From Calocera cornea HHB12733 (lineage: Eukaryota; Basidiomycota; Dacrymycetes; Dacrymycetales; Dacrymycetaceae), in assembly GCA_001632435.1 (NCBI GenBank), contig KV423926.1:165969-229968 (forward strand): a stretch of 64,000 nucleotides of DNA, in the 5' to 3' direction. Below, piece by piece: positions 1-64,000 of this stretch. The position numbers and the translations under genes were made by a program. The stretch's first letter is position 1, and the number at the start of each line of letters is the position of its first letter. The notes beneath the pieces were generated by a model. It ran no database searches and was not told where the DNA came from. It saw only the letters and a list, made by a program, of their open reading frames with translations.

Positions 1-1128
1 TGGAGCAGCCGCGAACCCAGAATACTCCTTATATCCCACCGCATCTCCCTCTGGAATGACTCTGGCTCCATTCCCCTCATGCCACTGTCGCTCACAATCA
101 GTAGGAGAGGCGGTGCTCCGACAGTCTCAATGAAATCTTCGATATCCAGCTGGAAAGCTGCCTTCGTGCCAGGATGAAGGATATTGGGGAGATCCTCGAG
201 CAGAACGACGATGCGGGGAGATGTCGAAACGAGCGTGGCTGCCTCTGAGGAACGTTGTACCATATCAAGCTGACTCGGTATTTCGCTTATATGCGATAAG
301 AAATTAGTGAACTTGTCGGAAAGTGTTTCTTGATCTGGATCACGCAAGAGGGAGGAGTTTAGTCCATAGTTTCAGCACTTGCATGGCTACGTACGGCTCT
401 CGAATCGACTGGGAGTACTGCGGAAGTTTTGCCACTCCACAATAGCAAACCCCATCTCTCTGGCCAGAGCTTTGACAGTGGCGGTCTTGCCGGAGCCGGC
501 GGGGCCAGTGAGCACCAGCAGTCTCTGTTGTGAGCTATTACCAACCTAATTATGGTATCGATTTGCTGCACGCACCCGATACTTTTGCAACTGTTTGTTC
601 GACCCGCCATTGAGGGCTTCCTCGATCCAGTGACGGATCTCGTCAACTTTGCGTTTGTGAACAGCCAAGTCGTTCTAGTCACAGTCAGCTAAGTAACCAT
701 GGAGGCGAGCGCATATACATACCGAACATTGCGGAGAATAAAGGTCTATCCATAATGCAGAGTCTGGCGTACGTAAGACGGTGCGGATGGAAGAGCCTCT
801 CGCGTAAACACGCACCATTGGTGGGCTTCATGCCTCCGATTTCTTCATTTCGCGACAGTATCGCCTGGGAACTACCCACTGAGTGTAGCCGGAGCTGGTC
901 TTCGGATGAAGGTGGCGAGGGCAAGTTGACAAGGAATCTCGGCTTTGCGCATTTGTTATTGACTGATACACAGGGCAACATAAGCACATGTATGCGCACC
1001 TTGGAGGCCTGTCTCAGCGGCTTTGAACTACCATTTATCGGGGCAATGCCCAGCTGGACGTGCTTGACATTTGCCTTCGCGCTCCCATTCTTTTTGGTTG
1101 AGCCGGTCTCCTTGCGGCTAGGCGCCAT
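1..1128 (-). CDS. rad17: Rad17-like checkpoint clamp loader, partial (3' end outside window)
   Basis: Probable Rad17, the subunit that with RFC2-5 loads the 9-1-1 clamp onto damaged DNA in the nucleus. Reading leftwards from the ATG at 1128, several short exons join. One carries a Walker A loop GPAGSGKT followed by ATVKALAREMGF (about residue 170). A later exon carries a Walker B-like IVVLLEDLPN and then LLLIVSDSG, the order and spacing of the Rad17 AAA+ domain. Introns visible on the minus strand begin GTATGTAT (just after ATGTTC), GTGCGTGC and GTACGTAG. The gene runs off the left edge, so the rest of the AAA+ lid and the C-terminal region are not seen. The promoter contains ACGCGT at 1228-1233. 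RAD9, the clamp it would load, lies 8 kb away. An RFC1/Elg1-type large subunit is the main alternative, but the VLLEDLPN and IVSDSG stretches favour Rad17. Confidence 0.8.
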
Positions 1129-1227
1129 GCTGTGTCCGAGTGTTCAAACAGGATGCAGGGAGTGTAAGACCGAGGGTCAGTTCAGGTGATGGTTCTTTAA
1201 GAAGGTAAGCCAAAGCGCGCGATCAAG

Positions 1228-1233
1228 ACGCGT
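1228..1233. promoter_or_regulatory. ACGCGT (MCB-type) box upstream of the Rad17-like gene
   Basis: A perfect ACGCGT lies about 100 bp upstream of the Rad17-like ATG. In yeasts this is the MBF site of G1/S-expressed replication and repair genes. I counted roughly 18 ACGCGT in the whole window, so a single site is only suggestive. Confidence 0.35.
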
Positions 1234-1694
1234 CACGCGGTGGGCGGGCAAGGGGACAGTTCTTGTTGCATTGCAGTAACAGTCCAGCCCATATCATCGA
1301 TTGTACAGCGTGAGCGGTCTGAGCGGTCTTTTCATACATACATAAGTGCTACGTTAGGGCACATCGTGCCGAGCAAGCATTATATCCGGTTGTAGTCTGT
1401 ACAGTCATAGTACATATTCGAAGCTGTGATATGCTCAGAAATGATATCTTTCGCCTTGAGAGACGGTTACTCACGAATTCCCAGAGAGAAATAAGAGTCC
1501 GCCGTTCGACTGGATTGTGAGATGTCGGTATACTGCAGACTGTTGTCTACAGGAGGATCAGATCTGTGACGCTTGGAGGTAGCTATATGCGCACTATGTG
1601 TGTCAGGCTGGTCCGCCCTGCGGACGCAGAACGACGGAAGGCGATTCACCGACGGCGATCGTGACAGGCTGGGCACTGGATTGTTGCGGGGCGA

Positions 1695-2512
1695 CTACAA
1701 AGCGAAGATCAATATATGCGCAACCATCGGAGACGATCGTTCACTACTATCTTTCTTGCCGCGTAGGATGAGCATGGCTTCATTGAACTTTTTGTCGGAG
1801 CAGTTGAGGAGGAACGACCATTGTTGAAGAGTAAATTTGGCTGCAAATGCATCAGCAACTGTGCAATTACGAGCAGCGTGGAGGAGACTACTGTAAGGCT
1901 TACGAGCACGTCCAGAAGAAGAGGTTTGTCCGCTGTGCTGCAGGGTATTCGTGCATTCCTCACTGTTATGCTCAGATACGTTCGAGCGTCCAGACCCCTC
2001 TTGTGCTGCTGTACACTCCTGATTCTCTTGAGATTGGCGAGCATCACCTGCACAAGAGTCAACGCCTACACAAGTGAAGGGAGGCGATAACGCACTAGTG
2101 CTTTTGCTCTCGCGTAGCCTCTTTATGAGACCATTCGTATTTCCTTGAGTCCCATCTATGAGCGCTTCCCACGACTGCCACTGACTACCGGCCGAACCGC
2201 CTGGACCATACGGATGAGAGAAGATTACATTCAGCATATCCAGGCGTGCGTACGAAGAACTTGGCTTGCCCTCTCCTTCTCCCTCTTCCTCAGTTGGTCT
2301 TGGTAGCTGAGGAAAGCAGTAGCCGCCCTCATTTGCTTCTCTTTCGTTTCCTTGCCAGAGTAAGTGATACCCATGCTGATAACCGCCCTGAAGCCTTTCA
2401 CAAGGGTGAACGGACGGTGAGAAGAGACGATGAGATGCGAAGCGGACGCGTCAGCATCCCGCGCGATCACCCTCTGCACGATTAGCACCCGCGCCACGTG
2501 CACCACGAGCAT
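1695..2512 (-). CDS. uncharacterised protein, probably two or more exons
   Basis: I do not recognise this gene. A first segment from the ATG at 2512 is hydrophobic and then basic (LVVHVARVLIVQRVIARD...). A likely intron ends in TTTCCTCAG near 2310. It opens a frame with a Glu/Gly-rich stretch followed by SYARLDMLNVIFSHPYGPGG, then a Ser/Cys-rich low-complexity middle, and stops at 1695. The last part (FTLQQWSFLLNCSDKKFNEAMLILRG) looks like folded protein. The gene lies between the Rad17-like gene and the zinc-ribbon gene, all on the same strand. The start, the donor of the intron and the 3' end are uncertain; another exon down to about 1467 is possible. Confidence 0.4.
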
Positions 2513-2613
2513 CGCGACGGAGGTCAGTCAAGATCAGACAGCACCCTGCGCTTCCGAGGCTCGACTTTAAGGTCAATATGACCGCCAATGCTGAATATCT
2601 GTATAACTACTGG

Positions 2614-2649
2614 ACGAATACAACGACGAATACAACGACGAATACAACG
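2614..2649. repeat. three perfect 12-bp tandem copies of ACGAATACAACG
   Basis: ACGAATACAACG occurs three times in a row in the short interval between two minus-strand genes. It is a small microsatellite-like expansion and creates an artificial Arg/Cys/Ile repeat when translated. Confidence 0.9.
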
Positions 2650-2708
2650 CCATACTGACAACCGATTCGCAGCAGCATATTTGAATCTCTCAGTCCCATA
2701 CTCTGAGT

Positions 2709-5700
2709 CTAAGAACGAGCCGTCCGGCGTTTCTTCTGTTTGCGTGTGTCGCACTTCTCGGCTTTGGTAAGAGGGGGCCGTCCCTTCAAGTGGAACAAAC
2801 GACCTTGCCGTCTCCAGAGCTGTTCTTTCGATGGCGTGATGAGAACTGGTGACCAATTTGCTTCTGAGTGATTCTCGGCGTCTTCGTCTGCATCTGATGC
2901 GCCGCTTTGCACGGCGGTTGCTTGGTCGTCACTACTAGCAGCATCGCACCCCAGCGCGAGTGCTCTCGCCTCATCGACCCAATCATCGGTATCGGATTCG
3001 AAGTCGTATTCGTTGTGGGGGACTGGGATGAATGTGATCAGGCGGCCTCTTTCGCTCTACACCACGGTTCTACTCACTATCCAACATCTCTTCTGTCTGG
3101 ATGAGGCATGTCATCAGTCCGCCACTACAATCAACACACTTAGTGTGCTCCACCCGCCAGCAGGTTTCTGACCATTTGGAGCGTGGTTTCTTCGACTTGC
3201 CTACCGACCAGCGACGTTGACATCTCTGGCATCTGTAGACTCCATGAGCGATCTATTTTGAATACCTGGGGTCAGCATCTTGTTCTTTCCAGAAGCAGTC
3301 TGAGGGACTTACAATGACTCTACGTTCATGTGGCCATCGTGTGATCACCAGTCCAGCTCGACGGATACGCGCACGGTTAAGCCTCCACCATGGGTAGTAC
3401 TTTGGAATCGTCTTGTGACCACGAAGCGTGCCATCCGTAGGGTCGTACTTTGGCAGCGTGCGTTCAGTTGTCCCTAGCCATCTTCTGCTGACGTAGTCAG
3501 AACCAGTATAGTAAGACTCCCTCTTGCGACGTGGATCCTTTCGAAGGGGAATATATGAAAGTGGCCGCCGTCCTGTGCCTGGTGGCACATCAGAGTCAGA
3601 TTCATCGGAATCCCTCTGGGACGAGCTCTCCAGATCCGACCAGTCGCTCAAGATGTCATCCGGAAGGTCCGGAGATTCATCGTCGGTCAACTCCTCTTCA
3701 TCGTGAACGAGTTTTTCCGCGTCTTTGTTTCGAGTTCTGCCAGGGATGTTGCGGGGAGGTGCTGGTCCTCGGGCTACTTTGCGCAAGATCGCTGCCATTG
3801 AATATGTAACAGAGTCCTCCTTCGGAGCAACTGGATCCTTCGATGTCTTCTTGCCGTGCACATCGAAGTGTCCAGTTCGCAGCGGAGGGGACCCGGCTTC
3901 CCGCAGTGAACCTCTTGACATGGTACGGCGTCGTTTTCTCGTCGGTTGCGCCGTTCTCGCGCTAATCTCATCTTCTGAGCTCGATGCTCCTGGTTCGCTG
4001 CAAGCACGCTTTGAAGGCTGAGACGCGCGCAGTTCCGCGTTCAGTTCGGTCTCTGTTGCCGGATCGGTATTTATGTGTTCATCAACCGCTCGGAGAGTAG
4101 ACAGTCTTGCCCGATCTCTTGAAGGTGACCAGCCGCTTCCATGTGGACATGGTTGTCGATGGATGGGAGAATTTGAAAGAGATGGCGGAGGTAAGTTGAA
4201 CTCCGTCGCACCGTTCATTTCGTTCGGTCTGACAAGTCTACGAGAATTCTCCATTCCGTCCACAGAATGAGGTGGTGGCAGTCCTTGAGTCGAATTCTGT
4301 CGTCTTACGGGCCCGTTGCGTCGCAAAGCCGGCGCCACGATGTCGTCACCGTCGGCCAAAGCAAACCGTGCGCTTTGGTCTGCCGTCTCAGTGGTATTCA
4401 GCGCCCCGTCATCGTCAGGGTTTCTCGCTGGCGTGCCAATAGGGGTAAGCAACGTTGTATCTGCGGTTTGTGTCCGTGCTTTCGCTCTGAGCAGCATGTT
4501 TTGCGTGTTTGGGGAACTTGTAGTGACGATCTGGGCGTCTCGATGACTGGCAATACTCTTGACTGGAGATTCATGTGGACCCAGCGGTCGTCGATTGATT
4601 CTTCGACTCTGCAAGGTGCGAAGCGCTCGGGCGGACTTCTCTAGAAACTTTTCCGTTTTGCTCAGCTGTTCGGCTTCGGAGGCACCGATGGCTGCTTGGA
4701 AGCGCTGCCTTAGCGGCCATGGTATACATGTTGAGTTTGGCAAATATCGTTTGATTGATCGATCCTCAGCGGCGAGGTCGCGTGCTTCTTGCAGCATTCT
4801 CATCACCTTGGCATGGAAAGCCGGATATATGTCGTCCAGAGCCTGCTCGCTGAACGATGAATAGAACAGCCCCTGTCCGTTGTCAGTACGTGGCTCGATA
4901 GTGCATCAGTGACACACATACAATGCATCTGCAAGCCGAGACAATCCGAGCTCTGCGCTCTTCCACATTCTCCTGAACTACGCTGGGTTCAAGAAGTTTG
5001 TCGACCCTCTTTATCCATGGTTGAAGTTGCAGCTGCTGGCCACCTCGTGGTAGTAGTGTCTCTGTCGGTGAGCAGCGGAGGACAAGGGCGAGTGGCAGAC
5101 AGTTCAGGGGCAGAATTGCGCCGGGTATGGGTAGCATCAGCAACGGCTGTGGGTGAATGAGTCGATGAAGTTGGTCCAGCAGTGTAATAAGGTTCTTGAC
5201 GTGGGCTAGCACCGGTTCTGTATACGCCACGTAGTGCTGGAGCAAAAACATGATCTAATCGACAAGGAAAGATGAATCAATCAAAGTAGACAGAAAGTAT
5301 TGAGGAAGCAGACTGACCCAAATGTCCGTCACATGGAGCACATACATCGCGACGCTGTCTTTATTTGCGCATGGAGTCCAGCGCGCGTCAGGGATGATAG
5401 AGCGAACGAGGTCCGCTCCATACTCGCCGTCCAAGTGTAAATGAATATACTGACTCCTGAGACGGCCGTCATCTTCCCACCATTTTGTAAATTCTTTCTT
5501 GCGAGCAATCGGCGGCGCCTGCAGCCACAGCCAGGATTCGCGTCCGTAGACGTAATTCTCAAATGTCGGTGGCGTGAAGTCTGTAGGTAAGACAGTTTCG
5601 TTTGGGTTCAGACCAAAGGCCCAGGTCGCGTCGCGCGCGTACAGCATATCTTGCAGTAGACGCGACTGCATCACTCCAGGCCATTCATCAATACCAAGAG

Positions 5701-6478
5701 CATTTGCGGCTTGCGAGACCAGAGTCTGGACTATAGTCAGCCCTTTGCAGACGCAAAGTGGATCTACACGTACCCAGAGATCTCTTATGCAATTCACATA
5801 TGCTGTTGAAGCATTCATCGCTCCGGGTTCTACGGGTGGTGGATCGCCCATATCGCCAAGTAGACTGTGAACCATAGTACCGAATGCATAGCGAATGCGA
5901 TCGAGAGGAGAGATGACGATCTGGGCGACTGCTTCGTCACACACGGCATGCAGGTTTAGCACACCATCGATCGTGATAATATCCTCAGGATGAGGCACAC
6001 TCTCCGCTGCTGGGGATCCCAAGAGATCGGGGAAGTCCTGGAAATAGAAGCCAGGAAGAAGATTGATCTCGAGCTTGGCTGTCGCAACGGATCTCATAGC
6101 TCCAGCTTTTGTAAGCCAGTACAGGGCCTTAATGATGCGACCAATACGTTCGCGTAGGTCGAGTGGATGTTCTTGGGCAAGGTCCATGAAGAAGTAGAAC
6201 CTGAGAACTGGGTTCTAGAAGACAAGATTAGAAGGGAAATGTGCATGGGGAGTTACTCATCGCACTAGGATGGCGCTCCACTGGGCGATGTCCAAGAAGG
6301 CCGCTGCGATGTCTCTCTTGTTGCACCTCAAGCTTAAGTTCTTGTATGCTTGTAGAGTATCCAATATGCGGGCGATGAGCGTCGGTAGCTTCCGCATAAT
6401 GCGACGCTGCATCTCCGATAACGACGGCGAGTCTTCGCGACTTTTCTTTCGCACTCGGACAGGGCGATTGTTAGCCAT
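2709..6478 (-). CDS. uncharacterised large protein with C-terminal Cys4 zinc-ribbon-like exon
   Basis: No family was recognised. The N-terminus (MANNRPVRVRKKSRED) is basic. It is followed by a mostly helical region of about 450 residues in several exons (for example FYFQDFPDLLGSP and WAFGLNPNETVLP), then a long disordered Ser/Pro/Arg region rich in acidic patches. An intron with donor GTAAGTCC after RRVI and acceptor AAAATAG joins in phase to IAHGVYRCQRCQRRW...TKCVDCSGG, a CxxC-x(n)-CxxC pattern typical of a zinc ribbon. A further intron (donor GTGAGTAG, acceptor CATCCCAG) joins to an acidic exon and a basic tail ending KKRRTARS at 2709. Without the splice the frame would stop at 3253 and the zinc module would be missed. 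Basic tails plus a zinc ribbon suggest a nuclear protein; this is inference. Confidence 0.6.
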
Positions 6479-6866
6479 GAGGCTGGTGCGTATATGATCT
6501 TTGCAAGTGACACGATATGATTGGCATGAGCAATCAGCGCCGAAACCCTACGCTCGGATAAGTATGAGTTCGTCGATGGCCGGAGAAACCTACTATAGGC
6601 TCGGAGGTGGCTGACGTGAAGCGCGGCGAGGAGCAATTGAAGCTCCGCAAGATCACGCTGTGAAAGCCTCCACCACCGTGACGCGCGAGCGGCAAGGCTG
6701 TACGTTTGCCTCCGAGGACCGTCTGGTACCGTGCCGCGGGCCAATCATATATACTAGGGTATCGTGCCACTGGGGACCCGGATAGGGCCAGCGCCCCTTG
6801 CCTACAAGTCCCTCGCCTCGCTCACCTTCTCCCCTAGCATCCCAGAACTTACTTGACGCCAAAGCC

Positions 6867-8899
6867 ATGGCAGACGCTTTTTTACAAAACCATATTGGAC
6901 CTGGCTGGATGTTCTCCGATCGCCTTCCAGCCCTGGGGTCGCCTGCTACGAACACTGTCAATATGGGTCACGGTCGCGCTGGCGGCAACCCGACGAGCCC
7001 GCCAAAGCTCCTTTCACTCCACTCCATTGATTTGTCGACGCTAGCCTCGTCACTAGAAGAATCTTCATGGATCACTGTCCAGGAAAAATGGATCGTTTCC
7101 ATTTTGCTGGATGGCAAGATCGTTGCTCATAATCGGCGACCGGATCCCATCAGTGCAGGATCGACACTATTGACCACAACACCGATCACGTGCGGGCCGC
7201 TCTTCCAGACCACGCCATTGCAGTCAGTGAGCCTAAAGGGCACACCGCAAACGTGGTGTTCAGCTACCGGTGAAATCCACGTCGTCGTATCCTGGTACCT
7301 CGATGACCTCAATGTAATCGAAACCACGTTGCACCCACTCGCGATGGCTGGCTATAGCTCGACTCGTACATTTCACGTCACATTCAGCGCTCCAAATAAC
7401 CATGTCAGCCGGGAAATCGAGCACTCGTCCTGCCCGATCGCTGTCGGAGGCGATTGGGCGTGTTTCTCCGACAAACATGGTGTCCCGCATACCCACCTTC
7501 GAAATCTGGTGGATGGCAAAGAGGTAGACATTGCGATGGATGTATATGTATGTGGAAGTAGTTATATACCTGAGCTTGTCTGATCTCCTTCCTTAGCACG
7601 GCGAAATTTTCGGCACCTTTGTGACTCCGTCTCTCTCGTTATTCTTGCTCAATAACGAGTGGGATGGTGTCTGGATCATCGACTTGGACAAGGTGAACGA
7701 GTATGCGTCCAGTTCCAGCAAAGACCGTGCCCGAGCCGATGTTCAATATGCAGTCGGTGAAATCCCTCATCACGCCAGCGTGTTGCACCACCCCGCTACC
7801 GGCACTGTGTTGGCGGTCCGACGCGATGCAGACGTCGTTCTCTACTGCCAAGTCCCTGCGGAAGGGCCCGGAGAGCCAAGCGCATGGGCAACCGTGAAGA
7901 TCCCAGAAGACCAATACATCAGCGCCATGACACTCGGGCCGGATGGTCGTACCATTATCTTTCTCACCCATCACAAACGACAGAAAGCATCTGCCATGCA
8001 GATCGCGATTCTACCAGCGTTTCCTCAGAGTCATAGACGGAGGCCAGTGATCTGCGTACCGTCCTGGGTCATCTGCACCAGTACCGAGCAGAGTGATCTG
8101 CTGCGGCACTGCAATTCCTTGCATCTACTTGATCATGGGTTATCCTACTGCAAGATCATCGTCGGCCAATTGGAGTCTCGTCTCTGGATGGAGCTTACTT
8201 GCAAGTTGGTGTCGAACGAACCTATGAACGCGTCAAACTTCATCATTCCAGCATGGCTGCAGAAGAGATACGAGGACTTTTCATCGTTTTCCGACCGAGA
8301 TATCGTAAGCGCTATCCGCCCCTTCCCTTTCACAGATGCTTACTCGTCTCGCGGTTTAGCAACTGCTACGAGCGCGACGCGCTGCTGGTGGCCTAGTACG
8401 GAAGGCCCTATTGACAAAGCCTCTGTCCTTGGATGGCCTGCCGTCTGAGTGGTTATACCCTGACAACGTTGAGTTGTGTGAAGAGGAATTTTACTGTCGA
8501 ATGGGTGGAGCGATGCCTCGCAGCGGGCCAGCCACGGAGATGACCCTCGCGTGTGGCGTGTCAAGACCCATGTCGTTCATTGGTTGCTCGGAAGATGCGT
8601 ACTTTTCAATATGGGTGTCGGCTTGTGCTACGCCCAAAGGCATACGTTACTTCGCCTATGGCGTGTACGAAGAAGGAGAAGGGAGCATGAAAGCACCAGC
8701 ATTGTTTCGTTACAGCGATGTCAGGGCCTCTGATGCAGTCGAACTTCTGGGCCGATCCATAGAGCCAAGTCGCTTCAAGTCCCTTCACCCAGACGCTTCA
8801 ATCATCGCGACTCGTATGGAAGAAGACATCATGATCTTGGCAACCAATGATGGAGACATGAATGCTCGCCGTGCCGCTGCACTTCGGCTTGGATGTTGA
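6867..8899 (+). CDS. uncharacterised protein, beta-rich
   Basis: I do not recognise a named family. The first ATG in frame is at 6867 (MADAFLQNHIGPGW). Two introns were checked: 7542-7596 (GTATATG...CCTTAG) joins D to HGEIFGTFV in phase. 8305-8359 (GTAAGCGC...GTTTAG, with a CTTAC branch-like motif) joins DRDI to QLLRARR in phase and removes two premature stops. The product, about 640 residues, alternates hydrophobic beta-like segments with Asp/Gly turns (WIIDLDKVNEY, TVLAVRRDADVVLYC, AMTLGPDGRTIIFLTHH, MILATNDGD), as in beta-propellers, but I cannot assign blades. It is convergent with RAD9. The function is unknown. Confidence 0.6.
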
Positions 8900-9004
8900 C
8901 GTAGTTTGGAATTCTTCCCAACTACTTGACATTTCATGTACCATGTTGCAGTCGTAGGTCATTATCTTGTACATAGCTACATCGGAATCAATACTTTCGC
9001 TTTG

Positions 9005-9100
9005 TGGCTAGACGCGAAGAAAGCAGGAGGCAACAAAGTGGGAGGCTAAAGCGCGGCCTGGCGGGAAGAAAGCAGGAGGGCAGGCCCCCATTAGACGCGA
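9005..9100 (-). repeat. isolated inverted copy of the 83-bp minisatellite unit
   Basis: About 1.2 units of the minisatellite that flanks the assembly gap at 16 kb, in the opposite orientation. Runs such as GGAGGCAACAAAGTGGGAGG and GAAGAAAGCAGGAGGGCAGG match exactly. It sits between the convergent 3' ends of the 6.9-8.9 kb gene and RAD9, outside any coding region. Confidence 0.8.
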
Positions 9101-9231
9101 AAAATATGATGCTATGAGCGTAGCCCTCGGAAGTGCAATGGCGAAACGCTCATTGAACGCCGCCTGTGCAAATACTGGAATTCTGGAGTCCTATTGTAAC
9201 GAGTTTCCTGGAACCCAGGACCTAACAGTAT

Positions 9232-9381
9232 TACAGTTGATGGAGCATACAGTACGGTTGCGTTAACATACAGTGTTCGTTGAGTTAGCATACAGAGTCG
9301 TGAAGTTGGGATATCAGGTCGTTGAGCTAGCTTACAGTGGCGTGGAGGTACGATACAGTGTCATAGTGATAATGCATACGG
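9232..9381. repeat. degenerate 21-22 bp tandem repeat
   Basis: About seven units with consensus CATACAGTG-CGTTGAGTTAG. CATACAG-like cores start at 9246, 9267, 9289, 9310, 9331, 9352 and 9375. The first half of each unit is better conserved than the second. It ends only about 15 bp beyond the RAD9 stop codon. Confidence 0.8.
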
Positions 9382-9394
9382 TAGAGGATAGCAA

Positions 9395-9418
9395 TCAGTC
9401 TTCGAAGAGCGGCATAAA
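9395..9418 (-). other. rad9: seven-codon terminal exon of RAD9
   Basis: TTT ATG CCG CTC TTC GAA GAC TGA read on the minus strand after an acceptor CATATCAG. It joins in phase 0 to ...GRKK and completes the conserved basic-F-x-x-LF tail. Reading through the donor instead would give the unrelated ending VSSSAYGTSKI. Confidence 0.8.
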
Positions 9419-11560
9419 CTGATATGTATGTGTCAGATTTTGGAAGTACCATAAGCACTGCTGCTGACCTTTTTCCTGCCGATGCGCTGAGAAGGAGAGA
9501 ATTGCTCGTCAAAGCTGAGAATGTCATCGGCCTCATCATCGATCTTCAGTGCGTCATCATTGTGGATGTATGAGAAAACAGGCTCGAGAGGCTGAAACAG
9601 GGTGAGCTCCTCCGACCCGATGATACGGAGTTCAAGCATGCTCACCACCTCGTCGTACGTTCCACGCGCCCGACCAGAAGCGGAGTGCCGCGAGGAATTT
9701 CCATCCAGTTCAGCGAGTTCATCACGAGCCATGGAGTCATCCAGAAGATAACGATCAAGTGCTCGGCTATCGTCGAGTAGTACGGTATCTGCTGTGGCCT
9801 GAATTGAGTTGTTGACTACGGGAGTGGCGACGTTATTGTTGTTGGACATAGTTGGCCTCACAGGAGAAAGCACTTCGTTCTTATCACGAGCAAGCGGAGC
9901 AGCGGACGACAGGCGGAAAGGCGGTGACGTCCAGAAGGGACTAAGGGAAGTGCGAACAGGGGTTGCCAGAAGTGGCACAGTAGGTTGTGTAGCTTCTCCA
10001 ATTGCGGCAGCTCGGGTGGTGCTGGGCCCTGGCGTCGGCGGAATAGCCCTAGATGCAGCAGCCGAATGTAGCCTGGTCGCACCGGCGGCTGAGTGTTGTC
10101 GTTGAGTATGTGAGATGTAGCTGGGGGGTTCGTTTTCCTTATCCGAAAGCCTCGGCCTTGTGGGAGGAGGCTCTACTTCTCCGTCGGTGTCTTCACGTGC
10201 TCGCTTCGTCATGCGGTTCTGTGTTGCTTGGATCGGTTCAGCTTCTTCGTGAGCACTTGGCTCTTGGTTATTCTGATGATCGGAAAAACTCGACCTTTGG
10301 CGAGGAGGCTCTACTTCTTCCTCGGCGTCTTCACGAGCTCGCTTCGTCATGCGGTTCTGCGTTGCTTTGATCCGTTCAGCTTGTCCGTGAGCAGTTGACT
10401 CTTCGATAGGGGATGTCGTAATGAACATATCCACATAGTATGCTTGCTTCCTGTCAGAGTCTGGTCGGATACTCAGTCGAAGTGGGTTTGGGTTAGTACC
10501 CATTTGCCAGGACAGGTCTTGCTTTAACGCGTGTGCTAACATCAGTGTCGCCTAATAGGGTGTAAGCCGTCTTTCAACACCTGATACGTAGCTGGCTTAC
10601 CGAGAACTCCCTCGCATGCAGCTTGAAACTGGTAGTTGTGCCGCCAACATTGTACCGAGGGAGATCCTCAGCGTGAGCCCTAATCTCTTCAGCAATGATG
10701 TTTTTCCCTAACCCAGATACATATCAGCAGGCGGTAGCGCGCCGAGGTTTGATACATACCGGGTTTACCCAAGATAGTCAACATCTCTGGGTCTAGAGTG
10801 CAGAAGACCAGTCCTTTGGGCCGAGACTCCGTCCTGCGCAACAATGAAGCGAAGCGATCCGACGCGACTGGGCCGATGGTTATAGTCTTGCTTGGCTCTT
10901 CATGCATCCTAGGCACCAGCGGCTCTTCATCACTGGTCGAGAGAGACATATGGTGAACCACCATGACGTCTGCAAGCGCATATATGCATCAGTATCTTGC
11001 TCTACTTTGCGATACGTGACGGGGCGTACCATACGGACACTCGAACGTCACTCGCATATAGCCGGTATATCTATCCTCGCCCTCTCCAGGAGTATGCCCA
11101 GGTTCATCCTCGATGATGAGGGCGATGGTACGGACATTTTGAGAGAAAGTAAGATGCTTCAACCGGTCGAACAAGAGCTTCACTTGAATTCGTCCGCTCC
11201 ACCGTCCGTTCTCACGATGGCGGTACAAGATCGGAGCATTCTCCGGTATCGGCTCTTCTAGCTTATAAGAGTCGAAAAACTGGCGCTTGAAGGCTACGCA
11301 GCCATACGCCGATTTCGATCGGTTGAGTGAAGCGAAACTGATCTGTTTCAACGGGTCAGCTGAGCTACTGCAGAAGAGCATCCACGGTACTTTGTCTGGC
11401 TCTGGTAGAATCTCTACTTCCTCATCAAACCTCGAGAGACATTTGAGCGTTGCACAAAGGACTGCGCATACAGTCAGTGTCATATCCGATTGGCCTTTCC
11501 CCGGTCTATCAGCTCACCTTTCGCCGATGGGATGGACAAGGATGCATTGAGAGCTACCAT
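9395..11560 (-). CDS. rad9: Rad9 subunit of the 9-1-1 checkpoint clamp
   Basis: Rad9 forms the PCNA-like ring with Rad1 and Hus1 that marks damaged DNA and recruits checkpoint kinases. The ATG at 11560 (MVALNASLSIPSAK) is split by an intron at 11462-11517 and continues VLCATLKCLSRFDEEVEI. Family hallmarks follow: ISFASLNRSKSAYGCVAFKRQFF (the Rad9 SRSAY...FF motif), then RVTFECPYG, VLFCTLDPEML-like and LRLSIRPDSDRKQAYYVDMFI. The C-terminal third is a disordered tail with two copies of a NRMTKRARE basic motif. A 50-nt intron (9419-9468) leads to a 24-nt last exon encoding FMPLFED, so the tail ends GRKKFMPLFED, the conserved Rad9 C-terminal motif. It is divergent from PIF1, with ACGCGT between them. 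Confidence 0.9.
10155..10400 (-). repeat. rad9: 138-bp in-frame tandem duplication inside RAD9
   Basis: Two adjacent segments offset by 138 bp (46 codons) encode near-identical stretches, each with ATQNRMTKRARED followed by EVEPP. DNA identity is high over the basic motif (compare 10191 onward with 10329 onward). This is a recent duplication within the disordered tail; each copy carries a possible nuclear localisation signal. Confidence 0.85.
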
Positions 11561-11831
11561 GTCGATAGACGGTTCGCAGCAAATCTCGACCCTACGTGTT
11601 GGTCGAAGCGGGGGAAATATGTAGTCTGTTTACTGATGTCGAACTTAGGACGGGATGATAGTACAGATGGTGGTCGTGAGTGCAATGTCGGGTGGCGGAG
11701 GTGAGCTTATCTGAGGGCTGGTCAGGACGCGGGCTCTTCCCACGTGGCGCCCATCCCCTGCAGTGAACGCGTCAGTTGTGTGTGATGCACCATTCGCTGG
11801 TGCCATCCAGACTCCCTCCTTCTGACAACAA
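11561..11831. promoter_or_regulatory. shared divergent promoter of RAD9 and PIF1 with an ACGCGT box
   Basis: Only about 270 bp separate the two start codons. ACGCGT (MCB-type) lies at 11767-11772. A common promoter would co-express the clamp subunit and the helicase; this is inferred from geometry. Confidence 0.5.
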
Positions 11832-13827
11832 ATGTATGCTCATCGAAGCACGCCCGCCTCGCTAAGGGCCCAGCGAATAAGCTTCCTGCGACGAATGATG
11901 GACCGAGCGACTAGCTCTATGAGCTTCCCTCTTGAAGCGACACCGACTGTCACCACCTCCACACTTCTACAGCCCGAACCACATTTCACGCCTCAATCGC
12001 CCGGCGATGTCAAGGCCCGTAGATCACAAGGACAGCCAAACATGGCACTCAGGCTGGGTGAGGATCAGCGGAGAGCAGTCCATCTAGTCCTGCAGGGTCT
12101 CAGTGTCTTTCTGACGGGGTCCGCTGGTGCGTCTCTTATGCCCCCAGATCTCTCTCCATTTCATTGACTACACCGTCGTAGGGTCCGGCAAGAGCACGGT
12201 CTTACGAGAGATAGTACGACAGCTGGGACTTCAATATTCTGTTGAAGCAATTGGTGTTACGGCGTCAACTGGGATCGCGGCGTGTAATATCGACGGCACA
12301 ACCCTGCACTCGTTCACTGGGATTGGTCTTGGCCAAGGCAGCTCGGAAGACTTGGCGCGCTTGATTAGGCAGAGAAGATTTGCCCTGGCCCGGGTGCTGG
12401 CGTTACGCGTGCTCATCATAGACGAAAGTGCGTACAACTGTGTTAAGCCCATCATAATAAGCTCTAACGAGATCTCAGTATCACAGATCTCCGCGGAACT
12501 GTTTGATAGCCTGTCGGGTGCTTTCAGCATCATACGAAAGGACTCAAGACCTTGGGGCGGGGTTCAAGTAAATGTCATCGTCGTTCGGCAGGACATCACT
12601 GATGGTGTAAGCAGATAGTCGTGTGCGGTGATTTTCACCAGCTTCCACCCGTGCGCAAACGCAACGAACCAATTGAACTGGCATTCGAGGCCTCTTCTTG
12701 GAGCTGCATACAGCATGTCTGCTTTCTCTCAACAGTCTATCGCCAAGGCAACCGTGGTATACATTCTGGTGTTGAAGATTCAAAGAGTCTCGACTGACTC
12801 CTATACCAGACCTTGTTTGTGCTCTCGAGGAGATTCGAATGGGAAAGTTATCCGATTGGGTACACCGACGGATTCTCCAGCTGGAACGAGCACTGGAGGG
12901 CCCAGCCTGCGCTGAGCCAACCCGTCTGTGAGCCTCGGATTTCCTTACTGCAGACAAGAACATTGTTGATCCTGTTTGATAGATATTCTCGCCGCCATTA
13001 TGTAGATGCTTCCAACACCGAGCGTGTACAACGCCTGCCACTGCCTTGCTTTGTATATGACGCTGTCGACTATGTTTCACCAAGCAATAAACAGGAGGGA
13101 CGTGCTGCTCTGACGGAGCTCATCGTACCCGCCAGGCTGGAATTGCGGATAGGAGCACGCGTCATGCTCCTGAAGAATCAACCCCATGATCCCACTCTGG
13201 TCAACGGAAGTCTTGGCCTCGTTGTAGGGTTCATGACCAGGTCTGAGTGGTCGCGGACAAGACAACACCTTGGCTCCCCTCAAGAGACAGGCAGCGTCAG
13301 ACGTGGTCTCTATCCAGTCGTGGATTTCGACAAAACCAGACAACGCGGTGCACGGCAGATGCTTGTCGAGCCGCAATTCTGGTCTCTGGCGATTCAAGGC
13401 GAGCTCATCGCGAGACGCGAACAGGTGCAGCGATTCCTTGCATCGTTCAACAATCTGGAATTGCTTATCATTGATCCTAGGTCCCTCTTGACTTATCGTG
13501 GGCACGATCCGTGCACAAGTGCGCTGGGCAGACACTGGGCAAAGCAGTTATCGATTGCAAGGATATGTGGGACGACGGTACGATAATTTCATATTTATCG
13601 AACGAAGACTGATCTTCTGAAGGTCATTTCTATTCCGCAATGACCCGTATGCAAGAGTGGGATGATGTTCAAGTCGTCAACTTCCACCCAACCAAGGTGC
13701 GACTTTCTAATCACGCTCTATGTGTCTGCTGATGTGATCGCAGATCAAAGCAAACACTAGAGTGACAAACTACTATCGGGAGATCCGAGCCGCCCAGTCA
13801 CAAGACCAGGACAGTGGTACCCACTAG
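11832..13827 (+). CDS. pif1: PIF1-family 5'-3' DNA helicase
   Basis: PIF1 helicases unwind G-quadruplexes, act at telomeres and forks, and in yeasts also work in mitochondria. The N-terminus (ATG 11832) is Arg/Ser-rich without acids at first, compatible with a mitochondrial presequence. Superfamily 1B motifs in order: LRLGEDQRRAV (Q-like), FLTGSAGSGKST (Walker A, split by intron 12127-12181), VTASTGIAA and THLH-like TTLHSFTGIG, LIIDEISQISAELFD (Walker B), VVCGDFHQLPPV (motif III), STVYRQ (motif IV), LKNQP/VNGSLGLV, SVHKCAGQTLGKAV (motif V) and GHFYSAMTRMQ (motif VI). At least seven introns are needed and all those checked keep phase. Oddities: motif V has CAGQ where SQGQ is usual, and motif VI has AMTR for ALSR. 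The conserved Arg is kept. It looks like a host gene, not a Helitron. Confidence 0.88.
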
Positions 13828-14460
13828 CTCCGCTTAGGATGCTGCGTCAATCGAATAGTTTAGGTTTCTCAGCCAAGCGAGTAACGCAATCAGTGGCCCC
13901 GCAGACCTTTTAAGCCCTCAGCATGGCATACACGGCGCGATGCTGTACAATCGACAACAAGCTGATGCCATCGATAAGAAGGAATGAAGGAGTCACGCTC
14001 CTCGAATAGGGCGCAATCAGTCTCATTTGGTGATCACAGCAGAATTGATAATTGAGTTTACCCAAGTCCCTGCTACTTCTGGGTGGGTAGTTCCATTCGG
14101 CGACGAGACCGAGACCAAGGGGACTCTAAGAGCACCGTGCCTGGCAGCACTAGTGGCAGTGTACATTCTGCTGAGTTCCTGACGCCAATCCTAAGTAAGA
14201 GTCGCGCGCGCGCTCCTCGACCCTGGCATGCGACCGACGACGGCGATCTATTCGGGCGATCACAGGTAGACAGTCGCGTTCCTTCTTTGGCAGTCGGCAA
14301 ACACTCTCTACTGGCATAACTCACTGACTGGCGTAAGTGTATCTGAGTGAGCACGCCTTTGTAGTCACTTGACCTTGCAACAGCTCAGCCCGATCGTTCC
14401 CGTCTATTCAGCTATTGACTTGCAAGTCCGAGCGCCTTCTTCTCCACTTCGCCTGTGAAA
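13828..14460. other. no gene recognised; weak reading frames only
   Basis: This stretch holds only short frames on both strands (for example 14083-14319) with no recognisable protein. It probably contains the PIF1 terminator and the promoter or first exon of the next gene. Confidence 0.4.
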
Positions 14461-15380
14461 ATGCAGTTTGTCGATCTTTTCAAGATGTATGTGACGACGT
14501 CCACCGCTCTTGTATGTGCAGTCGCGCTCGCAGAGAAGAAGGATTCCAACTATCTATCGTAACAGCAGATCAAGTCGCACCTGACTGTGATGACTCAGTC
14601 CCCGCACTTTCGCGATCCCGTCTGGCAGAAGATATACGATACACTCATCAAGCCTGCCCTACTTGAACACGAAAGGTACTGTGGCTTGAGATATACACGG
14701 GCTCAGGAATTCTGACTATTACAAGCGGTCGACCTGTGCCCATCTACCATCTCAAATCGACAGCACAGTGCCCCGACGGTCTTGAAATCCCCGATAATCC
14801 TCGGCAACGACTTTGTGTCGTCCGCATAGACGTCGAGGGAGAGCAGCACCTGATCGCTGATACTTGCAATGCAATCTGTGAGTGCAGTCGCTGCTGGGCA
14901 GCTCGTGTACCACAAGCTGACAAACGTGTAGTGCAAATGCTTCGCCACGCCCTGGGGTCAGGCGACGAGTTCATAACTCGAGCCACACTAGTAGTCACTT
15001 TCAGGTGGCTATTCCTCATATATCCGGCGGACAAGGTTTCAACAGTGCTATCGGCGATATCTATAAGCGGTCCGTCAAGCGCCATGCCGTCCCCCGAGGT
15101 CATCGAACGCCTCGCTGCGTGCTCGACCCCCGGTGACTGGTTGCTAGAAGGGGTCTTCAAGGATCTTGTGCAACACGCCCATCGAGAAGCTTTACGAAAT
15201 CTCATGAAAGGTATCACCTATCAAGAAATGACAGAATTCGAAAGCAAAACAAGGGCGCGTGGTCGAATCGATGGTCAGATTGAGCCTCCTTACATCAGGA
15301 CCGAAATCGGAAACTGCGGCGAACGCCCAGTGATCCAATGGTACAACATCGTTTACATCCCTGCGCTCAATATCAGCTAA
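14461..15380 (+). CDS. uncharacterised protein, multi-exon
   Basis: No family was recognised. The better-supported part is ...IKSHLTVMTQSPHFRDPVWQKIYDTLIKPALLEHE, an intron 14678-14725, then SGRPVPIYHLKSTAQCPDG...IDVEGEQHLIADTCNAI. An intron of about 54 nt (GTGAGTGCAG...CGTGTAG) follows and keeps phase into LQMLRHALGSGDEFITRATLVVTFRWLFLIYPADK...LLEGVFKDLVQHAHREAL, ending at TAA 15380. Phase conservation over two introns supports a real gene. The 5' exon structure is unresolved: ATG 14461 (MQFVDLFK) is a candidate start, but I could not find a splice joining it in phase. Confidence 0.5.
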
Positions 15381-15852
15381 TCGCATCTTGCTTAGGCTAT
15401 TCGCTATGGCACGCACGGTCGTCGTAGCTGAAGCCAGAAGCAGCTTGACAATCAAAGTGGTAACGATACGAAAAAGGTTCATCTCCGAGTTTATTGCGTT
15501 GCTCGAACAGAACAGCGGCTTCGCTTCGATGGCCTTCTTCACCCAGGCGACGGCGCTGATGGGTGGTCGCATTGGCAAACAGCTACGCGTTCCTCCATGT
15601 TGGCGCTGTCGTCTGTGCTTTTCCTTCGCGAAAGAGGCGCAAGCGGTTACGTTGAACCTCCTATACGACGACAAGAGGGGTTGGCACCCCATTCCCACCT
15701 GGACGCTGAGCTATTTGAGGGAGTTCTTCAGGTCTGAATTCGCGCAGACGGGTGCTCTCCTTTTGCTCCAGGGTGAAGTCGAGCAGTAGCATGACCCTTA
15801 GAAGTACAGTATCGGGGAGGGTCCAGATGGCTTTTGAGCGCTTGGTTTGCAA
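15381..15852. other. ambiguous coding stretch, open on both strands
   Basis: A plus-strand frame (15388-15789, containing KRFISEFIALLEQNSGF and FREFF-like segments) and minus-strand frames overlap here. On the minus strand LPDTVLLRVMLLLDF near 15810 resembles the start of an F-box, but nothing confirms it downstream. I cannot choose between them. Confidence 0.25.
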
Positions 15853-15927
15853 TGTCGTACGCCTCAGCAGTTTAAATCACTACGTTGTCATGTCCCACCT
15901 GCCATCGACTGGACGTTGTGCTGGCAT

Positions 15928-16525
15928 GCCCTCCTGCTTTCTTCCTACCGGATCGCGCTTTGCCCTCCCACTTTGTTCCCTACCGCTTTCTTTGCGTCCA
16001 ACCAGGGCCTGCCCTNNNNNNNNNNNNNNNNNNNNNNNNNNNNNNNNNNNNNNNNNNNNNNNNNNNNNNNNNNNNNNNNNNNNNNNNNNNNNNNNNNNNN
16101 NNNNNNNNNNNNNNNNNNNNNNNNNNNNNNNNNNNNNNNNNNNNNNNNNNNNNNNNNNNNNNNNNNNNNNNNNNNNNNNNNNNNNNNNNNNNNNNNNNNN
16201 NNNNNNNNNNNNNNNNNNNNNNNNNNNNNNNNNNNNNNNNNNNNNNNNNNNNNNNNNNNNNNNNNNNNNNNNNNNNNNNNNNNNNNNNNNNNNNNNNNNN
16301 NNNNNNNNNNNNNNNNNNNNNNNNNNNNNNNNNNNNNNNNNNNNNNNNNNNNNNNNNNNNNNNNNNNNNNNNNNNNNNNNNNNNNNNNNNNNNNNNNNNN
16401 NNNNNNNNNNNNNNNNNNNNNNNNNNNNNNNNNNNNNNNNNNNNNNNNGCGTCCAACCAGGGCCTGCCCTCCTGCTTTCTTCCTACCGGAGCGCGCTTTG
16501 CCCTCCCACTTTGTTGCCTCCCACA
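15928..16525. repeat. minisatellite with 83-bp period, interrupted by the assembly gap
   Basis: The block starting GCCCTCCTGCTTTC at 15928 restarts at 16011, giving an 83-bp period. The same unit resumes right after the gap (from 16449, GCGTCCAACCAGGGCCTGCC). Both gap edges fall inside the repeat, so the missing sequence is probably more copies that failed to assemble. Translated frames across it are artefacts. Confidence 0.85.
16016..16448. other. assembly gap (433 Ns)
   Basis: Continuous Ns. The true length is unknown. The flanks are the same tandem repeat on both sides. Confidence 1.
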
Positions 16526-16809
16526 TTCCTGTCCCCCGAGCGCTTGATTGTCTCATTGCCTCCCTCTCTGTTGACCTCTTGTTTCCCCCAATGCTCACAG
16601 GCGAGGAAATACTGATCTGCATGTAGCCTTCATGGCCGTCTTTGCCATCGTGTTGTGTAGTGGCAACGCTAATATTCATATATCAAAACGGATTACTTGG
16701 AAGATAGTCTATGAGGCAAGTCTCATGTGCAACATTATGAGTCAATTGAGTAGATATCGGGGTACGAGTAAGTGCAAGAGTATAGCAACAGTGTTTTACG
16801 CTACCGACG

Positions 16810-19800
16810 TCAATGCTTGCGCCTGACAGACCTCTTTCGCCGAACTGAGGCGGGAATATCTGGCTCATATCGAATTGGCCTTCTTCGCACTCGCTTGGGT
16901 AGCTCGGACTCCAATACGGGTACGCTCTGTTCGATTGAGCCATTCGGACGCGGCAAATTTGAGGACCTCTCGGCGTTGCCGTTATTGGTCAGATCGTCCA
17001 GCTTGCTTGGCTCCTGAGGGCCGGGCGAAGAATGATGGGTGGCGGCGGGACTGCCTGTTCTGGTAGGCGCAGTGATAAGGCCAGATTGTAGAGATTCGTA
17101 AGGACAGGTATATGGCGGATCGCAAATATCCTGAGCAACTGCCTCAGCGTCCATGTGCTGGTGCCGCGTTGGTGACATGTTACATGCTGCTGCGTCGCTG
17201 GCAGCAGTGGTAGAAGTCCTGCGGGTGCTGCAGTCGATATTAGGAAATGCTGTTGTGCCGAGCAGCCCAATGTTGGTGCCTGAAGATTGACACTCTGGCA
17301 ATGCTTGAGGGATAGACTCGGAAGGTAGATTTGCCACCGGTATAGCAGGTCTATCAGACGGTGCCACGCTGTTAAGGGCTTTCCCTCCGCCGAAGAGATT
17401 CCGTTGGATTGATTCTAAGAGAGAGTGATGTTCAAAGGTCTGATCGGTCGGTGTTTCGTCAACGGCACTGAAGCGCACCGTCGGGCGAGTTGCCGCAGGA
17501 GTGGAAACCACCAGAGGTCGGAATGTGTGCTCGGCGGCGTTGGACTTGTCAATTGTGGACAGACTGTTGTGATACTCCGGATCCACTGCCGCAACAACTT
17601 GGTGATGCTTTTCCTGCAGTACGGGGGGAAGGCGGCGGGGCCGCGGCGGCCGTTTTTTTGCGGGTGATGTGGGAGCGAAATCTGTATTGCTGCGAACAAT
17701 CGTCCCATTCGGTGCGGTGGTCCCTTCGAAGTCGATCTTGCGGATGGCGGCTGATTTTGGTTCCAATAAAGACCCATGAAATCGATCAGACAGTCGCAAA
17801 GCACTGTTTTGAGCCACGCTTATTCTTGACTCAGGGCACGGAGACGTCATTTCGTGGGAATTGGACATTCCTAAGGGTTGACCGCGTAGTAAAGCGCTCA
17901 CTCGCGCTGTAGAGTCATAGGGATCTGTTGATGTAGGATCAGAACCTGAGAGCAGTTGAATACAGTGCACCTACTCTGGTGTTGCTCGGCTGATACGTGC
18001 GGGACGGCTGGAACATTCGTCAATGGGCTGGCAGAACTACAGCTCGTTGGTTGGACGGGGGCGCTTGTCGCCGTATCAGGCACTGACGCTTCCGTAGGAC
18101 GGGTGATGTCCAAGGAAGGAAGTTTCCGTGTTCTCTGTACCCAAGCCTGAGAAAAGAAATCGGTTGCCGAGACATTGGCTCGTTCAGTCTGCAAGGCAGA
18201 GTAAGGGAGTGAAGACAAGACCTCAATCGAGGGTGATGTCGATGGCGCCGGTGCTTCCCATGTATCACCGCCGTGGGCCCAGAGATTCTGGCGCGAATCA
18301 GGTAGTTCAGCCTGGTGCATTGGGGTAGGAGACACTGCTCGCAACGGCACGGTGTCGAGGGGACATTCGGGCAGGGTACTGTCGCCGTGATCGGCAGGCA
18401 CTTGAGGGGAAGGTGGGCGTGGAATCTCCCCATTGGTATCCGAAGCCCATCCATCTTGAATCGGATCAGCCTCATCAGAGGTAATGATATCATCTTGCTC
18501 CAAGTTTGAGGGATGCGAAGAGCGACGTGGAGATCCTTCTGGAAGGTCCGCTGTTCCATCTTCGTCGAATGCAAGATTTCGCGCATGGAGCCTCTCGATG
18601 AGAGATCCCACATAGCGACTGCGTTGGCGACCCTTAGCAACCGGGGCACCGCTTGCGGCCCTAGGATGGCATTGGAATAGATGACTGAGCAGAAGGGACC
18701 GTTACGCACATTGCATTGTTGAACAAATTTCGCATGATCCTCTTGTACTTATTGGGGAAAGATAGGGCGAATTCGTTTATATTGTCGAGATGGTCTTGGT
18801 AGATTTCTCTCCAGACTTGAGCGGTGAACTTGTGGGCAGTTCCGCTTCTCTTCTCCCCGCTTGACCATTGTTCAAGTGCGCAATGTATCTAGCAGATGTC
18901 ATATGTACAGTCTCGAAGCGTTGGCTGGTACTGCTTACCGAGGTAACGATCAATGCAAGGAGAGGGCGCTGTCCCTCTCCGAAGACACTTTGAAACACCA
19001 CTCCGTCGCTTCGCCTGTCCTTGAAGAAAGCGTTTGTGTAGACAGCCTGGATCATAGGATGCTCGAAGATCTTCTGGGGGCATACACTCTACTCACATTC
19101 AGATATACTGCACTGATCATGTATCAAAGCAGCTTACCCAATGATCGGCATATACAAACAGGGAATCAGTCGTGAATTGTTCTATCGCATCGGCAATAGC
19201 GTCCTGTCCACGTGAGAGGGGAAGCTTGTAATGCTCTAGGAGAAGCTCTGCCGCAACAGTCTTCACTTCCCCTCGTAGTTGCGCTTCCCTCTGAAGTATC
19301 TAATAATGATGAGTATCTGAGTTATACACGTCGTGAAAGACATACAATATCCTGAATTTGGCAGGCGTACGATGAATCTCTCAGGAAGCGATCTTTGAAA
19401 TAGTGCTCTTCCAGTCCCATATCAAGGCAGGCCGCTTTGAAAGCCTTGCGAGCCCATTGTGCCCCTTTGCATCCTTCGGGAAAAGCGTCCGAATTTGCTA
19501 GCAGGACTCGAAACAACTTGTTGCTTCGGGATGATAATGACTTGGAGGTCGGGGACAAATCACCCATTCGGCAGTGTTGGCCGGAAGCCTTCGTCCGGAC
19601 TGGGGATCGGCATGAGCCACTACCTGCCAGTGCCACGCCTCGAGTAGTGCTACGTCTGGTGGAGGATGACGTTTTGACTATCTTGGGTGTGAGCACCTCG
19701 AACTGTATATTGCGAAGGTTAGCTCCGTTGGTAGTCACTAGCAGTGGCCACGCACCTGCAGCCGGGCAAACTCATCCGTCATCCTGCTGCTCGACGAAGC

Positions 19801-20623
19801 TCCCTTGGGGACTGCAGCGGGAAGCTTGACGTTCCCATGATTGGATCGCACACCTAGCCATCGAAGAACGTAAGTCCATGATGGAAGCAGACCTTTAAGG
19901 CAATAGTTAAGCACGCACCAGCAGTACGTTGATACCTTTCGTCGCACTGAGTTGGACCCGGACCCTGAGCGGGACCATCCTCAGGCTCATCCTCACGGCC
20001 GTCATCCCCAGTCATCGCGTCCTTGCGTCCGGCCAATCCGCGATACTTCAAGTTGTCTCCACTATAGGAAGCTTGCGAAACCCCTCTCCGGGAATGGCTG
20101 TTCTTGTGAGGCCGGCATTGCGGAGAGATCGTCTCATCATGCCAATGTACGGTCGGCAACCCTTTTGCTCCCCGACCACGTCTAGGAGCTGGGCGATGGC
20201 CATCGGACGGCACTGGACGGCGCCGATCAATGGGGCGACACTCCACCTCGTCCGTATCGGTCCACTCATCGCTTTCGATATCAAGGCTTGATATACGTAT
20301 CGAGCTCGCAGAGTCTCCAAAAAGGATATGCTCTGCCATACGAATCAGTTTTGATGTCGGTATGGAGCAGACGTTGCGAGCGCACCAGGATCACTACCCT
20401 TCCCCGTCCTCACGCCTTGATTCTCTTCTGTTGTGCTTGAGACCGACTCTCTGAGAATTTCTTGTCGGCAGATGAGCTCTCGTGTCTCAGAATAGATGCT
20501 GTACTCACGATCGTCGTTACGTGGGATGACACCCTCCCGACTTGTTTGGAAGCGAGCAGGTCGCCTTCTCGCACTCGTCTGAGGTTGCGCTGACCGCTCC
20601 GCGACTCGCTTGAGTCTGGTCAT
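16810..20623 (-). CDS. DUF6532 domain protein
   Basis: A fungal protein of unknown function carrying the DUF6532 domain common in Agaricomycetes. Domain signature across several exons: NKLFRVLLANSDAFPEG...WARKAFKAACLDMGLEEHY, then LQREAQLRGEVKTVAAELLLEHYKL, then HPMIQAVYTNAFFKDRRSDGVVF...RPLLALIVTS, then CALEQWSSGEKRSG...FTAQVWREIYQDHLDNI. The N-terminal 200 residues are basic and acidic low complexity (RRPVPSDGHRPAPRRGRG). The C-terminal half (18611-16810) is a disordered Ser/Pro/Thr-rich tail with short basic clusters (SPAKKRPPRPRR) and ends PASVRRKRSVRRKH. The start is taken at 20623 (MTRLKRVAERSAQ); an upstream ATG at 20743 is possible. A nuclear or DNA-binding role is suggested by the basic tails but is not established. 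Confidence 0.75.
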
Positions 20624-20743
20624 TGATCTACGAGTCTGTCCATGCAGAAGGGATGTCAGCGAGCTGCATACCACGAAGCTACGGGAACACGGACCGCAGC
20701 TTGGTCCTACAATCAAATCGTTGTTGAGTACTACATTCTGCAC

Positions 20744-21430
20744 ATGATCGAATGACCCAGGAACTCACCTCGTAGTTGATGCTCTATAGAAGGAATGTTA
20801 TGAAGAAGGAAAATTCTATGTCAATATTATGACGCATCTGCTGTTGAAGGTTCGGTCGAGGGTCGAGTCTTCATCAGAAAAAACCCGGGGTCTGGGCAAG
20901 TCTGGCGTAGTCTGGCAGAATACCTCCGCGTCTGGCCTGATTGCGACTGTACAGCTCTTTCACCCACCTCTTGATCATCATTGCACGTTACGACACCTTT
21001 GCTGCTCTTTACGTGCATATGGTATGATGTTCGGCTGTACTTCTGAGTGCCAATATTGACAGTTCTCTGTCCTAGCTCCACAATTGCCAGGATCTTGGTC
21101 CGCAGCATCATAATTGCACGTTACGTTGGCTAATTTAATGCGCTGAGTAGAAATTCTGACATCACTGGTACAGTTCAGAGGCATTATTAACTCTCACAAG
21201 TATCCACCGCATCAATATGCCGCACCAAGCTGGAATCGGGAACTATCCGTCGCCTCCTGCTGATATTCACGAGTTGGGACGCAGGGACAACCAAGGTCCC
21301 TTCGAGGTCGAGAATGGTCCACTGTGTGCTGCTCACCGGGATGCGCTATGGATGGAGAGCATGAACTGCATGCATGCACAGGAACATCTAGTCTTTCTCT
21401 TATTGCACCCTGTCTGATAGGCGGCATTAG
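20744..21430. other. intergenic, no clear gene; short frame 21217-21417
   Basis: A short plus-strand frame (MPHQAGIGNYPSPPADIHE...) may be an upstream exon of the 21.4 kb gene. TTGCACGTTACG is repeated at 20981 and 21114, each time just after ATCAT. Nothing else was identified. Confidence 0.4.
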
Positions 21431-21874
21431 ATGGAAATCCTGCATGCCCATCTTGGTGGCTCATTCTTCCTTATTGGTTCTCCCGGAGCGGGCATCCCTC
21501 GTACCTGGTCAGCGTCCTATAGCCAGGATATACAAAACAATAGCAATATGACCGAGCAAGCAGAGCACATGTGTGTTATCTTCGACACAATCATACGAAG
21601 CCTCAACGCCCCAGAGCAACCAACCACGACCAAACTACACGACAAGACCGACAGAAGCCCTTTCTCGGACATCAACCTTGCACTCGGACCTCTGAAGCTG
21701 ACTTCAGACCAGTTAGTGCACATCCACGGTGCACTGGAACGGTTTGAATCCTCAGAAGGGTGCTCTGAGGTCTTGATGAAAGAGCTGCAGTCTGACGATA
21801 CAATGACCGAGGAGCAGACAGAGGTGGCTTCTGCGGTTCTTCGGCTTGTGAGAGGAGTCAGAGGTCAGACGTAA
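21431..21874 (+). CDS. small uncharacterised protein
   Basis: No family was recognised. From the internal ATG at 21548 (MTEQAEHMCVIFDTIIRSLN) the frame encodes about 109 residues, acidic and helical, with LTSDQLVHIHGALERFESSEG and a C-terminus QTEVASAVLRLVRGVRGQT. The composition is protein-like and reading is uninterrupted. The true start may be at 21431 or in an upstream exon. It is divergent from the DUF6532 gene at 16.8-20.6 kb. Confidence 0.4.
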   Translation: MEILHAHLGGSFFLIGSPGAGIPRTWSASYSQDIQNNSNMTEQAEHMCVIFDTIIRSLNAPEQPTTTKLHDKTDRSPFSDINLALGPLKLTSDQLVHIHGALERFESSEGCSEVLMKELQSDDTMTEEQTEVASAVLRLVRGVRGQT

Positions 21875-22389
21875 TTGGTTTATGTACCTTAGGACACACT
21901 TCAATCAATGGCGCGCAGACTCACCTGCGCCTATCAGCTGTCATCGTGGGTTTGCAACTTTGCCTTGGACGAGTCCAAGCGCAAACATCGGAGGCGCCCC
22001 GTGCTGTGCGACCCAGGCACTTCCTTGTCCGTACACAGATGACTCGTTGTATATCACTCTGCCGGTCGTTCAGCATCTTTCTTGAAACGCCCATGCAGGC
22101 ACGTCATCTTCGCTGAGAATCTCACTCCCAACTTCTCGTGCACGTCGATAATCAGTTGATACAAGTCACAGAAACGTGGTAGTATATGGTTGTAGATAAT
22201 CAGAATTTGTATAATCTCCTCACGGACGTACGCAAATACCGCGGGAGCCGCTAGAAGGTATAAGCAGCTTTACAGCTGCAAGTTGAACTTGTGTATGTCA
22301 CCGTCGAGACAGGCACCAGGGGAGCGCCGCAAGAATCTTGCCCTATGCGACAGTCCGTGTCAATAACAAGTAACCTGACACCGATCGTG
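21875..22389. other. intergenic, nothing recognised
   Basis: Holds the 3' ends of the flanking convergent genes; only short shadow frames are present. Confidence 0.4.
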
Positions 22390-24110
22390 TTAAAGAACAT
22401 ACGCGTAGTCACGGGTCACTGTTGCTATCATCTCGTTGTATTGCTCAGGAGTCTTTCCACGATAGCGATCTAGCCACTTGCAAATGTCTTCGTACGTCCC
22501 TTGATTCTCTGGATCGAGACCTTTGAATCGCTTCAACACGAAGACGCCTGAATCGTAGCAAGAGAAACCATGATTGAGCTGACGTGAACATGAGATAATC
22601 AGGTCGGAGATAGAGAAGGAAGGTTGCTTACGCCTGTTACAGCTGCAGCGATCAGACGTGGGGGTATCGAGGATAGCAGTTCATGCTGGCCCGTCGCATG
22701 GTCATCGTCTCCCGAGAGGATATATGAAGCCAGTTTGGCAGCTAACTCAGAGATACCTGGATGACAAAACGGCATTGATAGCTGAGAATCGTTCTACAGA
22801 TTGCAGGCTGTTAGTCCTCGCCTGCTGTTTAACGTGACAGATGTACCGTCAAACAGTCAAAATTACGGTAGATAAAGTGCGCATCCTTACGCAGATTGGC
22901 GAAGGCTGTTTGTGATGCGGCTTTGCTGTCTGCTAGTCGAACGAGAAGATCGCGCTTCTTTCTCTTCCTCGTCTCGTCGGACCAGGCTCTTTGTAAGGCT
23001 TCGGCCTCCCTTGCCAACCGCACAGCTTCTGGATACTCCGACTCGATAACTTGCAGTGCCTTCGTTTTGAGCATGCCTCGTGTAGAGATTCCCACCCGCT
23101 TGATCTGGAGGATTTATGATATATATAAACTGTGGAATGAAGAACGGGAGGATCGCTCACAAGATTCTTCTGGCCCGGATAGACACCAAAATCAATTTGT
23201 GGAGCGCGGGGATCTGTGAGCCGCGCCTCGGCATTGGCAGCATCCCTTGCTGCCTCTGCAAAGATCGTCTCTGTGCGAGGATTGGGATACAGTTCGTCGC
23301 GGAGGTAATACAGTCGGTTGTATTTCTTTGCGACTCGAAGCACCTTCTGCATGTAGGGGTGGTAACTGGCGAGATTTTCTCCTTTATAGTCGTCATTAGG
23401 AGGAGGCCAGGACATCCAAGGTCCCGGTCGGCCCAGAACTATAGTAGCAGGCACGGGCGGATGGCGATCGTCGTGATCCACCGCTATGGGGCTCACGGGG
23501 ACAAGTTGGTACGGAAGGCCCACACTCTCAGAACTAGTGCTGTTGGGGGAAGTAGAGCTTGAGCGTTGCTTGCGACGATAGACAGGTGTTGCATCATCCG
23601 CTTGTGGAGATCGCCGACGTTTCCTCGAAGCCTGGATATTGTCAGCACAATCGATGGATGATATGTGTATGATGTTTGACTTACTCGCTGCACCACCACT
23701 AACTCATCTGCACTCTCAACCTTCAATGTGTATATCGAATTGACAACGTTGGCGCCGACAGAAAGCGGCATATTTAGCTTCGCAGCCTCAACACTGAGCA
23801 GGGCCAGACGGAAGCCATAATCAGCGTTGGAACACGCTTCGACACCGACTAAGATCAACTCACCTCTCTCCAATGGAGTTCGTCCAGAGGGTAAGCAACT
23901 GCAAGGAAAGCCGGGCTTGGGTCTTAAAACAAGCAACTGGACAGACGCTGAGCATCCAGCCGGACTAACGGCATGCATATCGAAACGCTGCACTTACAGA
24001 ACAATTCCACGTCGAAGGGAATAGCAGCAACAATGATGGCCCGACGCGTGCTAGGTTTGACGGATCCGTGTTGTAGCAAGTGCACTTCTAGTCGAGTCGG
24101 AAGGCAAATC
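22390..24110 (-). CDS. DUF6532-like fungal protein (second, diverged)
   Basis: It resembles the neighbouring DUF6532 gene in plan but is diverged. Exons read: VEAAKLNMPLSVGANVVNSIYTLKVESADELVVVQR; a basic Ser-rich linker; ENLASYHPYMQKVLRVAKKYNRLYYLRDELYPNP with TIFAEAARDAANAEARL; then VGISTRGMLKTKALQVIESEYPEAVRLA; then FANLRKDAHFIYRNFDCLT; LSMPFCHPGISELAAKLASYIL; and VFVLKRFKGLDPENQGTYEDICKWLDRYRGKTPEQYNEM, with TAA at 22390. The RGxLKTKA...YP and hFIYR...PF-HPgI order matches DUF6532. The 5' end is not settled: coding-like sequence (RRAIIVAAIPFDVELF) continues to about 24.1 kb without an obvious ATG. Confidence 0.6.
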
Positions 24111-24912
24111 CAGGTACGTATGGTCGACCAGTAGTGGCAAGTGGACAGAGTAAAATCACACCGACGGTGTCACACGCGGCCGCCGTAGTAGTACTGTACC
24201 GCATCTCCGCGGACTCGCGACTTGCGCCACTCTGTGGAGGACCCTCAGTGCCTCAGAGGGCCCGGGGGCTCCGCGACCACCGTGACGATACGTTGGTAGA
24301 TCGATGCTTGCGAACGTGGAATGTCCGAAGACCCAGATCAGGACTGCACACGAGGCCAGCTAGGATGAGAAGGTGCCCCAGCGGTTTCATAGACACTTTC
24401 GATCGTAATTCGCTCCGTGCTTGCCCTTCCTTTGGGCAATTTACAGCGCCATAGCGGAGCCATAGCAGCCCCCAAACCCCTATAGTGGGCCGCCAGACGC
24501 TGTAGAGAGCACCGCCTCAATGGACCCCCGGATAGCGGTAATCCGGGGTCCTCCCTATCCGTAGCACGAGGTTTTTACTGATGCTGCTTAGGGTGCAACC
24601 CCGAGTACATACTGTACTTTACCACTAGCATCACCTCATGAGCGCATTGGTGAGGCTTTACAACATGACTGGAGTGCCCATGCTTGCGCTGCTTATGCGC
24701 CTACCTTTGCGCCGTCCGCACATCGTGCCTGCGAACCTTGCAGACTGTATGACTGTTGTAGCACGACGGCTATTATGTAACGAACGGGCTGCCGATCGGC
24801 ACAATTCCTGCATGTAGTCGGATACTTCAACAACATGATACTATTGCACATCCTCCAGTACATATTCTCCAGTACAAGAACAGTTTTGGCAACAACCCAA
24901 GTGAGATACGAT
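24111..24912. other. intergenic, nothing recognised
   Basis: About 800 bp between the DUF6532-like gene start and the dioxygenase 3' end. No reading frame with convincing protein and no RNA gene was seen. Confidence 0.4.
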
Positions 24913-26200
24913 TTAGTCGGCGCCGGCGATCTTGGAGACCTCCTTAGGCGGCTGGTCATCAACGGGCTCGCCGAGCGCGCGCATCTTCTCCTTGTACCAG
25001 TCCTTAGCCTTCTTCCCAAACTTGGCCTCGTACTGCTCGACGCTCATGGGCCTCTCGCCGACGGGCGTCGCGCGCAGGCCGTGACGCTTCATCGGGTAGA
25101 AGTCGTACGTCGCCGTGTGCCAGCAGCACCGGTTGTCCCAGAAGCAGATCGTGTCCTTGCCCCAGCGAACGCGAACCTGGTACTCGTTCGACGCTGACAC
25201 CATCGAGAAGAGGAAGGCGAGGACGGCGTCGGACTCGGCCTTGGGGATCCCGACAATGCGACGCGTGTAGCCGGAGTTCACGAAGAGCGACTTCAGGCCG
25301 GTCACGGGGTGCACGCGGACGACGGGGTGGATGCAGTCCGTCTGCGGGCGACGGATCTAGACGGCACACAGGTTACATGCGTATCAACAACTGGAGAGGG
25401 GGTGGTCTTACATGAACACCGCGATCGAGAGCCTGCTTCTTCTGAACATCCGAAGAGTGCAGAGCAGACAAGGTCTCGAGGTACTTCTGGAACTGAGGCG
25501 AGAAGGAGGAGTAGACGGCATAGCCAGACGCCCAGAGCGTGTCCCCGCCGGTCTCGGGAGCGGTGATGACCTTAAGCGAGGTCAGGCCAGGGGTGTTGAT
25601 CTCGTAGGTCTGGTCAGAGTGCCAGCCGGCGATGCCGCGGTCGAAGTTGATCCAGTCGTGCGGCTTCGTCCCGTCGTTCCAGACGACTGTAGAGTGTCAG
25701 CCGCTGCGAGCCTTATGAGAACGTTGGAGCTCACTGTGGACACCCTTCAGTGCCGGATCCTCGGGAATACCGGTCGTGGAATGGATGTGGAGGGGCCCGT
25801 AGTACTCGGCGAGCTTGACCATGTCGTAGATCCTCGCCTCCTGTTTGTGGAAGACGACGACACCGCGCTGGGCCGTGAGCAGAGCACTAATCACCGGTGA
25901 GACATCCCTCCGTGCCATGGAGAGGTCGACTTACAGTTCGTTCTTCTGCTCATCGGACAGCTGACGGATGTCGATGCCCTCGAGCGTGGTGCCGATAGTA
26001 GGAGTCATGTCGTCCCGCTTGGTGGCAGCGCCGAGCAGCGCCTTCATCTCGGGATCGGCAAGGAAGCCCTTGTCCTTGACATCCAGCTCGACATGGGGGT
26101 CGTAGTTGTACTTGGGCCAGGTAGGCAGGAACTCCTTGTAGTCGTACGACGACTTGTCAAAGTTCTTGTGCGCGGGCACAGGCTTAGCCTCGGTGGACAT
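24913..26200 (-). CDS. TauD/TfdA-type Fe(II)/2-oxoglutarate dioxygenase
   Basis: Members oxidise sulfonates, sulfate esters, phenoxyacetates or related small acids with Fe(II) and 2-oxoglutarate. The ATG at 26200 begins MSTEAKPVPAHKNFDKSSYDYKEF. Four exons follow: TIGTTLEGIDIRQLSDEQKNEL; LLTAQRGVVVFHKQEA...YYGPLHIHSTTG; a central exon with WINFDRGIAGWHSDQTYE (the HxD iron ligands) and APETGGDTLWASGYAVY; and a last exon with NSGYTRRIVGI...CFWDNRCCWHTATYDFY (distal His) and HGLRATPVGERP (2-oxoglutarate-binding Arg), ending KIAGAD. All catalytic residues are present and the length, about 365, is typical. Codons are strongly C/G-ending. It is divergent from an MFS transporter 830 bp away. The substrate cannot be read from sequence. 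Confidence 0.9.
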
Positions 26201-27027
26201 GATGAACAGTCAAGCAAGATGATCAGATCGAGATTGATGGTTAACAATCCAAGGAGAAGGCAAGTCAAGCCTGTTTGAAGTCTTAAATGTAGTTTAGCTT
26301 GCCAAGGCGCGGACTGGGACCTGGTCTCGTGCCTCCACCCAAGGCCCCAGGGCGTAATTTGGGTGAGGTGTCCGTGGCAGGGCCGCTGGGTCGCATGGGT
26401 TAAGCGAGGCTGTGGGGATGCGGGATGGATGCCGTTCTGTGTTCCGCCAACCGGTGACGGTTCGAATACGAATCCGCCTCCACATGACCTGCCATAATGA
26501 GGCATTGATATTCCTCCACAGCCGACCCACGGGGACTCCATACTCCTCCGTACTCCTCCACACTTTGAGGGCACGGTCCGTCGGCACGCCGGATGCGAGT
26601 GCCGGCGTTCGTTTGAATTTATCCGATGAATGTGGAACAGACTTCCCCTGGCTATGACGTTAGAAAGCCAATTTGCGGCAGGATATGGACGGGACGGTGA
26701 GAGCTTCGTCTCGAGTTCTTGGCGCTCGTGACAGGCTGCCTCCACTTGGCGTGGTCATTGAATGGACGGAGCCAAGTGGATGCTTCTATTTTTGTATGCT
26801 CCCTGGTTTTGCACCGCCACGCACCCCTCTTTGCAAGCCTATTCGCCGAGATGCCGTCCTTGTTCAACGTGAGTGGACCAGATGTGGATGAGATACGCAC
26901 CGGCCAACTGGCTTCTCGCTCCCATGCAATCTAATTCTCCGGCTTCTCTCGCGCACTATATCTAGAGGCACCATTTAGATGACAGAGCTTCGGAAGACGG
27001 CCCCGTTCCTCCTCCTCTCCACCCGCC
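26201..27027. promoter_or_regulatory. divergent intergenic region between dioxygenase and sugar porter
   Basis: About 830 bp with no supported gene. A CTATATCTA-like TATA element lies near 26957, about 70 bp before the transporter ATG. No specific regulator site was recognised. Confidence 0.4.
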
Positions 27028-28897
27028 ATGGCCTCTCAGCAAGTCTTTGACCCGGAACTCGAGAAAGACGCCTCCTTGAGCGACTCCAAGGAGGAAGTCA
27101 AGCATGTTGAGCGTTCTCTTCCTCATGGCCATGAAATCCATGTCAAGAACGCCCGCTTTGCCAACGCCAAGCTGCACACCACTTTGAAGGTGAACAGTAA
27201 GGAGGTGAGTTGCGCGTCGACGGCCCTTTTGTGATCGCTCATCGTCCTACTTAGGGCTTTGTCCTCTTCCTGTGCATGTTCACATGCTTCCTTACCTCTG
27301 CGGTCTCTGGCTACGATGGTACCCTCATGACCTGTAAGCCGTCTCAGAAGCGTCGCCCAATAATGGCTCACCATCGTCTCAGCGATCAATGGCATGCCCT
27401 ACTGGATCGCGACCGTCAACGCGGGCCAGCCCGCCGTCGGTACCGGCCTTATCTTCTCCATGTGTAAGTGTCTCTTCATCATGATCATCCCCAACACTCA
27501 CCGCGCACTCAGACACCATCGGCCAGATCGTCGCACCCGTCTTCGCCGGCCCCTTCACGGACTACTTCGGGCGCAAGTGGGGCGTGATGTCGGGCTGCCT
27601 CATCATCTGCGTCGGCACAGCGATCATCTCGTCCTCCTTCGGCCAGTCGCAATTCGTCGGCGGTCGCTTCCTCCTTGGCTTCGGCGCCTCCGTCATTTCC
27701 GTCGCCGCGCCCGCGTACTGCGTCGAGGTTGCCCCGCCTCAGTGGAGGGGACGCATGATGGGCCTGTTCAACACTGGCTGGTACTCCGGCTCCATCCCCG
27801 CAGCGGGCATCACCCTCGGCACGCGCACCATCCAGAGTGACTGGTCCTGGCGCATTCCCCTTATCCTCCAGGGTCTGCCCGCCCTCATCGTCTGCTTCAT
27901 CATCTTGGTGAGCTACACTCTGCCACCACTCTCCATACAGCCGCTGATGCCCTGCAGTTCCTCCCCGAGTCCCCCCGTTGGCTCATGGCGCAGGGCAAGG
28001 ACGAGCAGGCACTCGCCTTCCTCGTCAAGTATCACGGGTCCGGCAACCCCGAGGACCCGATCGTGATGCTCGAGTACGACGAGTTCAAGGAGTCGATCAT
28101 GATCAACGCGTCCGACAAGCGGTTCTGGGACTGGTCAGAGCTCTGGGACACGGCCAACGCCCGCTGGCGCTCCCTCATGGTTATCTTCATGGGTGTTGCT
28201 GGGCAGTTCTCCGGGTCCGGCCTGAGCTATTTCAACCTGCAGCTGTACAGCCAGCTCGGGTTCAACACGACTCAGCAGTTCGACTTCAACCTCGGCAACC
28301 AGTTCATGTCCTGCACCGGGTCCACGATCGGCACGAGCTTGGCGGACAAGCTGCCCCGCAGGAAGGCGCTCATTGGAGGCACGTTTGGCTGCGCTATGAT
28401 GCTCGTGTGTGCCGGCGCGTTCTCGGAGCTCGTCGCCAAGGGCAAGGCCAACCCGAATATGGAGCGCGCGGGTGTCGCGTGCTACTTCATGTTCCACATC
28501 AGTGCGCTCTTTCCTTTATCGTACAGAACATGATACTGATGCTATGCGCACAGTCTCTGGGTTCACCTTCACGCCCCTGCAGCCGACCTACCCGTCCGAG
28601 GTGCTCAAGACGAACACGCGCGCCAAGGGCATGGCACTGTACTCCGTTGTCTGCGGCGCCTTCAGCTTCATCAACACGTTCGCTGGCCCTATCGCGCTCG
28701 CCAACATCACGTACAACTACATCTACTTCTTCGTCGGATGGGATCTGTTTGAGTGCATCATCTGGTACTTCTTCGGCGTCGAGACGCTCGGAAGGACGAT
28801 CGAGGAGCTCGACGAGATCTTCAGCGCACCTAACCCCGTGAAGGCCAGTATCGCCAACCGCGATGTCATTGTGGACGATGTGCACGAGAAGGTGTAA
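27028..28897 (+). CDS. MFS sugar porter (lactose permease/hexose transporter-like)
   Basis: A plasma-membrane proton-linked sugar transporter with 12 predicted membrane helices. The ATG at 27028 (MASQQVFDPELEKDASL) starts a cytosolic tail. The first helix, GFVLFLCMFTCFLTSAVSGYDGTLMT, follows the first intron. Sugar-porter signatures: FTDYFGRKWGVMSG (loop 2-3), GGRFLLGFG, PPQWRGRMMG, FLPESPRWLMAQGK (PESPRWL), DKLPRRKAL, the YP-containing FTPLQPTYPSEVLKTNTRAKGM, and VETLGRTIEELDEIF (PETKGRTLEE-like). Six exons are needed. The tail is short and acidic. The closest relative in the window is the minus-strand porter at 33.2-35.1 kb. Codon bias is strong. The substrate is not predictable beyond a sugar, and in this context could be an organic acid. 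Confidence 0.93.
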
Positions 28898-29818
28898 TCT
28901 GCCTAGCTGCTTACGCTGGGTGGGAGCGCATTGGGGAGTGCGATGAAAGTTTTACTTAGACGTGCTCGATGCGCTTGTCATGATAATGACGGACATGGAC
29001 AGTTCACGCTAATGAATCATGTTCTGCATGTGTGTGCCTCCTCCACCTCGGTAGAGAGCGACCGAGTCCGCATCCACATCCACATCCACAACCCGCGATC
29101 ACACCATAAGCAGCCCCGCGCCCCGGACTCAGAGCCCACTAGTGTTGATGGAGGGAGGGGTGACAAACCCGCTCGTCTCGCGGGAGATGCCGCTCGGCTC
29201 CGACCGGTGCTGCCAAGTCCGAAGGGGTGGTCGGGAGGGAAGCAAAATGGGTGCTGAGCTGTGAGCGCCACCGAAAGTGTCATCGCATTCGCATCAGCCC
29301 ACCCGGCCCACAAAGCACCCAACGGGTCCCCCAGCAAATCTCAAAACTCGACAACCCGGACCAGCGCTGAATTCAGATCGCCCCTCGCCACACCCCACAG
29401 CTCAGCATTCATCCGCATTCACTCGTCGGACAGGCTATTACAGCGCCGTATTCTGCCTCCTGCCGATCATCACACTCTGTTGCCCGATCAGGAGAGAAGC
29501 AGCGCCTCGCACCGGCCACGAGCACAAAAAATCAAATAGGCTACAAGCAATAGGAGCAGGCCTCCGGCGTCCGAGCTCCGTTCCGACTTTCCGCCTTCCC
29601 GACCCTCCCACTTCCTCGACAAAACTCGGCTGCCGCATACGTGGTCGATCCCTTTCTGCAAGGAGCAACAAAAAGCGCCCAAACTCCCACTCGATCCCAC
29701 CATCTAGTTCGCAAACTCTGTTATTGCCTGTCGCTACCAGCATACGCACCACCCGCACACGCATCAGTAGTAGGGACAGCAGTAACACCGAGCTCGAGTC
29801 AGCCTAACTGTCAGCGCC
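28898..29818. promoter_or_regulatory. intergenic, upstream of the eIF4E gene
   Basis: About 920 bp without a supported gene. It includes CATCCA-CATCCA-CATCCA (from 29071) and pyrimidine-rich stretches typical of strongly expressed fungal promoters. Confidence 0.35.
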
Positions 29819-31218
29819 ATGTCCGCCCCCACCCAACTGCCCGCCCCGGCCGCCCAAGCAAGCCGCGCAGCACTCGAAGCCGCCCTGGCCGACAAGTCCA
29901 ACGCGCCTCCCTCCGCGCTCGTCAACGGCGCGTCCGAGGGGACCAAGAAGCGCGATGAGCTTGACGACCTGCCGGACTTTGAGGGGGAGGACGATTTTCC
30001 TGAGATCGCTCCTGTGCCCCTGGGGGAGGTGAAGCCGGTGAACGGGACGGGGAACGGCCATGCCGCTCCCGGGGAGGAGGGAGAGGAGGGAGAGGAGGAG
30101 GACGGCGAGCAGGACGACGAGATCGATGTGGATGAGGTTGAGGACGGCGAGATTGACGAGAACGAGGGCGCGGTGGACTTTGAGCACCGGGATGTTGCGG
30201 GGCTCATGGAGGAGCAGGAGGATAGGATCAGGACGGTGTTTGATGATCCGAACGGGTTTAACGTTAAGGTGCGTTTGTTTGTCCGGACCGCAGCGAGCAG
30301 AGGCTCATGGGATGTGGTGTATGCTCTGTTTAGCACCCCCTGTTCTCCCCCTGGACCCTCTGGTTCGACTCCCCCATGACGAAGGGGCGCAACCTGCCCC
30401 CGACCCCCCTCACCTCCGCCGCCCAGTCCTTCCCCCCCACGCCGGGTGGGGTGCCCCCGACCCCGGGCGGAGGCTCGTGGATGGACGACATCAAGAAGGT
30501 GATCACGTTTGACAGTGTTGAGGAGTTCTGGGGGTACGTGCTCTTCCTCCTTTCCTCCCCTTGCATTGCGAGGTGCTGCCGCGGCCATACTGATGCTGAA
30601 CGCTGACTGGGTGCAGACTGTACAACCACATCGTCCCTCCCTCGTCGCTCCCGCCAAAGGCAAACTACTACCTCTTCCGGGAGGGCATCATCCCCGCTTG
30701 GGAGGACTCGGCGAACAAGGATGGCGGCAAGTGGAGCGTCCAGCTGCCCAAGGAGAAGAACAAGGGCGTCATCGACAAGATGTGGATGTACACGGTGCGC
30801 TACCTCGCGCTTCATTGCTGTCTTACATGCTGCTGATTGCGAGATTGTCTGTGGTTTTGCGTAGATGCTCGCCGCCATCGGGGAGACGTTCGACCCCCCG
30901 CATACGGAGGGCACGCCCGCCCCGCAGAGCCTCATCACAGGCGTGATCGTCTCCGCGCGCCCGCAGTTCTACCGCATCTCCATCTGGACGCGCGCCGCAC
31001 CTGCCGGGTCCAGCACGAGCATCACCAACTTCGATCCGGCGAGCGAGAACGCGCTCATGGAGCGCATCATGTTCATCGGCACGCACTTCAAGACGAGCTT
31101 GCTGGGGTACGAGCTCAAGCAGAAGCTTCTTGGCGGACTGTCTACCGAGGTCGAGTTCCAGAGCCATAAGGAGAGCGAGAAGAAGGGCCGTGGGGCCAGT
31201 AAGAAGCTCATCGTCTAA
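29819..31218 (+). CDS. eIF4E: eukaryotic translation initiation factor 4E with long acidic N-terminus
   Basis: Binds the mRNA cap and recruits eIF4G. Four exons. The cap-binding fold is clear: HPLFSPWTLWFDSPM, FDSVEEFWGLYNHIVPPSSLPPKANYYLFREGIIPAWED, GGKWSVQLPKEKNKGVIDKMWMYT, MLAAIGETFD and a FKTSLLGYELKQK C-terminal part. The Trp residues of the canonical set are present. Two additions lengthen it to about 390 residues against about 215 in the usual factor: an N-terminal region of roughly 150 residues dominated by Glu/Asp (EDGEQDDEIDVDEVEDGEIDE), and a Pro/Thr-rich insertion with FPPTPGGVPPTPGGG between the first two core strands. The acidic head would oppose RNA binding or serve regulation; this is inference. 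Codons are strongly biased. Confidence 0.95.
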
Positions 31219-31570
31219 CCGAAGCGTGTGAGCTGGGCGTGGCGGGCCTGCGTGCGAAGCGGTGCAGTGCGTGCGAAGGGGAGAGGTCGGCCGGGAGCGC
31301 CGGTTTAACGGGACATCTGTGTCGGAGCTATGTGTACTTCCTGTCGAGATTTATGCATGCGAGGTCGTATCGATGCTTTCGATATGCTTGTTAATAATTA
31401 CTTGTTCTGCTTCTCTCATTATGCCAACTAGCCCCAGGAGGTGGGATCACTGGAGGCCCATATACGAGCGTTGGCTCCATTCCAGGCAGCTAAAGGACAG
31501 GCCGTTTCCAGATTGACACCTGCTCGCCCCTGGCCCTTAATGCGCAGGGGGTTTTGGATGGCGCTATACA

Positions 31571-32290
31571 GTCTGGTTCTGCTACACTGTTTGGTTCCGC
31601 CCGGGGCTCTCCTTCCTTGAACTTATTTTCCCCCGGGTTTTATCTGCTTCCGCTGCCGCTTTGTTTCCGCTTGGTGGTTTACCTCCCTGGCATATTTGCT
31701 TCCGTAGAGAATATGCAGCTCACTTCCGCTCCTCACATTGCCTCCGCGGTGAGGCTTGCCTCCGCATCAATATCTGTTTCCGGAATAACATTTACATCCT
31801 CCGACTGATTTACCTCCGCTACCACATTCGTCTCCCCTCCCACATTTGGCGAGGGTCTGACGTTTGCTTCCATCGAATAGTTTACTTTGGCTAATATTTC
31901 TACTTCCCTTTTCCATTTGCTTCCGGCGCATTGTTTGCTTCCGCGCCCCGATCTGCCTCCGCTTAAATCTGTGCCTATGTCATGATATTTGCTTCCGGTG
32001 GCCTATTTGCATCCGCTACACGATTTGCATCCGTCTCGCTTTTTACTTCCGTGCCCTTTTGCTTCCACTATATTGTTCATTTCTGCTCCAGGTAGTTTCT
32101 GCGACAGAAGCAGAGCAGGGGCAATTTGAGTAGCCACTGAATGACTTGGTGGAAGTAAATCTCCCCCAGCGGAAGCAAATATGTAGTGGAGGCATATCAT
32201 ACAGCGGATGCAAAGCTATGGAGCGGATGCAAATATCAGAGCGGAGACAAACCCCACAGGTAAAAGCCAAACTGGAAACAAAGTACGGCC
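31571..32290. repeat. 18-bp-period array A, forward then inverted
   Basis: From 31571 units of 18 bp, consensus TTTGCTTCCGCTNNNNNA, run forward to about 32095. Clean consecutive units are seen from about 31920 to 32040, where the translated frame shows CFR/CIR every six residues. From about 32149 to 32285 the same motif appears as its reverse complement (GGAAGCAAA, GGATGCAAA every 18-19 bp). It lies between the eIF4E 3' end and the second sugar porter's 3' end. Confidence 0.9.
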
Positions 32291-33199
32291 CCGTGCTTCC
32301 CAGTGGGTCTGAGATCTGAAGGGGGCACTGGGACCCTTTAAGGTGCTAATTATCAAGAGGGTTGCGAGTTGCAGATTATCAGCACTTTGCTTTCTTAGGG
32401 GAATTGGCTGAAAATCAGCCAAAAGTGATAAGTAAACAGCACCTGGCTGATTTTCAGTAACATAGTTCATTGAAATCAGTACTACAGCTAAATGCTATCT
32501 ATGCATAATTATGACACTGCGTCAGTCTGGTGTCCATCTAATAAGCAAATTCCTGAAGTCTATCACAATCAATGAGTTGGTACTAAAGCACTGTAGTGAG
32601 TGGCATACCATATTTGCTACCATCTGCCACAGTACTCCTGAGTGGAAAGTCATCAATCCCAGAATATATGCGTGTATTCATGCATATATGTACATGTTCT
32701 TGTCTTGGTCTGGCCCTCCAAGGGGAGGTCCAAATGCAGCCATTGAACGTTGCCATCTGGAAAGCTGTGAGAGGACGTGGGGATGGCTTGTGAGAAAGCA
32801 AGGCCGGGAGATAGATGGTGGGACGGAGCAGAGATGCACCAATGTCCTGAGGCCGACCACCGCCCTTTGGACGCAGACAACAGAAGAATTGGACCCTAAG
32901 AGCTGATCCTGGCTATCAGCCGTTCACCAAGGTAGCACTTTTCCGGCTGCATACCTGTTTATGAGCTGCTTGAGCGCTGAATCATAGACCCTTCTTTGCT
33001 CCCAGTGCGGTAGCCTTGCTTTTCACCCGATTCCCGCACACGGTGCATTGCGTCGATCACGTAAACCACATGTGCTACTCCGCTTTGCTTCAGTATACAG
33101 ATATAGATGTGGATATTTCGTAAATTCGTTATTGCCATCGACTACTTGGGCTATTGCTACGGCTGCAGGCGCACACCCCACACCGTTCCTTTACTCGGC
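32291..33199. other. AT-richer intergenic region with palindromes, no gene
   Basis: TTGGCTGA-AAA-TCAGCCAA (32404-32422) is a perfect hairpin, and GGCTGATTTTCAG repeats its arm at 32445-32457. No protein-like frame or RNA gene was recognised. Confidence 0.5.
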
Positions 33200-35142
33200 C
33201 TAGGCATCGTCAAGAATAGCGATGCGGCCATCTTCCCCCTCCAGAACCTTGCGCATGTGCTGGCCCGCCCTCGGTGGCCACGGCGTCGAGAAGATCTCTT
33301 CGAGCTCCTCCAGCGTCCTCCCCATGGTCTCGATGCAGAAGAAGTACCACAGGATGGACTCGATCGTGTCCCAGCCAACGAAGATGAAGACGAACTGCGT
33401 GGAATTGTCAGTGCTTGAGAGGCGGTCTAAGAACGGTAGCTTACATTGTAGGAGATGTTCTGGAGAGCGATTGGCGTGCAGTACAGATTGATGAAGAGCA
33501 TGACGCCGACTACGACGAAGTACATAGACATCTGGTATCCAGGTCAGTTTGCTCATTTTCATACCGCGTGCGTCGGCCTACCCCTTTGGCGCGAGCCGTG
33601 TTCTGGAGGCACTCGACAGGGTACAGAGCCTGCAGAGGCGAATACGTAAAGCCATAGACCAAGCCGAACAGGACTGCAACAGACCCGCTATTAGGCATTC
33701 AAGCGGAAGGCGGGAGATGAACTCACAATATGAAGCAACAGCACCTTTACCAACGCTGAGCTGGGTGATACCCAGTGTCGCATTATGAGCCCATTTCCAG
33801 GACAGTGCACCGTTAATCCCCAAGCAAAGCGCACAAATTAAGGTGCCCCAGATCAGTACCGGTCTTCGCGGCATCTTGTCTGCCAGGGATACCCCGCAGA
33901 TGGCCCCAAACGCGGAAACGAACGAATTGGCCAAGTTGAGCACGAACTGCATATATGAATCGTAACCCACCGCCGCATAAATTTGGGTGTTGAAATAACC
34001 GAGGCCATTACCCGAGAACTGTCCGAAGGTGCCCATGAGGATGACCATGAAGCTGCGCCAGCGTGCGCTCGGTGTATTGAACAGCTCGGAGTAATCCCAC
34101 CAACGCTTGTCCGACGCGTCCAGCTTGATGTTCTCCTTGAACTCGGTCCATTCAAGCTCAACAATCGGATTCTTGGGGTCACCATTGCCGTGGAAGCGGA
34201 TCAAAAAGTCGAGCGCCTTCTGCTCGTGCCCGTTGGCGAGTAGCCATCGGGGTGACTCGGGCAGGAACCAGACAGCGCAGACCACCACCATAGACGGAAC
34301 GGCTTGAAAAATGAGGGGAAGGCGCCACGAGAGATCGCTGTTGATCGGTGCTGTGCCGAGAGTTATGCCAGCAGCGGGGATAGATCCACCGAACCAACCA
34401 CACTAGCAGACGATAGTAAGAAAAGGTGGCTACGTGAGTGTCGTCAAATGCTCACGTTGTAGGCGCCAGTCATTCGACCTCTCCAATGCGGTGGGCAGAC
34501 TTCCACGCAATACGACGGCGCAGCTGTAGCCATGATGACCACGAAAAAACCGAGGAGGAAGCGACCCGCCAAGAACTGCGGCTTTGCCTCGGCCGAGACG
34601 ATCACCACCATACCAATGATGATTCCGATGCCCCCAATGAACATGCCTCCTCGACGGCCAAGCCGGTCGGCGAGAGGGCCGGCAATCCATGGTGAGACGA
34701 GTTGGCCGATGGTATCTTGATAAAAATAGGTTACTGGACTGTATGTGGGGCTATAATAGTACGTACACATAGAGAAGATGAGGCCCGTCCCCGAGCCTAC
34801 CACATCACCGTTGAACCGGGCCTGATAGTAAGGCATGATGTTGATGGCAGTCATGAGTGAACTATCGTATCCATTTGCGCATGAGCACAGGAATGAGATG
34901 AAGCAGCAGAAGTAGAGTATCCACGAATCTTTCGACCACGGGTTGAGCCGACCCTGTTTGATCGCCGCCTCGTACGCTGCGTTCCTGATTGCATGGATAC
35001 GGGCGTTGGGATCCGCAGGCAAGCCGTGTACATGCTCGAGGTGTAGAGTGCCGCCGGAAAGCTCGTCTTTCTCATTGATACTGTTGTCGAGCGGCGATGC
35101 GGGGTCCACCTCAGGTTTCTCAGTGATCGCGGAGGTTACCAT
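33200..35142 (-). CDS. MFS sugar porter, paralogue of the 27 kb transporter
   Basis: A plasma-membrane sugar transporter of the same subfamily. The ATG at 35142 (MVTSAITEKPEVDPASPLD) was chosen over an upstream in-frame ATG at 35310 because the acidic MVTS... head fits the family. Signatures: FCCFISFLCSCANGYDSSLMT (first helix), GPLADRLGRRGGM, AGRFLLGFF, CPPHWRGRMTGAYN, FLPESPRWLLANGHEQKAL, DKMPRRPVL, FTYSPLQALYPVECLQNTARAKG and IETMGRTLEELEEIF near the end. Several introns interrupt it. The N-terminal tail is longer than in the 27 kb copy. The two genes face each other across eIF4E and repeat array A, suggesting an old inverted duplication. Confidence 0.93.
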
Positions 35143-36059
35143 AGCCGATAATGGGAAGAAAGTGCTGGCGGGACACCGTGCGGCATTGAGATGGGGAGTC
35201 CGACGCTTTAACCAACGGAATGGTGGAGGGGCTCTTTGGCTGACCAGGGGCGACAGATGCCAAAGATAGAAGCACAGATCATGTGTCCTTCCCAAGTGAG
35301 TATACCCCAAGAATCAGGGGATGTTGGGAAAAGAAGCACAACATGCCGGAAGGCTACAGTGCTCTTGTGTGGGGCTCCGCCATGATGCAAGCTTGCACTA
35401 ATACAGTTCAGAGAAGCAACGTTATTATTGGATGCGTGGTTGAGAGGTAATTATCCCACCCGAAGATTTGGCTACGAAGGGTGGAGGCGCGGTGGAGGGT
35501 GCCTAGCATCCTTCTTTGAGCATCGCACGAGTACTGGTATTGCTGAGTAGCAGGTAGAAGACCGTGAGGCACGTTTCAGGTGTAGCGAGGTTTCTGGCTC
35601 AAGATGGCCAGGAAGTTAGCTGGGAAGACTTGAAGGGAGACCTAGCCCCTTCAAGTCAGGGGGCAGCTTGACATTAGACCGAGGCAGCCACCGCGCTGGG
35701 CAACGCAGAGTCCCCACGGCCAGAGAAGCAATGGGCGGCGAGGCCGGTCCGTCGGCGCATCCGACGTCCCAAGGATTCTCCGAGCCAGCGAGCTAACAAG
35801 CAGAAGGTTGTGTAATTGATCCGAGCATGGCAGCGGAAATGTCGATTACTGTAGCGGCTCTTCTCGGAAAACTGAATTGTCGCTCAGAGGAGGAAGGAAG
35901 CAGAGGTAGTTATTGTTAGCACATGACACTCGTCATAAACTCGGAGGACTTCCCGAGTTTCGTGACAATGGCTCTGCGCTCTGCACCAGAGCGCATAGCT
36001 TACACAAGTATACCTCCGTTCAATCCCGTGTCCGCCTGAAATTGCCGCTCGGGAGACTC
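35143..36059. other. intergenic; promoter of the minus-strand porter and head of repeat block B
   Basis: No gene. GACTTGAAGGG...CCCTTCAAGTC (35627-35657) can form a hairpin. From about 35950 the sequence matches, in patches, the segment before array E at 63.8 kb. Confidence 0.5.
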
Positions 36060-36665
36060 TTTGCTCCTGCTTGGAAGTCTGGTTCCGCCATGGGTTTTAC
36101 TTCCGCTGAAAACTTTGCATCCGCTGAGACCTTTGCTTGGGCTATCTAGTTCGCCTCCGCTATAATATTTGCCTCCCCTTCAATGTTTATTTCCGCTGTC
36201 AGATTTGTTTCCGTGTTATGGTCTGCTTTGGCCGTGGTATTTGCTTCGGCTGCGTATGCGCTTCCGCAATCAAGTCTACTTCCGCTGTCCTATTTGCCTC
36301 CGCTGTAGGAGATTCATTATCAGTATTGCCTTTGTTTCCCCACTAAAAAGTACTTCAGTAGTGGGTTCACTTCCGCTGTACAATTTACCTCGGCTTTACA
36401 ATGTGCTTCATCTATAGGAGCTCCTTCCCCGTCCGAGTCGACCTCCGTGCACGGAGGAAAGCAGGAAAGCGGCAGTATATTCTATCGCGGAAGTACATTA
36501 TTTAGAGGAAGCAAGTAGAACACCGGAAGCAGATGCGGGAGCGGAAGCAAGTTAAATGACGGATGCAAATGCTCAGCCGGATGCAAATAAGTCAGCGGAG
36601 GCAACTCCGGTGAGCGGAAGCACATATTTTTCTCAGCGGGATCAAAGAGGCAAATCCCATCGCTT
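36060..36665. repeat. 18-bp-period array B, forward then inverted
   Basis: Forward units (ACTTCCGCTGAAAACTTT, GCATCCGCTGAGACCTTT and so on) run from about 36060 to 36320, with a few more at 36360-36415. Reverse-complement units (GGAAGCAAG, GGATGCAAA each 18 bp) run from about 36487 to 36660. The region around 36420-36485 is the turn-over point. Same motif and layout as array A. Confidence 0.92.
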
Positions 36666-36977
36666 CGGCTGGCCGTCTCCCACGACGAACCCTGTTGCAT
36701 TGCCTGACGCGGATACGGGAGCAAACGAACGCAGATTTGCAACCTGTGCGCTTTACTCCTGAACGGTTTCGGAAGTCCTCTAAACCCGAGGCATGGCTTC
36801 TGCGTGCTGCGATAATTACAAGAGATGGATGGGATGGAATGGAATGATGATATGCTACAGTTGTGGTAACAGGATGTAGTTGGGTTATCGTTCAAATCAG
36901 TGTACATTTGCGATGGTATAGGAGAGAAAAGCGCGGCCCAAATATGAGGTGGGGATATGGAGCGATGCGGGGCGTTG

Positions 36978-39900
36978 TTATGTCCTCTGCCTCTTCGGCC
37001 GACCGCTGGGGTAGAACTCCGTCGAGTCGGCAGGAAACGGTTCTTCAACCGTGACATCTTCGTGCTGTTCTTCAACCGTGACATCTTCGTGATCTTCTCT
37101 GCTCTTGCGCTTCAAAGAGCTCCGTGTTGCAGATGTCTCATCGGTCCCCTTCCGATGACTCTCCCCTACTTCATGCTCCTCCTTGGTACGATTGCGCAAT
37201 GGGTAACGAAGGGCACTGGGTGTTGAATGCGTAGTTGCCGACCCCGAACTAGGACTGCTACCCACTACAGCGTCGGATAACTCTCGAGTGGGTGTGACAC
37301 GGTTGTCAAAACTGAGGCTTTTGCGATGACCCTTTCCTTTCCCGCTTGACGGAGGCTTCGGCTGCGATCTGGTCCGTCGCGGCTCAGAAGAAACGCTCTT
37401 GATTGCCGTTCCAAGCGGTTCCGCTGGTGCAGGTGTCGGTGTACGGGGCTTCTTCCGCATGGGCCCGGTGGATTCATCGATCTCATCCTCCTCTGCCCAA
37501 CCTCGCTTCGATGCCTTACGGCTAGCATCCGACTTTTGAGTTTCTGCCCGCACTGCTTCGACTTCTTCCGCAGAAATGGGCAACCAACGTGCGGCTCCAA
37601 AAGGAGAGGTATTGATGTATTCCTGAAGCTTTCGCAGAGCGCCTGGCATGCTTTCGGCAATGAGGGGCGGGATTTCCTCCAGAGACTCATCGTATTCGCC
37701 GACACCAGGCAAACCTTCGCGGCTGACCCCCTCAACTTCCCGAGCCTCGTTGATATTGCAGATGGTCACGAAGAAAGTACGAGAAGTTTGGTTGTCCTGC
37801 TCCACACGAACCTTCTCCCAATGGCACTGTGCCCTGGTCAATGGTCGGTGATCAACTGCTGCAGAGCTTTGTCTGCGTCGCGGGAGCTCGTGATGTTCGA
37901 CAGACGGTGATGCAGAGCCATGATGGTGACGTACGAACTCGAAACCGGTATCGGACAGCTGCTCCTCGTCTTGGGCCTCCGGAGCGGTTATGCGAGGCGT
38001 CTCCAAAGGGACAAGAAGCGCGGCAGGATGGTCAGAAATGGTGTCTGTATTTTCGGGGGAGTCCTTTCGCTCGAAACTCTCTTCCGCCTTGATGCGAGGT
38101 ACCACACGCATTCCGCTTTGCTTTCCAAGGCTCTCGCCACTAGGGGAAACGACTTTATCGCTGTCTTCCTCACGGAGCTGCACGTGAGACTTGGATATTC
38201 CGAGATGAGTGATAGGGGCTAGCGAACTGTGAGCGCATGCGTGCGCAAGGACGGCATACCAACGTACCTTTGGTTTCGGCATCCATAGATTCTACGTCAA
38301 CCAATGTTGATGTCTTGTCTCGACCAGTCGAGTTCGACATTGACCCCTCATCGTTGGAAGTTTCCGAATCTCGGATATTGCTGCCACCGTCCTCCACAAT
38401 CGTTTGGAGCTCTGCATCTGGGTCAGAAGCGGCGCCGTCCGAGGCTTGAGCACAGGGTCAGAATTGGAGTCCTTCCAGGCCGAAGGGGCCACATACCTGA
38501 TAGCGATGCTTCTTTTGCCATTTGCGTCACTGCGGTCGATGCATTCTCCACGGCAAATGCTACTTGAATTTGCTCCTTTACGCCGTTATCCACATCTGGT
38601 TGTCTTGGTGGAAAGCTTTGCTCGAGAAGATGCAAGCCTTGCCTCAAGGGCAAGGCTAGGCCCTCAAGAGGGTTTCTGTCCTGTGCATCTCTTTGCTCCA
38701 GCTCGGGGTGAAACTCTTCCAGATCATAGTCGCCACTGAAGAGATCTGAAGGGGCTGGGGAGAGAGGGGTGGCCGCCCGGGAGTCGAATAATCGCACGAT
38801 ATCGTTTGGAACTGGAGTCGGCTCACGACTCTCGTTTGTGGGTATCATTCGACTGACAACGGAGATATCATCACGCTCGTCTTCTTCCAGGTGAGCAACC
38901 GAGGAATATTCGTTCGAGGCCAAAGTGACCTGCACTGTCCGTATCTGGGGAACATCGCGGCTACCTTCAGAACGACTTGTAAACAGGGCGATGTCTTCAG
39001 ACTGTTCAGAGTCTTCGATAATTTCCTCGACCATGAGCAGCATGCCGCTGATTTCTTCAATGTCCTCTTCTTCCGTGCCTTCATCCATACTGTCCTGACT
39101 GAGAGCAGTCTCCGTGAGCATGCTCAGCATTGCTTCGACCATTGTTTCGTCCTCGATACCTGCAGCTGTTGGATCATGTAGGGCCATATCATCGGACGCT
39201 TCCTCCGTCGCACCAACGGGAGTTTCCACATGAGAAGGGGGAATGACCGCGTCTTCGTCATTGACGATAGAGGTCGTCTCCATTTCGTCAGTCGCAGAAT
39301 GCGCCATCGCAAGAGGAAGCTCAGATGTACTGGGCAGCCTTGAAGTCGCGTCAGCACTGCTGGAGAATGGCTCGACGCTCTCTGCCTTTTTTTCAACAGC
39401 GTCCAAATTGTCAACCACTGGTTCCACCAACGCTTGAGAGGCTGGATCCAAACTTGGTGCAAGGCTTGCAGTGCCTTCATCATCAGGCAGAGACATAGAA
39501 GCAGCCGTTGTCGGGAACTCCGATGAGAGCTCCACGTCGGGGACATAAAGTGGCATGTCTTCTGTGGTTACCACGATGTCGTATGGGACGGTTTCGGGAG
39601 ACGTCGCTGACCCCTCTGCCACAGTAATGTGGGGTGCCTCGGCATCTGGCTCCTTGCGCGTTGAAACTGGCACAGATTGGTTGGCATTGTCTTCGCTCTC
39701 CGCGGTCGAAGCACAAGAAGGCGTAATCGGATCAATGAATGGAGGGTTGGGCAACTCGGATGGTACGGACGAGCGATCCGCATTCAAGTCGCTGCCCGCA
39801 GACGGAAGAGCCGCGTTAGAATCCAGCATAATCGCATCCGGGACTGTGGTTGCGACATCATCCATAGGCATGACTGTCTCGACCTCGATCGTGATGTTCG

Positions 39901-41424
39901 GACCAGGGGCAACAAGCGAAGACACATTCGTCGGCCCTGGTATAAGGTCGTGTTGCTCCATGGATGACATAGTCGACTGCTGTCCATCTTCTTCGACGGG
40001 TACAATCGACCCATCTGCGACGATGTTCCAGGAGGCCGCCGCTGCTAAAACATCCAGGGGATTGGAGGGTAGGGATAGCACGGATGGGAATTGAGGCTGA
40101 CTCTCGACGATTGGCGAGAAGTCGACGAACGCATCGAAGCCGCCGAACAAGCCCAGTGACAAGGCCGAGTCAGCTGGGAGTCCAGCCAAAGAAGCAGCTG
40201 CTGGAAGGTGGGAAAATTCTTCGTGGACCTGTTCATACGGATGCTCCGTCTCATACAAGCCGGGTGTGTTGGCCAAGAATGCTTCTTGGAGTCCGTTGAC
40301 AGGCGTCGCATCCATAAATGCAGAGAGCCAGGACGGGCCGGATTCTGTAGGCAAGGCGAGCAGGTCGTTGTTCAACGGGAACGGCCCGAAAGAGTTGGGG
40401 GAGATGTGAGTGTAAGGCTGATCATCGAACTGGCTGGAACTTTGCGTCATGTCGATAGATTCGGGTATGACGTAGCTGGTGATTGGGGCTCCTGCAGGAG
40501 TTGGGTCGGCATCTTCGTCGATGTCGTCGTCCGCTGCCTGAGTGCGCTGGACCGTGGGAGGCGTGTGAGCATCCTGACTTCGGTTAGCAGCGGTCACTTT
40601 GAGGGACAAGCACACTCACAGCATCTTCCTCGTCTCCATCCTCCATGTCTTTATCCTCTTCGCCATTTACGCCGTACTCTGGCTCCTCTTCCTCCTCGTA
40701 CCCCTCATCGACATAGTCTTCTTCCTCTTGCTCTTCCATTTCTTCTACTTCTTCCAGTTCTTCTCCCGCTTCCTCCTCCTCGCACTCCTCCTCGTACCTC
40801 TCCTCGTCCACCATTACCGCCCCGTCTTGAATGGGATAGCCATCGCCATTCTCGCTGTAAGCAACGATAGAGCTATCGTCAGGGTCTTCAACCCCATCTT
40901 CCTCTTCAAGCTCATCGACTTCGACCATCTCAACCTCGTCTTCCTGGTCCTCATCATCAAAGTCCTCGCTGGCCGGCGAGAAGAGATCGTGATGTGGTGA
41001 GGTCGCACGACCATCCTGTCGCGGAGACCCGAGCTCTTCGGATTCTTCTCGCGACGTCGGCATGGAGTCAGAAGAACTACCGAACATCTAAAGCACGTCA
41101 GGCGAGAGTATGCATAAACTGTAATGCACTGACGGCGAGAACCGATTGGGCTGCCACATACTTTGACGTCGAAAGTATTGGATGGGCTCGCATTGCAGAC
41201 GGCACCGCTCGGGCAGACCCATCGAAAGCCTGACTGACCCTGTACTTGCGCCGAAGCTCCTCTTCCTCGTATCTCGCTCGAATGGCGGCGACCTTGATTC
41301 GTAACTGGGCTGCTGCCTCCTTGGCGTTCTCGGCGATCGTATAGAGCGGGTCCTCGAGATGGCTGGTGGGCATGGTCGCGGCAAGAAACGCTTGGGACCT
41401 GCGCAGTGCTCCATGAGAGCTCAT
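36978..41424 (-). CDS. large acidic, Ser-rich uncharacterised protein (probably nuclear)
   Basis: No family was recognised. The start at 41424 (MSSHGALRRSQAFLAATM) leads into a predicted coiled coil (AENAKEAAAQLRIKVAAIRARYEEEELRRK). The exon from about 41087 begins MFGSSSDSMPTSREESEEL and is almost continuous Glu/Asp. A 700-residue Ser/Pro/acidic region follows (40600-38423). The most conserved-looking part is HWEKVRVEQDNQTSRTFFVTICNINEA...EIPPLIAESMPGALRKLQEYINTSPFGAARWLPISAEEVEAV, near 37,900-37,540. The C-terminus has basic clusters (GPMRKKPRTPTP, RYPLRNRTKEE, SGRPKRQRT) that look like nuclear localisation signals. Size is over 1,300 residues in at least five exons. It is divergent from PRP17 by about 280 bp. 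An upstream ATG at 41505 is possible. Confidence 0.6.
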
Positions 41425-41703
41425 CCTTGCATCCTGGGTATGATATCCAGCGCTGTGGCCGGGCTGCAACATGGCGGTCGTTGGTCGTTCAAGGCTGCAT
41501 AACAAGGGTAGCCCATACCCCGCGTTATTTGATTATGACGCTGCGACTCGGTGGCGAGCCACAGGTCCGGAGGCATGAAGCGAACGGGACCGCATTTTGG
41601 CTTCTAGCGGCTGTGTCTTACATAACTCCGTGGTTTTGGGTGTTCGCGCTCGCGGCCCAAACGACTCATTCGCGCGCTTCGTCCCATAGTACAATCCCTC
41701 ATC

Positions 41704-43752
41704 ATGTCCGGCCTCGTGCAGGACTACGCTTCGGACTCAGATGACAATGGCGGGTCCGGCACGCCCACTGCAAATGGCGAAGATGTGTTCGGACTGTCTG
41801 AGCTTCCGGCTGCGAAACGGCAGAGGACAGACAATGGTCCAACCGACATCACTGTTCCAACCCTGGCACCAGACGTACTAGCAGAGGTGCGCTCCACTAC
41901 GTCGTCTCTCTCGCATCACTGATTGCTCTCGTGTAGGATCCACTCAACCAGACGTCACTCGTAACACGACCAACGGACAGCCAAATTATGGTCAACATCA
42001 AAATGGACGACATGCTTCGACCGATGGCGGGACCGGAGAACCCATTTTCGGATCGCAAGTTCCAGAACCAGAATGCCTTAGCTGGTGTCGTTGAGGAGCA
42101 AGCGATGTCCGAACGTGACTTTCGAGCGCAGCACCTCTCCTACTCGATTTTGGGCTACTCCGCCAACCCGTCCTTCTCCTCGGATACCCCAGTGCTAGGC
42201 TCGTTGGCCGCAGCGGAGAAGAACAACTTCCAAACCCTCGATATGATGCGCGCAACCAATGGCGAGCGCAAACATTGGAAGCGAAAGCGGAAAGATCAGG
42301 GTGATCTGGAGGTCGTGGAAGGGGATGGTGCATACAGCGGGCCGTGGGCGAAGTGGGAAGGGGACGAGCAGCCAGACATTGTTGTTCCTGAGCAGGAAGA
42401 GGAGGAGCCCGAAGAGGAAGACACCGAACTGGAGGTCAGGAAGGCAAGGGCCAGACGACAAGCGTTCGGCCAGGAGAAGTCCATCTTCCACGGCAAATCT
42501 CTTACCGACTACCAAGGCCGCACATATATGCATCCACCCCTTGACGTGGCACCAGAACTGGCTCGCGAAGCTGGATCTCAGGAGTGCTTCTTACCCAAAG
42601 AGTGTGTACATACATGGACCGGCCACACCGCAGCTGTGTCCGTCGTACGATTACTACCAAAAACCGGCCATCTTCTACTCAGTGGAAGCATGGACACCAA
42701 GATCAAGGTGTGCCAGCTCGATCTCGCGTTCCGTGACATGTTGCTGACCTTTGTACAGTTGTGGGATGTTTATCACGAGGGAAACTGTCTTCGGACTTTC
42801 ATGGGACACCACAAAGCCATCAAGGACTTGACCTTCTCTAACGATGGCCGCCGATTCCTTAGCGCCTCCCACGATCGCCAGATCAAGCTCTGGGATACTG
42901 AAACTGGCCAGTGCATCAAGGCATTCTCGAACGGGAAGACGCCCCATGTGGTGAAGTTCCACCCAGATGAAGACAAACAGCACATCTTCCTCGCGGGAAT
43001 GCATGACAAGAAGATTGTCCAGGTGTGTTGCATGCTGCGACTCAATGAGCTCCGTCAATGACATGTTATAGTGGGACATGAACACATCCGAAATCGTCCA
43101 AGAATACGATCAGCATCTCGGCGCCGTCAATACGATCACGTTCGTCGACGAGAACCGGCGATTCGTCACCACTTCAGACGATAAAACCATTCGAGCGTGG
43201 GATTTCGATATCCCAGTTGTGATCAAGTATATTGCCGAACCTCACATGCATAGCATGCCCGCAGTGACACTCCACCCCACTGGTTAGCCTCACATCTACT
43301 TTGCCTGTTTACCTACTGAAACCAGTGTGCAGGGAAGTGGTTCGCTGCGCAGTCGCTGGACAATCAAATACTTGTGTATTCAGCCGACACTTTCCGTCAA
43401 AATCGCAAGAAACGCTTCGCTGGCCATTCGACCGCAGGCTACGCGTGTGCTGTCGGATTTTCACCAGACGGCCGTTGGATCAGCTCTGGCGACGCCGACG
43501 GCAGCATCGTGTTCTGGGATTGGAAGACAGGGCGTCTCATGAAGCGGCTGCGCGCTCATAGCAAGGTAGTCATATGTCACGAATGGCTTCCACATGAGAC
43601 GGTGAGCATTTCAAGTCTGGGCTTTGATGAAGCTGGCTTATGTCCTCGTAGTCCAAGGTTGTAACAGGGTCTTGGGACGGACTCATCAAGCTTTGGGTGA
43701 GTCGAAGCCGCTCCAAGCCCGAATGGTCCCTAACATCTGGAATCAGGACTAG
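41704..43752 (+). CDS. PRP17: pre-mRNA splicing factor PRP17 (CDC40), WD40 repeats
   Basis: PRP17 acts in the second catalytic step of splicing. The ATG at 41704 ([13 protein letters not shown]) opens an acidic head. The family N-terminal signature follows: [23 protein letters not shown] and [14 protein letters not shown]. Then come [21 protein letters not shown] and, from [18 protein letters not shown], seven WD40 repeats: [81 protein letters not shown], a Val/Tyr-Ser blade, [19 protein letters not shown], and [14 protein letters not shown]. The last intron (GTGAGTCG...AATCAG) adds only the final Asp codon and TAG (43752). Length and blade order are those of the family. It shares a short divergent promoter with the acidic nuclear gene. 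Confidence 0.95.
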
Positions 43753-45552
43753 ATTTTGTATCAGTGGCAGCCCTTCGGCCCTTATGGCATCATGTATTCA
43801 ACAGCATTTCCGGTCAGTTTGATCGTTTCAGGCACAACAAAACCTCGCTGGCTATGAGAAAGTTCCCCAAGCAGGGTCCCCCATTAATGAAGGAAGGCTG
43901 GCTCCAACAGCGGAGATCCGGTGCGAATGTCGTCATCTCCCGAGTTGGCTCGGCCTACCAACGTGCCGGAACAGGACCAGCGTTGTGGGTAGAGTAGCCG
44001 ATGGAGCATTCAGCAAAGCATAGACACGATGAGATGGGAACTTCGACGAGAACGGAAGTGTGCCTAGCTGCCCACCCATTGTGGCGGAGATGCCGCTCCG
44101 GATTTCTCACGACGCATGCCTGATGAAGTTCAGACTCACGCGGTGTCGGTCTCGGAAAGATAGCCCTAGCGACGTAATACAAGGCTACGCGTCTAAGACC
44201 CCGGCTTGAGGGATACTGTGCGCCTTATAGTCTCTTGCGTGCTTCCACAGCTAAGTGATTTTACCACGTTTACTATGTGTGTTCACATGTTCAAACTCAG
44301 CCGAGCGAACAAGTAGCGGCATGCTCTGCTGTTACCTGCGCCGTGCCTGGTTACGCGTCCATATTACCGCGGGCTATCGGAACATTGCGCTGGGACCGCT
44401 TGAGCAATGAGCCTGGGATAAGCCCACTCTGTGCGTTCCAGGGCCTTCTTCACTTACGTGTAATGGTGCCTGGCGTGGTAATCAGACACATGATGCCGTA
44501 TGAACCAGTTTTATTTTTGTAGACAGTCCGGCGTGGATGGAGGAGGCCGCCGCTGAACATCACACCAGCCGCGGCAAGCGCCAATGCCGTTCCGACCTCA
44601 GCCGAGCAGTCCAAAGCAGGACGATCGCCACCTACCGACCAACCTATTTCTCCGAACTTCACAGTCTGTTGCGACCAATTTTACATACAGGATTCGGGCC
44701 GAGGACGTGGTGCACTGTACGATGTGGACGCATCTCCGCATGGGCCGTGGCGCCGTCCTCAAGTAAGCTGCCCACCTTGTGATTGAACCTGATCGGTGTT
44801 CCGACAAGATAGGAACAGCTATTTCCAGGGTGAGGCACGTTGACAAATTTTCAGTCCGAGTCTGGTCATATAAGCTCGGCACTCCTTGGTTGGTGGAGCC
44901 GTAGCACGAAGTAAGAACACCACGAGTGACGCCCGGCGTTGGCGATAGAACACGATTAGTGCGGCCCTGGACGGGTTCCTTGCTACTCAAAAAAGAGACC
45001 GTATGTTCCGCATGCTTTCTTGAGGAACCGACCGGGGAGGAGTGGGTAGGCAAGACAGTATGATACATGGTGCAACAGAAAGCCGATGCGAGGCGGACGC
45101 AGATCCAGGACGGCAAGGACGAGGGATCGGATCCGTGCGCTGAACCAGTGCTGGCTCAGGCTAGTGCACTGGCTCAGCTCCAGCCTCGGTGAGTTGTTGA
45201 CGTCGTTGCCAGCGAATCGCAGGGAACATGTGGACTAGAGAATATATGGAGAGGACGTTGGGAGAATCATTCTTCAGATAACCGCATTTCTGCAAACAGC
45301 GGGAGCGTTGGCACGTGAAGCGAATAAGGTGCATGAACGAGGAAGACGGAACGTGTGCAAGCGCTCCAAGAAGATGGTTGAGACGCATGGTAACCGATGA
45401 CGACCTTCCATTTGGATCAAGCCGACGTAGCAAGTTTTCCGATAGTTCTGCACTATAAGAGTCGAGGCTTCTTTTACGCCTTCGAGGCAGGCCCCACCAG
45501 CACTAACCAGCCCATCCACGAATTCGAGTTCCACACCCCCACCCACTAAGCG
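43753..45552. other. 1.8-kb intergenic region upstream of the peptide precursor, no gene
   Basis: Several frames exist on both strands but none reads as protein. TATAAGA at 45454-45460, about 95 bp before the ATG at 45553, is a plausible TATA box for the peptide precursor. Confidence 0.5.
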
Positions 45553-45843
45553 ATGAAGTGTATCCTCACCGCCGCCGTTACCGCCGCCCTCCTGGCTACG
45601 TCCATGGCAGCCGCTCTTCCGGTCGCACCTGGATCTGACATCATGCCCCGGGCTGAACCAGGCCTTGATGCTATCTACGGTCCGTCGTGGACGTCGAGCG
45701 CCAAGAAGAGGACAAGCCCGGTGGGCGAGAACATCTACGGCCCCAGCTGGTCGTCGAATGCGAGAAAGCGAACCGGTCCGACCGAGGATAGCATCTATGG
45801 ACCCAGTTGGTCGTCGAGCGCGAAGCGCGCAGACTCAGTATGA
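45553..45843 (+). CDS. secreted precursor with three Kex2-type peptide repeats
   Basis: An intronless gene for 96 residues. Residues 1-21 form a signal peptide (KCILTAAVTAALLATSMAAA, then LPVAPG). Three repeats follow at an exact 20-residue spacing (IYGPSW at 41, 61 and 81). Each repeat ends in a basic Kex2-type site (KKR 51-53, RKR 71-73, KR 91-92). If R33 after MP is also cut, processing yields three peptides of 17 residues each (34-50, 54-70, 74-90) with pattern xxPxx(D/E)xIYGPSW(S/T)S(S/N)A. This is the layout of fungal Kex2-processed repeat proteins: alpha-factor-like pheromones, other signals, or RiPP precursors such as dikaritins. No UstYa-type (DUF3328) cyclase, tyrosinase or peptidase was recognised within the window. 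It is not a CaaX basidiomycete mating pheromone. A TATA box lies about 95 bp upstream. The function is unknown. Confidence 0.85.
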   Translation: MKCILTAAVTAALLATSMAAALPVAPGSDIMPRAEPGLDAIYGPSWTSSAKKRTSPVGENIYGPSWSSNARKRTGPTEDSIYGPSWSSSAKRADSV

Positions 45844-46463
45844 TGTGGTCTCGTCAAAGGTAGCGAATGGATAGACGGCAATGGTGGACAGGCAAGTGCG
45901 CATATCTAGCCATCCAGTACCATGATTTGACAGTTCTGTTAGATCCGTTGTGGACAGTGAACAGAGACTTTGGAGGTGTAATGGATCGAGGTTGGCTCAA
46001 TGGGGCGAGTGAGCCAGCGGAGAGCAATGTCTGACGGTGGAGGGCAACGTGCACCAGTCGAGTTGACACAGCTTCGGCGGTGATGTCGGAAAGCAGCAAT
46101 AACCGCGCGCTCTCTATTCAGTACAACATGTTCGAGTTCGTCCCGTTCTGAACTTTCTCTTCGTTGCAACCCCTTATGTTGTCATCAATCTAAAATACCC
46201 AATGCGCTTGCTGTGGAATACCATGTCTCTTCGTTATCGTTACATATTTGGCCTTAAAGAGGCTTCTGCTGTCAATCAGAATGCAGAGAGACGGCTATTG
46301 CGTAAATGAATAAAGTATAAGTTATCCACTGTTCGGTCATCAGGGCAGCTCTCAGGTCAACGACCCCAAGCACGGTCAGTCTTGGCGCAATACTTCCGCG
46401 CGGCGTATGGCCATCTTCGAGTCGGCCCAGGCTCAAGGCTCGATACTTAGTAACAGAACCTAT
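45844..46463. other. intergenic, nothing recognised
   Basis: The 3' flank of the peptide precursor and the promoter of MTQ2. No supported gene. Confidence 0.4.
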
Positions 46464-47469
46464 ATGTTACCAACGCCAAATCTCTCCCATCTGACTCGAG
46501 AAGACTTTGCACTGGTATACGAACCAGCGGGTAAATGACTTGGCGGACCGGAGCAACGCGAAGCTGACCTTTTGTACCAGAGGATTCCTTCATTTTGTTA
46601 GACGCTCTTGAACAAGATGCAGAACTCATCAGAACCTGCGATCCTACTATCACACTAGAAATTGGGTGGGTTCGTCTTCGCATGCATGTGTAGACTCGTC
46701 TGAGCTCAAGATGCCCATGGTTTTAGCTCGGGGAGTGGTTGCGTCAGTGCTTTTATTGGCCAAATCATCGGCGCTCGGAGTGGTGAGAGAAACGCCGCAG
46801 TTGCTGTGTGGCGCCGTTGACAGTATTCACCAGTCTACATCTGCACAGATATAAACGCCGATGCAGCCAGGTGTACCATGACGACGGGGCAGGTGAACAA
46901 GGTAGGAGTTCTCTGTAGCTCTGCGAATTCCTTTGTCAAAACCGCATAGGTCGCGCTAAATCCAGTGATTACTTCATTGGTCGAGGGCCTCTCTCCGCGT
47001 CTCCTTGGCAACGTAGATCTCCTCGTCTTCAATCCTCCTTACGTTCCCACCTATGAAGAGGAGGCTGCACGAGCACAATCTGACCGAACTATCTCTGGCG
47101 CTTGGGCCGGCGGCGCGCATGGCATGAGCGTGACTCAAGAGCTGCTTCGAATAACCCCAGTAGGCTGCCCTCCGGCAACATCTGTCTTACCAATTTTACT
47201 TATGCACTCGCAAGTCACTGCTGTCTAAAGAAGGTTACTTCTACCTTGTCGCACTACGTGAGAACAACCCCACAGCGATCGCCCATCAAGCGCAAAGCGA
47301 ACTGGGACTAGCCTGCCACGTGAGTCATTCAACGGGATACCAGAATGCAGTTAGGCTGAATGCCTATGAACAGGTCGTATTAGAAAGACGTGCTGGTATC
47401 GAACACCTGTTCGTCCTGCGCTTCTCCCATCTGAATCATGCCGTCTATAATCCCGGGTCTCAACCATGA
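46464..47469 (+). CDS. MTQ2: eRF1 glutamine methyltransferase (MTQ2/HEMK2/N6AMT1 family)
   Basis: With Trm112 this enzyme methylates the Gln of the GGQ motif of release factor eRF1 (cytosolic). The first exon from ATG 46464 reads MLPTPNLSHLTREDFALVYEPA. After an intron (GTAAATGA...GTACCAG) comes EDSFILLDALEQDAELIRTCDPTITLEIG, giving the diagnostic YEPAEDSF. Further exons give SGSGCVSAFIGQIIGA (SAM-binding), YICTDINADAARCTM, and NVDLLVFNPPYVPT with the catalytic NPPY, then ISGAWAGGAHGM. The end is LSKEGYFYLVALRENNPTAI, an intron, and ERRAGIEHLFVLRFSH, with TGA at 47469. Phases checked across introns are consistent. It is convergent with the NmrA-like gene (62 bp between stop codons). Trm112 is not in the window. 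Confidence 0.9.
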
Positions 47470-47530
47470 TCAGTTTCTTATTCGCTTGATTCCAGCCGGA
47501 ACTGCCCATACCGGTAGTCTTCGCTACAAA

Positions 47531-48655
47531 CTACTTTTTGAACGAGCGATCTAGATAACTGTCCCATGTGGACGGGTCTCTTCCCAGCAGCCATCTTAGT
47601 ACATTGGGACTCCCAGTCAGGCCGCGAGTGTCATAGTAGTAGTACATGCCTGGGGACAGATGAGCGAGCATGCTGCCGGCTAAGTGGTTGTGCGTACGTC
47701 TCATTGCCTCTTGGGTGTAAGGGTGCGTGCCGGCGCGAGCAGCTGCCTGCTCGGCAGGGATCCGCTCTATCTTCACGGACTTACCGATCTTTGATGCGAT
47801 AATGTCTGCGACTTCGTTGTAGCTTCCGATGCAGCCAAGCAGCTCGTAGCGCGCCATATTGTGCTCCTTTGGAGCTCGGGCAACCTTCAAAACAACTTGC
47901 GCAAAGTCGGCCAGATCAATGAAGCCTTGCACTGTAGCAGGCGAATAAGGCAGCGTCATCACGCCGCTGGAGATGATGGGGTCGAGAGGCATCTGCTGCA
48001 TCACGTGAGTGGGTTGCAGTATCGTCCAATCTAGACCTGATTCGATGAGATATTCCTCAACTCTACAGCGGAAGTCAGGCGAGGTTCCTAGCCAGGAGAG
48101 GCGTTACACGGCCTACTCCAATTTGACCTGCTCCCGCTTAGCGTCGTCACAACATTAGGGCGACATGAGCGTACCTTGTGGTTCAACATTTTCTGTCGAA
48201 GTGGGTGCAGGACACTGGACAAGATGACGTGGCCAACATTGTGACGCCTAGCTGCATCGATAACTATCGTACCGCACGCCGCTTTGGGGGTGCATAGGAG
48301 GTCCTGAAGATCTTTATTAGCATGACAACGACCTTGCCCATCGAAGCAGCGGACCGATGTGTATAACCATATTCACCCCTTTCATTGCCATATCAACTGT
48401 GTGTTGCTCCAAGAAGTCGCCAACAACGAAGTCACCCGGCCGGAGCTTGGGAAACGTGTCGTGGAGATTGCGTGCAGAGTTATTAGAATGCACGAAAAGC
48501 CGCAAGCTAAAATCGTGTTCCAATAGCAGTGGGATGATCTGCCTAGATTGTTTCCCTAAAAAGCCACCCGGTTAATGCCAAATGGCGGGTTCTAGAATAG
48601 CCACGGCTTGACCATTTGCAGAAGTTATCAACACTAACGGTGACGACGAGTTCAT
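47531..48655 (-). CDS. NmrA-like NAD(P)-binding reductase
   Basis: An atypical short-chain reductase of the NmrA/isoflavone-reductase-like group. The ATG at 48655 begins MNSSSPLVLITSANGQAV, a Rossmann first strand, although the glycine motif is degenerate. Next are LLLEHDFSLRLFVHSNNSARNLHDTFPKLRPGDFVVGDFL and VDMAMKGVNMVIHIGP, the second to fourth strands. The 157-residue last exon contains MTLPYSPATVQGFIDLADFAQVVLKVARAP, YELLGCIGSYNEVADIIASKIGK and YYYDTRGLTGSPNVLRWLLGRDPSTWDSYLDRSF, the usual NmrA C-terminal half. Several introns are required between, and I did not resolve all borders. The substrate is unknown. It could also act as a redox sensor like NmrA itself. Confidence 0.75.
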
Positions 48656-48799
48656 GCTGCAATATGACGGCAGTTCTGGGTATTGTAATGACTAGGCGTA
48701 TGCGGTACTGGAGCAAGGAATGTAGAAATGGGCCTTAACAATATGTGCTGGCGAGATCACAGCACATCGGAGCCGAGGAGTGATATTATCGCGTCTCCG

Positions 48800-49210
48800 T
48801 AGGTTACAAATATACTTCCGTTTACTCGCGTATTCGCGTCAAGGACGTGTGACGGTAGCTTTGTACCCGCTTGAGCGCAATTCTGCATCCGCCCAAGCTT
48901 CTACTTCCGTGTCCCATTTGCTTCCGCACACAGGGAGCTTTACTCCCGCCACTTCATTTACTTCCCCGGCAGGGGTTGTTTTGGTTTGGGTGTTTACATG
49001 TGAGGCTATTTGCTTCCGCTCCCTCAATTGCTTCCGCTATGCAATGCCTTTACTTTGGTGGGAGGAAAGAGTGGTCAAGCGGGAGCAAAATTTACTCAGG
49101 CCCGAACCAAAGGACTGTGATCCGGAATTAAATAGCTCCCGCGCGGAGGCAAGGCCACGTCCGAGCGAAAGTAGAAGTTTACACGGCAGTAAACGGAAGT
49201 GCCCAGCGAT
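48800..49210. repeat. 18-bp-type array C, forward then inverted
   Basis: Forward motifs (ATTTGCTTCCGC, TTCTACTTCCG, TTTACTTCCCC) run from about 48806 to 49055. Reverse motifs (GGGAGCAAAA, GCGGAGGCAAG, AAACGGAAGT) run from about 49075 to 49205. It is more degenerate than A, B and D, and the 18-bp phase is kept only in patches. It ends less than 200 bp before the kinesin start codon. Confidence 0.75.
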
Positions 49211-49248
49211 TGAGGGCCATGATCACCGTGCACGTGCCTTGATATCCG

Positions 49249-49277
49249 ACGCGTCGAGGAGCAGGGTAGCAACGCGT
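49249..49277. promoter_or_regulatory. two ACGCGT boxes upstream of the kinesin gene
   Basis: ACGCGT at 49249-49254 and 49272-49277, 113-141 bp before the ATG. Paired MCB-type boxes fit cell-cycle-timed transcription of a mitotic motor; this is inference. Confidence 0.5.
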
Positions 49278-49389
49278 GTCTCTTTTGCTCACTCAGCCGC
49301 TCACAATCGCTCACAACAAATCAACACCGCATTCTATTGCATTCCAATACAACAACAAGCCATCAGCAGTTCAAATCGCGTCTCTGAGC

Positions 49390-52300
49390 ATGGTCAACCC
49401 CCCGAAGACTCCGTCGACGCGCGCGTCGAATCGCAGCAAGGCACCTGCAACCGCCCCAGCGCCCGCAAGATCTCGCAAGCTGCAGGACCTGTCCCAACCG
49501 CCGACAACACCCCACCGACGTCAGATGGGACATGGCGCACCCGACGTTGCTGCTCAGTCCAAGATGCCAAACATCTTAGGTCTCCCTGCTAACGGTGTTC
49601 TCGACGGAGATGGCGCAGAGCAACGTCTGGGTGAGGAGGACAGAGAGCCATTGAAGGTGAGCCCTATCATCTCAACATCTCTTGCCAGGCTCACATAACT
49701 CCGGCTAGGCGTACCTGAGAATACGCGCCGCACCAGAGAACCCGACTCATACACCTTACTTGACAGTGCAATCCGGCACAACCGTCCTGACCAACCCTCC
49801 ATTGCAGTCCCTTCGTTTGACACGACCAGCGACTTCGTATACCTTCAATAGTGTCTTTCCACCTTCAACGTCCCAAGCAACGTTCTTCTCTCAGGTCGCC
49901 CTCCCCCTTGTACAAGATCTTATGGCAGGAGAAAATGGACTTCTGTTCGCTTATGGAGTGAGCGGTGCAGGAAAGACATGGACGATTCAGGGTGGGAGGA
50001 AGGAAGAAGAGCGCGGGCTAGTTTGGAGGGTGCTCAAGAGCGTGATGAGCAGTGTGAAAGGATTGCAGGGCGACGTTCCGGTGAGGATAGCCGGAAAGGC
50101 CGTCATCGCCGACGAAGGCGCACGAGATTCTCTTGGAAGCGGACTAGACTCGGAGGACTCTGTTGAAGGCAAGCTCCACATCAAGATTATTGAGTCCGGG
50201 CTGAACTTCAACCTTAGGCGCAGTCAAGGTAGATCGAAACTACACGTATTCGGTGTTTGTTTCATATGCAGAGATCTACAATGAGAGGGCGAGTGGTTCC
50301 TCATCCCACGCCGCACGAGCTGACCATCATTTAGGTTTTCGACTTGCTCGCCCCTACTGCAACCTCATCAAGCAAGCGCAAGGCTCTCGCTCTCAAATCT
50401 GACCCATGTGGTGGTGGAAAGTACATTCAAGGGTTGAAGGAAGTCAGAGTTCGGACAACAAGGGTATGTTACCCCATCATGGATGTTCAAGTCTCATGGT
50501 TCTTGCAGGAGGCTCATGATGCGTTTGCGATGGGGCTCCTAGCTCGACAGGTCTCGGGAACCAAGGTCAATCATCATAGCAGCAGAAGTCATGCCATCTT
50601 CAGCGTCCGGGTTGTCCGGGTGCACAGAGGACGGCCGGCCGTAGGTGTTGCCATCGGACGTGCAAGAATCCAGCTAATGATGTCACTAGGATCCAAACTC
50701 CATATACAGTTCGCGGCTCAGCATCGTCGATCTTGCTGGTTCCGAGCGATCGAAGGCAACTTTGGCCACTGGTGAGATTCCTTCTTTGCGCAGGTGGCAG
50801 ATACTCATGATATTCACAATTACAGGCGATCGCCTCAAGGAGTCTGGTTCAATTAACAAATCGTTGATGGTTCTGGGACAGTGTATGGAGGTACTACGTC
50901 TGAATCAACGCAAACTTGCTTTGGCCGGTTGCCACGGAGGAGGTCCAATCAAGCTTGGAGTCGTTCCATTCAGGCATAGCAAGATGACCGAGTTGTTTCA
51001 AGACTTCTTTGTTGGCGATGGAAGAGCCGTAAGTCCCATTATGTTCTGTATGATCACAACGATGACGGGCGATAGGTCATGGTCGTGAATGTCAACCCCT
51101 ACGATGGCGGATTCGACGAAATTGTCAATGTCATGCGGTTCTCCGCGCTCGCCAGCCAGGTGAAAACGGGGCACAGTCACCTAAGTGGTCTGGCTGCTCT
51201 GGCTCAGAATGATGATATCCCAAGAATGATTCCCGAGGAGACTGACGATCTTTCTGCAATGTCTACGGAAGTCGAAGGCGATGAGGCAGAACCTGAAGAC
51301 CCACTGGTGACACATCTTTTCGAGCAATTAGAAGACATGCGTCAAAAGGTGTGCAAGGCTCGGCTCTGATAAGTTGTTCTGACGTCTGGTGCAGCTATAC
51401 GAAGCCGAGATGCGATGCGCTTTGATTGAAAGTGAAACAAGGGAAGAAGTTACCAGAGAGATGGAAGGTCGCATGCGGGCTATGGAACGCATGTTCAGTG
51501 AGCGGATTATGTTTGACGTTAGCTGACTCTTCCCACCAGTCGTCCAGTCTGAACTCATGATATTATGTAGGCCGAACAAAATGAAGCGAAAATCGACAGC
51601 AAGATCGACCTAGTGAACCGAGCTATGAAGGCAACCCTTGCAAGGAGCCCGAACGAACTTGATGATAGTATGAGTGAGGTGGAAGACCAGCTCGTATGTA
51701 CCCATTGTTCAGCCGCTGCCCATGTCCAATGATATCACAGGCATCCCTCGATGATGAACCCAATGTGTTCCTGGATCAAGACGTCCAAGGTCAGATCGCC
51801 ATGCACAATCAAAGAAATGTCGAAGACTCCCAGTCGGAACCCACAGAATCTGATGAAGACGAGGATCCCGACGACTCAATAAAAGACGTAGAGCATCGCG
51901 CCTCGGACATTTCCGGAGAATGGATTCCAAGTGGAGAAGAGTCGTCTGCAAGCTCACTCTCTTTGCCTCCTCGGATGCAGCCCGGCCGCAGATCTTCTTG
52001 CAAACCACGAGCGAAGAGCAATGCCGCGGCTGTGCGTGGAAAACTAGCCACTGATGCTGCATCCACCGACTACGCGGGCAAGGAGAATGAACGTCCGAAA
52101 GCAAACCCCGATCTGAGGCGTTCCGAAACAGTGTCCGTCCACGTGAAGGAAGAACCCTGCAATGGAGTGGTGTTGGTACATGTTCCCGTGGAAAAAACGT
52201 CGAGCAAATCCAGGCCAGTCCCGAAACCAACGACCAGAGCCCGAGGATGGAAGAAGTCGGTGGATGAAGTGAAGCTTGAGGAGATCGAGGCAACAATGAT

Positions 52301-52573
52301 CATACCGAACAAAGCTGCTCGAAAGGCTGCTGTCGCTGCGGCTGGGGAAGGAGCTGTGTATGTCCCAGGTGAGGGAGAGGTGGACGCTTCGAAGAAAAAG
52401 AAGAGGTAAACTTCCGCTCTTTGAATCTGTCGCGGGACACTGATTTCCGTTGCAGAAAGATGTTGGGGAAGGCGGCGGTTGTGACAGAGGAGCAGATGCT
52501 AGAAATGGCTCGGGAGAAAGGTTCGGAAAGTCAGCGAAGTCCAAGCAAATTAAAGAGGACTCTAAGGGGCTGA
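49390..52573 (+). CDS. kinesin-6-like motor protein (Kif20/23 group)
   Basis: An ATP-driven microtubule motor, probably of the central spindle. The ATG at 49390 (MVNPPKTPSTRASNRSK) begins a basic, Pro-rich head. The motor domain starts AYLRIRAAPENPTHTPYLTV and has the P-loop LFAYGVSGAGKTWTIQGG, a long insertion (SGLDSEDSVEGKLH), YAEIYNE, YIQGLKEVRV, switch I NHHSSRSHAIFSV, switch II SIVDLAGSER, ESGSINKSLMVLGQCMEVLR, VPFRHSKMTELFQDFF and VVNVNPYDGGFDEIVNVMRFSALAS. GV before SGAGKT and the motor insertion favour kinesin-6. A short coiled coil (LYEAEMRCALIESETREEV) follows, and then an acidic and basic disordered tail ending SPSKLKRTLRG at 52573. About ten introns. Flanked on both sides by 18-bp arrays (C and D). 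Confidence 0.9.
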
Positions 52574-52679
52574 GCTGGATCTGGATTTGTTTCACCTGCG
52601 TCAGGCTGCTACAGTTCCATGTGTGTTCATAGATGAAGAGCGGATGCTTGTTGTGTGTGCCTACATTGCTCCTGAGCGT

Positions 52680-53210
52680 GATCTTTGCTTCCGTCTGAGG
52701 GTAATTTTTGTTCCTGCTTTGGGTCGTTTACTGCCTTCGACTTCACTTTACTGCCAATGAACATTTGCTCCCACTCCGGAGGTTTGCTCCCGCCTCAAAT
52801 TGTGCTTTCCCCTTCTGTTTGCTTCCGCTCCATTCTTTGTTTCCGTCTGAGTGTTTGCTCCCAGTTCCGAATATCTTTCGGTGATGGTAGTTGCATCCGC
52901 TTGGGTGTTTACCTCCGCTTCACTGTCTGCTTCCGCTCCTGGGTTTGCCTCCGCTCATGTGTTTGCTTCGGCCTGAATAGTTGTTTCCGGGCTGTCTCCG
53001 TGTGGTGGTTTGCTACCGAAGACAGTATGTCTCCGCTTGAATGTCTTCTTCCGCTTGGCATCGGTTATAGGTCTAGTATTTACTTCCGCTCTAGCATTTA
53101 CTTCCGTTTGAGCCTGTACCACTTCTGCTGCAGAACTTGCTTCCGCGGGAGCAAGCAGGAGCAAATCTGAAGCGGAAGACAGTATTCAAACGGAAACAAA
53201 TACAAAGCCG
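52680..53210. repeat. 18-bp-period array D, forward with short inverted end
   Basis: Forward units fill 52684 to about 53150 with exact 18-bp steps over long stretches (TGCATCCGCTTGGGTGTT, TACCTCCGCTTCACTGTC, TGCTTCCGCTCCTGGGTT, TGCCTCCGCTCATGTGTT are consecutive). Reverse-complement motifs (GCGGGAGCAAG, GGAGCAAA, GCGGAAGACAG, ACGGAAACAAAT) occupy 53143-53205. It lies between the kinesin stop and the start of NLE1. Long frames through it are by-products of the repeat. Confidence 0.92.
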
Positions 53211-53642
53211 CGGCAATCTCGGCCCCAAGGGGAGCAGATCCTCAAAGCTCACGACACGCATCAGTCCTCCACTAATCCAGCGCCGCACACAAACGTTGGA
53301 TTTTTATCTATAGTTCCATTCCGCACATCCTTTCGACAGAACACGCTTAAGATGTAGACTATGCGTTCGGAGTGCAAAGCGCCGAGCGAGTGGCACGAAA
53401 CTCGGAAGTCGTAGAAGGGCAACGGGGTCTGTTGAACATTGACGATGCAACAAGGCGGCGTAAATGGGCAAGCGGGCTCGAAAGGTGGGCTATTGTAGGC
53501 TGACACTATGTGCTCAGATTCACATGCATCGATGCACAGCCACATGAGCCACCTATAGCATAGAGGGACCCTTAGGATAATTTTGGGCTTACGGGACACT
53601 GTCCCCATCGTCTTGCGCGCAGACTCACCACTGCTCCCTACA
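53211..53642. promoter_or_regulatory. upstream region of NLE1, no separate gene
   Basis: About 430 bp with no convincing protein; presumably the NLE1 promoter. Confidence 0.35.
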
Positions 53643-55684
53643 ATGGCTACTCTCCTACCGCCGCCGAAACGACAGAAACAATCACACAATGGAACTCAGC
53701 CTGAGAAGATTACCGAACCGGCACCAGTGCCATCCGTCGTTGTTCAATTTCTATCAGACGATGGATCCAACCCGCTCGCCCCTCCCGTCTCTCTACCCGC
53801 TGACGTGCCTCGTGCACAGCTCGAATCCCTAGTAAACCAGCTTTCAGACTCGGTGAGCACTGCTTCAGTGGTCATGCATCCTTCTGACTGATACGATCAT
53901 AAAGGCGGATGATCCTACACCATTCGATTTGCACGTCTCGTTGCCAGAAGGAAAAGTCGGTGCTCCTACCAGGATTACTCTTTCGACATCGATTCTGGTC
54001 GACGTGCTGTCGTTACCTGGAGCACCACTTACATCTGAAGATGTTATCAAGATCAGATGTTCCCCTCAGTCTGTCTTCCGAGTTCGGCCTGCTACACGGT
54101 GTTCGTCCACCTTATCTGGTGAGTAGCTGTACTCTAGAGTACGTACGGCCTATATTCACGAAGCACCCAGGACACAAGGCTGCCATATTGTGCGCCGCTT
54201 TTTCACCAACGGGTGAAATGCTTGCCACGGGATCTGGGGACAATACTGCACGGCTTTGGGATCTCATGACCGAGACTCCCAGTCATACTCTAGAAGGACA
54301 TCGTGGTTGGGTACTGTGTGTGGAGTGGGAGGCACGACAGCGAATTGTAGCCACTGGGGGCCATGACAACGCCGTGCGTCTATTGGTCTGCTGTTTCAAT
54401 CCGATGTTGACATTATCATAGGTCCGTCTGTGGGATCCTAAAACTGGGAAGCCAATCGGTGGCCCACTAACTGGGCATAGCAAATGGGTGACCAGCCTCG
54501 CGTGGGAACCAATCCATATGTATGTGCAACATTTTCACAAGAATGAGTCTGACCCGGAGATAGAAACCCGACAAATCCTCGATTGGCCTCCTCTTCCAAG
54601 GACGGCACGGTCCGTGTCTGGTCATCCCATCTTCGAAAGATTGAATACATTCTTGGAGGACATACAGCCAGCGTAAATGTGGTCCGATGGGGAGGCACCG
54701 GTAAGGGAAGGCTCTACACAGCAAGCAGTGATCGAAGTGTCAAGATATGGGACGCGGAACGAGTAAGTGTCGTCCTGGACTCGCCTGGGAAGCCTCCTGA
54801 CCTCATGGGCCTCTACTTAGGGCCAATGCATTTGGACACTCACGGATCATGCACATTGGGTAACGACGCTGACGCTCAATACCGATTTCGTTCTCCGTAC
54901 TGGGCCATTCGATCACACAAACCGCATCCCCAAATCAGACGCCGAGGGTTAGTCATCTGTCATGCTACGCATGAAGGAGCAGTATCTGACCCAGCAACAG
55001 CTCAGGAAATGGCCCGCAAACGTTACCACGCCGTGACAGCGCGCAATTCTGAGATGCTGATCACCGGTTCTGACGATCACACTTTGTTTCTCTATTCTTT
55101 GCCTTCATCGTTGGATGACCCAGGCGACACGGGGGGAGGAAAGAGGCCGAAACCCCTCACCCGCTTAACGGGACATCAAAGACAAGTGTCGCATGTCGCA
55201 TTCAGTCCGGATGGCAGATGGGCGGCCAGTGCTGGTTGGGACGCTGCCGTGAAAATTTGGGATGGTAAATCTGGAAAGTCAGTGTCTACGATCTTCGCTA
55301 CAGTTGGTTTCTGAAGCTTTGTCAAGGTTTGTCGCTACACTGAGAGGGCATATCGCACCAGTGTACCGACTGTCGTGGTCGGCCGACTCTCGGTTGCTCA
55401 TCACCGCTTCAAAGGACTCAACACTCAAAGTAAGAGTCAGGCCACAAAACCGAACGAGCATTGCTTTCTGATACTTTACAACCTAGATTTGGTCTTTGAA
55501 GTCCCTGAAGTTGCATACCGACCTGCCTGGGCACAACGATGAGGTATACTGTGTCGACTTTGTGGGTGATAAGATAGTAAGCGGTGGCAAAGACGGTTTA
55601 GTCAAGATGTGAGTGAATTTGCTTTGGCATTGGAGGGATGAAGAGCTCATTATCAACGACACATGAACCAGATGGAAGAACTAG
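53643..55684 (+). CDS. RSA4: NLE1/RSA4 ribosome-assembly WD40 protein (Notchless)
   Basis: Acts with the AAA+ ATPase Rea1/Midasin in maturation of the 60S subunit. The ATG at 53643 (MATLLPPPKRQKQSH) leads to the ubiquitin-like NLE domain: VVVQFLSDDGSNPLAPPVSLPADVPRAQLESLVNQL, intron, DDPTPFDLHVSLPEG. Eight WD40 blades follow: HKAAILCAAFSPTGEMLATGSGDNTARLWDL; HRGWVLCVEWE...VATGGHDN; VRLWDPKTGKPIGGPLTGHSKWVTSLAWEP; LASSSKDGTVRVWSS; YTASSDRSVKIWDAE; EMLITGSDDHTLFLYSL; HQRQVSHVAFSPDGRWAASAGWDAAVKIWD; LLITASKDSTLK; and VSGGKDGLVKIWKN at the end. The last intron (GTGAGTGA...AACCAG) leaves WKN and TAG at 55684. Structure and order match the family. Confidence 0.93.
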
Positions 55685-58027
55685 AGTGCGTCAGAACTTG
55701 CTTACTGTCCTACCAGCGTTATGCGATATTCATTTGTACGAGGAGCTCAGAGTCTCCGCTCACGCCGGCACAGATCCTAATGTCTCAGCCGCGACACACC
55801 CGCAGATGTCGGGGTCTGTGCCAGACCATTTGTGTTCACTCCACGCTCCCTACCCCACACAGTATATGCCTAGCCGTTATGACATACTCCATGATCGCCA
55901 TTGTATCGTTGTAGTTGGATCATAATGCCATCAGAACCTCGAATTCCCATCATCTCTACGAACGTAAGCCGTACTTGCTGTGGACGGCACCATCTGGCAT
56001 TGACGGGCATGACTTACAGGAAGGCGAGCTGGGCAGATCATGCCACTGCTATTGAACGGCTTTAGGTGTATTATGGCTTTTTGGTGCATTCCGACGACCC
56101 TGCGTGCCATTTCGACAAATACGTTTCCAACGAGCCTCGCTGCTTGGCTATTTTGGCCCGTAGCGTGGCCCTCCCGGTCTCGCGATTTCGTCAGAATGAA
56201 GGCATGCCGGGGGCACGCGTCGCAGCAAGTTAAGTACATCGTTCTATGATAAAGGGTGGCATCGAGGCAAGCGCGGCCGTGGGAGCGGCAGAGTGGCTGG
56301 CCGGCCAGGCCGGTGATGAAGGGCGGCAGCCACGTTCAGGCACCAAGGCAATGCAGAAGGCAGCAAATAGAGTTTGGGTCCCTGTCGCCCGATCGCTTGA
56401 TGTGATGTGATAGATGGCCGAGCGAAAGCGCCTGACCCGGTGCACTCCAGGCGATGCGCAGCAACCTCACCGGAGGCCGAGATCTGCATTGCAACGGTAC
56501 AGGAGATATGACGCGGTGGCTGGGCTCCAGAAATTACGCTGGGACGTCCCCAAGCGGCTCTGAGACTCCAGTTTATCGAAGGCTTGCTCAGGGCAGACAG
56601 AGCGGGCAAGACAGACGCCGAGGGAATGATGCAAGACATAAAGAGATTCTATCTAACAACATATTGACAATGGCCCTCCTGGCATTATCGGTGACTAGAG
56701 CAGATGCACTGGTGAGACAACGTCAGCATTTACCGCGGCGGGTGGGTCGCCCGGCCCGATCGCACGAGGACATCTCGCCTTAGACGGCAGCGTATAAGTT
56801 ACGAGATGGATATATAGTCGGCGTGATGAGGAAAAAGAGCGATACGCCCGCATATATTGGAGGGGGGGAATGTCGTAGAGGGGAGGCGGATGAGCCCCGT
56901 GCCAAGGGAAGGCTGGATGGATTGTTGATAATGTCGAGACGGGTATGTAGGAGAGGGGGCAGGTGGGCGCGGAAATGTGACGGTGTCCGGGTGGCTGGTC
57001 GAGGGCGCGGTGGGTCCGAAGGGGCGGGATGGTGGGGAGGGAGGATAAGCGGGCGAGACAGGATTCGCCGGAGGGTGTCTAGGGTTGCGTGTATGCGCTC
57101 AAAGTGTGCGCTGGCTGTTCAGCACCGTTGACGGGAGGGGGATGGAGCACGGGTGAACACCTCGAATGGCAATGATCGTGACGTCGGCGGTGGACCGGCG
57201 GTAACGCTATCAAACACGGCGCGACTCGACGAGAACACAGGGGCGGAAGCGCGACGCGGACAGAACGGGCGCAACCCAGAGTGCGTGCCTGACAAGCGCA
57301 TATTGACGCGCGGGAGTGATGGGGTGGCCCCTTCGCCATCTCCGCCATCGCCAACGGAGCACAGTTGTCCGCCTTTTCCTCGCCTGTCACCTCTGCGGCC
57401 GAGGCGATCGTGGCGCGGGCATGCGCACGGGAATGCAAAAAAGGGCGGCAACGGCAACGTGGCTCAGGGCTAATGTGCCCCGGGTGGACAGGGCCGGAGT
57501 GGGGGGGGGGTCCCGCGCGGAGGCGAATGATTGGGCCATGTCACCCCGCCCAAGCAACAGACACAGCGAGGGGAGAGGAGACGCTGGACGTGAGAGGAGG
57601 CGCGCTGTCGACAACGGGAGCAAAGCCAAAAAAGAAGGCACTACTATTTGCGGGAGCAGTTCTCTCCTGATCACCGACGGAGCCCAGCCGGGAAGAAGGG
57701 GAGGCACAGAACGCTCCCACACCGCGGCCCTGCCCCTCGCCCCCCTCGCCCCCCACCCTCGCCCCTTGCTCCCGGTCCCTCCGTCACGTCCTTGTCTCGC
57801 TCGCAATCATGTCTCCCACCGTCTAGCCACTCCCTCCCTCCCCTGATCCTCCCTCTCCTCCTCTCCGTCACGGCCCTTCTTCCCTCCCTCCCTCCCTCCC
57901 CCTCCGCTCAAACAAAAGCAAGCCGTCCTCCGTGCTATCTATCCCCTTCCTCCTTGATTCCCCGCCAGCACCATCCTATTAGCCACCATACGTCGCTCGC
58001 GTCACCCCTCTCATCGACTTGCCTCCC
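55685..58027. other. 2.3-kb intergenic region, GC- and pyrimidine-rich towards its 3' end
   Basis: No recognisable protein in any frame. From about 56.8 kb it is strongly purine/pyrimidine-skewed, with a run of ten G near 57500 and CT-rich tracts at 57820-57910 (TCCCTCCCTCCCTCC) before the OPT start. These are likely promoter and leader of the transporter. Confidence 0.45.
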
Positions 58028-61000
58028 ATGTCGGCCCAACCTCACCGACCGCCTACCTCGTCGCGACGGCCCCCTACCTCGGCCTCTGCTTCCCGACCTC
58101 TCACCTCAGGCGGTTGGGGCACCCATGCGCAAGAGGAAGATGGTTTCGACGATCACCATCGTCAGCACTATGACCCATCAGCATGGCAACACGAGGACTT
58201 GGAGGAGTACGATGAGGAGGAGTATGAGGAGGAGGAAGAGGACGAAGACGTTTTCGCGTTTGGCGTCCCAGAACCTGGCTCTCGCCCGGTGTCTTCTGGC
58301 ATCGTGCCACCTACCCCACGGAGCAAGTCCTCTGCAGGTCCATCTCAGCCCGAGCCACCCCCAAGCAGCGTCACTTCCGGCCCAACCGGAACCTACTCTC
58401 GTGCACCAGCACCACACCTGTCTTCTCTCCCCGCATCGCCCTTCTCGCAATCTGTTGATCTAAAGCAGCCTATGTCACCGACCGCATACGGCGCGCTCAC
58501 GCCTCTAACCCCGCTGGCTTCATCCCAGCCTCTCGCGGCCCATTTCGCCTCCCAGACAGACGAGTCTTCCAGGACGGGCAAACCATCATTTCTTCAAGCA
58601 AATTCTCCCCCGAGCACCAGCACCACATTATCATATCCCCTAGGAAGCGATGCAGGCGAAGCTTATCGCATGCGATCCCTCCCTGGAACGGCTCGAAATG
58701 GCCCTCGGTTGTCTAGCATGAGGAACGACACAATTTCGTCCACCGCATTAGAAAGTGGGATGCTTGGTGGTCCTGATGAGGTTCATGTTTCGTTGTCGGG
58801 GGATGGGCGACCTGGTATAGGAGGGAAGAAAGCGAGCGAGGCTACTGCCGACAGTCTAGACTATGTGGTGGACGACATGTTCGGTGGCGAGGGCAGCCTC
58901 AAGTACGTTATCCGCTTTCTTCATCTACCAATCGTATTCATCAGCTCGACAGGACTTCTACGATCGGAGATTATGGGGAGACAGAGGATGAGGATTCACC
59001 TTACTTGGAGGTTCGAGCTTCAGTGTCCAACATCGATGATCCGGACATGCCCGTCTTGACCTTCCGTCTGTGGACAATGGGTCTTGGTATGGTCATCGTC
59101 TCAGCTGCCCTCAATACCTTCTTCAATTTCCGCTATCCGAGTCCGTACATCAGTCCCAGTCTGCTACTGTGCGCCATTTCGTGATGATCCATCAACGATG
59201 TCTCACTATCTTTTGCAGACTTCTTTCGTACCCTATTGGCAAGATCATGTCCTATGTGCTGCCAATGAGGACTTTCCAAGCTCCCAAATGGCTCGGTGGC
59301 TGGGAGTTTTCACTCAACCCTGGTCCATTCAATGTGAAGGTTCGTCATGGTCTGTTGCAACCCTCTCCGCTTATGCTTATGGTTAATACGTAGGAGCATG
59401 CGCTCATCCTCATTATGGCCAACGTGGCTGTCGGACCACCGTACTCGATGAACGTGGTCGTCACGTCGGAGATGTACTATGGTGCAAACTTTGGCGTTGG
59501 ATTCAACTTTCTCATCGTACTCGCCACGCAGCTGACAGGATTTGGTTTCGCGGGACTGTGCCGTCGTTTCCTCGTTTGGCCAGCTAGCATGATATGGCCG
59601 CAAAACCTTGTTGCATCGACTCTTCTGAACACTTTGCATGCCGAAGAAGACCTTGGGGATGCAGGACAAGGCATCTCGCGCTACAAGCTTTTCATGATAG
59701 CTGGGTCTGCTGCCTTCTTTTGGTATTTCGTACCAGGTGAGTCAGCTCAATATCGCGAGCTGCAATGGCGCTGACGGGTCTTCAGGGTACTTGTTCGCTG
59801 CCCTTTCGTACTTCTCATGGGTCTGCTGGATCTGGCCTAACAACATCGTTGTCAACCAGCTGTTTGGAACAGTTCAGGGTTTGGGCATGGGAGTCATAAC
59901 TTTCGACTGGACACAGATTGCCTACATCATGTCCCCTCTGATGATGCCTTGGTGGGCAGAGCTCCACACTGGAATAGGGTTCTTGCTATCCATCTGGATA
60001 TTGGCGCCAGCTTTATACTATTCCAACGTACGTCTGGAGCCGTTCCAGTCCAGCGCCTTCTCACATGACTATAGATATGGAACTTTGCATATCTGCCAAT
60101 GTTGTCGAACTATTCTTACGATAGATTCGCCCAACCTTACAACGTCTCGATGGTTCTCAACGATGATATGCAGTTCGACTTGGACAAGTACAACCAGTAT
60201 TCTGGAGTATGGCTTCCGTGCACATTTGCCGTGCTCTACATCTTCTCGTTCGCTCTCTCGACGTCAGCAATCTCACATACACTGCTTCATCACGGCCATA
60301 CGCTTTGGAACGGTCTTCGTCGCGTCAATGTTGAGAAGGAAGACATTCACTTCAAGCTCATGAAGCGGTATCCGGAAGTGCCCCACTGGTGGTATGCTAC
60401 ATTTGCCGTGGTGTTTTTCGCACTTGCAATCGCGGCCGTGTACGCTTGGCCCACCGATCTGCCGATATGGGGCTTGCTGCTTGCGATTCTTGTTCCCATC
60501 ATCTACTTGATTCCAGCGGGATTCATCTATGCGCTCACCGGGTTGATGGTATGCCATGTGTTGCGGCGTTGAGCAGACACTGATCCTTCAACAGCTCGGG
60601 ATCAACCTTGTAGCCGAGTCGATTGCAGGTTCGCTTCTGTCAGGGAAGCCGGTGGCGAACATGATATTCAAGGCATACTCCCTTGAGACGCTGGAGAATA
60701 CTATGGCGTTCGTGCAAGATCTCAAACTGGGACATTATATCAAGATACCTCCGCGAGCAACCTTCGTCGGTACGTGCCCTCTTTCTTTTCGATCACATTA
60801 GACTCACCCGTGTTGACAGCTCAAGTCGTTGCAACCTTGCTGTCTACGGTGGTTCAAGTTGGGGTGAAAACCTGGTTGTTCGAAATTGTACCTGACATCT
60901 GCGAGTCTACACAAGCACATAATTTAACGTGCCCCAAGAACACCGTGTTTTTCACAGCTTCTGTTCTTTGGTATGGGGTCTATACTATGCGAGCCACACT

Positions 61001-61661
61001 TGTACTCATGCTCTGTTTGTCAGGGGTCTCATCGGACCAGTTCGCCAATTCGGGCCCTCTTCACCCTACTACCCGATGGTTTGGTCCGCTTGCTTGTTTG
61101 GAGCCTTGGCGCCTGTGCCTTTCTGGCTTTTGGCACGCAGGTACCCCAAGTCGATTTGGAAGAGCGTCAACATACCGGTGATGCTCATTGCGCCGACCCT
61201 CATCCCCCCTGCCACGGGTATCAACTACTCGTCGTGGTTCGTCGTGGGCTTCATTTTCCGTAAGCTTCTGTTCCGTCCACAGAGTGCATCCCATCTTACG
61301 ACTGGATTAGAATACGTTATTCGACGAAGGTTCTTCCAATGGTGGACAAAATACAACTACATTCTCAGCTCAGCGCTGGATTCAGGTTCGTGCAATTGTC
61401 CGAACGCGTTGAACCGTGTTTCTTAGATGCTGATCGTCTTCAATAGGCACCATTATATCCGTTATCCTGATATTTTTCATCCTCCAGTTCCCGAAGAACG
61501 GTACAATCACTCTGGAATGGTGGGGAAATACCGTGTCTTTCGAGAGTGAGTAGAGGCTCGCCGTTCTGACACGAGGATTGACGACTGACCTTATTTTAGC
61601 CCTGGACGCGACGCCAGGAGGAGCACGACTGTACCAGGTACCTCCGGAAGGCTTTGCATGA
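58028..61661 (+). CDS. oligopeptide transporter (OPT family) with long N-terminal tail
   Basis: A proton-coupled transporter of small peptides, glutathione or metal chelates in the plasma membrane. The ATG at 58028 (MSAQPHRPPTSSRRPP) opens a cytosolic region of about 320 residues, Ser/Pro-rich with a Glu/Asp run (EEYDEEEYEEEEEDEDVF). Membrane part: LTFRLWTMGLGMVIVSAALNTFF, the OPT hallmark SLNPGPFNVKEHALI (split by an intron), PPYSMNVVVTSEMYYG, FVWPASMIWPQNLV-like, FFWYFVPG, WIWPNNIVVNQLFGTVQGLGMGVITFDW, then the second hallmark HYIKIPPRATF, VQVGVKTWLFEIVPDIC, GPVRQFGPSSPYYPMVW, PPATGINYSSWFVVGFIF, RRRFFQWWTKYNYILSSALDSG, and the end LEWWGNTVSFE / TLDATPGGARLYQVPPEGFA. About eleven exons. Confidence 0.93.
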
Positions 61662-62149
61662 CATGTACACAATAGCTATCGGAGGACCAGATCTTATCTC
61701 TCCTTGTTTGGAACATCTCTACATGGTCTACATTCCTTTCCCCTCTATTCTCAGCTAGTCCCTCCCTTCCCATCCTCTCACGTCCGCATAATTTGTTACG
61801 AGGGGTTTTCGCTTACCTGTGTTCCCTCCTTTTTCATATCACATGTACTTCTATAAGTCACAGCAATTCAAGGTCATTGGAGGTACTAGGACCAGAAGCA
61901 AGTTCGGTGCACGAGGGGACAGGTGCCGAGCCGGTGCGGGTGCAATCTTAAGGGAAGAAGGGAGCTACCCCACAGAACGCCTCATGATTGGCGCGATATG
62001 ACGTACGCCATGATGCCCCTGCAGTGTCTCTAACTTCGTCGCGCTCCTCCTCGCACCGGCGCCGAGTCTAATAGTGCGACCGCTGTTGGAGATGCCCGTC
62101 CTTTCCTCGTTGGCACTCTCGCCTTTCGACACCTCACCCTCCCCTTGCA
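61662..62149. promoter_or_regulatory. intergenic between OPT and the Mpv17-like gene
   Basis: No gene. TTCATATCACATGT- and GAGG-rich stretches only; presumably the terminator of OPT and the promoter of the next gene. Confidence 0.35.
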
Positions 62150-63117
62150 ATGGCAGCAGCATTCAGGCTCTATAATGAATCCTTCAATCGGAACCCAAGT
62201 CGCACGTTGATGAGTGAGCCTCGACAGCTTCCCAACTGGTGTGACCGGCTCACCCGCACAACTAGTCACCAACGGCGTCCTGACCGCATTTGCCGACACG
62301 GTAGTACGTATTTTCATCTCGCGTTTACCCTCCGTGATGTTCAATTTTCCTTGCAGGCGCAGCATGCTCAGATGATCGTGAGTTGGCACACCGTAGTGAA
62401 ACCGTCTTCCTGTTACCGACGATTGGCACTAGTTTTCAAAAGACGATGATCCAGCAACAGTGCGCCACTATGATCCATACCGAACTTTACGTTTCTTTGC
62501 GTTTGGCTTCGGCATGGGACCTCTGTTAGGACGATGGAACAGATTTCTTGAACAAGCGTTTCCTCTGCGGAACGTCGGGGGCAAGGGCAGTAGGGTCAGC
62601 ATGTCGTCATTGGCTAAGAGGGTGGTATGCGATCAGATTATAATGTGAGCACTTCAAAGGCTACTCCTGTATCGATTGCCTTGCTGAATATGTACAGGGC
62701 CCCCATTGGCGTAAGAAACGAGCTGTGTCAGCACCCGCCGTTGCTGATGACCGTTGCAGCTTGTGATTTTCACCGGTTCTATGGGCGTGATGGAAGGCAA
62801 GAATGTCCAGCAAATCCGACAAAAATACAAGGACATGTATTGGTCCGCGTTGATAGCTAACTGGCAAGTTTGGCCAGCTGCACAATTGATCAACTTTCGC
62901 TACATGCCATTGCCGTGAGCAGACAGTATATTGTTATGGAACGCAAAACTCATACTTTTAACTAGCTACCGTGTCCCTTTCCAGGCAAGCCTGGGAGTGT
63001 TCTGGTCTCTTTATCTTTCGCTTCTGAACTCTAGGTATGGTTCCTCTCCCCCAGTCTACAAATCGCTGACAGGGACACAGAGGAAGTACCAGCCCAACCG
63101 AAGGAGTCGCCATCTGA
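62150..63117 (+). CDS. Mpv17/PMP22 family membrane protein
   Basis: Members sit in the inner mitochondrial or peroxisomal membrane (yeast Sym1). The start ATG 62150 reads MAAAFRLYNESFNRNPSRTLM. After an intron (GTGAGCCTC...ACAACTAG) comes ITNGVLTAFADT, as in the family (L...T.. ..G.L...GD). Later exons give AQHAQMI, DPYRTLRFFAFGFGMGPLLGRWNRFLEQAFPLR (the R...G...GP..H.W...L signature with Arg for His), RVVCDQIIMAPIG, DMYWSALIANWQVWPAAQLINFRYMPLP (the W..WP..Q..NF...P hallmark) and YRVPFQASLGVFWSLYLSLLNSR. A last intron (GTATGGTT...GACACAG) leads to a short tail with TGA at 63117. Some internal borders are approximate. Confidence 0.85.
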
Positions 63118-63889
63118 GCCGGAGACTAGCACTCGATTGCTGCAGCCATGCGCGCACCCGTCAATTCTGTATCCATAGCTCCTATGCGGCGTAATATTCA
63201 GTCGCCAGGCGTGCGCAACCAAGCTTTCGCTGCCCACGCGAGCACACCGGTTCGTTTTGGTTGCGTGGCACGAAGCAAGATCGGAGCACGGAATGAGTCA
63301 CGCTCGTGAACCGAAGAAGCAGATATTCAGGGCGGCAGGGCCACAATGTGAACATTTGATGTCATCCATCCACGATTTGGACTGCCCACCAGGACAATGT
63401 GGTCCTCCCACAAATGCGCATACCACCAGACCACCAAACCTACCTGATGCTACAAGGTGTGCCACCCCGGCCGCTGACGTGCGAACCCTTCATATTGGCA
63501 TCCACTTTTGCCATGGTGTCTGTTGGGCATCGCCATCAACATACTCGCACTCGGCTGATGGCCACCGCGCTGCAGATGGACAGCATCGCATCGCAAGATC
63601 ATTGATAAAGAAGCATTGACGAATGGTGTGGTTCCAGTAATGCAACGTCTCCAACGGAAGTAAAAGTCAGCCAAACTGAAGCTCATGCAGGACAGGATGA
63701 TGGCCGGTGTTAACTTCCGAAGCCGGAATGCACGCGCAGAGGTGCAGAAGTTGGAAGCTGACAAGCTGCACGCGCCTTGCTTTGCAAAGCCCACGGGACA
63801 TTCTGCGAGAGGACTTCTGGTAGGATTTTCACGACAATCGCTCTGCGGTCTGCACCAGGGCACATGGCTCACAAGCAAAGAGTCCCCCA
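63118..63889. other. intergenic; contains the head segment of repeat block E
   Basis: No gene recognised. From about 63810 the sequence resembles 35950-36080 (shared GCTCTGCG-TCTGCACCAG and AAGTCTGGTT) and leads into array E. Confidence 0.5.
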
Positions 63890-64000
63890 AGTGGGGGCTC
63901 TTCTTTGCTCTTTGCTCTGGCTTGAAAGTCTGGTTACACTATAGTTTTTACTTCCGCGTGGGCCTTTGCTGATGCTTGAGCTATTGCTTCCGCTGTATAC
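63890..64000. repeat. 18-bp-period array E, cut by the window end
   Basis: GTCTGGTTACACTATA, TTTTTACTTCCGCGTGG and TATTGCTTCCGCTGTATA continue the same forward motif and near-18-bp step as arrays A to D. The rest lies beyond the window. Confidence 0.75.

What the first reader, a model, noticed from the sequence alone, without database searches (positions are those of the whole stretch)
31571..32290. Undescribed repeat class: strict 18-bp period, half conserved and half variable, turning into its own inverse
Seen directly: consecutive 18-bp units share TTTGCTTCCGCT-like bases while the other 6-8 bases differ from unit to unit. After about 500 bp the array switches to the reverse complement. 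Five such blocks occur in 64 kb (A 31.6, B 36.1, C 48.8, D 52.7, E 63.9 kb), all intergenic. Ordinary satellites do not keep one half of the unit and free the other. Inference: each conserved half is a binding site for one protein spaced at 18 bp (about 1.7 helical turns), and forward-then-inverted halves match the subterminal repeats at the two ends of CACTA- or hAT-like transposons. The blocks may therefore be non-autonomous elements moved by a transposase elsewhere in the genome. Long imperfect hairpins could also seed small RNAs.
Basis: partly seen in the sequence, partly recalled or inferred. Interest (0 to 1): 0.87.

Follow-up and report, generated by a model that had tools for sequence, protein, structure and literature searches.

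The report
Polar 18-bp arrays facing centromere-like cores
In a jelly fungus, runs of one 12-letter DNA word repeated about every 18 letters lie on both sides of regions that look like centromeres, and most of those mapped point inward at them, which suggests an unknown direction-sensing boundary system.

Summary
The repeat is real: a 12-bp core (TTTGCTTCCGCT) plus a 6-bp spacer with almost no sequence preference, mostly at 18-bp spacing. The genome is Calocera cornea. Fetched arrays are often part of a bounded composite element (outer module X, module Y, array, inverted Y). The unexpected result is genome-wide order: in 19 contigs that hold a cluster of one chromodomain Ty3/gypsy retroelement, 75 array blocks point toward that centre, 8 away, 4 tie. 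Fetched centres are CpG-depleted; 5 of 6 centres with both innermost sides fetched have inverted repeats carrying the arrays. At 15 of 17 near-centre arrays tested, the step from normal to depleted CpG lies within 500 bp. Block E of the window is such an array; A-D are outer arrays of the same left arm. Best reading: putative regional centromeres flanked by polar, protein-binding boundary or loop-anchor elements. The transposon reading is partly supported: module edges are shared, but no target-site duplication or near-identical dispersed copies were seen, and transposition does not predict the polarity. Centromere identity, DNA methylation and the binding protein are inferred, not shown. One genome only; no relative could be searched.

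The parts
31562..32089 (+). Block A, main array, units pointing right (toward the centre at contig C13 ~230-258 kb)
   Evidence: HMM score 229.5
32090..32282 (-). Block A, short opposing array on its inner side
   Evidence: HMM score 87.3
32283..32782 (.). CpG-depleted 500 bp just ahead of block A (o/e 0.28)
35945..36044 (+). Module Y behind block B
36050..36447 (+). Block B, main array
   Evidence: HMM score 163.5
36448..36622 (-). Block B, opposing array
   Evidence: HMM score 80.4
48806..48842 (+). Part of module Y behind block C
48882..49045 (+). Block C array; opposing units not found by the HMM
   Evidence: HMM score 75.0
52764..53147 (+). Block D, main array
   Evidence: HMM score 170.0
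53148..53210 (-). Block D, short opposing array
   Evidence: HMM score 24.5
53353..53410 (-). Inverted module Y ahead of block D
62714..64000 (+). Part inside the window of the left arm of a 1.85-kb inverted repeat (C13:228682-230528 / 258217-260064, 99.7% identical)
63747..63787 (+). Weak module X behind block E
   Evidence: nhmmer E 8.4e-4
63824..63873 (+). Module Y behind block E
63899..64000 (+). Block E, innermost array of the left side; runs on outside the window to C13:230514; CpG change point 49 bp from it

Best explanation
The arrays are the repeated binding-site part of polar elements that flank putative regional centromeres of Calocera cornea. Shown: one 12-bp site is repeated at about 18 bp with free spacers; arrays are often bracketed by conserved modules (X-Y outside, inverted Y inside); they are oriented toward one retroelement-rich centre per contig, CpG-depleted where sequence was fetched; near-centre arrays mostly lie at the edge of the CpG-depleted block, in 5 of 6 centres inside inverted repeats. 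Inferred: the centre is the centromere; CpG depletion records cytosine methylation of heterochromatin; an unknown sequence-specific protein coats each array with one polarity. I think most likely the innermost arrays stop heterochromatin from spreading out, and the series of inward-facing arrays over tens of kb (up to about 120 kb) acts as directional anchors that keep cohesin or condensin loops centred on the centromere, as convergent CTCF sites do in animals.
For: Genome-wide core-N6-core matches at up to 3 mismatches: 205 forward and 213 reverse against 0 and 0 for the reversed pattern. Polarity without any landmark: 84 concordant and 15 discordant pairs in 16 contigs, 0 of 20000 shuffles as strong. 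An independent landmark (retroelement DNA) was found in 18 contigs, all 18 with arrays, and 67 of 76 clusters there point toward it; 62 to 6 after dropping right inverted-repeat copies and minor opposing parts. With more array hits and contig C73: 75 toward, 8 away, 4 ties; of blocks with two or more hits and a clear majority 39 toward, 0 away. Core CpG o/e 0.11, 0.11, 0.30 against 0.94-0.97 in the window. CpG change point inside the array in 8 of 17, within 500 bp in 15 of 17. Inverted repeats at C37, C65, C13, C143, C105. Both sides of C9 show the step although C9 has no inverted repeat there. Frames of the centre element have RT, RNase H, integrase zinc-binding and Chromo domains over cut-off. 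Cytosine-methylase matches exist. Integrase matches also occur in contigs without listed arrays, so arrays do not mark retroelements in general. Core conserved, spacer free.
Against: 8 blocks point away and 4 tie; by contig, 16 of 18 have a majority toward, C62 had its only cluster away and C105 one each. Outer arrays, blocks B-D of the window among them, have normal CpG on both sides, so they are no heterochromatin boundaries. Of 17 near-centre arrays C29 and C31 lie 1,046 and 854 bp from the change point. An 18th, C21:119996-120526 (fetched, left out), has normal CpG on both sides, with a further array running off the fetched end. At C79 a second array lies inside the depleted stretch; at C37 DNA outside the left inverted repeat (165-168 kb) is depleted too. 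18 of 37 array contigs have no centre element found, and four contigs with fragments of it (C19, C118, C273, C132) have no listed arrays. Chromosome number is unknown. No CENP-A, methylation, Hi-C or binding data; no relative genome could be searched. Ten of the 17 boundary tests are five inverted-repeat pairs, and each test window reached at most 2.5 kb to each side of the array.
Confidence: 0.6

Rival explanations
1. Remnants of a non-autonomous mobile element with terminal modules and subterminal arrays that preferred pericentromeric DNA; no present function.
For: Shared outer edge (X) and inverted Y modules at both ends of several blocks; arrays in otherwise different surroundings.
Against: No target-site duplication by eye; no near-identical dispersed copies among 31 blocks; orientation toward the centre 75 to 8 with 4 ties; cores conserved while spacers are free; position at the CpG step.
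Confidence: 0.15
2. The same boundary elements, but the centres are heterochromatic retroelement islands rather than centromeres.
For: No kinetochore data; 19 contigs with a centre plus four with fragments, of which some may be halves of one; the centre is defined by one retroelement and CpG depletion.
Against: One cluster of the element per contig (lower bounds), orientation kept over tens of kb, inverted-repeat cores; integrase matches elsewhere without listed arrays.
Confidence: 0.2
3. Polar replication-fork barriers (Tus-Ter-like logic, recalled) that let forks enter or leave the centromere region in one direction only.
For: Two opposed groups of polar arrays around one centre; repeated protein-like sites.
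Against: No replication data; does not by itself explain the position at the CpG step.
Confidence: 0.12
4. Ordinary degenerate minisatellite drifting neutrally.
For: Some arrays show recent unit-by-unit expansion (C8:199718-199837).
Against: Neutral drift does not keep the core (0.676 identity between arrays) while spacers fall to the random level (0.255), nor does it give polarity.
Confidence: 0.03

Closest known systems
Schizosaccharomyces pombe heterochromatin boundaries: IRC elements and tRNA clusters at centromeres, IR elements at mat (PMC4502379, passages read)
   Same: Elements at the edge of heterochromatin, in inverted pairs; the mat IR carries five B-boxes for one factor (TFIIIC)
   Different: Here 18-bp arrays of another motif, no tRNA genes detected, and polar arrays continuing tens of kb out into CpG-normal DNA. 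In that paper's reporter the IRC showed no boundary activity, the tRNA cluster weak and the mat IR strong activity
Convergent CTCF sites at loop anchors (PMC10246852, passages read)
   Same: Asymmetric sites whose orientation matters, facing each other across a domain
   Different: That review says the CTCF gene is restricted to higher metazoans; here many sites per array, and the domain is centred on a centromere-like core
Cryptococcus/Kwoniella regional centromeres (PMC11185503, passages read)
   Same: Regional, rich in Tcn-like LTR elements, with H3K9me2, and with 5mC in several species (not in K. pini, only in a subset of centromeres in K. bestiolae)
   Different: No polar arrays in the passages read; the authors say that inverted repeats near centromeres, proposed as a route to inversions, were not detected in their study
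Mucor pericentric Grem-LINE1 elements (recalled; search listing only)
   Same: Pericentric elements arranged around a kinetochore core
   Different: Those are LINE elements; here 18-bp arrays
Bacterial KOPS and Ter sites (recalled)
   Same: Polar sequences pointing to one chromosomal region from both sides
   Different: Bacterial, single sites rather than arrays, other motifs

Membership tests
TIR DNA transposon / MITE | Target-site duplication | tested here: not met
   No direct repeat, by eye, at blocks with both edges visible (C143, C63, C8:283) nor at three long inverted-repeat pairs; the inner edge is not exactly defined
TIR DNA transposon / MITE | Terminal inverted repeats | tested here: inconclusive
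   Module Y occurs inverted at both ends in some blocks, but the outermost modules differ (X outside, another edge inside)
TIR DNA transposon / MITE | Related autonomous copy with transposase | not tested
   Only 17 chosen frames were scanned with Pfam (10, 7)
Tandem satellite | Whole unit homogenised | tested here: not met
   Spacer carries at most 0.12 bits per column; one array, C8:199689, is locally homogeneous
Regional fungal centromere with inverted repeats | Core flanked by inverted repeats | tested here: met
   5 of 6 centres with both near-centre sides fetched; not C9 in the stretches fetched
Regional fungal centromere with inverted repeats | CENP-A / kinetochore binding | not testable with these tools
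   No chromatin data held
Regional fungal centromere with inverted repeats | LTR retroelement-rich, methylated core | tested here: inconclusive
   Chromodomain Ty3/gypsy element and CpG depletion found; methylation itself not measured
tRNA/TFIIIC boundary | tRNA genes at the boundary | tested here: not met
   0 tRNA genes in the window and 22 loci (ARAGORN with bacterial code, so tRNAs with introns may be missed); loci L030-L038 not scanned; B-boxes not searched
CTCF-type loop anchor | Convergent asymmetric sites | tested here: met
   75 toward, 8 away, 4 ties
CTCF-type loop anchor | Bound by a protein that stops cohesin | not testable with these tools
   No binding or Hi-C data

The most novel reading that the evidence does not exclude
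This fungus (and perhaps dacrymycetes in general) evolved, independently of CTCF, a polar sequence code: arrays of one 12-bp site at 18-bp spacing that mark the direction to the centromere over tens of kb on both sides and serve as one-way barriers for loop-extruding complexes and for heterochromatin.
Probability: 0.3. Interest if true: 0.95.

Novelty: new variant of a known kind. Interest (0 to 1): 0.82.

Why it matters
It gives sequence-level candidates for centromeres and pericentromere edges in a fungal class for which two searches of open-access papers listed no centromere study (listings only). It also offers a natural test of whether orientation-dependent chromatin anchors arose outside animals: the sites, their direction and the predicted domain edges are all explicit and can be checked by ChIP, Hi-C and methylation mapping.

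Tried and rejected
Coding repeat: unlikely, 121 of 126 array frames contain stops and the five open frames are not in a shared phase. Rfam: no gathering-level match in the window; one sub-threshold miRNA match in four loci. tRNA boundary: no tRNA genes found. Structured RNA in module X: four copies fold no better than shuffles (z -1.04, 1.25, 0.08, 0.17). Giant long-TIR transposon: the inverted repeats at C37, C65 and C13 first looked like one; between contigs their outer ends share no sequence and there is no target duplication, and they lie at the polarity centre. Mirror duplication of whole arms: no match of the left C13 arm to 260-265 kb, and none between the two C9 stretches. Not tried: a search for the binding protein or for an autonomous element.

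Limits of the counts: listings stop at 100 rows; those are complete. The reversed-pattern control gave 0 and 0, and 1 and 0. Array hits for searches were typed from these listings; strict patterns miss many arrays. One search had 30 blocks, 23 with lower CpG ahead than behind (Wilcoxon p 0.0007), carried largely by near-centre arrays. One search used 17 near-centre arrays; the fetched C21 array (L035) was left out because its CpG is normal on both sides. One search used 40 blocks, 7 right inverted-repeat copies dropped; the arrays of L035 and the second arrays at C29 and C79 were not in that list. Loci were chosen around strong hits, not at random.

Full report
Identity and observation. The window lies in contig C13 (165969-229968) of a 32.1-Mb genome in 302 contigs. 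A window frame matches a Calocera cornea HHB12733 protein at 100% identity over 95% of the query, on a contig of 342,448 bases, the length of C13; this is a dacrymycete jelly fungus. The 18-bp repeat is as described: blocks A-E are found by a direct motif scan and by a periodic HMM. From 495 units the core TTTGCTTCCGCT has 0.50-1.56 bits per position and the spacer at most 0.12. Neighbour distances peak at 18 (281 of 428), with 17 (52) and 19 (32) next. One shuffled window and 12 Markov windows give no segment.

Why the core looks selected. Units of different arrays agree at 0.676 in the core but 0.255 in the spacer, the random level; neighbouring units agree at 0.715 and 0.327. Some arrays have grown recently by whole-unit duplication (C8:199718-199837), yet spacers elsewhere are randomised while the core stays. 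Neutral drift of a tandem repeat does not do this. A repeated site for a protein is the simple account (inference). A 12-bp site at 18-bp spacing would suit, for example, a zinc-finger protein, but nothing here tests that.

Genome-wide order. Two core copies with a 6-bp gap, at up to 3 mismatches, occur 205 and 213 times on the two strands, against 0 and 0 for the reversed pattern. Within contigs, + arrays lie to the left of - arrays: 84 concordant against 15 discordant pairs in 16 contigs with both strands, never reached in 20000 shuffles. So arrays tend to point toward one centre per contig.

An independent landmark. A 981-bp piece taken from the centre of C37 has 22 matches in 18 contigs, close together in each contig. 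All 18 contigs hold arrays, and of 76 array clusters there 67 point toward it; after dropping right inverted-repeat copies and minor opposing parts, 62 against 6. By contig, 16 of 18 have a majority toward; C62 had its only cluster away and C105 one each. A second piece added C73 and fragments in C19, C118, C273 and C132, which have no listed arrays. With all listed hits (244 in 122 blocks on 37 contigs), 75 blocks in 19 contigs point toward the centre, 8 away, 4 tie; among blocks with two or more hits and a clear majority, 39 and 0. Frames from the centre element carry RVT_1, RT_RNaseH, Integrase_H2C2 and Chromo domains over cut-off, and gag and rve matches below it: a chromodomain Ty3/gypsy retroelement. 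Integrase matches occur also in contigs without listed arrays.

Centres and their edges. CpG o/e is 0.11 in the C37 and C65 cores and 0.30 in C13, against 0.94-0.97 in the window. The four cores compared share stretches at about 70-98% identity. Inverted repeats flank them: C37 3,064 bp at 99.8%, C65 1,354 bp at 99.9%, C13 1,848 bp at 99.7%, C143 3,899 bp at 100%, C105 two pieces at about 98% around a stretch that reads N; none was found between the two C9 stretches fetched. For 17 near-centre arrays the CpG change point lies inside the array in 8 and within 500 bp in 15; the exceptions are C29 (1,046 bp) and C31 (854 bp). Ten of these 17 are five inverted-repeat pairs, and each test window reached at most 2.5 kb to each side. 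Left out of that test: C21:119996-120526, with normal CpG on both sides. At C79 a second array lies inside the depleted stretch, and at C37 DNA outside the left inverted repeat is depleted as well. C9 shows the step on both sides. The genome holds cytosine-methylase matches, so 5mC decay is a fair reading of the depletion, but methylation was not measured. Block E has itself lost its CpGs: of 33 units 4 keep CG, 16 have TG and 11 CA.

Composite element. Flanks of arrays share modules. Of 33 independent blocks, X lies behind the array in the same orientation in 14 and ahead in 3; Y lies behind in the same orientation in 10, behind inverted in 2, ahead inverted in 9 and inside in 1. X begins sharply. 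Against recent mobility: no target-site duplication by eye and no near-identical pair among 31 blocks apart from a 75-bp stretch. A DNA search with X plus Y found six places, all in array contigs: the query itself (C29), C66, C58, two in C105 that point toward its centre, and C21:95233, which points away from the centre of C21. A strict X pattern found five places: three lie just behind listed arrays of the same orientation (C143, C70, C18), one is the C8 copy already known, and C29:143914 has no listed array beside it.

Mechanism. Shown: site repetition, polarity, position of most near-centre arrays at the CpG step. Inferred: centromere identity (about 0.7), protein coating (about 0.8), directional barrier or loop anchoring (about 0.4). 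Outer arrays such as B-D have normal CpG on both sides, so a heterochromatin barrier cannot be their only role; this is why I favour direction-dependent anchoring of loop-extruding complexes. A review says that the CTCF gene is restricted to higher metazoans (PMC10246852, passages read). In Kwoniella and Cryptococcus, centromeres carry LTR elements and H3K9me2 and, in several but not all species, 5mC (PMC11185503, passages read). In S. pombe, IRC, tRNA and IR elements flank heterochromatin (PMC4502379, passages read).

What is not known. Chromosome number; whether relatives have the arrays (none could be searched); the binding protein. Literature: searches for Calocera or Dacrymycetes with centromere terms listed no centromere work by title; other searches for polar, convergent or inverted-repeat centromere elements listed nothing alike by title and abstract start. 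The library is open-access only.

Noticed in passing
window 12798-13583 (+): Frame with a Pif1 2B helicase domain (PF21530), perhaps a Helitron-like helicase (domain; Helitron from memory).
   Followed up: no
window 27841-28530 (+) and 33581-35313 (-): Frames that read like sugar transporters on either side of block A (translations; naming from memory, not tested).
   Followed up: no
C13:232890-233177, in CpG-normal DNA at 233-238 kb inside the C13 core: An integrase match below cut-off in a 1346-aa open frame within a stretch of normal CpG: perhaps a younger insertion in the otherwise depleted core.
   Followed up: no
C37:173082-173561, C65:137303-137782, C13:249562-250041: A 480-bp sequence shared at 96-98% identity by three cores, much closer than most of the rest; perhaps a solo LTR of a recent element.
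   Followed up: no
C8:199689-199907: Array with identical tandem units (spacers TCCCCG and TACTCA repeated), the most homogeneous one among those fetched.
   Followed up: partly
window 9244-9362: A 21-bp tandem repeat, 5.6 copies, with another unit than the 18-bp arrays.
   Followed up: no
inner edge modules at C143 and C65:132.5 kb: CACGTG, the motif of bHLH factors such as Cbf1 (recalled), in a conserved inner module; other copies differ there.
   Followed up: no
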